42,065 nucleotides of DNA, taken from assembly GCA_903928075.1 (NCBI GenBank), contig CAIYPD010000093.1:1-42065 (forward strand), in the 5' to 3' direction. This stretch comes from Candidatus Firestoneibacteriota bacterium (GTDB lineage Bacteria; Oederibacteriota; D2-FULL-39-29). This document shows, one piece after another, positions 1 to 42,065 of this stretch (within the stretch, counting starts at the first letter, position 1; each line of letters opens with the position of its first letter). Under the pieces are notes generated by a model. It was not told where the DNA came from, did not search any database, and worked only from the letters and a program-made list of their open reading frames with translations. The translations under genes were made by a program, and so were the position numbers.

Positions 1-104
1 AAAAAAACATGATAGATACGATGAAAGATCAGGTGCCCGTGGAGTATATGGAAATGATAAAAGCGTATTATAAGAAACTCTCCGAAGAAGGGGATGCAAA
101 ATGA
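1..104 (+). CDS. 3' end of an unidentified protein (partial)
   Basis: An open frame enters from the left edge (codons in phase with position 3) and ends at TGA 102-104. The last ~33 residues are lysine- and glutamate-rich and include VPVEYMEMIKAYYKKLSEE, a short amphipathic tail. Its stop overlaps the ATG of the next gene (ATGA at 101-104), so the two are probably translationally coupled in one operon. Nothing visible allows a function to be assigned. Confidence 0.6.
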   Translation, partial: KNMIDTMKDQVPVEYMEMIKAYYKKLSEEGDAK

Positions 105-1096
105 TTAAGTATTTTATTTATTTATTTCTGGCTACGGTTCTCTGTCTTCCGTCCTCAGGCTTCTCCGCGGATCGTGATTATCTTGGCACTCCGGGAAGCG
201 AAAAAGCCGCAGAACGGGCTCTGGAATGGCTGGCAAAAAATCAGCTCGAAGACGGGAGCTTTGGGAAAGCAACTCTCGGAACGAATGCCGCGATAGTCGG
301 CTTTGCGGGCCTGGCCTTCCTCGCCGGCGGAAGTGTTCCCGGCAGGGGAAAGTATGGTAAAAATGTAAAGATCGCGGGTGACTATATAGCTTCTATTCAA
401 AGCAAGGATTCCAAGACTTACGGTTTATTCGGGAGAACAATGTATGAACACGGTTTTGCCACGGTTGCTATATGTGAAATTTATGGCATGTCCAGAAATG
501 AAGCCTACAAGAAAGTGGTGCAGGACGCAGTCAATCTCATACTCATTTGTCAAAATCAAAAAGGCGGCTGGCGGTATTCTCCGCGCATCGCCGACGACGA
601 TGTGACCGTTACTTCCTGTCAGGTTCAAGCTTTAAGGGCGGCCAGAGATGTCGGCATAGTAATACCAAAAGAGACTATTGAAAAAGCTACCGCTTATCTT
701 CTTTCCTGCAGTGCGGCTAACGGAAGTATGTCTTATCAGCCGGGCCAGGGTGGCGGCGGTATTGAGCGGACCGGTGCGGGCGTGCTTTCCCTTATGGCCC
801 TCGGAGACTATACCTCGAAGGAAGTGGAAAAAGGTGCTGATTTTGTTCTTAAATCCGGAGCCAGCGAGGCCAGTAATCACTACTTTTACGGCTTATATTA
901 TTGCAACCAGGTTATGTTCCAGAAAGGCGGAGAATACTGGAAAAACTGGTACAGCCAGGTAAGAGAAACCCTGGTAGCCATCCAAAAGGGTGACGGCAGT
1001 TTTACCAGCAATCAATACGGGACCGTGTATGCGACCGCTCTTGGAGCTATAGCTCTGGAACTTCCTAACGGCTATCTGCCTCTTTTTGAAAGGTAA
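101..1096 (+). CDS. Secreted squalene-cyclase/prenyltransferase-like alpha/alpha-toroid protein
   Basis: The 331-residue product starts with a typical Sec signal peptide (MIKYFIYLFLATVLCLPSSG, cleavage near residue 22). The mature part holds repeats of the terpene-cyclase/prenyltransferase type: QLEDGSFG (~48-55), GLFGRTMYEHGFATVAICEIYG (~107-128), ILICQNQKGGWRYSP (~146-160), DVTVTSCQVQALRAARDVG (~166-184) and a final KGDGSF (~299). These QxxDGSF/GGW motifs form an alpha/alpha toroid in the family. The DxDD catalytic motif of real squalene-hopene cyclases is not evident, so enzymatic terpene cyclisation is not claimed. Related exported proteins are common in Planctomycetes-type genomes and are mostly uncharacterised. 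The gene overlaps the preceding one by ATGA and is followed after 3 nt by the next secreted protein. All three probably form one operon. Confidence 0.8.
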   Translation: MIKYFIYLFLATVLCLPSSGFSADRDYLGTPGSEKAAERALEWLAKNQLEDGSFGKATLGTNAAIVGFAGLAFLAGGSVPGRGKYGKNVKIAGDYIASIQSKDSKTYGLFGRTMYEHGFATVAICEIYGMSRNEAYKKVVQDAVNLILICQNQKGGWRYSPRIADDDVTVTSCQVQALRAARDVGIVIPKETIEKATAYLLSCSAANGSMSYQPGQGGGGIERTGAGVLSLMALGDYTSKEVEKGADFVLKSGASEASNHYFYGLYYCNQVMFQKGGEYWKNWYSQVRETLVAIQKGDGSFTSNQYGTVYATALGAIALELPNGYLPLFER

Positions 1097-1099
1097 AAG

Positions 1100-2863
1100 T
1101 TGACCAAAAAAACCTTATTTATATATGTGGTTCTAACTGCCTGCCTTTTTGCGGAAAATATTATTTTGTACAACGGTACTTCTATCTCCGGAAAAATATT
1201 CAGTATAAAGGATAATGAGGTAACTTTTAAAAGAGAAAAAAGTATGGGGGATGCCAAAAGCCCTTTTGAAAAAAAATCACTTTTTAACGAGGTTGCCCGG
1301 CTGGAGATACGGCCTGACAAAAAGTCCGACCAAAAAAAACAGCCGGTTACCGCGCTCCTGGTAAACGGGGATCGTCTGAGCGGGGAGTTAATTGAATTAA
1401 ACGGAAGTATTCTTGTCTTAAAAACCCTTTTTGGCGAAGTAACACTGGTGGCCGGGACCCTGCAGGCGCTTTTTTTTGGGGAAAACCTTTCTCAACTTCC
1501 CGTGGATAAAAATTTTACAACAATAATACTAAATAACGGAGATGAACTTAAGTGCCGGCTTAAAGAGATAAAAGATAATAAGGTCAGGGTTACGAGCGAC
1601 CTTGGCGAGCTGGAATTGACTTTCGACAGAATAAACGCGCTGGTTCTTGTAGCGGCAGGCAGTCTGGACTTCCGAGGGAAGGATTTTATCTCTGTGGTTG
1701 AGCTTGTCAACGGAGACCGGTACTCCGGCCGTTATTTCAGTTTAACCGGTTTAAAGTTCAAACTCGAACCGATGTGGGCGCTGAAGGCCAAACAGGCCGT
1801 CTATGAGTTTGAAACGGCTTCTGTTGCTAATGTTACTTTTAAGAATTCCGGTGCCGTGTTTTTGTCGGACCTGACTCCGGCAAAGATAGAAGAAAAGGCC
1901 TATCTGGATTTCCATCTGCCCTGGAAAAAAGATAAAAATATCAGGGGCGAAGCACTCAGAATAAATTCCGTGGAATATAAAAAGGGAATCTCCTGCCAGG
2001 CAAAAACCGAGCTTACCTGGCTTTTGGCGGGGGATTATTCCTCTTTTAGAGGGGTCTGCGGTATAGAAGACTCGGCAGTCACCGGTGAGGCAAATCTCCT
2101 TATTACGGCAGACGGTAAAACCTTTTTTGAAGGTAAACTTAAAAAAGGCGGGGCCGTTGAAGTTCTCGATTTTGACCTTAAAGGCGTTAAGGAGCTTAAG
2201 CTCACCGCCGGTTTTGGTGAAGCGGGCGACGCCGGGGCTCTGGTTGCCCTCGGGAATCCGGTGCTGGTTAAAGTAATTGAAGGTAAAGAGGAAGCTGTGA
2301 AAGTTTCTGAGGGTGTCTTCCTTGTAGGCAAAGTAACGATAGATAAAAATAATAAAGAACTTAGTTTCCCTGCCAGAGTTGAGACCAGGACCGGACTTAT
2401 CGAATACCTGGCGGTAAATACCGAGGGCAAGGGGTATGAGTCCATCTTAATCTCTGAAGCCCGGCCGGTCCATTTGCAAGTCGGCCTGATCATACTGGGT
2501 CTGCAATACGGCCAGAATTTAAATATGAGAAATGACCCCGCTGAACCCAAAGGTTCTAAGGTTGAAATCTTTCTGGAAGTCGACGGCAAGCGTTTGGAGA
2601 TGAAAGAGGTCATCTATGACCGGGTGAGGAAAAGCGGGTTAGAGGGAGGGGAGTTTGTTTTCACCGGCAGTAAATTTGTCTCAGGTTCTTACCTGGCCGA
2701 ACAGGAAGGTTCGCTTATATCCTCTTTTAAGGATCCCGGCGCGGTCATTGTATATAATAAACCTACACCGCCGGATGCCACGAGTTATTCCGCTTATGAC
2801 GCAAATCCGGTGAATCTGCCAGCCGCAGCACACCCGGTGACAGTAGTAATAAAGGCAAAATGA
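1100..2863 (+). CDS. Secreted NGD-repeat protein with NPCBM-like domain
   Basis: The 587-residue product has a short N-terminal signal sequence (MTKKTLFIYVVLTACLFA). The start is TTG at 1100, preceded by AAAGG at 1089-1093 and only 3 nt after the upstream stop, so translation is likely coupled. The first ~210 residues contain four imperfect beta-rich repeats built around the motif L-x-N-G-D/T-x-x-x-G (ILYNGTSISGK, LLVNGDRLSGE, ILNNGDELKCR, ELVNGDRYSGR). Residues ~260-395 resemble an NPCBM/NEW2 carbohydrate-binding-type module: FHLPWKKDKNIRG, then KKGISCQAKTELTWLL, then FRGVCGIEDS, then a VKELKLTAGFGE strand and LGNPVLV. The C-terminal ~190 residues are unrecognised and beta-rich. It is inferred to bind a polymer or surface glycan outside the cytoplasm. 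No catalytic motif is visible. Confidence 0.7.
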   Translation: MTKKTLFIYVVLTACLFAENIILYNGTSISGKIFSIKDNEVTFKREKSMGDAKSPFEKKSLFNEVARLEIRPDKKSDQKKQPVTALLVNGDRLSGELIELNGSILVLKTLFGEVTLVAGTLQALFFGENLSQLPVDKNFTTIILNNGDELKCRLKEIKDNKVRVTSDLGELELTFDRINALVLVAAGSLDFRGKDFISVVELVNGDRYSGRYFSLTGLKFKLEPMWALKAKQAVYEFETASVANVTFKNSGAVFLSDLTPAKIEEKAYLDFHLPWKKDKNIRGEALRINSVEYKKGISCQAKTELTWLLAGDYSSFRGVCGIEDSAVTGEANLLITADGKTFFEGKLKKGGAVEVLDFDLKGVKELKLTAGFGEAGDAGALVALGNPVLVKVIEGKEEAVKVSEGVFLVGKVTIDKNNKELSFPARVETRTGLIEYLAVNTEGKGYESILISEARPVHLQVGLIILGLQYGQNLNMRNDPAEPKGSKVEIFLEVDGKRLEMKEVIYDRVRKSGLEGGEFVFTGSKFVSGSYLAEQEGSLISSFKDPGAVIVYNKPTPPDATSYSAYDANPVNLPAAAHPVTVVIKAK

Positions 2864-2981
2864 TTATAAATGTATTAACAGACTGCTGAAAAACTCGTTT
2901 TTCTTGGCGTTCTCGCGAAAGCATTAAAATACTTCGTAGCCACGAAAAAGAAATATTTCAGTAATCCGAACTTAAATAGTA

Positions 2982-3064
2982 ATTTTGAGCGAATTAGCGA
3001 AATCCGCCAACGCTTTGTGGCGGATTGAGTGAAGTAGCGAAATCCGCCAACGCTTTGTGACGGA
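2982..3064. repeat. Two tandem ~40-bp palindromic repeat units (REP-like)
   Basis: Two near-identical units lie head to tail, each containing GCGAAATCCGCCAACGCTTT followed by a GTGGCGGA or GTGACGGA end. The hairpin cores are 3003-3024 (stem TCCGCCA/TGGCGGA, 8-nt loop) and 3043-3064 (one mismatch). A third copy lies in inverse orientation at 18021-18070, so this is a dispersed family. The upstream part of this gap (2880-2965) holds a weak inverted repeat of CTGAAAAACTCG and CGAAAAAGAAATATTTCAG, possibly a terminator of the preceding operon. Confidence 0.75.
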
Positions 3065-3091
3065 AGTAATTTATTGTCGAGGAGTTTGAGT

Positions 3092-4075
3092 ATGTTTTCA
3101 GAAAAACGCTATGAGAAAATGCTCTACCGCCGTTGCGGCCACAGCGGGTTGGATCTGCCGGTGCTCTCGCTGGGCTGCTGGCACAATTTTGGCGCGCAGG
3201 CCGATGCCGACGAGGCGCGAAAAATGCTCTGCCGCGCTTTTGATCTGGGAATAACGCATTTTGATCTGGCTAATAACTATGGACCGCCGCCCGGCAGTGC
3301 TGAAACCTTTGTGGGCCGGATGCTGGCTAAAGATTTTCGCGGCTACCGGGATGAACTTATTATTTCAAGTAAGGCCGGCTGGGGTATGTGGCCGGGGCCT
3401 TACGGTGACTGGGGCTCGCGGAAATATTTGCTGGCCAGTCTGGACCAATCATTAAAGCGTTTGGGCCTGGAGTATCTGGATATTTATTATTCGCACCGGC
3501 CGGACCCGAAAACCCCGCTCGAAGAAACTATAGGCGCCTTGAAGACGGCAGTACGGTCAGGAAAAGCTCTTTATGCCGGTATAAGCAGTTATAGCGGTGA
3601 GAGGACGGCAGAGGCCGTGAAGATTGCCGGAGCTATGGGTTTAACTCTTCTTATTCATCAACCGGCTTATTCGATGTTAAACCGGGGTATCGAAACCGAT
3701 TTATTACCGCAGACCCGCCGGCTCGGATTGGGCGTTATCGCTTTTTGCCCGCTGGCGCAGGGACTGCTTACCGATAAATATCTTTCGGGTATTCCAAAAA
3801 GTTCCAGAGCGGCGCAGCCGGGAAGTTATCTTAAAGAAAAGAGTCAATCTCCGGAAAATGTCGGTAAAGTGAAAGCCTTAAACGGCCTGGCGCTAAAGCG
3901 CGGGCAGAGCCTGGCGCAAATGGCGCTGGCCTGGGTCCTGCGCGATGAAGCGGTTACCAGTGCTTTGATAGGTGCCAGCCGCGTAAGCCAGATAGAGGAA
4001 AATGTTGAGGCCCTTGACAACTTGCAATTTTCGTCAGAGGAACTTGCGGAAATTGACAGGATTCTTGCCGGTTAA
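3092..4075 (+). CDS. yghZ: YghZ-type aldo/keto reductase
   Basis: This is an NADPH-dependent aldo/keto reductase of the AKR14/YghZ (L-glyceraldehyde-3-phosphate reductase) type. ATG 3092 is preferred because GAGGAG (3079-3084) sits 7 nt upstream. A TTG at 3074 is in frame but has no such site. The 327-residue protein shows the AKR tetrad Asp58 and Tyr63 (FDLANNYGPPPGSAE), Lys94 (ISSKAG) and His135 (YYSHRPDP), the TIM-barrel signature DQSLKRLGLEYLDIYYSHR, and the cofactor end ALIGASRVSQIEENVEAL. The wording matches E. coli YghZ along the whole length (LSLGCWHNFG, SLDQSLKRLGLEYLDI, ISSYSGERT). Physiological substrate is inferred to be a small aldehyde or methylglyoxal-type compound. By eye its third codon positions look richer in G/C than in ligA beside it, and REP-like repeats sit just upstream, which could mean recent acquisition. 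Confidence 0.93.
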   Translation: MFSEKRYEKMLYRRCGHSGLDLPVLSLGCWHNFGAQADADEARKMLCRAFDLGITHFDLANNYGPPPGSAETFVGRMLAKDFRGYRDELIISSKAGWGMWPGPYGDWGSRKYLLASLDQSLKRLGLEYLDIYYSHRPDPKTPLEETIGALKTAVRSGKALYAGISSYSGERTAEAVKIAGAMGLTLLIHQPAYSMLNRGIETDLLPQTRRLGLGVIAFCPLAQGLLTDKYLSGIPKSSRAAQPGSYLKEKSQSPENVGKVKALNGLALKRGQSLAQMALAWVLRDEAVTSALIGASRVSQIEENVEALDNLQFSSEELAEIDRILAG

Positions 4076-4163
4076 ATAAGCTTTTCGCGAAAAACCTTGG
4101 CCTCGTATCTAGTAAATTTAGCGGGAGAAATTACTTTTTTTTATGTGAAATTCCGTATATTTC

Positions 4164-4172
4164 TGTTATATT
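4164..4172 (+). promoter_or_regulatory. Extended -10 promoter element of ligA, 8 nt before its ATG
   Basis: TGT followed by TATATT (4164-4172) is an extended -10 (TGnTATAAT) match. Only 8 nt separate it from the ligA ATG at 4181 and no Shine-Dalgarno sequence lies between, so transcription would begin at or next to the start codon. No good -35 is visible, which is normal for extended -10 promoters. A perfect 12-bp palindrome, TTTTCGCGAAAA, lies upstream at 4082-4093 with unknown role. Confidence 0.5.
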
Positions 4173-4174
4173 AG

Positions 4175-7041
<2,867 letters not shown>

Positions 7042-7064
7042 GAGAAGAGTGGACGGAAAAGAAA

Positions 7065-7375
7065 GGTCTGTAAAAGTCTATAAAGGTCCATAAAGTCCGT
7101 AAGGTCTAAAATCGTTGAGGGATATTATTAGACGGTCTGTAGATTCTTAAAGGAAAATAGATAAAAACAACTCTGCAGGAGAAATATCTACCTGTTAATT
7201 CCAACCAAAAAATATTGTTTTTGCGCCTGTCGGCTGATGGCATGGATTAGAAGAAAGATGACACACCCTCCAAAAAGATTGGCGGGCATGGATACACGGA
7301 TCAAAATAATAAATATCCCTCAACGATTTTAGACCTTACGAACCTTATAGACTTTTACGGACCTTTATGGACTTA
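7065..7375. repeat. Decamer-armed inverted-repeat element, copy A
   Basis: The 482-nt gap between the barrel gene and lepB is mostly this element. The left arm (7065-7129) is made of ~10-bp units related to GGTCCGTAAA. The right arm (7307-7375) carries the same units in inverse orientation. The inner ends form a perfect 24-bp inverted repeat, 7103-7126 against 7312-7335, beginning GGTCTAAAATCGTTGAGGG. Inside, 7261-7293 holds a 33-bp core that recurs inverted at 9812-9844. No ORF in the element is credible. Related elements occur at 9690-10011 and 14502-14754. Confidence 0.85.
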
Positions 7376-7402
7376 TTTTGTTCTTCTTTTGTTCTTCTTT
7401 CC

Positions 7403-7431
7403 TTGAAGGTTCCTTTGAAAGGGTATAAAAT
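7403..7431 (+). promoter_or_regulatory. Possible promoter of lepB
   Basis: TTGAAG (7403-7408) and TAAAAT (7426-7431) are separated by 17 nt and would start transcription ~85 nt before the lepB ATG. An overlapping TATAAA at 7424 gives 15-nt spacing. It lies just outside the right arm of the repeat element. The match is moderate and unsupported by other evidence. Confidence 0.35.
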
Positions 7432-7523
7432 ATACTTATGGCATAAAATTACAGTGTTTTCAGGTGTTTGAATTTGGGAACATTTATGACTTAAAAATTG
7501 TCTTAATAATATACGGAGGAATA

Positions 7524-8267
7524 ATGACTGAAAATAGTAAGCTGGTTCCGGAAGAAACACATAAAGGAGCGGCCTGGGAATGGATAAAAAGTCTGATTTC
7601 GGCGCTAGTGATAGCACTTCTTATAAGAGAATTTGTTGTGCAGGCTTTTACGATTCCGACAGGATCTATGGAATCAACTATGCTGGTGGGAGATCATCTT
7701 TTTGTAAATAAGCTTTCTTACGGCTTCAAACTGCCCTTTACTACAAAAAAGGCGGTGGAATGGTCAAAGGTGAAACGCAGAAATATTATTGTATTTTTGC
7801 CGCCGCAGGAGACCGATAAGGTCTATGTAAAAAGATGCGTAGGTCTTCCCGGGGACATTTTGGAGCTTAAAAACAAAACCTTGTACATAAACGGGGAGAA
7901 ACAGGAGGAAACCTACAAAAAACACCTTGATAACACTATTATTCCGGGCGAGAGCTACCAGAGGGATAATTTAAAACCTTTTCAGGTGCCGAAAAAGGGA
8001 GACACCTTTGAACTGAAAGACAGCGGAGAGATTATTATGAACGGCGCGAATGTGGAGAATAAGTTTATTGCCCCGTTTTATAAACAGTTAATAGCCGAAG
8101 GCAGCTCTAAAATTACCGTGAACCAGGATTATTATTTTATGATGGGAGATAACAGAGATAACAGCAACGACAGCAGGTTTTGGGGCTTTGTGCCGAGAGA
8201 ACGGCTTATAGGCCGGCCAATTCTGGTTTGGATGCCGCTTGATAGGTTTGGATTGCCGCCGAAGTGA
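7524..8267 (+). CDS. lepB: Signal peptidase I
   Basis: This membrane serine/lysine protease removes signal peptides from Sec-exported proteins. ATG 7524 is chosen because GGAGG lies at 7515-7519. An in-frame ATG at 7464 lacks a ribosome site. The 247-residue product has one N-terminal membrane helix (~19-42, WIKSLISALVIALLIREFVV). The catalytic serine is in IPTGSMESTM (Ser48) and the general-base lysine in VYVKRCVGLPGD (Lys103). The box MMGDNRDNSNDSRFWG and the end VPRERLIGRPILVWMPL complete the S26 family signature. A single membrane anchor and the short length resemble Gram-positive-like and many candidate-phylum enzymes rather than E. coli LepB, which has two. The neighbourhood (sigma/anti-sigma, HtrA, type II secretion) fits a protein-export cluster. 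Confidence 0.96.
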   Translation: MTENSKLVPEETHKGAAWEWIKSLISALVIALLIREFVVQAFTIPTGSMESTMLVGDHLFVNKLSYGFKLPFTTKKAVEWSKVKRRNIIVFLPPQETDKVYVKRCVGLPGDILELKNKTLYINGEKQEETYKKHLDNTIIPGESYQRDNLKPFQVPKKGDTFELKDSGEIIMNGANVENKFIAPFYKQLIAEGSSKITVNQDYYFMMGDNRDNSNDSRFWGFVPRERLIGRPILVWMPLDRFGLPPK

Positions 8268-8308
8268 GGACAAAGTACAAGGCACAAAGTAAAAAGTAAA
8301 AGCAAAAA
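8267..8308 (+). repeat. Heptamer tandem repeat (GGTACAA family)
   Basis: Five consecutive 7-bp units start inside the lepB stop codon: AGGACAA, AGTACAA, GGCACAA, AGTAAAA, AGTAAAA, followed by GCAAAAA. The same unit family with the same GC-then-A-rich exit occurs at 26003-26044. It is non-coding. Confidence 0.7.
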
Positions 8309-8345
8309 TTGAATACAAAATTTCGTAGACAGTAGGATTGTAAAC

Positions 8346-8960
8346 ATGAAAGATGATGCTCAAAAAGTCATAGAGGAAGTTTCCCGGAATTACGAGAATG
8401 AATTGATTAAGAAAATTCAAAAAACCGGGGATAGGGACGCATTTTTCTACCTGGTTAAACTTTATGACGCGAGGATTTACTCGGTGGTGTATCGCTATCT
8501 GAGGCACAGGGAAGACGCGCTGGAACTTTCCCAGGATGTTTTTGTTCAGGCCTATAAAAAAATCAAGCAATACCGCTGGGAGGCGCCATTTTACTTCTGG
8601 CTTCAGCGTATCGCCGTTAATTATTCGATAAATAGAATGAAAAAGTACGGTAAAGATATTATCAGCCGTTCTTTTGAAATTGAGGGTGCTAATGCGGCGG
8701 AAACTGCCGCCCAAAGCCCGGAAAAAGAGCTGGAGGAAGAGGAGCATAAAAAGTTTGTAGACGAAGCCCTGGCAAAGGTGTCGGAACCTTACCGGTTACC
8801 GGTCATACTTAAAGATATTGAAGGTTTTTCCTATGAGGAGATAGTTAAACTTACGGGTGTAAATATTGGAACAGTAAAATCAAGAATAAGCCGCGGCCGG
8901 GAAGAATTAAAAAGCATTTTTTTACAAAAAAAAGAGAGGCTAAAAGAATATGGAATGTAA
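8346..8960 (+). CDS. rpoE: ECF (RpoE-type) RNA polymerase sigma factor
   Basis: This is a group-IV (extracytoplasmic function) sigma-70 factor of 204 residues. Region 2 runs from about 28 to 95 (DAFFYLVKLYDARIYSVVYRYLRHREDALELSQDVFVQAYKKI, then FYFWLQRIAVNYSINRMKK, the -10 recognition and core-binding helices). Region 4 covers ~140-190, with the -35-reading helix-turn-helix in GFSYEEIVKLTGVNIGTVKSRISRGREEL. There is no region 1 or 3, as expected. The next gene overlaps by 11 nt and encodes a zinc-binding anti-sigma factor, the classic partner arrangement, and an HtrA protease follows. This looks like an envelope-stress switch equivalent to RpoE-RseA-DegP. The start has AGGA 8 nt upstream. TAGGAT at 8333-8338 could instead be a -10 box 7 nt before the ATG. 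Confidence 0.95.
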   Translation: MKDDAQKVIEEVSRNYENELIKKIQKTGDRDAFFYLVKLYDARIYSVVYRYLRHREDALELSQDVFVQAYKKIKQYRWEAPFYFWLQRIAVNYSINRMKKYGKDIISRSFEIEGANAAETAAQSPEKELEEEEHKKFVDEALAKVSEPYRLPVILKDIEGFSYEEIVKLTGVNIGTVKSRISRGREELKSIFLQKKERLKEYGM

Positions 8961-9681
8961 AGAGATTAGAGAACTCTTTTTTGAATACCGGGAGGATGAA
9001 TTATCTGCTTTAAAAAAAGAAAGCATAGTAAAACATCTTCTTTTATGCGGGGAATGTGCCCGGGAATTTCGAGCACTCTCAAGTTCCTTTCGCTATTTGA
9101 AGTCGGTGCCGGAAGAAAAACTTCCTGAGAGTTTTTACCCGGGCCTGGAAAAAAAGCTGGGCGGGCTCCGGAAGCCTCTTTTTGGCAGGTTTATGGTTTA
9201 TTTAAACTTTCAAAACACCTCCGTCGCCGTGGCCGGCGTTCTGATAGGCCTGTTGACCGGTATTCTTATAAGTAATTATATTCCCGGGGTGTCTTTAGTT
9301 CCTCTTGCTCAAGTTAATAAACCTATTGTTCAAAATAAAATAGAAACTAAAACGGCAGAAAAAGAGAAGACTCCGGGGGGACTGCTCCTGCGCGCCGGCA
9401 ATATTTCACGCGCCGGTTTTGACCCGGGTAATTCCGTCAGCAGTTTTGAAGGCAGCAGTGGCGGTCTGATTGACCCCGGTCTTTCTTTGGGCGGACAGAG
9501 CGCGTTAAAATTGAGTAAAAAATACACAGTTACGGTCGCTGCCGGCAAATATGAGGAAGCGGTGAAAGAATTAAACCGGCTGGGCTATATTATGAAGCTA
9601 CCCGGCAAAAAAGAATTAGCCGCTATTAAAAATCTCAAGGCGTCGGATATCGTAACACTTGAACTTGAAATAGCGGAATAG
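8950..9681 (+). CDS. Membrane-bound zinc-finger anti-sigma factor
   Basis: The 243-residue protein begins with a zf-HC2/ZAS anti-sigma domain: MECKEIRELFFEYREDELS, then His29-x3-Cys33-x2-Cys36 in KHLLLCGECAREF, plus Cys3. This is the zinc motif that holds ECF sigma factors inactive. One membrane helix follows at ~92-114 (TSVAVAGVLIGLLTGILISNYI). The rest (~115-243) would be periplasmic, with a Gly/Ser-rich linker and a small alpha/beta C-terminal domain (KKYTVTVAAGKYEEAVKELNRLGYIM...ASDIVTLELEIAE). The ATG lies inside the sigma-factor gene (11-nt overlap), so synthesis is stoichiometrically coupled. The periplasmic tail is inferred to sense envelope stress. No site-1 or site-2 protease is in the window other than HtrA. 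Confidence 0.88.
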   Translation: MECKEIRELFFEYREDELSALKKESIVKHLLLCGECAREFRALSSSFRYLKSVPEEKLPESFYPGLEKKLGGLRKPLFGRFMVYLNFQNTSVAVAGVLIGLLTGILISNYIPGVSLVPLAQVNKPIVQNKIETKTAEKEKTPGGLLLRAGNISRAGFDPGNSVSSFEGSSGGLIDPGLSLGGQSALKLSKKYTVTVAAGKYEEAVKELNRLGYIMKLPGKKELAAIKNLKASDIVTLELEIAE

Positions 9682-9689
9682 GGGAAGGT

Positions 9690-10011
9690 ACATAAGGGTC
9701 TGGAAGGGTAGTAGGGTTTGTAAGGTTTGTAAAGTTTTTAAGGTTTATAAGGGTCTAAAATTATTGAGGGATGTTTAATTGTTTCGGTTGTCTATATGTG
9801 TCATCTGTTTTTATCCATGCCCGCCGATCTTTTTGGAGGGTGTGTATCTGCCTTCAAAAATGCAAATATTATGATATTTGAGCATCCGCCTGGGCGGAAG
9901 CTGCGCTTTTAGCATCTAAGTGTCTAAAATCGTTTAACGATAAAGAACTTTTACGAACCTTTATGGACGTTTATAGACTGCTACGTATTTTTATAGACGA
10001 ACCTTTACAGA
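9690..10011. repeat. Decamer-armed inverted-repeat element, copy B
   Basis: The 362-nt gap between the anti-sigma gene and htrA is filled by a diverged relative of the 7065-7375 element. The left arm (~9690-9778) has units such as GGTTTGTAAG and ends GGGTCTAAAATTATTGAGGG. The right arm (~9930-10011) has inverse units such as TTTTACGAACC and TTTATGGACG. The core at 9812-9844, starting ATCCATGCCCGCCGATCTTT, equals the reverse complement of 7261-7293 with one difference. Two small hairpins lie beside it: the pair AAATAT/ATATTT around 9863-9880, and CCGCCTGGGCGG at ~9886-9897. Confidence 0.75.
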
Positions 10012-10043
10012 CTGTTAAAAACACTTTCAAAGGAGGAATATTT

Positions 10044-11555
10044 ATGAAAACCAAAAAATATATTTTTGCCGGGGCAATTGCGGCGCTCTTGTTTTGCGCG
10101 TTGCCTGTTTTTGCAAAGATAACCGTGGCCCCCGAGGCCAGAGCCCTGCAAAATAACTTCCGGGAAATAGCGAAGCAGTCCAGCCCAACGGTGGTCTACA
10201 TTGCCACAGAAAGGAAGGTTAAGGTTCCAAAAGGCGGCGGCAACGGTTTTAATTTTGATTTCAATTTTCCGGATCTTAAAAAGTATTTTAAAAAGAACGA
10301 AAATGACCCGGGGAATCAGAACGAAGATGACGGATTCCGGAAAGATTTTAATGAGCAGAAAATGGGAGGCATAGGCAGCGGGATGATTATAACCGCTGAC
10401 GGATATGTTCTCACTAATTATCATGTCATAGAGGACGCGGTAAGTGTAAAAGTAATACTCACAAATGAAAAAAAATACGAAGCGGAGATAAAAGGCTATG
10501 ATGCGCGGCACGACATAGCTATAATTAAAATTAAATCTGATGATAAATTCCCGGTTGTAGAGCTCGGGGATTCAGAGCGGGTAATGGTCGGAGATATTGT
10601 TCTGGCGGTGGGTAATCCTTTCGGGTATGAAAACACGGTCACGATGGGTATTGTTTCGGCCAAGGGGAGATTATTCGACAATATGGATATAGAGGGTATT
10701 CCAAAAAGAATTCCCCATATAATCCAGCTGGATGCTCCTATAAATCCCGGTAATTCCGGCGGGCCGCTCTTTAACCTGGAAGGCGAAGTTATAGGCATTA
10801 ATATGGCTATAGGCGGCAGTTTCGGCGCAGGCAGCATCGGGAATATGGGTGTCGGCTTTGCTATTCCCATAAATGATGTGAAAGCGAAACTAAAAACTCT
10901 TATGGAAGGCAAAAAGAACAGTGATGAAACCCCCTGGGTCGGAGTCCGGCTGCAGGAAATTGATGCGAAACTGGCCAAAAAACTTAAAGTAAGTACGGGT
11001 GTTTTAATAACTGAGGTGGATGAGAAAGGCCCGGGTAAAGAAGCAGGGCTTAAGAGCGGCGATGTTATTATCAGGTTTGACGGCAAGGAAGTGTTGACGC
11101 CGAAGAATGTTGTCGAGATGGTGGCCGCCAGAGAAGTCGGGGAAACTGCAGTTTTTAAGGTAATACGAGAAGGCAAGGAAAAAGATATTAAGATATTGCT
11201 TGCACCCTGGGGCGAAAAAACGGCCGGCGGAAAACCGAAAATCAAAGAAGAAAAAGATACTAAAAATAAGGATGTGGGGATAACAGTCAAGAACTTTAAC
11301 GAAAATATTGCCAGGAAATTTGGGATTAAAAGCAGCCGGGGTGTGATTGTCATGGCGGTTGAGAAGGGCAGTCCCGCAGATAAAGCTGATATTCAGGTAG
11401 GGGATCTTGTTAAAGAAATAGATTCAAATGAAATAACGGATACCGATGCATTTTACAATGTCGTGAAGGCTGCAAATTTGAAAGAAGGCGTATTGTTTGT
11501 ACTTGAGAGAGCCGGCAACAGCTTTTATGTTGTTGTAAGTTCCGAAAGTAAGTAA
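10044..11555 (+). CDS. degP: HtrA/DegP-type periplasmic serine protease with two PDZ domains
   Basis: This is a periplasmic quality-control protease/chaperone of 503 residues. ATG 10044 follows AGGAGG (10031-10036) by 7 nt and gives a clean signal peptide (MKTKKYIFAGAIAALLFCAL-PVFA). An in-frame ATG at 9963 inside the repeat element is rejected. The trypsin-like domain carries the triad His127 (TNYHVIED), Asp157 (ARHDIAII) and Ser238 (NPGNSGGPL). A charged, glycine-rich loop (~60-107) precedes it. PDZ1 (~315-400) includes LITEVDEKGPGKEAGLKSGDVIIRFDGKEV. PDZ2 (~425-503) includes VIVMAVEKGSPADKADIQVGDLVKEIDSNEI. Two PDZ domains indicate DegP/DegQ architecture rather than DegS. The sigma/anti-sigma pair just upstream makes envelope-stress control likely, although the repeat element lies between. 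A long inverted repeat follows the stop. Confidence 0.96.
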   Translation: MKTKKYIFAGAIAALLFCALPVFAKITVAPEARALQNNFREIAKQSSPTVVYIATERKVKVPKGGGNGFNFDFNFPDLKKYFKKNENDPGNQNEDDGFRKDFNEQKMGGIGSGMIITADGYVLTNYHVIEDAVSVKVILTNEKKYEAEIKGYDARHDIAIIKIKSDDKFPVVELGDSERVMVGDIVLAVGNPFGYENTVTMGIVSAKGRLFDNMDIEGIPKRIPHIIQLDAPINPGNSGGPLFNLEGEVIGINMAIGGSFGAGSIGNMGVGFAIPINDVKAKLKTLMEGKKNSDETPWVGVRLQEIDAKLAKKLKVSTGVLITEVDEKGPGKEAGLKSGDVIIRFDGKEVLTPKNVVEMVAAREVGETAVFKVIREGKEKDIKILLAPWGEKTAGGKPKIKEEKDTKNKDVGITVKNFNENIARKFGIKSSRGVIVMAVEKGSPADKADIQVGDLVKEIDSNEITDTDAFYNVVKAANLKEGVLFVLERAGNSFYVVVSSESK

Positions 11556-11603
11556 AGAGCGCTTATTATTTTAGCAGTAAGCTAAATATTTTAGACAATT
11601 AGA

Positions 11604-11667
11604 ACCGGGTATTGACGGAAAAGGCTTTTGTTTCCTTAAAAATGGAACTTTTCCGCGGTACCCGGGT
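11604..11667. terminator. Long imperfect hairpin after degP
   Basis: The arms ACCGGGTATTGACGGAAAAG (11604-11623) and CTTTTCCGCGGTACCCGGGT (11648-11667) pair over ~16 of 20 positions around a 24-nt loop. No strong T-run follows, so it may be a processing or stabilising hairpin rather than a simple intrinsic terminator. It separates the stress module from the secretion operon. Confidence 0.45.
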
Positions 11668-11799
11668 CCAATCTCTGTAGTTCGTTCTTCTTCCTGCTTT
11701 AATACGCTAATTTTGTTAACATTTCTTCGTTATTTGCGTCTAAAAGTATATATTTTTAAAAATTATTTACTGTTTTGCAAGACAACTCAATTTCCTTTA

Positions 11800-11828
11800 T
11801 TGGAATAGGACTTTAGAAGTGGTACAAT
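11800..11828 (+). promoter_or_regulatory. Promoter of the type II secretion operon (gspE)
   Basis: TTGGAA (11800-11805) and TACAAT (11823-11828) are 17 nt apart, and TGG precedes the -10 box, giving an extended -10. The -10 box ends 7 nt before ATG 11836, so the transcript would either start at that ATG (leaderless) or have a ~30-nt leader to GTG 11866, which has AAGGAG at 11855-11860. Confidence 0.6.
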
Positions 11829-11835
11829 ATGTGAA

Positions 11836-13389
11836 ATGGCAGCGCTTCTTTTTGAAGGAGAAATTGTGGAAAAAACTCCGGCTCTTGAAATTGACCAGAA
11901 CCTTTTATTTCAACTTCCGCTAAAAATAGCAAGCAAATTCAAAGTTATTCCTGTCAAAGAAGAAGCCGGCGAGATCGTTGTGGCTGTTACCGCCCTTTAC
12001 GATATCCAGATGCTTGATGAACTGGCTCTTATATTCGGAAAAAAAATTAAACCCCTTATTGCCTCTGAGGAAGAGATAACCTCGTCCATCAAAAAATATT
12101 ACGGCGTCGGTGCCGATACCGTGGCCCGGATGGTGGCTGAGAGCGGTTCTGCGGCTGTCGAAAAGAACGGCGAATTTAAAGAACTGGAAGAGATTGACGA
12201 TACGGCGATGGCCCAGGATACCTCGGTCATCCAATTTGTTAACCAGATATTCATAGAAGCGCTTAAAGAAAGAGCCACTGACATTCATCTTGAACCCCAG
12301 CAAAAAGGCCTGAAAATCCGTTTTCGCGTGGACGGAAATCTCCGGGATGTACCCATTCCCCCCGCGCTTAAATATTTCCGCGGCGCAATAGTTTCGAGAA
12401 TCAAGATAATGGCCGAAATGAATATAGCCGAAAGACGCTTACCGCAGGACGGCAGGATAGAGATGAAATCCTCGGGCAAGCAGATAGATTGCCGGGTTTC
12501 TACTATCCCGACACTTTACGGTGAAGGTGTGGTGCTGCGTATTCTTGACAAGACCAGTGTCCGTTACGGATTGAAAGAACTCGGGATGCTCCCGGATACT
12601 CTTATAAAATTTGAAAAACTCATAGAAAAACCGTACGGAATAATTCTCGTAACCGGCCCTACCGGCAGCGGTAAAACTACCACTTTGTACTCCGCGCTTT
12701 CCAAGATAAATTCTCCTGAAAGAAAAATTATGACGGTGGAAGAACCGGTGGAATACAGCGTCGAAGGGATAAATCAGATCCCGGTAAACAGCAAAATCGG
12801 GCTTACTTTTGCCAGAGGGTTAAGGCACATTCTCAGGCATGATCCTGATATTATAATGGTCGGTGAAATACGGGACCTGGAGACCGCCGAGATAGCCATC
12901 CGCGCTTCTTTGACGGGCCATCTTGTTTTTGCCACTCTGCATACCAATGATGCCGCCGGCGCGGCCACCAGGCTTATTGATATGGGTATAGAGCCCTATC
13001 TTGTGGCTTCCTCCGTTGTCGGTATTCTGGCTCAGCGTCTTATTAGGGTTATTGATAATGATTGCAAAATTGAATACCAGCCGGATAAAGAGTATTTGAA
13101 AGACCTTAGATTTAAGATTAGCAACGGCGAAAAGTTTTATAAGGGCAAGGGCTGTGACAAGTGCCTTAATACCGGCTACTACGGCAGAAGCGGTATCTAT
13201 GAACTGCTTGTTATGAATGAACCCTTAAAGAAAATAATAATGGATCATGCTATGACCAGTGAGATTAAAGCGGCCGCCATAGCCAACGGGATGCGAACGC
13301 TCCGGGAAGACGGCTGGGAGAAAGTGAAAGAGGGGCTTACCACCATAGATGAGATAATCAAAGTGACCCAGGAAGATGAGCCAATATAA
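11836..13389 (+). CDS. gspE: Type II secretion ATPase GspE
   Basis: This cytoplasmic hexameric ATPase powers pseudopilus assembly. It has 517 residues from ATG 11836, or 507 from an in-frame GTG at 11866 that has AAGGAG 5 nt upstream. A short N-terminal MshE/GspE-N-like domain (~20-95) precedes the ATPase core: the N2 domain with ERATDIHLEP and RFRVDGNLRD, Walker A GPTGSGKTT (~274-282, Lys280), the Asp box EEPVEYSVEGINQIPVN, Walker B DPDIIMVGEIRDLETAEIAI, and the His box ASLTGHLVFATLHTNDA. The zinc-binding C-terminal module normally has two CxxC pairs. Here the second is intact (Cys440-D-K-Cys443) but the first is reduced to Cys410-K-I-E. It heads a run of gsp genes and overlaps gspF by 14 nt. 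PilB is the alternative, but the pseudopilin set downstream favours GspE. Confidence 0.95.
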   Translation: MAALLFEGEIVEKTPALEIDQNLLFQLPLKIASKFKVIPVKEEAGEIVVAVTALYDIQMLDELALIFGKKIKPLIASEEEITSSIKKYYGVGADTVARMVAESGSAAVEKNGEFKELEEIDDTAMAQDTSVIQFVNQIFIEALKERATDIHLEPQQKGLKIRFRVDGNLRDVPIPPALKYFRGAIVSRIKIMAEMNIAERRLPQDGRIEMKSSGKQIDCRVSTIPTLYGEGVVLRILDKTSVRYGLKELGMLPDTLIKFEKLIEKPYGIILVTGPTGSGKTTTLYSALSKINSPERKIMTVEEPVEYSVEGINQIPVNSKIGLTFARGLRHILRHDPDIIMVGEIRDLETAEIAIRASLTGHLVFATLHTNDAAGAATRLIDMGIEPYLVASSVVGILAQRLIRVIDNDCKIEYQPDKEYLKDLRFKISNGEKFYKGKGCDKCLNTGYYGRSGIYELLVMNEPLKKIIMDHAMTSEIKAAAIANGMRTLREDGWEKVKEGLTTIDEIIKVTQEDEPI

Positions 13390-14497
13390 AACTGCCGGAA
13401 TAACGCGAATCTCACAGCTTCTTGAAACGCTGAAATTAAAAGCGGGTTTTGGTGTTTTTAAGCCTGTGGGCGTGCATGATCTTAGTTTTTTTGTGAGGCA
13501 GCTTTCTACCATGATTTCCGCGGGTGTGCCGCTCTATCATGCGTTAACCACTATAAGCGAAAGTATTGAAAATAAAACCTTAAAGGCCACAGTCCTGGCT
13601 ATAAAAGATAAAATAAAAAACGGTGCGCCTTTTTCGGTGTGTCTTGCGGAATACAAGAATATCTTTCCACCGCTTATGGTAGGGCTCACTAAAGTCGGCG
13701 AGGTTTCCGGACTGCTCGAAACTGTATTTATGAAGTATGCGGACCTTTTGGAATGGGAGGAAGAATTTAAGTCGAAGCTCTTTACCATGATGATTTACCC
13801 TCTGGTAATACTTGCTTTCGGCGTGGTTGTCCTCGTGCTCATTTTAGTCTTCGTCCTGCCCCGGTTTGTCGCCATATTTGCCGATTATAATCAGGCACTG
13901 CCTTTGCCGACACTTATTCTTATGAAAGCCAGCGACTTTTTTGCCGGCTTCTGGTGGCTAATATTTGCGGTCGTGGCCGCCGCGGCAATCTTCTTCCGGC
14001 GCTATATTCAAACCGCAAAAGGGAGAAAAAAAGTTGATGTGCTGATTCTAAAACTGCCTTTTGTCGGCAAGACCGTCCACAAAGCGGTCCTTTCCCGATT
14101 CTTTTTTCTGCTTTCGGTGATGCTCGGGAGCGGAGTTCCCCTGCTTGAAGCACTCTCTGTTACTTCGACAAGTATAGGCAACCGGGTGCTTTCTGATTAT
14201 ATACTAATCGTGATAAAAAATGTTCAGCGCGGTGACTCACTCTCCAAAGCTCTGAGGGAGTTTGACTTCTTTCCGAAACCGGTTATCCAGATGATGCAGG
14301 TCGGGGAGGAAACAGGCAAGATGGAGATTGTTTTAAACAAGATTGCGGCTTCCTACGAAAGGGAAACAGAAACCTCGACAAGAAGACTTATGATACTGGT
14401 AGAGCCGCTATTTATTTTAGGGATAGCTCTTATGGTAGGCTATATGGCGCTGGCGCTATTATTGCCGATAATGAACATAAGTGCGATAGTGAAATAA
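13376..14497 (+). CDS. gspF: Type II secretion inner-membrane platform protein GspF
   Basis: GspF is the polytopic platform protein that couples GspE to the pseudopilus. At 373 residues it contains the two repeated T2SSF four-helix domains, each opening similarly: LSFFVRQLSTMISAGVPLYHAL (~36-57) and RFFFLLSVMLGSGVPLLEAL (~240-259). Three hydrophobic membrane segments are visible at ~139-166 (MMIYPLVILAFGVVVLVLILVFVLP), ~190-207 (FWWLIFAVVAAAAIFF) and ~345-368 (LVEPLFILGIALMVGYMALALLLPIM). Motifs such as MKYADLLEWEEEFKSKL and MMQVGEETGKMEIVLNKIAASYE are typical. The start codon lies inside the end of gspE, so translation is coupled. A ~250-bp decamer repeat element separates it from gspG. Confidence 0.95.
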   Translation: MSQYKTAGITRISQLLETLKLKAGFGVFKPVGVHDLSFFVRQLSTMISAGVPLYHALTTISESIENKTLKATVLAIKDKIKNGAPFSVCLAEYKNIFPPLMVGLTKVGEVSGLLETVFMKYADLLEWEEEFKSKLFTMMIYPLVILAFGVVVLVLILVFVLPRFVAIFADYNQALPLPTLILMKASDFFAGFWWLIFAVVAAAAIFFRRYIQTAKGRKKVDVLILKLPFVGKTVHKAVLSRFFFLLSVMLGSGVPLLEALSVTSTSIGNRVLSDYILIVIKNVQRGDSLSKALREFDFFPKPVIQMMQVGEETGKMEIVLNKIAASYERETETSTRRLMILVEPLFILGIALMVGYMALALLLPIMNISAIVK

Positions 14498-14501
14498 CTG
14501 C

Positions 14502-14754
14502 GGTCCATAAAGGTCTGTAAAGGTCCGTAAAGGTCCGTAAGGGTCCGTAAAGGTCAGTAAGGTCCGTAAATGTCCGTAAAGGTCCGTAATGGTCTGTAAA
14601 AGTCCGTAAGGGTCCGTAAGGGTCTGTAAAAGTTCGTAATGGTCTGAAAGGTACATAAAGTAAAATACTATAGTGAAATACTTTTAAGAACTTTTATAGA
14701 TTTTTAAAGACGGTTATAGACTTTGATAGACTTTTACGGACGTTTATAGACCCA
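14502..14754. repeat. Decamer tandem array with inverted arm, copy C
   Basis: Sixteen head-to-tail units with consensus GGTCCGTAAA (each 9-10 bp, e.g. GGTCTGTAAA, GGTCCGTAAG, AGTTCGTAAT) run from 14502 to 14659. After ~26 nt, about seven units in inverse orientation (e.g. CTTTTACGGAC, GTTTATAGACC) run from ~14686 to 14754. The two arms could fold into a long imperfect hairpin inside the gsp operon transcript. A minus-strand frame through it gives a repetitive peptide (TFTDLYGPLR-like) that is an artefact of the repeat. Confidence 0.9.
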
Positions 14755-14793
14755 AGTTGTTTGTTTTACAGTAACATTTATGAGGAGAAAAAT

Positions 14794-15255
14794 ATGAAAA
14801 GGCAAAGGTGTACGCGGTTTGACAAGGAAAAAGGTTTTACGCTTATAGAGATTATTACGGTTATTGCCATAATTGCAATACTGGCCGCAGTGGTTGCACC
14901 CAGGTTTGTCGGCCGGACAGAAGACGCAAGAATCGCGGCGGCAAAGGCCGATATTGCGGCGTTAGAGACCGCTTTTGACGCTTATGAAGCCGATAACGGC
15001 AGCTATCCTTCCTCAGAACAGGGTTTTGAGGCACTTTTAAGTATTACTAATATTCCGCCCGTACCGACAAATTGGAAAGGCCCTTACCTGAAAAAAAGAG
15101 TTCCTAAAGATCCCTGGGGAAATCCTTATATCTATGTGAATCCGGGAACGAATAACACCACATCTTATGATATTTATTCCCTCGGCCGGGATGGCAAGGA
15201 AGGGGGCACCGGCCCGGATGCCGATATCACGAATTGGACTGCAACGGAAAATTAA
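14794..15255 (+). CDS. gspG: Major pseudopilin GspG
   Basis: GspG is the main subunit of the periplasmic pseudopilus. ATG 14794 follows GAGGAG (14782-14787) by 6 nt. A TTG at 14761 is in frame but unsupported. The 153-residue preprotein has a class III leader ending KEKG, cleaved before FTLIEIITVIAIIAILAAVVAP, with the conserved Glu at mature position 5. The C-terminal half has the GspG hallmarks: YPSSEQGFEALL, WKGPYLKKRVPKDPWGNPYIYVNPG, and the SLGRDGKEGGTGPDADI calcium-loop segment. A prepilin peptidase (GspO/PilD) is required but is not in the window. The gene restarts after the decamer repeat with its own strong ribosome site. Confidence 0.97.
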   Translation: MKRQRCTRFDKEKGFTLIEIITVIAIIAILAAVVAPRFVGRTEDARIAAAKADIAALETAFDAYEADNGSYPSSEQGFEALLSITNIPPVPTNWKGPYLKKRVPKDPWGNPYIYVNPGTNNTTSYDIYSLGRDGKEGGTGPDADITNWTATEN

Positions 15256-15283
15256 AATATTAAACAAACTTTAAGGAAGGAAG

Positions 15284-15838
15284 ATGAAGTTACGGAGCAA
15301 TAAAAGTATCTTAAGAGGTAATGTTTTCCCGGGCTTTACCTTCCTCGAACTTGCGGTCGTACTTGTAATTTTGGCGGTCATTTCCGGACTCACAGTTATC
15401 TGGCTGGGAAATTTTCTGGCGGCCAGAACGGTCTATTCTGATGCGATGACTTTAGGCTCCACCGCTAGACTGGCAGGTGAGCTTTCCGGGGCCAAAGGTA
15501 TAAATGTCCGTTTTTATCTGGATCTCTCAAATAATTCCTACTGGCTTGCGGAATATACGGAACAGGGTGTGTATATCCCGTCGCCCGCCATAAAATTGCA
15601 GACATTGACGGAAAAAACTATCATAAGGGAGTTTGTAACGCCCAGGAGTGCTCTGATGGAACCGGTGGCTTCGGTGAGCAGTGACTTTGTTACTTTTTAC
15701 CCGGATGGCAGCGCGGAAGCCGCGAGGCTGGTTTTAGATGATCCCCGGGGGAACACCTATACGATATATTTTTCTCACACAACCGGTGCAGTAAAAGTAT
15801 TTCCCGGCAGCTATCTGAGTCCCGGTTCAACCCAATGA
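15284..15838 (+). CDS. gspH: Minor pseudopilin, GspH-like
   Basis: The 184-residue protein has a leader ending NVFPG, followed by the prepilin helix FTFLELAVVLVILAVISGLTVIWL with Glu at mature position 5. The remainder is a beta-rich globular domain (SNNSYWLAEYTEQGVYIPSP, SDFVTFYPDGSAEAARLVLDDPRGNTYTIYFSHTTGAVKVFPGSY), whose end matches the GspH/FimT pattern in which the last strands read F-x-x-x-G and G-x-v-x-v. AAGGAAGG lies just before ATG 15284. It sits between gspG and gspI, the usual gspH position. The stop overlaps the following ATG. Minor pseudopilins diverge strongly, so identity rests on order and architecture. Confidence 0.82.
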   Translation: MKLRSNKSILRGNVFPGFTFLELAVVLVILAVISGLTVIWLGNFLAARTVYSDAMTLGSTARLAGELSGAKGINVRFYLDLSNNSYWLAEYTEQGVYIPSPAIKLQTLTEKTIIREFVTPRSALMEPVASVSSDFVTFYPDGSAEAARLVLDDPRGNTYTIYFSHTTGAVKVFPGSYLSPGSTQ

Positions 15839-16302
15839 AGAAAATTAATAATATATCTAATATTAAAGGGCTGCGCCCCGAACCATTCGCAAAATGCTCA
15901 GGTACAGGGCTGAGCCCTGCATCCGAGTCTAAAGTGAGTGGTGCAGGGTATATTTTGCTCGATGCCCTGGTTGGTGTCGGGCTTTTGAGCCTTGTTATGG
16001 TCTCCTGCCTCTATCTTTTTTCGGAAGCTATCAACAGAATGGAAGATATTAAAATGAAAACCCAGGCGGCTTTCCTTTCTCAATCCAAGCTGGAAGAACT
16101 TAAAGCAGCCGGGACTCTGGAAGAAGAGATGACCGGTGATTTTAGCCCGGCGGTGCCCGTCTTTACCTGGACAGCGCAAAGCCAGAAGTTAGAAATGAGC
16201 GGGAATTATAATCTGACCCGGCTAAAAGTGATTGTAGCCTGGCAGTCCCGGGGCAGTTCCAAGGATTTCTCTCTCGAAACAAAGTTTTTACAACGAAAAT
16301 AG
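15835..16302 (+). CDS. gspI: Minor pseudopilin, GspI-like, with repeat-derived leader
   Basis: The 155-residue protein has its prepilin helix at ~38-63 (G|YILLDALVGVGLLSLVMVSCLYLF). Mature position 5 is Asp instead of the usual Glu. A short pseudopilin body follows, with QAAFLSQSKLEELKAAG as in GspI. The leader is unusually long (37 residues). Residues ~11-38 are encoded by palindromic repeat DNA (15865-15948) that recurs at 26146-26180 outside genes. ATG 15835 overlaps the gspH stop (ATGA). A GTG at 15934 (MSGAG|YILLD) would give a normal 5-residue leader but has no clear ribosome site. The position between gspH and gspJ supports the assignment. Confidence 0.78.
   Translation: MKKINNISNIKGLRPEPFAKCSGTGLSPASESKVSGAGYILLDALVGVGLLSLVMVSCLYLFSEAINRMEDIKMKTQAAFLSQSKLEELKAAGTLEEEMTGDFSPAVPVFTWTAQSQKLEMSGNYNLTRLKVIVAWQSRGSSKDFSLETKFLQRK
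15865..15948. repeat. Palindromic repeat inserted in the gspI coding sequence
   Basis: The stretch contains ACCATTC (15882-15888) and, after a short gap, GCTCAGGTACAGGG, closely matching the reverse complement of the intergenic sequence at 26146-26180. A second hairpin follows, with arms CCCTGCATC (15915-15923) and GGTGCAGGG (15940-15948). The whole keeps the gspI reading frame open. Confidence 0.6.
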
Positions 16303-16493
16303 GGCCGCAAGGCGGAATGCCGGAGGAACATCTGTCTCGCCTTTAGGTGGACGAGATCTCGCCAAGTAAACTTAGCAGAGAGGGTTAGATGTTCGGAGGT
16401 TTGGATGGTTGGAAAAAAAAAGAATAAGTGAAGGTTTCAATCTAGTTCCTTGTACCTATTTTCTTTTCATAGTTAATTGGAGAAATATTGAAT

Positions 16494-17171
16494 ATGAATA
16501 AAAATACTCGTCATCAGGGGTTTACGCTTCTTGAACTAATGGCCGCTCTTTCTATTATCGTTCTTATTACCGCTTCGGTTTACGGTGCTTTTTCGGCCGG
16601 TATTTCCGCCTGGGGCAGGGCTTTTAGCGAAGGTGAGGCTCTGCAGAATGCCAGAGTAACGCTTAAACTTCTCTCGCGGGATATAAAAAGTGTCGTGGCC
16701 GCCGAACCTATTCTTACTAAGAACCTGGGTCGGCTTAGCCGGCGGTATTTTTGTCTTATAGGCGGAGAAAACAGTTTGGAGATGATTTGTTATTCAAGGC
16801 CGGTTTCCTTGTACTGGCCGGAAAATTTCCCGAGAAGATCTGATATCTGCAGGGTCACTTATTATTTTGAAGCAATAGAGAAAGGCAGTGAAATCAGTGT
16901 TTTGAAAAGAAAAGTCAGCTGGGATAAATCAGTTTTACCGTGGCAGGAAGAAGAAATCGAGGTTTTTGAGGGGGTAGCAGGATTGCAGCTCTCTTATTTT
17001 AACGGCAATTCCTGGGAGTTGGAATGGGATACTTCCAAGAAAAAGGGCGTAACTTTCCACGGCCTTTTGCCCCGGCTCATAAAAGCCGGCGTTACCGCCG
17101 GTAGCAGCGGGAGCCGCAGCGGACCCGTATATCTCGAAACCATTATGGGCGTGACTACCTATGAAAAATAG
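16494..17171 (+). CDS. gspJ: Minor pseudopilin GspJ
   Basis: This is a pseudopilus tip protein of 225 residues from ATG 16494. A TTG at 16488, 5 nt after GGAG (16479-16482), is an equally plausible start adding two residues. The leader KNTRHQG is cleaved before FTLLELMAALSIIVLITASVY, with Glu at mature position 5. The rest fits GspJ: an extended helix (ALQNARVTLKLLSRDIKSV), then ENSLEMICYSRPVSLYWPENF, YYFEAIEKGSEISVLKRKVSW and VFEGVAGLQLSYFNGNSWELEWD, the beta-sandwich with its W-D motif. The 190-nt gap before it (16303-16493) holds no gene, only a diverged repeat resembling 18090-18120. Its end overlaps gspK by 11 nt. Confidence 0.9.
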   Translation: MNKNTRHQGFTLLELMAALSIIVLITASVYGAFSAGISAWGRAFSEGEALQNARVTLKLLSRDIKSVVAAEPILTKNLGRLSRRYFCLIGGENSLEMICYSRPVSLYWPENFPRRSDICRVTYYFEAIEKGSEISVLKRKVSWDKSVLPWQEEEIEVFEGVAGLQLSYFNGNSWELEWDTSKKKGVTFHGLLPRLIKAGVTAGSSGSRSGPVYLETIMGVTTYEK

Positions 17172-18015
17172 AAGCCGGGGATATGTAACCATAATCGTTA
17201 TCTGGGTGGCGGCCTTGCTGGTGGTTATTTCCGGCGGGCTGATTCTCTATGTCAGGTATCAGACCCGCGCGCTTAAAAATTACGAGAATTATTTGAAATC
17301 TTATTATATAGCAGCCGCAGGCGCCTATGATGTCATCTATACGGACTTTGCCAAAAAAGATAAACTTAAACTCTCTACAATTTCCGGGATAAATGAACTC
17401 AACGCGGCAAATGCCGGTGTATCTTTCGGGGAGGGGACCTATACGGCTGTGCTTGAAGACGAAGGCGGAAAGTCAAATATTAATAACGCGCCGATAAAAG
17501 TTATAAGGGATATTTTAAAAGAAGTAAAAATCGGGGATTATGATAAAAAATCCCAGGCCATCCTTAATTGGAGAAAACAAAACGGCGGGGTTTATTTGAA
17601 TGTGGAAGAATTAGGCCTTGTTCCGGATATGGATGTAAATGATGTATTTACTTTGTTGCCATATTTTACCGTGTATGACAGTGCCTCGGGCTCACAGGGA
17701 GCCTTAAATATAAATACCGCAACTTTGCCGGTACTAAAGGCTTATATTAAAGAGTTTAACGGCCCGGATACGCTGGCGGATCTTATAGTATCAAAAAGGC
17801 CTATCAGCAGCCAGGCAATGGCGGCATTTATAAGGCAGAACGGCAGAAGGTTTAATCCCAGATTTGTCAGATACTTTTGTGTGGAAAGTATGACAAAAAG
17901 AGTCCGGGTGGCTTCCAACTGTAACGGAGCGATGGCAAAGGTCAATGCAGTTTTTAATACCAACGGACCCGGCGAGCATGAGAAAGTTTTTATCAGGTAC
18001 TTCTGGCAGGAGTAG
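17161..18015 (+). CDS. gspK: Minor pseudopilin GspK
   Basis: GspK caps the pseudopilus with GspI and GspJ and is the largest minor pseudopilin. At 284 residues it has a short leader (MKNRSRG) before YVTIIVIWVAALLVVISGGLILYV, and lacks Glu at mature position 5, as is characteristic of GspK. The globular part contains DEGGKSNINNAPIKVIRDILKE, ILNWRKQNGGVYLNVEELGLVPDM and a helix-hairpin-helix-like segment ALNINTATLPVLKAYIKEFN, which are family hallmarks (the D-E-x-G-K-x-N-x-N motif and the N-I-N-T-A insert domain). It overlaps the end of gspJ. A palindromic REP-like unit follows the stop. Confidence 0.93.
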   Translation: MKNRSRGYVTIIVIWVAALLVVISGGLILYVRYQTRALKNYENYLKSYYIAAAGAYDVIYTDFAKKDKLKLSTISGINELNAANAGVSFGEGTYTAVLEDEGGKSNINNAPIKVIRDILKEVKIGDYDKKSQAILNWRKQNGGVYLNVEELGLVPDMDVNDVFTLLPYFTVYDSASGSQGALNINTATLPVLKAYIKEFNGPDTLADLIVSKRPISSQAMAAFIRQNGRRFNPRFVRYFCVESMTKRVRVASNCNGAMAKVNAVFNTNGPGEHEKVFIRYFWQE

Positions 18016-18020
18016 CTTGA

Positions 18021-18070
18021 TTACTTCCGCCACAAAGCGTTGGCGGATTTCGCTACTTCGCTCAAAATTG
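18021..18070. repeat. REP-like palindromic unit, inverse copy
   Basis: The reverse complement is nearly identical to the tandem units at 2982-3064. The hairpin core at 18026-18047 has a 7-bp stem TCCGCCA/TGGCGGA and an 8-nt loop. It lies 6 nt after the gspK stop and may stabilise or attenuate the operon mRNA. The rest of the gap to 18243 includes GGGGCGAGACCTCACCGCAG (~18100-18119), related to 16335-16360. Confidence 0.75.
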
Positions 18071-18242
18071 TTGATTTCTGATTCCTGATTGTTAGCATTG
18101 GGGCGAGACCTCACCGCAGGTGGGCTGATTTCTAATTGATTAAAAGCGAGCGCTTAAGTGAATTCCTGATAGAAAGATTGGGTTTCATTAGTGTATTATA
18201 TACTAAAGGGTCGTGTTGAAACTGCTGTTTTGGGGGTTTTTT

Positions 18243-19502
18243 ATGGCGAGCAATAAGATAGTATTGCTGGAAACGGGCTCGGGCTGTGTAAGAGCCCTGC
18301 TGCTGCAGAAAAAGAACAAACAAATATCGGTTTTAAAAGCCAGGGTCCTCCGGGTTGAACAGGGCCGCGGGCTTAGTGAAGTTTTTGGCAGCCTTTTTTC
18401 TGATTTTCCTAAAGAAAATATTTCCCTGTTATTTCCGCGGGAAAAATGTGTTTTCCGAAATTTAGAGCCGCAGGAAAGAACACCGGCAGCCCTTAAAGAA
18501 AGCGCGGACCTGGAGCTTGAGGAAGGCCTGCATTTTGGGAAAGAAAACACCGCTTTTGATTACGGCTTCATAAAAAACAGAAAGACCGGTTTGCTTTGCG
18601 CGGCCTCTCTCAAAGAAATAAAAAATTACTCCGAACCCTTGGAGAAAGTTAAAGTGCGGCCAGCAGCCCTGATTCCTACGACCCTGGCACTTTTTGAAGT
18701 TTTCAAAAAAAGCGCGGTTTATACCGTGGAACCTGCACTTCTGGTCTGTGTAAGCGGCGCGCGCGCGGATATTATCGCCTGTCAGGAAGGGGTCATATTT
18801 TTGAGCCGGGGTTTTGAAATAAAAGACAGGGAACTTAATGTGGAAGTTACCGCCACCCTGGCCTCCTTAAGCAAAGACGGTAAAAGTATTAAAAAAATAT
18901 TTTTCGCAGGGGCGGAAATTAAAGACGGCGTGTCGCTTGACCTCCCCGGTGAATTTCTAAAAAAGGCGGGCCTTGAGGGCCCCGGTGCGGATTGGCTCCT
19001 CTTATACGGCCTTTTCCTGCTGACTACGGAAAAAGAAGCGCTTAGTCTGGATCTTTTTAAAAATCTTGCGGGGAAAAAAGGCGTGGTACCGGTCTATACT
19101 AAACTGCTCCGGGCTGCCGCGGTTATTTTTGCCCTAATAGTTGCCGGTGCGGGGATTGTTTATTTTTTAACCGGCCTGGCTGCGGTTGAACGGGATGAAC
19201 TTCGGAGCGAGCTTTCCGGATTGGAAGTCCAGGGCGGCAGAAAATGGGCGGCCGCCGTAAGTGAAATAATGAATGCTGTACCGGAAGAGATAGTCTTAAA
19301 TGAAATGTCCGGAGACAATAAAGGGGAAGTAAACCTGAAAGGCACGGCAAAAGCCAGAAAAGACATTACTGTTTTCATAGATTCCTTAAATCATGTCCGG
19401 GGCCTTTCATCGGAGCTGGCTTTTGCCAATGAGCTGGCAACCGGCGGCGGGCAGGTTACCCAGTTTATGCTTAAAATAAGGGTTAAGGCGGTGGCGAAAT
19501 GA
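18243..19502 (+). CDS. gspL: Type II secretion protein GspL (PilM-like actin fold plus periplasmic domain)
   Basis: GspL links the GspE ATPase to the inner-membrane platform. ATG 18243 is preferred: it follows GGGGG (18232-18236), and the actin-like fold begins immediately with SNKIVLLETGSGCVRALLLQ. A GTG at 18213 adds ten hydrophobic residues. The 419-residue protein has a cytoplasmic PilM/GspL actin-like domain (~1-285), one membrane helix at ~297-317 (LLRAAAVIFALIVAGAGIVYFL), a coiled segment (AAVERDELRSELSGLE), and a PilN/GspL-type ferredoxin-like periplasmic domain (VPEEIVLNEMSGDNKGEVNLKGTAKARKDITVFIDSL). The catalytic ATP-binding residues of PilM are not clearly retained. It overlaps the next gene by ATGA, so the L-M pair is coupled. 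Confidence 0.85.
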   Translation: MASNKIVLLETGSGCVRALLLQKKNKQISVLKARVLRVEQGRGLSEVFGSLFSDFPKENISLLFPREKCVFRNLEPQERTPAALKESADLELEEGLHFGKENTAFDYGFIKNRKTGLLCAASLKEIKNYSEPLEKVKVRPAALIPTTLALFEVFKKSAVYTVEPALLVCVSGARADIIACQEGVIFLSRGFEIKDRELNVEVTATLASLSKDGKSIKKIFFAGAEIKDGVSLDLPGEFLKKAGLEGPGADWLLLYGLFLLTTEKEALSLDLFKNLAGKKGVVPVYTKLLRAAAVIFALIVAGAGIVYFLTGLAAVERDELRSELSGLEVQGGRKWAAAVSEIMNAVPEEIVLNEMSGDNKGEVNLKGTAKARKDITVFIDSLNHVRGLSSELAFANELATGGGQVTQFMLKIRVKAVAK

Positions 19503-20557
19503 GTAATAAATATTTAAACAGCCTCGGCCTGAGAGAGAAAATTATTCTTTCCCTCGGGGTGCTGGTCGCTTCGGCTGCCCTGCCTGTGCTCCTTTTTCTG
19601 GAACCGGCGCTTAAAAATTACTCGGAAAATCTTTCCGATATCCTCAATGCTAAAAATGAGATTATCAGAATAAAAGCCGCAGATAAGGAGATAGGCGTCA
19701 AACCTCTTGATCCCGGGCGTGCGATTATCTACATGTATAACTATATGGAGGGGGTCACGGTCAATAGCGGAGTCAAGTTGAAGAACTTTCAGGCCTCGGG
19801 CAGCCAGGGTTCAAAAGGGATGGCAAATTTTCAGTTAAAACTTGGTTCAAACGCCTCAACTTTTGCGAGACTGCTTTTTATAGCAGAAAACACCGTACCG
19901 GCCATGTATATCTCCAATTTCCGGATAAGTTCACAGAGTGGAGGGACTTATGAAGGAATGCGCCAGCTCGAGACGATTGCTTCCGTCTCTATTTCAACAA
20001 AGCGGCTCGGCGGGAAAACATTTTATGCGGATGGGACTAAATTTAAGGCGCTAAAAAGAGATCCTTTTGCGGCAAGTGACGGTAAACCAGAAGTTAAACC
20101 TCCGGAAACTAAGGCGGCAGGAATTGAAAACTGGATTTTGACAGCGGCTATGAGCGACGAAGACGGGGACATATTGCTCTTTAAAAAAGAAGGCGCGGCG
20201 TTAAAATACGCGGTTAGCCTGAAAAAGGGCGGCGGACTTGCACTTAAATGGAGCGGGGAAAGCGTGGAGATAAAGACAGGCGCCGAAAAAATCTCGTGGG
20301 TACTGGGTGAAACAACACCCGAAGACAGCATTCCAAAGGTACTTAAAGAGGAAATTTTAAAGGGAGATACTGGTAAATCTGAAAAAGCTCCGGGCGCCGA
20401 AATTACGGCCGAGTCTGAACTGCCTGAGCTTCCGCAGAAGAACACCACCGGACTTACCGAGGAAGAACTTAAAAAAATGGGCATTCCCAAAGATTCCTTC
20501 ATGGGGAGTTCGCAAAACAGAAGCCGGCCCAGTAGACGATCCGGCAGCGGGAGATAA
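19499..20557 (+). CDS. gspM: GspM-like protein with a possible fused GspC/PilP-type domain
   Basis: The 352-residue protein starts with a short cytoplasmic stretch and one membrane helix (~13-35, EKIILSLGVLVASAALPVLLFLE). A coiled segment (~37-65) and a GspM/PilO-type ferredoxin-like domain follow (~70-170, DPGRAIIYMYNYMEGVTVNSGVKLKNFQ...MYISNFRIS). Beyond normal GspM length it continues with K-RDPF (187-190), a motif used by PilP/GspC proteins. A Pro/Lys linker follows, then a small beta-rich unit (~210-270, ILLFKKEGAALKYAVSLKKGGGLALKWSGESVEIKTGAEKISWVLG) compatible with an HR domain that contacts the secretin, and an acidic then basic tail. The start overlaps gspL. With no separate gspC in the cluster and gspD next, a GspM-GspC fusion is inferred, not shown. 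Confidence 0.72.
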   Translation: MSNKYLNSLGLREKIILSLGVLVASAALPVLLFLEPALKNYSENLSDILNAKNEIIRIKAADKEIGVKPLDPGRAIIYMYNYMEGVTVNSGVKLKNFQASGSQGSKGMANFQLKLGSNASTFARLLFIAENTVPAMYISNFRISSQSGGTYEGMRQLETIASVSISTKRLGGKTFYADGTKFKALKRDPFAASDGKPEVKPPETKAAGIENWILTAAMSDEDGDILLFKKEGAALKYAVSLKKGGGLALKWSGESVEIKTGAEKISWVLGETTPEDSIPKVLKEEILKGDTGKSEKAPGAEITAESELPELPQKNTTGLTEEELKKMGIPKDSFMGSSQNRSRPSRRSGSGR

Positions 20558-20572
20558 ACGCACAAAGTGAAA

Positions 20573-20663
20573 AACTCGAAATTCGAAAAAGAAAATAGAG
20601 GCAAAAAAAAGAGAGAAATGAATCGTCTTTGTTTCTTTTTAAGCGGATACGAGTTTCGTGCTT
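20573..20663. repeat. Heptamer (AACTCGA) inverted-arm repeat
   Basis: The left part has units AACTCGA and AATTCGA (20573-20586). ~65 nt later TACGAGTTTCGTGCTTAGAA (20648-20667) carries the same units in inverse orientation. The family recurs at 40829-40945 and 41746-41773. It fills most of the 160-nt gap between gspM and gspD. Confidence 0.6.
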
Positions 20664-20718
20664 AGAATTTAGCCGGTTTTAAGGCGGTGAATTAATCTTG
20701 TGCAAAAAGGAGAAAATT

Positions 20719-22617
20719 ATGTTTAGAAGATACAGTATTTTGTTAGTTGTTGCCGTGATTTTTACCTCATGCGCAGCAAAAAGAGATATATTAAAGTCCA
20801 TGCAGGAACCTGCGCTTACCCAAGTAACGGTGACAACAGGAACAGTTTCGCCGGCGGCGCTTGTAACAGGAGAAAAGTCCATAGAAACTTCGCTTATGAC
20901 GGGTAGTTCTACGGTTATTCCTAATGTGCCTTATAAAAAGTACTCCGCAATTGCCGGCATTGACTGGAATAAACAGGTGCAGTTTTCCTTTAAAGATGAG
21001 GATATCGTCAAGCTCTTTGATTTCCTGACAAAAGCCAGCGGCCTTACCATAATAAACACCGGAGCAGAAGTAGCCACCGACCTGCCGACAGACCCCCAAA
21101 CCCTGGCGGCGAGAACGGCGGTAGCGCAGCCGTATTACGGCGGACAGCCGCAGCCGGCAAAACCGGATGTTTCAAAAAGAATAGGTCCGGTCAGCGGCAA
21201 TGTGACTATTTACAGCAAAGGTTCTATCTCTCTTGAACAGGCGTTTAAGATTCTGGATACGGTACTTATGGGGAAAGGTTATTGTTCTCTTTTTGTGGGT
21301 GATGTACTAAAAATTGTCCCGATAGGCGGGATCCGGCAGTTGAATATCCCCGTAGTTGTAAATAACGACCCTGAACTGGCAACTGAAGGCGATGAAGTGG
21401 TGAGCCAGATAATATTTCTGAAAAATCTTACAGCTACAAAACTTAGAAGCGATCTGGCGGCCTTAGTCCCGATCTGGGGTCTGGTAATGAGCAATGAAGC
21501 CGCAAACTCTATAATTGTGATAAACAGCCTCTCTAATATTAAAGGTTTGCTCAAAATTATAGAAAATCTTGAAAGAGCTTCAAACCGTGCTATCGGGGTT
21601 TCGGTTTTCCGCCTCAAATATGCCGATGCGAAAACTCTTTCCGATGTCTTAAATAATGTTTTCCTCGGCGTTACGCCGGCAACGCAGCAGACGCAGCAGC
21701 AGTATTTCGGGCAGCGCGGTTTGGCTGCACCGGAAACGGAAAAAATTACCATCGTCTCCGAGGCAAAAAGCAATTCTGTGGTTGCCGTAGCTTCGCCGCA
21801 GACTCTTGCTTTGATAAAAAACACTATTGAACAGCTTGACCAGATGCAGCGCCAGGTTCTGGTAGAGGTACTGGTGGTGGATGTGACCCTGAATTCAGAA
21901 TTCCAGTTGGGCGTGGAATTTAACATTGATTCAGCGCCGCTTGATTTTAACGGCAGACAGTTTGATAATTCTTCCGGCATACTGAATTCCAATCTTGGGC
22001 TGGCAGGTAAAACTCCTACCTTCAACTACACCTTGATAAAAGACAATGCCAAAGTTTTTATTCATAATCTTATGGCGGAAACCAAAGTAGATGTAAAAGC
22101 CGCACCGCGGATTTTAACCCTGGATAACCAAAAAGCCGTAGTTAATGTCGGGCAGCAGGTGCCCAACTTGACCGGGAGTCAGACTACTTCAAGCGGTCAG
22201 GTCATATATACTTATAACTATAATACCGTCGGTACCATACTTACGGTCACACCGCACATAAATTCTGATGACTTTGTCACTATGGAAGTTTCCCAGGTGG
22301 TAAGTAAAATAACTCAGACGACCTTTTTTGGAGCGCCAGTCGTGGATAACCGGCAGGCGTCCACTTCTGTCAGAGTTAAAAGCGGCGAGACTATGATTCT
22401 GGGCGGAATTATTACTGAATCTGTTTCCAATACGGAGAATAAACTGCCCATACTCGGGGATATTCCGCTTTTGGGATTTTTATTCCGGTACCAGGATCAA
22501 GTCAAGGAAAAAACAGAACTGATGCTTTTTTTAACCCCGCATATAATTGACAACGCGAAGCAGGCAGGGGATGTAATGAGAAAACTGAATACGAAAGTTG
22601 AAGGACTCGACAAATAG
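20719..22617 (+). CDS. gspD: Type II secretion outer-membrane secretin GspD (lipoprotein form)
   Basis: GspD forms the outer-membrane channel. ATG 20719 follows AAGGAG (20707-20712) by 6 nt; TTG 20698 is rejected. The 632-residue protein has a lipoprotein signal (MFRRYSILLVVAVIFTSC, Cys18), unlike typical non-lipidated GspD, which may replace the need for a pilotin. Periplasmic N domains follow: N0 with VQFSFKDEDIVKLFDFLTKASGLTI, a Gln/Pro-rich insert (~140), N1 with VVSQIIFLKNLTATKLRSDLAALV, and N2 with VSVFRLKYADAKTLSDVLNNVF. The secretin core has VLVEVLVVDVTLNSEFQLGV, APRILTLDNQKAVVNVGQQVP, TVGTILTVTPHIN, and the terminal signature VKSGETMILGGII...LPILGDIPLLGFLFR...LMLFLTPHII. A strong hairpin terminator follows, ending the gsp cluster. 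Confidence 0.97.
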   Translation: MFRRYSILLVVAVIFTSCAAKRDILKSMQEPALTQVTVTTGTVSPAALVTGEKSIETSLMTGSSTVIPNVPYKKYSAIAGIDWNKQVQFSFKDEDIVKLFDFLTKASGLTIINTGAEVATDLPTDPQTLAARTAVAQPYYGGQPQPAKPDVSKRIGPVSGNVTIYSKGSISLEQAFKILDTVLMGKGYCSLFVGDVLKIVPIGGIRQLNIPVVVNNDPELATEGDEVVSQIIFLKNLTATKLRSDLAALVPIWGLVMSNEAANSIIVINSLSNIKGLLKIIENLERASNRAIGVSVFRLKYADAKTLSDVLNNVFLGVTPATQQTQQQYFGQRGLAAPETEKITIVSEAKSNSVVAVASPQTLALIKNTIEQLDQMQRQVLVEVLVVDVTLNSEFQLGVEFNIDSAPLDFNGRQFDNSSGILNSNLGLAGKTPTFNYTLIKDNAKVFIHNLMAETKVDVKAAPRILTLDNQKAVVNVGQQVPNLTGSQTTSSGQVIYTYNYNTVGTILTVTPHINSDDFVTMEVSQVVSKITQTTFFGAPVVDNRQASTSVRVKSGETMILGGIITESVSNTENKLPILGDIPLLGFLFRYQDQVKEKTELMLFLTPHIIDNAKQAGDVMRKLNTKVEGLDK

Positions 22618-22635
22618 AAGAGTAAAGACGATGCT

Positions 22636-22668
22636 AAAAGGCGGCAAGAAAGTATTTGCCGCCTTTTT
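22636..22668. terminator. Bidirectional intrinsic terminator between gspD and glgP
   Basis: AAAAGGCGGCAA (22636-22647) and TTGCCGCCTTTT (22656-22667) form a perfect 12-bp stem with an 8-nt loop. A T-run follows on the plus strand and, by symmetry, on the minus strand. It lies between the convergent gspD and glgP genes and can end both transcripts. Confidence 0.9.
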
Positions 22669-22684
22669 ATTCTTAAAAGTGAAA

Positions 22685-25159
22685 TTAGGAGTGTTTTACT
22701 TTCCAGATTTCATCCGCGTAATCTTTGATGGTCCGGTCGGAGGAGAAACTTCCTGATTTGGCGACATTTATTATTGATTTTTTGATCCAGGATTCTTTAT
22801 TCAGGTAAAGCCGGGTAGCCGCTTCCTGGGCCTTTTCATATCTGTCAAAATCGGCGCAGATAAAGAATCTGTCCTGGTTTAAGATAGAGTTAATGAGAGG
22901 ATCGAATAACCCGAACTCCTGATAGGAAAAATAATTATTTCGAAGCAGATTGAAAACTTCGGTCAGGCCGCGGGAATTTTTGATGAAACCATTAATATCG
23001 TAGCCGTTTTTTTTAAGAGTTTCAATGTCTTCGACCCTGTTGCCGAAGATGAACATATTTTCTTCGCCGGCTTCCTGGGCCATTTCAATGTTTGCGCCGT
23101 CCCAGGTCATCATGGTTAATGCTCCGTTCATCATAAATTTCATACAGCCGGTGCCTGAAGCTTCCGTCCCGGCCGTGGAGATTTGCTCAGACAGGTCGCT
23201 GGCAGGGAAGATTTTTTGTGCCAGTGAAACCCGGTAATCCTCCATAAAAACCACTTTAATCTTATTTTTTATGAGTTTATCCTCATTAACGACTCTAGCG
23301 ACGCCGTTTATGAATCTTATTATCAGTTTTGCCATAGCATAGCCGGGTGCGGCTTTGCCCCCGAAGATGAAGGTTCTCGGCGCGAACTCACTATCGGGGT
23401 TATTCTTCAACTTGATGTACTGTGAGATGATGTAAAAGCAAAGCATCGTTTGTCTTTTATATTCATGAATTCTTTTTATCTGCACATCGAAGATAGAATC
23501 AGGGTCCACCTTGAGCGCGTTATGTTTGTAGATGTAATCCGCAAGCGCCGCCTTATTGGCTCTTTTTACACCGTTCCATTTCTCTCTGAAGCCGGCGTCT
23601 TCCCTGAACGGCAGTAGTTTTTCAAGTTCAAAAAGGTTGGAAGTCCATTTTTTTCCGATAGTGCCGCTTATCAGCCGCGTCAAAAGCGGATTAGCTTCCA
23701 TTAGCCAGCGTCTCTGGGTGATACCGTTGGTTTTATTGGTGAATCTTTCCGGAAAAAGTTCATAAAAATCTTTAAAAACAAAAGATTGAAGGAGCTTTGA
23801 GTGGAGTTCCGAAACCCCGTTTACTTTGTGACTGCCTATGATGCAAAGGTATGCCATGCGTACGAGGTCGGTATTCGCTTCTTCAATCAAAGACATCCGG
23901 GCCACCCGGCTTTCGTCCCCGGGATACTTTGCTCTTAAGCCGGCGATAAAATCCGCGTTAAGTTCATAGATTATCTGCAGATGCCGCGGAAGAAGTTTGC
24001 CGAAAAGGTCCACAGCCCATTTTTCAATCGCTTCGGGCATCACGGTGTGATTGGTGTAAGCAAAAACATTCTGAACTATTGTCCAGGCTTCATCCCAGAT
24101 AATAAATTCCTCGTCAACCAGGATGCGCATAAGTTCGGCTATGGCCAGTGCCGGATGGGTATCGTTAAGCTGGATGGCAACTTTTTCCGCCAGTTTGTGC
24201 AGGTCTTTATTTTCTTTCTTGTATCTGCGGAGGATATCAGAGATGGAAGCAGCGGTCAGAAAATATTCCTGTTTTAGCCTGAGTTCACGGCCCTTATAAA
24301 AATCGTCATTCGGGTAGAGGACCTTCGAAATATTTTCGGAGTTGACCTTGTTATAGACAGCGCGCTCATAGTCGCCGTAGTTAAAGTGATTGAAGTTGAA
24401 CTCTTCACTGCTTCTGCCGGCCCAGAGGCGGAGGGTGTTAACCTTGTCGTTTTTGTAGCCGGGAATGGGAATGTCAAAAGGCATAGCCAGCACATCTTCG
24501 GTGTCTATCCATTTAGCTGCCAGTTTGGCGTTATTCTGGGACATCTGGGATTTCCCGTAAAACTTTACGGGAACCGCATTTTCCGGCCGGACAAACTCCC
24601 AGGGATTTTCTCTTTTTAGCCATTCGTCCGGGTATTCCACTTGGCCGCCATTTATTATCTTCTGCTTGAATATGCCGTAATCATATCTTATTCCGTAGCC
24701 ATGGGTCGGAATGCCGAGTGTGGCCATGGAATCCATAAAACAGGCAGCCAGACGGCCCAGTCCCCCGTTACCGAGACCGGCATCGGTTTCCTCTTCGGCC
24801 AGTTCTTCAAAATCCAGCGAAAGTTTGCTTAGGGCTTCTTTTGCCGTGGCGTCAAGATCCAGGTTTATCATATAGTTGCTCAGAAGACGCCCGATAAGAA
24901 ATTCCATGGAGAGGTAGTAAACCCGTTTTTTATTCTCGTAGTGGTATTCTTCCTGCGTTTGCAGCCATTTTTCAACCAAACGGTCCCTTATAGCCATAGC
25001 CAGTGACTTGAAGTTATCATATTCGGTCGCGGTAAATTTGTCTTTCGCAAAGGTGTATTGCCGGTTATAAAGAAACGAAGTCCCGAGACTCTGGGCGGTT
25101 ACAGGTTTCTTCTTTGTTTGCCATTCTTCAGGTGTGTGCGCGTGTTCTTTGTTTTCCAT
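22685..25159 (-). CDS. glgP: Glycogen/alpha-glucan phosphorylase
   Basis: This PLP-dependent enzyme releases glucose-1-phosphate from glycogen or maltodextrin with inorganic phosphate. At 824 residues it has the normal GT35 length. Visible hallmarks are YYLSMEFLIGRLLSNYMINL, the DAGLGNGGLGRLAACFMDSMATL block, GYGIRYDYGIFKQKI, VAIQLNDTHPALAIAELMRIL, TNKTNGITQRRWL, QIKRIHEYKRQTML and the PLP site EASGTGCMKFMMNGALTMMT with Lys674. Usual sequences read GTGNMKF and GTLDGANVE; here the Asn is Cys and the second motif is TWDGANIE, so minor active-site variation exists. The start has GGGAG upstream, and a strong promoter lies at 25187-25215. It is the only minus-strand gene and sits near a beta-mannosidase, suggesting a local carbohydrate-use group. 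Phosphate release or uptake links to the pho genes are speculative. Confidence 0.97.
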   Translation of the reverse strand: MENKEHAHTPEEWQTKKKPVTAQSLGTSFLYNRQYTFAKDKFTATEYDNFKSLAMAIRDRLVEKWLQTQEEYHYENKKRVYYLSMEFLIGRLLSNYMINLDLDATAKEALSKLSLDFEELAEEETDAGLGNGGLGRLAACFMDSMATLGIPTHGYGIRYDYGIFKQKIINGGQVEYPDEWLKRENPWEFVRPENAVPVKFYGKSQMSQNNAKLAAKWIDTEDVLAMPFDIPIPGYKNDKVNTLRLWAGRSSEEFNFNHFNYGDYERAVYNKVNSENISKVLYPNDDFYKGRELRLKQEYFLTAASISDILRRYKKENKDLHKLAEKVAIQLNDTHPALAIAELMRILVDEEFIIWDEAWTIVQNVFAYTNHTVMPEAIEKWAVDLFGKLLPRHLQIIYELNADFIAGLRAKYPGDESRVARMSLIEEANTDLVRMAYLCIIGSHKVNGVSELHSKLLQSFVFKDFYELFPERFTNKTNGITQRRWLMEANPLLTRLISGTIGKKWTSNLFELEKLLPFREDAGFREKWNGVKRANKAALADYIYKHNALKVDPDSIFDVQIKRIHEYKRQTMLCFYIISQYIKLKNNPDSEFAPRTFIFGGKAAPGYAMAKLIIRFINGVARVVNEDKLIKNKIKVVFMEDYRVSLAQKIFPASDLSEQISTAGTEASGTGCMKFMMNGALTMMTWDGANIEMAQEAGEENMFIFGNRVEDIETLKKNGYDINGFIKNSRGLTEVFNLLRNNYFSYQEFGLFDPLINSILNQDRFFICADFDRYEKAQEAATRLYLNKESWIKKSIINVAKSGSFSSDRTIKDYADEIWKVKHS

Positions 25160-25186
25160 TAAATTTTCTCCCGGTTTAATTCTTAG

Positions 25187-25215
25187 ATTATACGGCTTTT
25201 AAACTTAAAAATCAA
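25187..25215 (-). promoter_or_regulatory. Sigma-70 promoter of glgP
   Basis: On the minus strand TTGATT (25210-25215) and a perfect TATAAT (25187-25192) are exactly 17 nt apart. Transcription would begin ~20 nt before the glgP ATG at 25159, leaving room for its GGGAG ribosome site. Confidence 0.75.
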
Positions 25216-25223
25216 GGCAGGTC

Positions 25224-25250
25224 GCGGACCGCGGACCCCAGCCGCGGACC
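25224..25250. repeat. Short GC-rich GCGGACC heptamer repeat
   Basis: GCGGACC occurs at 25224-25230, 25231-25237 and 25244-25250 with an intervening heptamer-length spacer (6 nt). It sits between the divergent promoters of glgP and the TPR gene and is strikingly GC-rich for an intergenic site. Confidence 0.5.
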
Positions 25251-25259
25251 TGAACGCTC

Positions 25260-25288
25260 TTGCATTTGGTCATGGCTTATTATACAAT
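25260..25288 (+). promoter_or_regulatory. Possible promoter of the TPR lipoprotein gene
   Basis: TTGCAT (25260-25265) and TACAAT (25283-25288) are 17 nt apart. A 6-bp hairpin TCCGTT/AACGGA with a 4-nt loop follows at ~25294-25309 in the presumed leader. Confidence 0.4.
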
Positions 25289-25357
25289 AAAACTCCGTTT
25301 TTCAACGGATTTTATTTAAAAAAACAGGTGCTAAAGATAGAAAGGCTGGAGGAAAAA

Positions 25358-25999
25358 TTGAGAAGACATTTATATAGTCTACTTTTGGTTAGTTCAGTTC
25401 TTTTTCTATCAGGTTGCGGAGCGGGTAAAGATAAAGCTGAAGAAGAGCAAACCTATAAGGACAGAGGACAAAAAGACGGGAAGCTTGAAAAAACGGCGGA
25501 AATAACCGGGGAAGCGAAGCCTGAGAATCCCGAAGGCTCTATGGATACCTGGAATGATAAAGGTATTGCGCTTTCCAAAGAAAAAAAATATCCCGAAGCC
25601 ATTGAGTGTTTTGACCGGGCTATTGCACTAAACGCTAACGATCCTTTTGCCTGGAATAATAAAGGCGTCTGTCTGGGGAAACTTCTGAAATATCCTGAAG
25701 CTATCAAGTGCCTGGAAAAAGCGCTTTCGATAAATTCAGATAATCTTAATGCCTGGTATAATCTTTCTTTCTATAATAATAAACTCGGCCAGTATAAGGA
25801 ACAACTGAGATGCCTAGATGAATCCTTGAAAAGAAAAGAAAAAGATGCGGTTGTCTGGTATGACAAAGCAATTGTTTTGAATAAGTTGGGAAGGAAAAGC
25901 GAGGCTCTCTTGGCCTGTGATAAAGCTGCGGAAGTGAAGCCAGACGGCACTATTGCAAAAAAAGCTCTGGCTTTGAAAGCGGAGATTTCGGCAAAGTAA
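25358..25999 (+). CDS. TPR-repeat lipoprotein
   Basis: The start is taken as TTG 25358, because GGAGG (25348-25352) lies 5 nt upstream and the protein then begins with a textbook lipoprotein signal (MRRHLYSLLLVSSVLFLSGC, Cys20). An in-frame GTG at 25328 adds ten charged residues and has no ribosome site. The 213-residue product has an acidic linker (~21-60), then four tetratricopeptide repeats: WNDKGIALSKEKKYPEAIECFDRAIALNANDP, WNNKGVCLGKLLKYPEAIKCLEKALSINSDN, WYNLSFYNNKLGQYKEQLRCLDESLKRKEKD and WYDKAIVLNKLGRKSEALLACDKAAEVKPD. Each has the W/Y-x3-G/A-x8-A spacing of TPRs. It would be anchored to a membrane and act as a protein-interaction scaffold. The partner is unknown. Confidence 0.85.
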   Translation: MRRHLYSLLLVSSVLFLSGCGAGKDKAEEEQTYKDRGQKDGKLEKTAEITGEAKPENPEGSMDTWNDKGIALSKEKKYPEAIECFDRAIALNANDPFAWNNKGVCLGKLLKYPEAIKCLEKALSINSDNLNAWYNLSFYNNKLGQYKEQLRCLDESLKRKEKDAVVWYDKAIVLNKLGRKSEALLACDKAAEVKPDGTIAKKALALKAEISAK

Positions 26000-26002
26000 A
26001 CT

Positions 26003-26074
26003 GGCACAAGGTACAAGGGACAAGGTATAAAGTACAAAGTAAAAGCATAAAAACTTCAATCTTGCACTTTGTGC
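26003..26074. repeat. Heptamer (GGTACAA) tandem repeat with inverted arm
   Basis: Six units run in line at 26003-26044: GGCACAA, GGTACAA, GGGACAA, GGTATAA, AGTACAA, AGTAAAA. At 26061-26074 TTGCACTTTGTGCC gives two units in inverse orientation, so the ends can pair. The same family, without a visible inverse arm, is at 8267-8308. Confidence 0.75.
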
Positions 26075-26145
26075 CTGAGCGAAAATCAGAGCAAATGACC
26101 CTCATCCGGGGTAGACCATGAGCCATTCAAGATTTCAGATTCATG

Positions 26146-26180
26146 GCCCTGCACCTGAACATAGTGAATGGTACAGGGGC
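26146..26180. repeat. Palindromic repeat related to the gspI insert
   Basis: GCCCTGCACC (26146-26155) and GGTACAGGGGC (26170-26180) are inverted arms around TGAACATAGTGAAT. The reverse complement closely matches 15882-15909 in gspI. It lies 37 nt upstream of the beta-mannosidase ATG. Confidence 0.6.
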
Positions 26181-26217
26181 AATAGAGCAATAGATAATAA
26201 CTGATGAAAGGAGAGAT

Positions 26218-28740
26218 ATGAAAGAAATAATTTCTTTAAATGGCAATTGGAGTTTGAGTAGTTTTAAGGAAGGAGCCGGGGAAAGAAAAAAAGCATTTCT
26301 GCCGGAAACAAAAATAGAAAAAATCCTTAAGGCCCGGGTGCCGGGGGATGTGCATATGGCCTTAATAGAAGGGAAAGTTATTCCCGAGCCGCTTTATAAT
26401 ATGAATGCAAAGAAATCCCTTAAGGTACAGGAAAAAGAATGGTGGTACAAAAAGGAATTTGAGGCGCCTTACGGCTTTGCAAAGAACAAATCGGAGCTTG
26501 TATTCGAAGGCCTTGATACAACCGCTAAAATATATTTAAACGGCCGGCTGGCCGGGGAGACCAATAATTGTTTGGTGCCGCATACCCTGGATGTGACCGG
26601 CCTGCTTAATCCCGGAAAAAACACACTTATCGTGAAACTTGACTCCGGAATCTTTGCCGTGAAAAATAAGGAACTTGAAAAATACGGCGCAGGCGGAAGA
26701 AATACCGGATGCAGGATCTGGACCAGAAAACCCCAGTATACTTTTGGCTGGGATTGGGCCCCTAAAATGCTCACCTGCGGAATCTGGCGGCCCGTGAGTG
26801 TCTTATCTTACGAGAAAGTTACGGTGCGGGAATGTTTTATTAAGACCCGGCATAGCAAAAATGAGGCACTAGTTTCTGCAGAGGTGGTTCTGGAAAGTTT
26901 TGTCCCGGAAATTCTGAAATTGGAGCTGGATGTCTATATAGAAGATAAACTGCAAAAACTGAAGTTAACCGCAAGAAAAGGACTGAATAAATATACTATA
27001 ACAAGAAAGATAAAAAAACCGAAATTATGGTGGCCGCGGGGAATGGGGGAAGCGCATCTTTATTCTTTCAGGCTTGATGTGTCGGAAGGCTGCGTGTTAC
27101 TGGATACTTATAATACACGGTTCGGTATACGGGAGATAAAACTTCTTCAGGAAAAATTGCCGCCGCCTGAAGGCGGTAAGTCTTTTACCCTGGAAATAAA
27201 CGGACAAAAGGTTTTTTGCAAAGGCGCCAACTGGGTGCCTTTAGACAGCAGTTTTGCCCGCATTACCAAAGAAAAATATAAAGAGCTGGTGGAAATAGCC
27301 GCGGGCGCCAATTTTAATATGTTTAGGGTCTGGGGCGGCGGCATGTATGAGTCTGATGAGTTTTATGACGCCTGCAGTGAGAAAGGGATAATGGTCTGGC
27401 AGGATTTTATTTTTGCCTGTGCTATGTATCCGGACGATGATAAGGAGTTTTGCGCTGCGGTTAGAGTTGAAGCAGAAAAAACTGTCAAGCGCCTGCGGAA
27501 CTACCCGGGACTTGTTCTCTGGTGCGCAAATAACGAGAACAACGAAGCTTATGATGAAAGGTGGATTGGCAATAAAAAAGACAAAAAACGGATATTTTAT
27601 GGCAAGAAGATATATTATGAAATCCTGCCGTCCGCCTGTGCGAAATATGACGGGACCCGACCCTATCGGCCGGGCTCACCCTACGGCGGTGAATTTGCCA
27701 ACAGTGATTATGAAGGGGATATGCACGCCTGGAATGTCGGTTTACACGGCGGCCATATCGGCAGAGTTGATTACCGGAATTTTGCAAAGGTAAGAGGGAG
27801 ATTTATCAGCGAGTACGGCCTCATCTCTATGCCCAACCTGGAATCGGTTAAGAAATACCTGCCGCCGGAGGAAAGAAATATAAAATCCAAAGCGTTTGAA
27901 TTTCACACAAATCGGATGGACCGGTTTTTCACTCCAAAGGGCGAAGCCGGGCTTATGGCCAGGCAGATAGACCTATTTTACGGTGACCATAAAAAATTAG
28001 CTTTTAAAGATTTTATTAAGGCCTCCCAGCTTATTCAGGGCGAGGGTTATAAATTTGAGATTGAGCATTTAAGAAGACGGATGTATAACTGCAGCGGGAG
28101 TTTATTCTGGATGTATGCCGATGCCTGGGGGGAAATGGGCTGGACGATAGTGGACTATTACCGGGCTAAAAAACTGAGTTATTACTATGTCAAGCGGGCC
28201 TACCAGCCGTTGCTTGTTTCCATTAAGGCGGAGGAGTACGGTGTCTCGCTTTGGGTCATTAACGACACCTTAAAATCCTATAGCGCCGAATTAGAATACG
28301 GAATTAAAAATTTTACCGGTGAGAAGGGTTACCTTTCTTTTAGCGCGCAGACGGAAAAAATCAGCAGGAAAAAAATAAGCATTAAGCCTAATTGCTCGGT
28401 TATGGCTGCGTTTGACAGTCTTGATGTTTTTAAAAGGGAGAATATTTATTACGCAAAATTAAGGATAAATGGGAAAGTAATAAGCGAGAACTTTTACCTG
28501 GCGCATCCTCTGCCTAATATCAGGATGCCGGCCGCAAAAGTGGTCCATAACATAAAAGACTCGCGGATTAAAATAAAAACAGATAATTACGCACACCAGA
28601 TTGTACTGGAATTGCCCGCCGGCGTTGACGCCCAGGATAATTGTGTCAATATCCTGCCGGGCGAAACAAAAGAAATTGAATTGTCCGGTGACCGGAAAAA
28701 ATTTAATAAAGTGAAAATCAACTGGTTTAATTCAAATTAA
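26218..28740 (+). CDS. Beta-mannosidase (glycoside hydrolase family 2)
   Basis: The 840-residue protein hydrolyses terminal beta-mannosyl residues by homology. It has no signal peptide, so it is likely cytoplasmic. The GH2 sugar-binding domain opens with LNGNWSLSSFKEG, followed by ARVPGDVHMALIEGKVIPEPLYN, WWYKKEFEAP, LVFEGLDTTAKIYLNG and WTRKPQYTFGWDWAPKM, all characteristic of beta-mannosidases. The immunoglobulin-like domain ends near PKLWWPRGMGEAHLYSF. The TIM barrel includes FCKGANWVPLD, NFNMFRVWGGGMYESDEFYDACSEKGIMVWQDFIFACAMYP, the acid/base Glu440 in WCANNENNEAYD, and the nucleophile Glu532 in RFISEYGLISMP. C-terminal beta domains follow. ATG 26218 has GGAGAG just upstream. It may act on oligosaccharides imported elsewhere. 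The adjoining secreted protein could be co-transcribed. Confidence 0.95.
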   Translation: MKEIISLNGNWSLSSFKEGAGERKKAFLPETKIEKILKARVPGDVHMALIEGKVIPEPLYNMNAKKSLKVQEKEWWYKKEFEAPYGFAKNKSELVFEGLDTTAKIYLNGRLAGETNNCLVPHTLDVTGLLNPGKNTLIVKLDSGIFAVKNKELEKYGAGGRNTGCRIWTRKPQYTFGWDWAPKMLTCGIWRPVSVLSYEKVTVRECFIKTRHSKNEALVSAEVVLESFVPEILKLELDVYIEDKLQKLKLTARKGLNKYTITRKIKKPKLWWPRGMGEAHLYSFRLDVSEGCVLLDTYNTRFGIREIKLLQEKLPPPEGGKSFTLEINGQKVFCKGANWVPLDSSFARITKEKYKELVEIAAGANFNMFRVWGGGMYESDEFYDACSEKGIMVWQDFIFACAMYPDDDKEFCAAVRVEAEKTVKRLRNYPGLVLWCANNENNEAYDERWIGNKKDKKRIFYGKKIYYEILPSACAKYDGTRPYRPGSPYGGEFANSDYEGDMHAWNVGLHGGHIGRVDYRNFAKVRGRFISEYGLISMPNLESVKKYLPPEERNIKSKAFEFHTNRMDRFFTPKGEAGLMARQIDLFYGDHKKLAFKDFIKASQLIQGEGYKFEIEHLRRRMYNCSGSLFWMYADAWGEMGWTIVDYYRAKKLSYYYVKRAYQPLLVSIKAEEYGVSLWVINDTLKSYSAELEYGIKNFTGEKGYLSFSAQTEKISRKKISIKPNCSVMAAFDSLDVFKRENIYYAKLRINGKVISENFYLAHPLPNIRMPAAKVVHNIKDSRIKIKTDNYAHQIVLELPAGVDAQDNCVNILPGETKEIELSGDRKKFNKVKINWFNSN

Positions 28741-28759
28741 ATGTTTGTCCGGAGTGCTG

Positions 28760-29758
28760 ATGTTTGAAAGAATGTATTGCCCCGGGAATTCACCCGCTAA
28801 ACTTATCTTGCTGTCTATTATTGCCGCATTAACCATTGCTTTTGCGGAGGACAAACTTACGGAAATAACGCAGGACGGAGGGCCCCTAAAAAAGTCTCTG
28901 GAGGGTTTTTTCGTACTGTCGGGGAAAGACGGCAGACAAAACCCGGAGATTAAGTCCGCAATCGGATTTTTAAAAGCCTATCATGGTTACAATATGACGG
29001 AGATTAAAACGCTCAAAGACGGACAGATTTTCCCGGAGTTTGAAATAAGCCGGGAGCCTTCAGGAAAGTTTTCGATAGGAATTACTCCGGATTTACTACG
29101 GTCTCTGGAAAGTGACCCCGCCGGCGGGTATGTTTCCCTTATCTACCTGGCTTCCTGCTTAAAGGAATATGTGGCAGCTTTAAAAAGCCCGGACGGACTT
29201 GAGGCGGAGGACTACCCTAAAGAGATAGCAAGGCAGATGAAAAGCTGCGCGCTGCAGGTACTATTTATTAAAGAGTATCGAATAAAGAATAAAGCCGCTT
29301 TGACTCTTTATGAAAAAGCCCTGCTGGAAAGCGCCCGGGATAATAATATGTATGATTTTATGTTTAAATATTACAGGCTGGACGCTGAATGGCTGGACTA
29401 CCTGGCTGAAGTTCTGGGTGCGGAAAGCACAGCCAAAGGAAAACTCAAACAACTTAATGACATAGGCCTCAAAAAAATTGAAGAATCTGTCTACAAATTA
29501 AAAAAAGAAAACTCAAAAGAAGATATTTACTATGCGCTTGTGATGCCGGTAATGTATTGCAAACTTGTGCCGTATTTTGTTTATGATATTACCGTAAAAA
29601 ATAAAGAGAAAAAACCTTTCAAAAGTTTTAAATATGATGAAGCCGCGCCGGAGCTGGCAAAAACAGCGGAAAAACTAAAAAGCCTGATTACTCCTTTTCT
29701 GGAAAGTCTGGATTACTCAAAAATGCTGGCAGAAGGGTTGAAGGCCGGTAAAAGATAA
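28760..29758 (+). CDS. Uncharacterised secreted or membrane-anchored protein
   Basis: Not recognised. ATG 28760 is chosen because CCGGAG (28749-28754) lies 5 nt upstream. A TTG at 28745 is in frame but unlikely. The 332-residue product has an N-terminal hydrophobic segment (AKLILLSIIAALTIAFAEDK) that could be a signal peptide with cleavage near ALTIAFA. The remainder is mainly helical and charged. It includes a SLIYLASCLKEYVAALKSPDG helix, several YEKALL/NMYDFMFKYYRLDAEWLDYLAEVLG stretches with loose helical-repeat character, and a lysine-rich end (AEGLKAGKR). No catalytic motif is visible. It begins 20 nt after the beta-mannosidase stop, so it is likely in the same transcript. Confidence 0.65.
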   Translation: MFERMYCPGNSPAKLILLSIIAALTIAFAEDKLTEITQDGGPLKKSLEGFFVLSGKDGRQNPEIKSAIGFLKAYHGYNMTEIKTLKDGQIFPEFEISREPSGKFSIGITPDLLRSLESDPAGGYVSLIYLASCLKEYVAALKSPDGLEAEDYPKEIARQMKSCALQVLFIKEYRIKNKAALTLYEKALLESARDNNMYDFMFKYYRLDAEWLDYLAEVLGAESTAKGKLKQLNDIGLKKIEESVYKLKKENSKEDIYYALVMPVMYCKLVPYFVYDITVKNKEKKPFKSFKYDEAAPELAKTAEKLKSLITPFLESLDYSKMLAEGLKAGKR

Positions 29759-29799
29759 TTACTCTTTATTCTTCCGGCCGGAAAGGATAGAATATATTC

Positions 29800-30858
29800 A
29801 TGCTTGATGAAATAAAAGAAAAAAAACGCAGGGGGCAGCTTAAGGCGCTTCTTGACAGTATGGTGGAAGGTGTTATTGTCCTGGATGCTCAAGGGAAAAT
29901 AATTCTTCTTAATGCTTCAATTGAAAGCATTTTTGGGTTTAAAGAGGAAGAGTTTCTGGAGCACCCGCTCATAGAAGCCATCCGCAATCCCGAACTTGAT
30001 AAGTTTCTTAAAGAGGTGCTCGAATCCAGGCGTATCCGCGAACTAGAACTTGAAATGGTATCGCCTGTGGAAAAGATATTTAAGATTCGGGCCGTATTTT
30101 ACGGGAAGCAGGATGAAGAAATAAGAGGGCTCCTGGTGATATTTAATGACATGACTGCGCTTCGGAAACTCGAGCGTTCAAAAGCGGAATTTGTGGCTAA
30201 TGTTTCGCATGAGCTGCGCACTCCCCTGGCCTCGATTAAGGGTTTTGTGGAAACTCTCCGGGACGGAGGGCTGGAAGACAAAAAAAATAGCATTAGATTT
30301 CTTGAAATAATAGAAAGCAATGTAACACGACTGGAACTGCTTATAAATGATATACTTGAACTTTCAAAAATGGATTCCGGCAAGATCGCGCTTAATAAAA
30401 AAGGGGTAAATCTGAAGGTATTAGTTGAAAAAACGCTTGAAATTATGAAGCCGCTGATAAAAAAGAAAAATCTTGCGGTAGAAGTAAAATTAGACGCTAA
30501 GTACGCAGAGATGCGTGCGGATCAGGGCATGCTCGAACAGGTTTTCCTTAATCTTTTGGATAATGCTGTTAAGTTTAACAAGTACGGAGGTCTGATAAAA
30601 ATATCCGGGGAAATTATAGAGAGTATGTATAAAGTTTCTGTTTCGGATACGGGTATGGGAATTCCTGCGGAAGATCTTCCCAGGATATTTGAAAGATTCT
30701 ACAGAGTGGACAAAGGCCGGGCTCGTGAGCCGGGCGGGACGGGACTCGGGCTTTCTATCGTAAAACATATTATTGAACTTCACGGCGGCACCGTGGAAGT
30801 CAAAAGCAAAAATGGTGAGGGTTCAATATTTAGTTTTACCCTCCCTAAGGCCGGATAA
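29800..30858 (+). CDS. phoR: PhoR-like PAS sensor histidine kinase without membrane segments
   Basis: The 352-residue kinase has a PAS domain at ~12-118 (LKALLDSMVEGVIVLDAQGKIILLNASIESIFGFKEEE...EIRGLLVIFNDMTALRKLE). The HisKA helix has the phosphorylated His137 in NVSHELRTPLASIKGFVETLRDGG. The ATPase domain shows the N box NLLDNAVKFN, G1 DTGMGIP, F box RIFERFYRV and G2 GGTGLGLSIV. The wording matches PhoR kinases. Unlike E. coli PhoR there is no transmembrane segment and the protein starts directly at the PAS domain, so it is predicted cytosolic. Phosphate state is presumably read through PhoU/PstB. No good ribosome site is close. TAGAAT (29788-29793) lies 6 nt before the ATG. phoB starts 1 nt after its stop. 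Confidence 0.92.
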   Translation: MLDEIKEKKRRGQLKALLDSMVEGVIVLDAQGKIILLNASIESIFGFKEEEFLEHPLIEAIRNPELDKFLKEVLESRRIRELELEMVSPVEKIFKIRAVFYGKQDEEIRGLLVIFNDMTALRKLERSKAEFVANVSHELRTPLASIKGFVETLRDGGLEDKKNSIRFLEIIESNVTRLELLINDILELSKMDSGKIALNKKGVNLKVLVEKTLEIMKPLIKKKNLAVEVKLDAKYAEMRADQGMLEQVFLNLLDNAVKFNKYGGLIKISGEIIESMYKVSVSDTGMGIPAEDLPRIFERFYRVDKGRAREPGGTGLGLSIVKHIIELHGGTVEVKSKNGEGSIFSFTLPKAG

Positions 30859-30859
30859 A

Positions 30860-31555
30860 ATGAAAGAAAAAATACTTATTGTTGACGACGAGAAAGACCT
30901 GGTGGAACTCGTAAAATATCATATAGAGAAGGGCGGCTATAAAGCACTGGTTGCCGGAAGCGGCGGAGAAGCTCTTGATCTTGCGGCTAAACAAAACCCT
31001 GCTCTTATTATTCTGGACATCATGCTCCCGGGTTTTGACGGTTACGAAGTATGCCGTATCTTAAAGAGAAATGAGAACACAAAGAATATACCCGTAATTA
31101 TGCTTACCGCAAAAATGCAGGAAGAAGATACGCTCACCGGACTTAAAGCCGGTGCCGATGATTATCTTACAAAACCCTTTAGTCCGAAGATACTGATGGC
31201 AAGGGTGGAAACTGTCCTTAGAAGATCAAAACAGCAGTACGGAAAGAGTACTGAGGATAAAGATCTGCTTTCAGATGGAGCCATTTCTTTGAACCTTTCC
31301 AGTTATGAAACTTTTGTTGAAAGAAAAAAAATTGCACTCACTAAAATAGAGTTTTCTCTGCTCGCTTTCCTGATGAAAAATCCTGGCAAAGCCTTCAACC
31401 GGGAACAGTTGATAAACGGCGCCTGGAGTTATGACGCGGCTATAGTTGATCGTGCCGTAGATGTTCATGTGAGGCATCTGAGAGAAAAACTTGGCAAACC
31501 CGGGAAACTAATAGAGACCGTTCACGGTATCGGCTACAAATTCACTTCTAAATAG
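30860..31555 (+). CDS. phoB: PhoB-type response regulator
   Basis: This is an OmpR/PhoB-family regulator of 231 residues. ATG 30860 begins one nt after the phoR stop, with AAGG at 30847-30850. The longer in-frame ATG at 30773 lies inside phoR and is rejected. The receiver domain has Asp9-Asp10 in LIVDDEKDL, phospho-acceptor Asp53 in LIILDIMLPGFDGYEV, Thr in VIMLTAKMQEED and Lys in DDYLTKPFSPK. The winged-helix DNA-binding domain (~135-231) contains KIALTKIEFSLLAFLMKNPGKAFNREQLI, VDRAVDVHVRHLREKLG and the end LIETVHGIGYKFTSK. It should bind the direct-repeat Pho boxes found 25 nt after its stop and at 37379-37417. Confidence 0.95.
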   Translation: MKEKILIVDDEKDLVELVKYHIEKGGYKALVAGSGGEALDLAAKQNPALIILDIMLPGFDGYEVCRILKRNENTKNIPVIMLTAKMQEEDTLTGLKAGADDYLTKPFSPKILMARVETVLRRSKQQYGKSTEDKDLLSDGAISLNLSSYETFVERKKIALTKIEFSLLAFLMKNPGKAFNREQLINGAWSYDAAIVDRAVDVHVRHLREKLGKPGKLIETVHGIGYKFTSK

Positions 31556-31579
31556 CCTCTTCTTTCAATACATTCAATC

Positions 31580-31633
31580 TTAATATAATATTAATATTTC
31601 CTTTATCCTTTCTTAACTCAATTCTTATATACT
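31580..31633 (+). promoter_or_regulatory. Pho box and -10 element of the first pst operon
   Basis: Four hexamers lie at exact 11-bp steps: TTAATA (31580), TTAATA (31591), TTTATC (31602) and TTAACT (31613). A -10 box TATACT begins 15 bp after the last one starts (31628-31633). No -35 box is present, as expected of an activator-dependent promoter. The same layout and 15-bp offset occur before pstS2. Confidence 0.8.
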
Positions 31634-31693
31634 TCCCGTAGATAAAATTAAAAGGAGGAAGAAAAGATGGGAAAATTTAAGGAGGAGGGAAGA

Positions 31694-32878
31694 ATGAGAA
31701 AGACAGTGTTTGCGGTAATCGCGGCTTTCATGCTGGCAAGTTTGGCTGCAGCGTCGGAGATAGATGTCCTGACGCAGAAGTTGCTTGAGAAGGGAGTTTT
31801 GGATTCCGGTGAGGCGCAGCAGATTCTTGCTGAGACAAAGGACGAAGTAACAAAGAAACTTGCACTAGGAACCGCAGAAAATGTTCCGGCCTGGGCACAG
31901 AAGATCACCTGGTCAGGATATACACAGATGTCCTACACTGATGATCCAACCACTGTTGGCGGTAAAGAACCATTTATCATTAAAAGGGCGAGAATTGCGT
32001 TAACAGCAAAATTGACCGATTGGGCTACTTTTAAAATGCAGCCGGATTTTGCGGCGGTGCAAGCTCCTAATTTTTCTGTAGCCGGCGGGGTTTCTGGTAC
32101 AACTACTAATTCTACGGTAGTTCCTTTTGTTCTTTTCAAAGAAATCTGGATTGACCTTGCAGCGGACATTGATCTCGCCACTTTCAGGTTAGGTCAATAT
32201 CATCAGCCTTTTGGCTTTGAGAATCCTTATTCTTCTTCCAAAAAGAAAGTATTTGACACGCCTAAATATATGGGTAGTGTAATTGCCGCCGACTATGATT
32301 TCGGAATTCAGTGGTGGGGAAATCTCCCGGGTTCTCTTAAGAATCTATTGCAGTGGAGAGCTGCGATAGTTAACGGGACGAACTACGGTTATGAATCAGA
32401 TAATGCGAAAGATTATTCGGTGAGATTAACTTCTGCTCCTGTAAATGGTATTGAACTTGGCCTGTCTATGTATAATAAATGGGTGTTGGCTCAAAACCTT
32501 TATTCAGTAACAGCCGGCTTTTATGTGAAATATGAAGAAGAACTGGCCGGGATACCTACATTCTTTACTGCTGAATTTGTCGGTGGCAAAGATTCCACCG
32601 GTCTGGTGGATTGTCTGGATTCAACAGTTACACTTGAAATGCAACCTTTAGGATTGTTAATGCCCTGTCTCGCCGGAATTGCTCCGATTATCAGGGTTGA
32701 GCAGTGGAATGCGAATGTTTGGAAAAATATCCCGGTTAGTTACTACACTCTCGGTGTAAACATCTATGCCGACAAAGCGGTTAGGTTTCTGATAGATTAT
32801 CGTTATACCGATAACGGTTTGGCTTCCACAGCGCTCAGTTACGGAAAGATGGACTGCATGCTGCAGGTGAACTACTAA
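31694..32878 (+). CDS. Phosphate-selective porin (OprO/OprP-like)
   Basis: This is a predicted outer-membrane channel for phosphate or other anions. From ATG 31694 the 394-residue protein has a signal peptide (MRKTVFAVIAAFMLASLAAA). A coiled-coil-prone segment follows (EIDVLTQKLLEKGVLDSGEAQQILAETKDEVTKKL), then the porin O/P barrel: KITWSGYTQMSYTD, FIIKRARIALTAKLTDWATFKMQPDF, KEIWIDLAADIDLATFRLGQYHQPFGFENPYSS, YDFGIQWWGNL, and a C-terminal Tyr (MLQVNY). GQYHQPFGFE is diagnostic of the family. An alternative ATG at 31667 is in frame, and each start has its own GGAGG exactly 8 nt upstream. It is the first gene behind a Pho box, and its stop overlaps the ATG 32878 (TAATG). Confidence 0.9.
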   Translation: MRKTVFAVIAAFMLASLAAASEIDVLTQKLLEKGVLDSGEAQQILAETKDEVTKKLALGTAENVPAWAQKITWSGYTQMSYTDDPTTVGGKEPFIIKRARIALTAKLTDWATFKMQPDFAAVQAPNFSVAGGVSGTTTNSTVVPFVLFKEIWIDLAADIDLATFRLGQYHQPFGFENPYSSSKKKVFDTPKYMGSVIAADYDFGIQWWGNLPGSLKNLLQWRAAIVNGTNYGYESDNAKDYSVRLTSAPVNGIELGLSMYNKWVLAQNLYSVTAGFYVKYEEELAGIPTFFTAEFVGGKDSTGLVDCLDSTVTLEMQPLGLLMPCLAGIAPIIRVEQWNANVWKNIPVSYYTLGVNIYADKAVRFLIDYRYTDNGLASTALSYGKMDCMLQVNY

Positions 32879-32889
32879 TGGGAGGCTTT

Positions 32890-33714
32890 ATGAGAATAAA
32901 AAATATTGTTTTGGCGGCTGCAATAAGTTTGGGTTTAGGTGCTCTGGCCGGCGCAGAAACAGGAACTCTGGTGGTAGACGGGTCCAGCACTCTTTTGCCG
33001 GTAGCTCAGGCAACTGCTGAAGCTTATATGGACAAAAATCCTGGAATTAAAATCACGGTAAGAGGCGGCGGCTCCGGTATAGGCATTGCGTCACTACAGG
33101 ATTCAACCTGTGATATTGCTGATTCTTCAAGGCCGATAAAAGCCTCAGAAATCAGCGTAGCACTTAAAAAAGGCGTTGATCCTAAGCCCTCAGTTGTTGC
33201 TTTAGACGGAATAGCGGTTGTAGTAAACCCGAAGAACGGTGTAACCGGGCTTACAAAGAAACAGGTAAAAGGTATCTATACCGGTGGAATATCTGACTGG
33301 GCGCAGGTGGGCGGTACGGCAGGCAAGATTATTGTTGTTTCCAGGGATACCTCGAGCGGCACATATGAGGCTTTTGGCGCCCTGGCAATGGACGGCGAAA
33401 AGATGAGACCTGATGCTCTGCTTCAGGCCGCAAGTCAGGCCGTGGCGACCACGGTTTCAAAAACACCCGGGGCCATCGGCTATGTAGGTATCGGCTACAT
33501 CAGTGATACCGTAAAGGCTCTTAATATTAATGAAGTGGAGTGCAAGAAAGAAACGGTGTGGAACAACACTTATCCGTATGCAAGGCCGCTTTTTATGTAC
33601 ACTAACGGCAAACCTAAGGGCGAGGCGAAGAAGTTTATAGATTTTGTTGTGAGTGCAGAGGGACAGAAGATAGTCGAAGAACAGGGCTTTGTACCTTTAA
33701 AAAAACAGAAGTAA
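32890..33714 (+). CDS. pstS: Phosphate-binding protein PstS (first system)
   Basis: This is a periplasmic phosphate receptor of 274 residues from ATG 32890 (GGAGG at 32881-32885), or 278 from ATG 32878, which overlaps the porin stop. A cleavable signal peptide is visible (MRIKNIVLAAAISLGLGALAGAE) with no lipobox, so it is soluble in the periplasm. Ligand-loop motifs are present: VDGSSTLLPVAQ, RGGGSGIGIASLQDSTCDIADSSRP and VSRDTSSGTYEAF, followed by AIGYVGIGYISD, as in the PstS/SphX class with short chains (~275 residues). It is the second gene of the Pho-box operon and is followed by a strong hairpin before pstC, which could keep its transcript level above the membrane subunits. Confidence 0.96.
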   Translation: MRIKNIVLAAAISLGLGALAGAETGTLVVDGSSTLLPVAQATAEAYMDKNPGIKITVRGGGSGIGIASLQDSTCDIADSSRPIKASEISVALKKGVDPKPSVVALDGIAVVVNPKNGVTGLTKKQVKGIYTGGISDWAQVGGTAGKIIVVSRDTSSGTYEAFGALAMDGEKMRPDALLQAASQAVATTVSKTPGAIGYVGIGYISDTVKALNINEVECKKETVWNNTYPYARPLFMYTNGKPKGEAKKFIDFVVSAEGQKIVEEQGFVPLKKQK

Positions 33715-33757
33715 AAGGAGTGGGCGCCGGCATAAAAACCGGCGCCCGACAAAAAAA
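33715..33757 (+). promoter_or_regulatory. Hairpin between the Shine-Dalgarno and the ATG of pstC
   Basis: AAGGAG (33715-33720) is followed by a perfect 9-bp hairpin, GGGCGCCGG (33722-33730) with CCGGCGCCC (33739-33747) and an 8-nt loop, then GACAAAAAA and ATG 33757. In linear form the ribosome site is 36 nt from the start. With the hairpin folded, only 10 unpaired nt separate them. No other ribosome site precedes pstC. No T-run follows, so it is not a standard terminator. Confidence 0.65.
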
Positions 33758-34638
33758 TGGGAATAACCGATAAAATTTACAAATACATCTTCATGGTGAT
33801 TGCCTTCTCCTCTTTTATTTTTTTAACTGGAATAATAATAGTGCTTTTTAAAGAGGGTCTGCCTGTCTTATCTTCTACCGGAATCTTTTCTTTCCTTTTT
33901 GGCAAGAGCTGGTATCCTACCGCTACTCCGCCGGAGTTCGGTATTTTTCCGCTTATAATGGGGTCTTTAATTGTAACCCTGGGAGCGATGGTAGTAGCCG
34001 TACCGGTTGGAATAGGAAGTGCGCTTTATATACATGAAATAGCCGGGGAGAAACAGAAGATGTTTCTTAAACCGGTAGTTGAGCTTCTTGGTGCGATACC
34101 TTCAATTATATTCGGGTTTTTCGGTATGGTCATAGTGGCGCCGTTTCTGCAAAATCTATTTAATCTTTCAACGGGACAGTGTGCTTTTACCGGGGCTTTG
34201 ATACTGGGAGTTATGGCTATACCTGTTTTATGCAGTATAGCCGAAGATGCGTTAAGCGTAGTGCCCAAAAGTTACAGAGAGGCTTCCTTTGCTCTCGGGG
34301 CAAACAGATGGCAGACTCTCTGGAAAGTAATCATGCCTGCTGCAGGTTCCGGGGTCTCTACCGCAATAATACTCGGGATTAGCCGGGTAATGGGGGAGAC
34401 GATGACCGTGCTTTTGGTTACCGGAGGCGCGGCGATGATGCCTAAGTCAATCTTTGATCCTGTCCGGCCCATGACTTCGACAATTGCGGCAGAAATGGGA
34501 GAGGCAGCCGTGGGAGGAGAACATTACCATGCGCTTTTTGCTATCGGGCTGGTACTTTTCCTGATAACTTTGCTAATGAATATGATAGCTGAATATATCA
34601 GCAGAAAGTATAGGATGAAATTGGGGATGGATGTATGA
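33757..34638 (+). CDS. pstC: Phosphate ABC transporter permease PstC (first system)
   Basis: This inner-membrane permease subunit has 293 residues and about six membrane helices, starting with YIFMVIAFSSFIFLTGIIIVLF. A PstC-type periplasmic loop follows (LFGKSWYPTATPPEFGIFPLIMGSLIVT). The ABC-permease EAA loop reads SYREASFALGANRWQTLWKVIMPAA. MAIPVLCSIAEDALSVVP and GISRVMGETMTVLLVTGGAAM are characteristic of PstC, as is the SIFDPVRPMTSTIAAEMGEA end. Its start is reached across the hairpin at 33722-33747. It overlaps pstA by ATGA. The paralogue at 38346-39218 shares the same order and motifs. Confidence 0.96.
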   Translation: MGITDKIYKYIFMVIAFSSFIFLTGIIIVLFKEGLPVLSSTGIFSFLFGKSWYPTATPPEFGIFPLIMGSLIVTLGAMVVAVPVGIGSALYIHEIAGEKQKMFLKPVVELLGAIPSIIFGFFGMVIVAPFLQNLFNLSTGQCAFTGALILGVMAIPVLCSIAEDALSVVPKSYREASFALGANRWQTLWKVIMPAAGSGVSTAIILGISRVMGETMTVLLVTGGAAMMPKSIFDPVRPMTSTIAAEMGEAAVGGEHYHALFAIGLVLFLITLLMNMIAEYISRKYRMKLGMDV

Positions 34639-35489
34639 AAATAAATCCGGAAAAAACTCAAAAAATAGGCTTTGTTGCTCTCTTTATCTGCATTATCATT
34701 GCCCTGTTAGTTTTGGGCTCAATAATCTATTTTGTATTCTCAAACGGTATAACGGCGTTTTCCTGGAAATTTTTCACCGATATTCCAAGAAAATCTATGA
34801 CCGCGGGCGGGGTGGGGCCGGCTATTGTCGGCACGCTTTATCTGGTTCTGGGTTCAGTTCTGTTTGCGCTTCCTCTCGGAGTCATCACGGCGATTTATCT
34901 TTGTGAGTACTCGCCGAAAAATTTCACTTTAAATCTTATCAGGATGAGCATAAATAATCTGGCGGGCGTGCCTTCGGTTGTTTTCGGTCTTTTTGGCTTA
35001 GCTGTCTTTGTAAAACTTTTCGGTTTTCATGTCTCTATACTGTCCGGCAGTTTAACTCTGGGTATTTTGATTCTCCCGGGTATAATCTCGGCCTCCTATG
35101 AAGCCATAATCGCGGTTCCGCAATCCACACGCGAGGCTTCCTACGCTTTAGGGGCAACTCAGATACAAACAATAAAAAAAGTCGTACTTCCGACTGCTCT
35201 TCCCGGTATTTTGACGGGAATGATTCTGGCGGTAGGCAGGGCCGCAGGCGAGACCGCGCCTATAATGTTTACGGCCGTTACTTTTTACAGCAGGTCTTTT
35301 CCATCCACTATATTCGGTGAGACCATGGCTCTCCCCTATCATATATATGTCCTAATGACGGAAGGGACTCATCCGGAAGAACAAAAAGTAATTGCCTACG
35401 GCTGTGCGCTAATTCTTCTTATTCTGGTGTTAGCCGTATCGTCTCTTGCGATATATTTAAGACAGAGCCAAAGGAGAAAGTATGCTTGA
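34635..35489 (+). CDS. pstA: Phosphate ABC transporter permease PstA (first system)
   Basis: This is the second inner-membrane permease subunit, 284 residues with about six membrane helices. It shows the PstA signature [50 protein letters not shown], then [23 protein letters not shown], the EAA loop [49 protein letters not shown], and [28 protein letters not shown]. The start overlaps the pstC stop by ATGA, and its end overlaps pstB by 8 nt, so pstC-A-B are made in step. It should pair with PstC to form the transmembrane path. Confidence 0.96.
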
Positions 35490-36243
35490 GGAGATAAGAA
35501 TAAAAGTCGAAAATATCAATTTTTTCTACGGTCTTAAACACGCTCTTGTGGACCTGAATATGGATATCTACAAGAACAGGGTTACCGCCATGATCGGGCC
35601 CTCCGGCTGCGGTAAGTCAACTTTTATACGCCTGATCAACAGGATGAATGATCTGGTCTCGCATACTACCCTGAAGGGCCGGATACTTCTTGACGGCAAA
35701 AATATCTTTGACCCGGATGTGGATGTGGTGGAACTCCGCAGGAAAGTCGGGATGGTCTTCCAAAAACCAAATCCTTTTCCGAAAAGTATTTTTGAGAATT
35801 TGGTCTATGGCTTGCAGATTAAGGGCGTAACCGATAAGAAGGTGCTCAATGAGAAGACAGAGACAGCTTTGAGAAAAGCCGCACTCTGGGAGGAAGTCAA
35901 AGACCGCCTGAACGACAGTGCTTTGCGTCTTTCCGGCGGGCAGCAGCAGCGTCTTTGTATAGCCAGGTGCCTGGTTGTAGAACCGGAAGTTATACTCTTT
36001 GACGAACCCTGCGCTTCTTTAGATCCGATTTCTACAAGAAAAATTGAAGACCTGATCGTTGAGCTTAAAAAAGATTATACCATCCTTGTTGTTACACACA
36101 ATATGCAGCAGGCCGCAAGAATCTCGACAAAGACGGCATTTTTTCTTCTCGGCGAACTTATAGAGTTTGGAAACACTGAAGATATTTTTACAAATCCTAA
36201 GGACAAAAGGACGGAGGATTATGTTTCGGGGAGGTTTGGATGA
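35482..36243 (+). CDS. pstB: Phosphate ABC transporter ATPase PstB (first system, all motifs intact)
   Basis: This nucleotide-binding subunit has 253 residues. All ABC motifs are canonical: Walker [11 protein letters not shown]-loop VFQKPNPFP (Gln94), signature LSGGQQQR, Walker [16 protein letters not shown], and H-loop [13 protein letters not shown]. It therefore can act as a normal homodimer, in contrast to the two PstB paralogues at 40057-40806 and 40983-41741. It ends [14 protein letters not shown], the usual PstB tail. It overlaps pstA upstream by 8 nt and arsC downstream by ATGA. Confidence 0.98.
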
Positions 36244-36653
36244 AAAAGTTGCCAAAGGTATTGTTTTTGTGTATCCACAATAGTTGTAGAAGTCAGATGG
36301 CTGAAGCCTTCGGGAAACTGCATGCTTGCGGGTTTTACGAGAGTTATAGCGCAGGCTCAAAACCTTCCGGAAAAGTAAATATCGACGCGACAACTTATAT
36401 GGCGGAGAGGAGTATAGATATTTCCAAAGCAACCTCAAAAAGCATCAAGGACCTGGGGATTGATATTTTTGATTATGTTATAGGTATGGGTTGCGGTGAT
36501 ATTTGCCCTCTGGTCCCGGCGAAAGAATTTATTAACTGGAATATTCCGGATCCTACGGGTACGCCTCCGGAGTTCTTTAGAAAAGTAAGAGATAAAATAG
36601 AGCACAAAATTGTTGAATTTACAAAAGCAAAATTTGGAGGCAGCAATGACTAA
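36240..36653 (+). CDS. arsC: Thioredoxin-type arsenate reductase (LMW-phosphatase fold)
   Basis: The 137-residue protein has the low-molecular-weight phosphatase P-loop CX5R in [16 protein letters not shown] (Cys11, Arg17). Additional cysteines occur in [12 protein letters not shown] (Cys85, Cys89), and [14 protein letters not shown] supplies the catalytic Asp (~104). This pattern is that of ArsC enzymes reducing arsenate to arsenite with a cysteine relay, rather than a plain tyrosine phosphatase. It sits inside the pst operon, overlapping pstB by ATGA and phoU by 8 nt, so it is expected to be Pho-induced. High-affinity phosphate uptake also imports arsenate, which makes the placement sensible. 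No arsenite exporter or ArsR is in the window. Confidence 0.88.
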
Positions 36654-37317
36654 AGTATTCGATACTGAACTGGCAGAACTAAAAGAACGCTTGCTTTATA
36701 TGGGTGGGCTGGTGGAACTCATGATTAATCTCTCCATTAAGAGTCTTGTGGAAAGGAATGAAGATCTGGGAAAGGATTTATACAGGCAGGAGGATGAAGT
36801 CAACAGGCTGCAGATGGAGATAGATGACCGCTGTATTAAACTGATTGCGCTTAATCAACCGGCGGGGAGTGATCTTCGTTTTATTACCTCTGCGATGAAA
36901 ATAAATTCAGAGCTTGAAAGGATGGGAGATCAGGCCGTAAATATTATTGGCGCTGCAAAAGAACTTCTTAAATTTCCACAGCTTAAAAGACTTGCAGATA
37001 TAGTCCTGATGGCAAATATTACGAAAACAATGACAAAAGATTGTCTTGATGCTTTTGTGCGAACCGATGTGGGACTTGCCCGTGAAGTGCTCCTCCGGGA
37101 TGATAAGGTTGACGGGCTTAAGGATCAGATTTTCAGAGTACTCTTGACCTATATGCTCGCGGAAACAAGACATATCCCCGTAGCTCTAGAGCTCATCCTT
37201 ATATCCAGGCACCTGGAAAGAATAGGCGATCATGCTACCAATATAGCTGAAGATGTGATTTTTCTGGCTGAAGGACGGGATGTGAGGCATCACGGTCAGG
37301 AAAATTCAGCAATATAA
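36646..37317 (+). CDS. phoU: Phosphate signalling protein PhoU
   Basis: PhoU is a peripheral regulator that communicates between Pst and PhoR and restrains uptake. ATG 36646 has GGAGG (36636-36640) 5 nt upstream; the longer frame from 36610 is rejected. The 223-residue all-helical protein shows the two PhoU three-helix repeats with metal-binding motifs KINSELERMGDQAVNI (~84-99) and ISRHLERIGDHATNIAEDVIF (~185-205). The motif LIALNQPAGSDLRFITSAMKI is typical. It closes the first pst operon and is followed by 122 nt carrying the second Pho box. The second Pst system has no PhoU of its own in the window. Confidence 0.96.
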   Translation: MTKVFDTELAELKERLLYMGGLVELMINLSIKSLVERNEDLGKDLYRQEDEVNRLQMEIDDRCIKLIALNQPAGSDLRFITSAMKINSELERMGDQAVNIIGAAKELLKFPQLKRLADIVLMANITKTMTKDCLDAFVRTDVGLAREVLLRDDKVDGLKDQIFRVLLTYMLAETRHIPVALELILISRHLERIGDHATNIAEDVIFLAEGRDVRHHGQENSAI

Positions 37318-37378
37318 AGGTATTTGGCGTAAGGTGTTTTTGGAAGTTGGCCGCGAATCTGCCGGTCCCGGACTTTTC

Positions 37379-37432
37379 TTAACAATTTCTTAACATTTGC
37401 TTAATATATATTTAATATCCTTCCTGTATAAT
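37379..37432 (+). promoter_or_regulatory. Pho box and -10 element of the second pst operon
   Basis: Hexamers TTAACA (37379), TTAACA (37390), TTAATA (37401) and TTAATA (37412) repeat at exact 11-bp steps. TATAAT (37427-37432) starts 15 bp after the start of the last hexamer. The -10 box ends 7 nt before the pstS2 ATG, so the transcript probably begins at that codon. Confidence 0.88.
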
Positions 37433-37439
37433 ACCGGCG

Positions 37440-38324
37440 ATGAAAATAAAAATTATAAATATTATAGCCGTATGTCTTTGTCTTCTTGCTCTTGGCTGTA
37501 GTAAAGAGAGCCGGGATAGGGCGGCACTTGCCAAAAGCAAAAGTATCCAGATTAAAGGCTCCGATACCATAGTGAATCTGGTTCAAAAGTGGGCGGAGGA
37601 TTTTTCCGCAAAAGATACCTCCATTAATATCGGTATTACCGGCGGCGGCTCGGGGACGGGTTTTGCCGCTCTTATAAACGGCACTTGTGATATTGCGATG
37701 TCTTCAAGAAGCATAGAAGAAGCTGAAATTAAGCAGGCGGGGGAAAACAAGATATTCCCTGTTGAATACAAGGTCGGCCTGGATGGTTTGATGGTTATAG
37801 TAAATCCAAAAAATCCTGTTGGCGAGCTTACGCTGGCGCAGGTCAGAGATATCTTTATGGGCACCACTAAGAACTGGAAAGAACTCGGCGGTCCTGACAA
37901 AAAGATAGTGATGCTCTCCCGTGAGAGTAATTCCGGCACTCATATGTTCTTCAAAGAACATGTTATCAGGAAAGGCGATAAAAAAAATAAAGATGAATTT
38001 TCGCCGAGGGCGCTTTTGATGTCTTCCTCCCAGGCGATAGTTAATGAAGTAGTAGGCAATCCGAATGCTGTCGGCTATGTGGGTATCGGTTATATGTCGG
38101 CGGCGCTCAAGGCGGTGGCCATCGCAAAAAAGAAAGGGGATAAATTTATAAGTCCCGATATAGACAGTGTCCTGAGCGACAAATATCCCATCTCCAGGCC
38201 TCTATTTTTATACGCCAGCTCTAAAAATAATAAACTGGTAAATGATTTTATCGAGTACTCTTTATCCGACGAAGGCCAGAAAACTGTCAGAAAACTTGAT
38301 TTTGTCCCGTTGCGGAAATTATAG
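37440..38324 (+). CDS. pstS: Phosphate-binding lipoprotein PstS (second system)
   Basis: This is a receptor of 294 residues with a lipoprotein signal (MKIKIINIIAVCLCLLALGC, Cys20), so it is membrane-tethered, unlike the soluble PstS of the first operon. Ligand motifs are present: IKGSDTIVNLVQ, GITGGGSGTGFAALINGTCDIAMSSR and LSRESNSGTHMFFKEHV, followed by AVGYVGIGYMS. ATG 37440 has no Shine-Dalgarno, and the -10 box ends at 37432, so a leaderless mRNA is inferred. The lipoprotein signal leaves no room for a later start. It opens the pstS2-C2-A2-B2-B3 operon. A different affinity or ligand range from PstS1 is possible. Confidence 0.95.
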   Translation: MKIKIINIIAVCLCLLALGCSKESRDRAALAKSKSIQIKGSDTIVNLVQKWAEDFSAKDTSINIGITGGGSGTGFAALINGTCDIAMSSRSIEEAEIKQAGENKIFPVEYKVGLDGLMVIVNPKNPVGELTLAQVRDIFMGTTKNWKELGGPDKKIVMLSRESNSGTHMFFKEHVIRKGDKKNKDEFSPRALLMSSSQAIVNEVVGNPNAVGYVGIGYMSAALKAVAIAKKKGDKFISPDIDSVLSDKYPISRPLFLYASSKNNKLVNDFIEYSLSDEGQKTVRKLDFVPLRKL

Positions 38325-38345
38325 AATTTCAGTAAAGAGGAATAA

Positions 38346-39218
38346 ATGCTCAGTAGAAATTTCACGGATTCTTTAATAGAAAAATTGATTTTTGCCTGCG
38401 GTTTCGCAGCAATTATACTCGTTTCTTTGATTTTCTTCTTTCTGCTGCGGGAAGGGTTAGGTTTTTTTGCCCAGTACAATATAAAGGAATTTATTTCTGG
38501 CCATTTCTGGTATCCCACCTCAAAGCCCGCGGGCTTCGGTATTTTGCCTCTTATTATGGGTTCTTTGTTTGTCACCCTCGGGGCTGCGGTCATAGCCGTG
38601 CCGGTAGGAGTTATGGCAGCTTTTTATATCTCTGAAGTAGCACCTGTTGCGGTCAGAGATATTTTGAAATCAGGCATCGAACTGCTGGCGGCTATTCCGA
38701 GCGTGGTTATCGGTTTTATCGGTATGGTGACCCTGGTACCGCTGGTCCGGGTAATCTTTGATATTCCGACAGGTCTTTCGGCTTTCTCCGGCGCACTGAT
38801 GCTCGCTTTTATGGCTATGCCTACGATTGTTTCAATATCGGAGGATGCTATCCGCTCCGTACCCGGGACTTATAAAGAGGGGGCGCTGGCGCTAGGGGCT
38901 ACAAAATGGCAGACGATGTACCGGATCATTCTTCCTGCGGCAGCGCCAGGAATACTTGCGGCGGTGATGCTCGGTATAGGCAGGGTTATCGGCGAAACTA
39001 TGGCGGTAATGATGATTACAGGTAATGCGGCGGCCATACCTGATACGATATTTGATCCCGTGCGCACTATGACCGCAACTATTGCGGCCGAAATGGGCGA
39101 GACGGTAAAAGGCAGTATGCATTATAAAGGCCTCTTTGCTATCGGTCTGGTTCTTTTTGTGATAACCTTCATTATTAATTTTATAGCCGACTCGTTTCTT
39201 AACAGGGTAAAAAAGTAA
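38346..39218 (+). CDS. pstC: Phosphate ABC transporter permease PstC (second system)
   Basis: The 290-residue paralogue of the first PstC has six predicted membrane helices. The first is FACGFAAIILVSLIFFFLL, then FISGHFWYPTSKPAGFGILPLIMGSLFVTLGAAVIAVPVGVMAAFYISEVA. The EAA loop reads TYKEGALALGATKWQTMYRIILPAAAPG. PstC hallmarks MAMPTIVSISEDAIRSVP, GIGRVIGETMAVMMITGNAA and IFDPVRTMTATIAAEMGE are all retained. GAGG lies just before the ATG. The stop overlaps the next ATG as TAATG. It would pair with PstA2. Confidence 0.95.
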   Translation: MLSRNFTDSLIEKLIFACGFAAIILVSLIFFFLLREGLGFFAQYNIKEFISGHFWYPTSKPAGFGILPLIMGSLFVTLGAAVIAVPVGVMAAFYISEVAPVAVRDILKSGIELLAAIPSVVIGFIGMVTLVPLVRVIFDIPTGLSAFSGALMLAFMAMPTIVSISEDAIRSVPGTYKEGALALGATKWQTMYRIILPAAAPGILAAVMLGIGRVIGETMAVMMITGNAAAIPDTIFDPVRTMTATIAAEMGETVKGSMHYKGLFAIGLVLFVITFIINFIADSFLNRVKK

Positions 39219-40063
39219 TGAATCCAAAAACAGCCCAAAAAATAGCGTTTTCGCTCCTTTTCATTGTGACCCTGCTGATAATTGTGCCGGTCCTTTTGAT
39301 AGTTTTTATTATTGTCAAAGAAGGGGCTTCCGCGATTTCCTGGGAGTTCCTGTTTACCGCGCCTAAAGACGGGATGCGGGCCGGCGGTATCTTTCCCGCA
39401 ATTGTCGGAACCTTGAGCATCGTTCTTTGCGCTATTGCTGTGACTCTCCCGATGGGAGTGATGGCGGCTATTTATCTGAATGAATACGCCAAGGATAATT
39501 TGCTCACCAGGATAATAAAACTTTCAATTGTAAATCTTGCCGGGGTGCCTTCCGTTGTTTACGGGCTTTTCGGCCTCGCGGTCTTCGTTATGTTTTTAAA
39601 AATGGGCGTTTCAATAATAGCCGGCGCTCTTACACTTTCTATAATGGAACTTCCGGTGATAATTACAACTTCGAGAAACGCCTTAAATTCCGTACCGCAA
39701 TCTTTCAGAGAGGCTTCACTTTCACTCGGGGTCTCGAAATGGCAGACTATACGGCATGTGGTCCTACCAAACGCCCTACCCGGAATTATGACCGGCGCGA
39801 TTCTTTCTATCGCCCGCATTTCCGGCGAGACAGCGCCTATACTTTTTACCGCTGCCGCTTTTTATGTGCCGCATCTGCCGCGCTCCGTCTTTGACCAGGT
39901 TATGGCCCTGCCTTACCACCTGTATATAATTTCAACCCAGATACCGAATATGCCTGCAAATATAACTTACGGGACCGCGCTGGTTCTTCTGGTGCTCGTG
40001 CTGGCTATGAGCCTGGCTGCTATCTCAATGCGAATTTATTTCAGGAAGAAGAAAAAATGGTAG
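39218..40063 (+). CDS. pstA: Phosphate ABC transporter permease PstA (second system)
   Basis: The 281-residue permease has [74 protein letters not shown], the EAA loop SFREASLSLGVSKWQTIRHVVLPNALPGIMTGAILSIARISGETAPILFT, and VMALPYHLYIISTQIPN. These match PstA. It starts in the pstC2 stop (TAATG) and ends overlapping pstB2 by 7 nt. Together with PstC2 it offers two different coupling surfaces, consistent with two different ATPases docking below. Confidence 0.95.
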   Translation: MNPKTAQKIAFSLLFIVTLLIIVPVLLIVFIIVKEGASAISWEFLFTAPKDGMRAGGIFPAIVGTLSIVLCAIAVTLPMGVMAAIYLNEYAKDNLLTRIIKLSIVNLAGVPSVVYGLFGLAVFVMFLKMGVSIIAGALTLSIMELPVIITTSRNALNSVPQSFREASLSLGVSKWQTIRHVVLPNALPGIMTGAILSIARISGETAPILFTAAAFYVPHLPRSVFDQVMALPYHLYIISTQIPNMPANITYGTALVLLVLVLAMSLAAISMRIYFRKKKKW

Positions 40064-40806
40064 ATAAAATAGTTGCTAAGGATTTAAATTGCTGGTATGG
40101 CGGGGTGCCCTCCGTCAAAAATCTTAATTTGACCGTGTATGAGAACGAGATACTCGGTATTATAGGCCCTTCCAATAGCGGGAAAACTACTTTCTTGCGT
40201 ATGATAAACCGTTTAAATGACCTGAATTATAATTTTAAGAAAAAGGGACTGGTAACGCTTGATGGCAAGGATGTCTATTCTTTAGACACCGAGACGCTGC
40301 GTAAAAGATGCGGGATGGTCTTTGCCCTGCCTTTACCTTTACCGATGTCCATTTACGAGAATGTGGGCTATGGGCCGCTCCGTCACGGGATTAAGAGCAA
40401 AAAGTATATTGATGAAATAGTGGAGAAGTCTTTGAAAGCCGCATCCCTCTGGGATGAGGTAAAGGACCGGCTGGAGGCTTCAGCGATGAAACTTTCCGGC
40501 GGGCAGCAGCAGCGGCTTTGCATAGCCAGAACCCTGGCGGTGGAACCCGAGGTAATTCTTTATGATGAACCCTGTTCGGGACTGGACCCTATATCCACGG
40601 CTAAAGTTGAAGAAACCATGCTTGAGTTAAAGAAGAAATATACAATAATTCTCGTTACAAACAACGTTAAACAGGCCTCAAGAGTCAGCGACCGGACGGC
40701 TTTTTTCCTTATGGGAGAGATGATAGAGATAGGAAAGACAGCTGATCTTTTCCTGGCCCCGAAAGATAAGAGAACGGAAGGGTATATTATGGGGAAATAC
40801 GGGTAA
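40057..40806 (+). CDS. pstB: PstB-family ATPase with altered Q-loop and H-loop (PstB2)
   Basis: The 249-residue protein is PstB by its motifs and tail (KDKRTEGYIMGKYG). Walker A is GPSNSGKTT (37-45, Lys43), the signature LSGGQQQR (146-153) is canonical, and Walker B VILYDEPCSGLDPIS keeps Glu171. Two catalytic-cycle residues are replaced: the Q-loop reads VFALPLPLP with Ala90 in place of Gln, and the H-loop reads VTNNVKQ with Asn202 in place of His. Such a subunit would be a poor homodimeric ATPase but can donate a good signature to a partner's site. It overlaps pstA2 and is followed after 176 nt by pstB3, whose defects are complementary. Confidence 0.93.
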   Translation: MVDKIVAKDLNCWYGGVPSVKNLNLTVYENEILGIIGPSNSGKTTFLRMINRLNDLNYNFKKKGLVTLDGKDVYSLDTETLRKRCGMVFALPLPLPMSIYENVGYGPLRHGIKSKKYIDEIVEKSLKAASLWDEVKDRLEASAMKLSGGQQQRLCIARTLAVEPEVILYDEPCSGLDPISTAKVEETMLELKKKYTIILVTNNVKQASRVSDRTAFFLMGEMIEIGKTADLFLAPKDKRTEGYIMGKYG

Positions 40807-40828
40807 GGGCGAAGCACAGTAAGAACAA

Positions 40829-40945
40829 AGCACTAAATTCTAAACTAAATCGTTGTAGGAATATTGATTGCAGGCCTCACTGTTAGTTGAAATTAAATGC
40901 ATTTGTTAAATGTGTTACAACGATTTTGTTTAGTGCTTAGAATTT
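40829..40945. repeat. Inverted repeat of heptamer units between pstB2 and pstB3
   Basis: The left arm (40829-40857) starts AGCACTAAATTCTAAACTAA and ends CGTTGTA. The right arm (40916-40945) begins TACAACGATTTTGTTTAGTG and continues CTTAGAATTT. Units AGCACTA and AATTCTA appear in both arms in opposite order, so the ends can pair around ~58 nt. No ORF or clear promoter is visible. The element could reduce readthrough into pstB3. Confidence 0.65.
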
Positions 40946-40982
40946 TTATCTTAGTGATTAATTTCGAAGGATGGTGTAGTGT

Positions 40983-41741
40983 ATGTCAATTGTTGAAATT
41001 AAAAACCTGGATCTTTTTTACGGGTCTTTTCAGGCTCTTATTAAGGTCAATATGGGTATTGAACCCAACAGGATAACTTCCATGATAGGGCCTTCCGGCT
41101 GCGGGAAATCAACTCTGCTCCGTTGTTTAAACAGGATGAATGACAGTATAGAGGGGATAAAAATAACCGGCCAGATAAATATTGACGGGCAAAACATTCT
41201 CCGCAAGGATGATACTATGGATGTGGATGCCCTGCGTAGAAAAGTAGGCATGGTCTTTCAGCGCCCTAATCCTTTTCCTCTGACTGTTTTTGAGAATGTG
41301 GCTTTTGGCCTGAGGATACATAAACTCGCCAAAAGCAGTGAGCTTACCGGAATAGTGGAAGAAAGTTTAAAAGCGGTTATGCTCTGGGAAGATCTCAAAG
41401 ATAAACTTCAAAATAGCGCCCTGAATCTTTCCCTGGAACAGCGCCAGAGGCTCTGTGTCGCCCGGCTTATCGCAGTAAAACCGGATATTATCCTTTTGGA
41501 CGAGCCCTGCTCAGCGCTCGATCCTATAGCGACTGCCAGGATAGAAGAACTAATGCTGGAACTCAAGAAAAAATATACAATCGTTATAGTCACTCATAAT
41601 ATTGCTCAGGCCGCCAGGGTCTCCGATGACACCGGCTTTATGCTTCTTGGTGAACTTGTAGAGTTCGGAAAAACTTCACAGATTTTTACCTCTCCGAAAG
41701 AAAAGAAGACCGAAGATTATGTGACGGGCCGGTTTGGTTAG
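40983..41741 (+). CDS. pstB: PstB-family ATPase with degenerate signature motif (PstB3)
   Basis: The 252-residue protein has canonical Walker [10 protein letters not shown] (Lys42), Q-loop VFQRPNPFP (Gln93), Walker B IILLDEPCSALDPIA (Glu174) and H-loop VTHNIAQAARVSD (His205), and the PstB tail KKTEDYVTGRFG. The ABC signature, LSGGQ in the family, is LSLEQ (149-153). Both glycines that contact the gamma-phosphate are lost. The protein can therefore bind and hydrolyse ATP only with a signature supplied by another subunit. PstB2 supplies exactly that. GAAGGATGG lies 8 nt before ATG 40983. It is last in the second pst gene group, after a repeat element. Confidence 0.93.
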   Translation: MSIVEIKNLDLFYGSFQALIKVNMGIEPNRITSMIGPSGCGKSTLLRCLNRMNDSIEGIKITGQINIDGQNILRKDDTMDVDALRRKVGMVFQRPNPFPLTVFENVAFGLRIHKLAKSSELTGIVEESLKAVMLWEDLKDKLQNSALNLSLEQRQRLCVARLIAVKPDIILLDEPCSALDPIATARIEELMLELKKKYTIVIVTHNIAQAARVSDDTGFMLLGELVEFGKTSQIFTSPKEKKTEDYVTGRFG

Positions 41742-41745
41742 AACA

Positions 41746-41773
41746 AATTCGAAATACGAAACTCGAAACTCGA
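41746..41773. repeat. Heptamer tandem repeat (AACTCGA family)
   Basis: Four exact 7-bp units follow the pstB3 stop: AATTCGA, AATACGA, AACTCGA, AACTCGA. More scattered copies (ACTCGAAA, ATATCGAA) occur to ~41820, and CTTAGAATTT at ~41831-41840 recurs from 20658 and 40936. The remainder of the gap to 41961 is AT-rich with no ORF I can support. Confidence 0.65.
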
Positions 41774-41961
41774 AAAAATAAGAAGAAGTAAAACTCGAAA
41801 AAAAGAACAAATATCGAAGGTTTTTGTCAGCTTAGAATTTAAAGCTTTAAATTCGTTCATTTTGATGCTACAATTTATAAAGTTATAATGAAACTGTTTA
41901 ATTATCGTAAGTTTAGGTTTCACATTTTTTGTTTTGAAGTTAGAATTTGCGTTACAGAAAT

Positions 41962-42065
41962 ATGGTTCAAGCTGTTATTTCGAATTTGACTGACCTTGGT
42001 GTATTTGATATTGTCGTCCGTAACTCTTTAAAGCACTACCCGACACAGGAGGGCCAGTCTTTTTG
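41962..42065 (+). CDS. Possible start of an unidentified gene (partial)
   Basis: ATG 41962 opens a frame that runs off the right edge (MVQAVISNLTDLGVFDIVV, then RNSLKHYPTQEGQSF). It has no clear ribosome site. The frame is open from 41944, after a TAG. With only 34 residues nothing can be identified, and it could be chance. Confidence 0.25.
   Translation, partial: MVQAVISNLTDLGVFDIVVRNSLKHYPTQEGQSF

Follow-up and report, generated by a model that had tools for sequence, protein, structure and literature searches.

The array between gspF and gspG is an expanded copy of an order-wide family of small palindromes

The window, by which we mean the whole analysed stretch of 42,065 nucleotides, belongs to an assembly of 2.72 Mb that is related to Candidatus Firestonebacteria. 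It carries a tandem-repeat array with an inverted second arm between gspF and gspG (Table 1). The identities of GspE, GspF, and GspG were taken from HMM matches, that of GspF falling below its curated cut-off, and gene calls were made with a simple custom caller. Behind the gspF stop codon lie 4 nt, the array, approximately 40 nt, and then the ATG of gspG. Tandem Repeats Finder reported 16.1 copies of GGTCCGTAAA (78% matches) in the upstream arm and 7.2 copies of the inverse unit in the downstream arm, which, together with the sequence itself, confirmed the 16 direct and about seven inverse decamers described in an earlier note on this DNA. One step within the array measured 9 nt instead of 10. 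Since the units abut at 9-10 nt and there are no unique spacers, the array is not a CRISPR, as the same note had stated. The segments 14572-14639 and 14684-14751 formed an inverted repeat with 74% complementarity, and the RNA of the region was predicted to fold at -91.2 kcal/mol (z = -6.3 versus shuffles). No Rfam family matched the window at or above its gathering threshold.

Table 1. Positions of the three array-armed elements of the window and of the genes next to the gspF-gspG array
Feature	Position	Strand	Remark
gspF, upstream neighbour	13376..14497	+	HMM match
gspF-gspG element, upstream arm with 16 units in tandem; consensus GGTCCGTAAA, general form GTCYRTAAR	14502..14660	+	Sense orientation, 4 nt past gspF stop
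gspF-gspG element, loop joining the arms	14661..14679	.	
gspF-gspG element, downstream inverted arm: about 7 degenerate units (TTTAYRGAC)	14680..14751	-	Repeat finding, inverted-repeat alignment
gspG, downstream neighbour	14794..15255	+	HMM match
Second element, upstream arm: 4 units, then GGTCTAAAATCGTTGAGGGATATT	7043..7126	+	
Second element, core	7127..7311	.	34 nt at 97% in common with core at 9812-9845, opposite orientation
Second element, downstream arm	7312..7395	-	77% complementary to 7043-7126
Third element, upstream arm with conserved inner end	9687..9775	+	
Third element, downstream arm, directly upstream of htrA start	9921..10020	-	

At 7043-7395 and 9687-10020, the window contained two sister elements made of the same unit, which the earlier note had missed. 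A core repeat consisting of ACACACCCTCCAAAAAGATTGGCGGGCATGGATA and ATCTGTGTCATCTGTTTTTATC stretches (7261-7294 and 9812-9845 in the window, and many other loci) occurred genome-wide in both orientations. The window also contained, at 2985-3064, two tandem copies of a 40-nt unit, TTGAGCGAAGTAGCGAAATCCGCCAACGCTTTGTGACGGA, which were 92% alike.

The two-unit pattern matched 194 times in the 2.72-Mb genome (99 + 95), compared to 0 + 0 for the reversed control. Sequence fetched around the matches, 650 kb in all, contained 118 arrays versus 4 in the reversed control; since these stretches were chosen for arrays, the densities are not genome averages. All but one of the arrays (117 of 118) were intergenic, at a median distance of 16 nt behind a stop codon. 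The three-unit 9-mer pattern was present in 9 of the 9 sampled genomes of the order, which is one of uncultured Firestonebacteria, with 120-272 matches each except for G003, which had only 3. G003 has lost nearly all of its arrays, keeping the unit as a remnant, and its gaps at the corresponding places measured 16-102 nt. The 36 other genomes of the phylum gave no match to the three-unit 9-mer pattern, the search of 84,980 species genomes with the 10-mer pattern gave outside this group only isolated chance matches, none longer than 3 units, and viral contigs gave four single matches and no arrays. Nor did we find a description of this repeat family in the literature. The earlier note had named a single-locus origin with no family as grounds against its own reading; the arrays instead form a family which, judged by these pattern searches, is order-wide and order-restricted.

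The units of the window genome (family f1) read GTCYRTAAR with a mixed spacing of 217 steps of 9 nt versus 179 steps of 10 nt, and those of the sister family (f2) read GTTYRTAAN with a strict spacing of 9 nt (102 of 103 steps in G005). Every unit contained a conserved YR step followed by TAA. Most arms had four units, within a range of 3 to 16. Tandem gene pairs enclosed 27 distinct two-armed elements, of which 12 had four units in each arm and 6 had four and three, with loops of 14-410 nt. The window copy (16 + 7) was the largest element in the sample, and a single arm of 15 units was found in G001. The gspF-gspG array is an expanded outlier copy of an order-wide family of small palindromes. 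Cores were common to unlinked loci, the dispersed copies sharing sequence. A stop codon lay no more than about 15 nt from the start of the usual element. Sense units sat at a median of 2-12 nt behind the stop, depending on the genome, and arrays were fewer in divergent gaps (6/64) than in tandem or convergent ones (138/555; p 0.005). A second small repeat, GCAAAGCTTTTCTCGAGAGGAAGGATATATAGATGTCAACTACCGTTGACATAGCGAGATAAG, was found exactly between array units at L038 9840-9920, L061 1260-1330, L042 1360-1420, L135 1240-1300, and L141 480-545, and in G004 its inner hairpin showed a compensatory change from TGTCAAC/GTTGACA to TGCCAAC/GTTGGCA.

The same slots were occupied in different species with changing content. 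At gspF-gspG, four f2 species had in common a 4 + 4 palindrome directly behind the gspF stop, the loop being about 100 nt longer in G005; G001 had a four-unit one-sided array, G002 a different palindromic repeat with ACTAAG units, and G003 a bare gap in which the pilin motif lay only 52 nt past the stop. An ACTAAG-like repeat was located in array slots at L188 18865-19095 (the gspF-gspG gap of G002, where it is palindromic) and at L123 4166-4538 (G001). When gaps were matched by their flanking genes, four of the five array gaps of G000 were also arrayed in G001, compared to 0 of 27 array-free gaps (p 1e-4), a comparison that is only partly unbiased since one portion of the G001 sequence, L123, was selected for its arrays. 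The f2 slots were common between species in 11 of 11 cases versus 1 of 53 distinct other gaps, the regions of the other species having been fetched by homology to G005. Few slots entered the comparisons between species, and some of these are not independent. A comparison of unit numbers, which the earlier note had proposed for strains, revealed differences between species at orthologous gaps: 14 chained units versus 4 at gspF-gspG, and 8 versus about 23 at the slot at 7043.

At common slots, the content was in many cases either the same throughout or plainly different, with whole changes of subtype from TAAC to TAAG among the latter. Elements that persisted between species were often identical (70/70, 79/79, and 69/69 positions) while their coding flanks were 81-93% identical; the genomes are MAGs, probably from short-read assemblies, in which repeat collapse could give false identity and repeats may be chimeric. 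Identity above that of the flanks could reflect purifying selection and so point to a host function, which counts against the mobile reading favoured below. The family is a case in which slot conservation and sequence turnover can be told apart, a point of relevance to the position of REP-like palindromes at the ends of genes in many bacteria. Other sequences of high identity were seen as well: a module of about 120 nt (L161 18406-18531 in G005 and many sites in G006-G008) was 95-100% identical between species whose coding genes were about 80-88% identical, and a 370-nt intergenic element with a hairpin-rich core (L143 1185-1556 versus L144 920-1291) was approximately 98% identical between species with coding flanks at 87%.

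One clean empty/filled site was found. In G006 and G008, the gap before a gene which we take to be ispF, from our reading of the protein start MNQQRIGLGYDIHP, was 30 nt long and read ATGACA-TATATAT. In G007, a 130-nt element, AAAGTTAATAAGG...CCTTACAAACTTTATAAACTTT, was situated behind a stop codon, exactly between ATGACA and TATATAT, and the flanks were unchanged. An apparent empty site in G007 was traced to a mapping error; G007 is filled there, and G006 and G008 are empty. No target-site duplication was present at this single tested site. At this one site, an element was inserted or excised as a unit; the event was either an insertion or a precise excision, neither of which left a duplication.

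We consider it likely that the family consists of non-autonomous, MITE/REP-like mobile palindromes with tandem-repeat arms. Of the readings offered in the earlier note, the best fit is a mobile palindrome growing by slippage: the existence of a family, the precise present/absent site, and the variable unit numbers all speak for it, although slippage itself is a putative step. Each copy would enter (or leave) a site whole and would not duplicate its target. Slippage, or unequal exchange among the short repeats, would then shift the unit number, while nesting or recombination with other copies may replace loops and arms. Several observations weigh against this reading: the clean empty/filled site is a single one, no transposase with these ends was found, persisting elements are often identical between species, and arms pair with their own partners no better than with foreign arms. 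The position behind stop codons is probably where insertions do the least harm, those elsewhere perhaps having been purged. Expansion at gspF-gspG could split the expression of the secretion operon; any influence on gspF-gspG expression would be a side effect of the hairpin in the RNA.

The transposase expected to mobilise these elements would carry their ends, with flanks starting AAAGTTNNTAAG. Genes for Y1 transposases were present in 8 of the 9 genomes of the order and absent only from the array-poor G003. None of the Y1 transposases of the order carried these ends, and unrelated palindromes flanked them. RAYT was rejected as the mobiliser since it has palindromic ends of its own, despite its suggestive absence from G003. 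The RAYT-like Y1 genes of L195-L214 were flanked by their own palindromes, of types GTGACTGTCACAC and GGGACAGNNACC. A partner or cargo gene beside the arrays was also sought; the upstream genes belonged to varied, unrelated families, none of them recurrent.

Alternatively, the elements may be host regulatory RNA hairpins at gene ends, which would be transcribed, would stabilise the upstream message or, as the earlier note suggested, attenuate the downstream genes, and would stay at fixed slots through selection of structure rather than sequence. The location of the sense units directly behind stop codons, the depletion from divergent gaps, the retention of slots while the sequence turns over, the z value of the window RNA, and the occupation of the gspF-gspG slot in two families are all consistent with such a role. 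Avoidance of promoters alone, however, would yield the same placement. Selection on a sense RNA hairpin looked significant at first (24/34) and failed the control with array-free gaps: sense RNA folded better than antisense in 18 of 27 elements (Wilcoxon p 0.013), and likewise in 76 of 103 array-free gaps, so the bias does not discriminate. Units paired only with the opposite arm. The arms of one element paired with each other no better than with those of other elements, and no compensatory pairing between own arms was detected. Canonical terminator-like sites were rare both in gaps with arrays (2/67) and in those without (17/226), which gave no sign that arrays replace terminators. Moreover, at least one lineage can do without the elements, as the near-total lack of arrays in G003 shows. 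A regulatory hairpin is an unlikely explanation in our judgement.

The earlier note had also observed that one unit equals about one helical turn, so that every copy would face the same side of the DNA, and had suggested a phased protein-binding array. The protein would be a sequence-specific one of the nucleoid or insulator type. The decamer spacing at the window locus and the YR step and TAA kept in every unit agree with a phased array of this kind. Nevertheless, 9-nt and 10-nt steps are about equally frequent in the window genome and the sister family is strictly at 9; since a 9-bp spacing drifts around the helix, phasing does not hold in general. We identified no candidate protein and regard this explanation as very improbable. 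Very improbable as well is simple slippage without transposition, in which short repeats arose and grew locally at gene ends. The strong variation in unit number (3-16) and the duplicated sub-blocks of some loci would be expected from it, but it fails on the common cores, the inverted second arm, the 4 + 4 standard, and the exact 130-nt insertion. One locus with duplicated sub-blocks is L152 8189-8552 of G005. It is also conceivable, if rather doubtful, that the conserved slots behind particular genes are loading sites at which whole array-armed palindromes are exchanged as cassettes, both within and between species, without target duplication. On this reading, the element at one slot would often be either identical to the letter or largely different, and point-mutated intermediates would be fewer than expected. 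A mobile family of palindromes remains our preferred reading, and what appeared to be a one-off curiosity becomes a repeat family that is found across an order, follows a simple rule of construction (about four short units per arm, behind stops), and has a testable history.

Several known systems resemble this family in part; in form it comes closest to MITEs and to BrickBuilt, and in placement it is like REP elements. Bacterial MITEs such as ERIC, Correia/NEMIS, and RUP are short, dispersed, non-coding intergenic elements with terminal inverted repeats that form RNA hairpins (PMC2229807). The present elements share with them the inverted arms around a short non-coding core, the many dispersed copies, and one empty/filled site; they differ in that each arm is built of some four 9-10-nt units in tandem and can grow to 16, that the one site tested had no target duplication, and that no parent transposon was found among the Y1 transposases and the genes upstream of arrays. 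REP/BIME elements with RAYT are palindromic repeats that occur by the hundred, chiefly where neighbouring genes are tandem or convergent, and less than 20 bp from the upstream 3' end (PMC3733652). The present elements likewise follow 3' ends in gaps of these two kinds; however, they lack the GTAG/CGTC-tagged hairpin of 20-40 bp, their units are 9-10-mers in arrays, and the RAYT-like genes here have unrelated palindromes in their flanks. The BrickBuilt MITE of Porphyromonas gingivalis, always intergenic, contains an internal minisatellite with a 23-nt unit, in 19 copies (PMC4596501). It is similar as a miniature intergenic element containing a tandem repeat, whereas here both inverted arms consist of the short units and the family extends through an order. 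The TAACTGA heptamer arrays of Beggiatoaceae, Cyanobacteria, and Bacteroidetes are direct only and lie mostly just upstream of start codons (PMC4679880). They too are short intergenic tandem units with TAA at many loci, but the units here are 9-10-mers, have an inverted arm, and stand just behind stop codons. The G+C-rich hairpin and U tract of an intrinsic terminator were seen in just two of the array gaps. Lacking a REP tag and a RAYT with matching ends, and showing no duplicated target at the tested site, the family is MITE-like and stands outside any named family.
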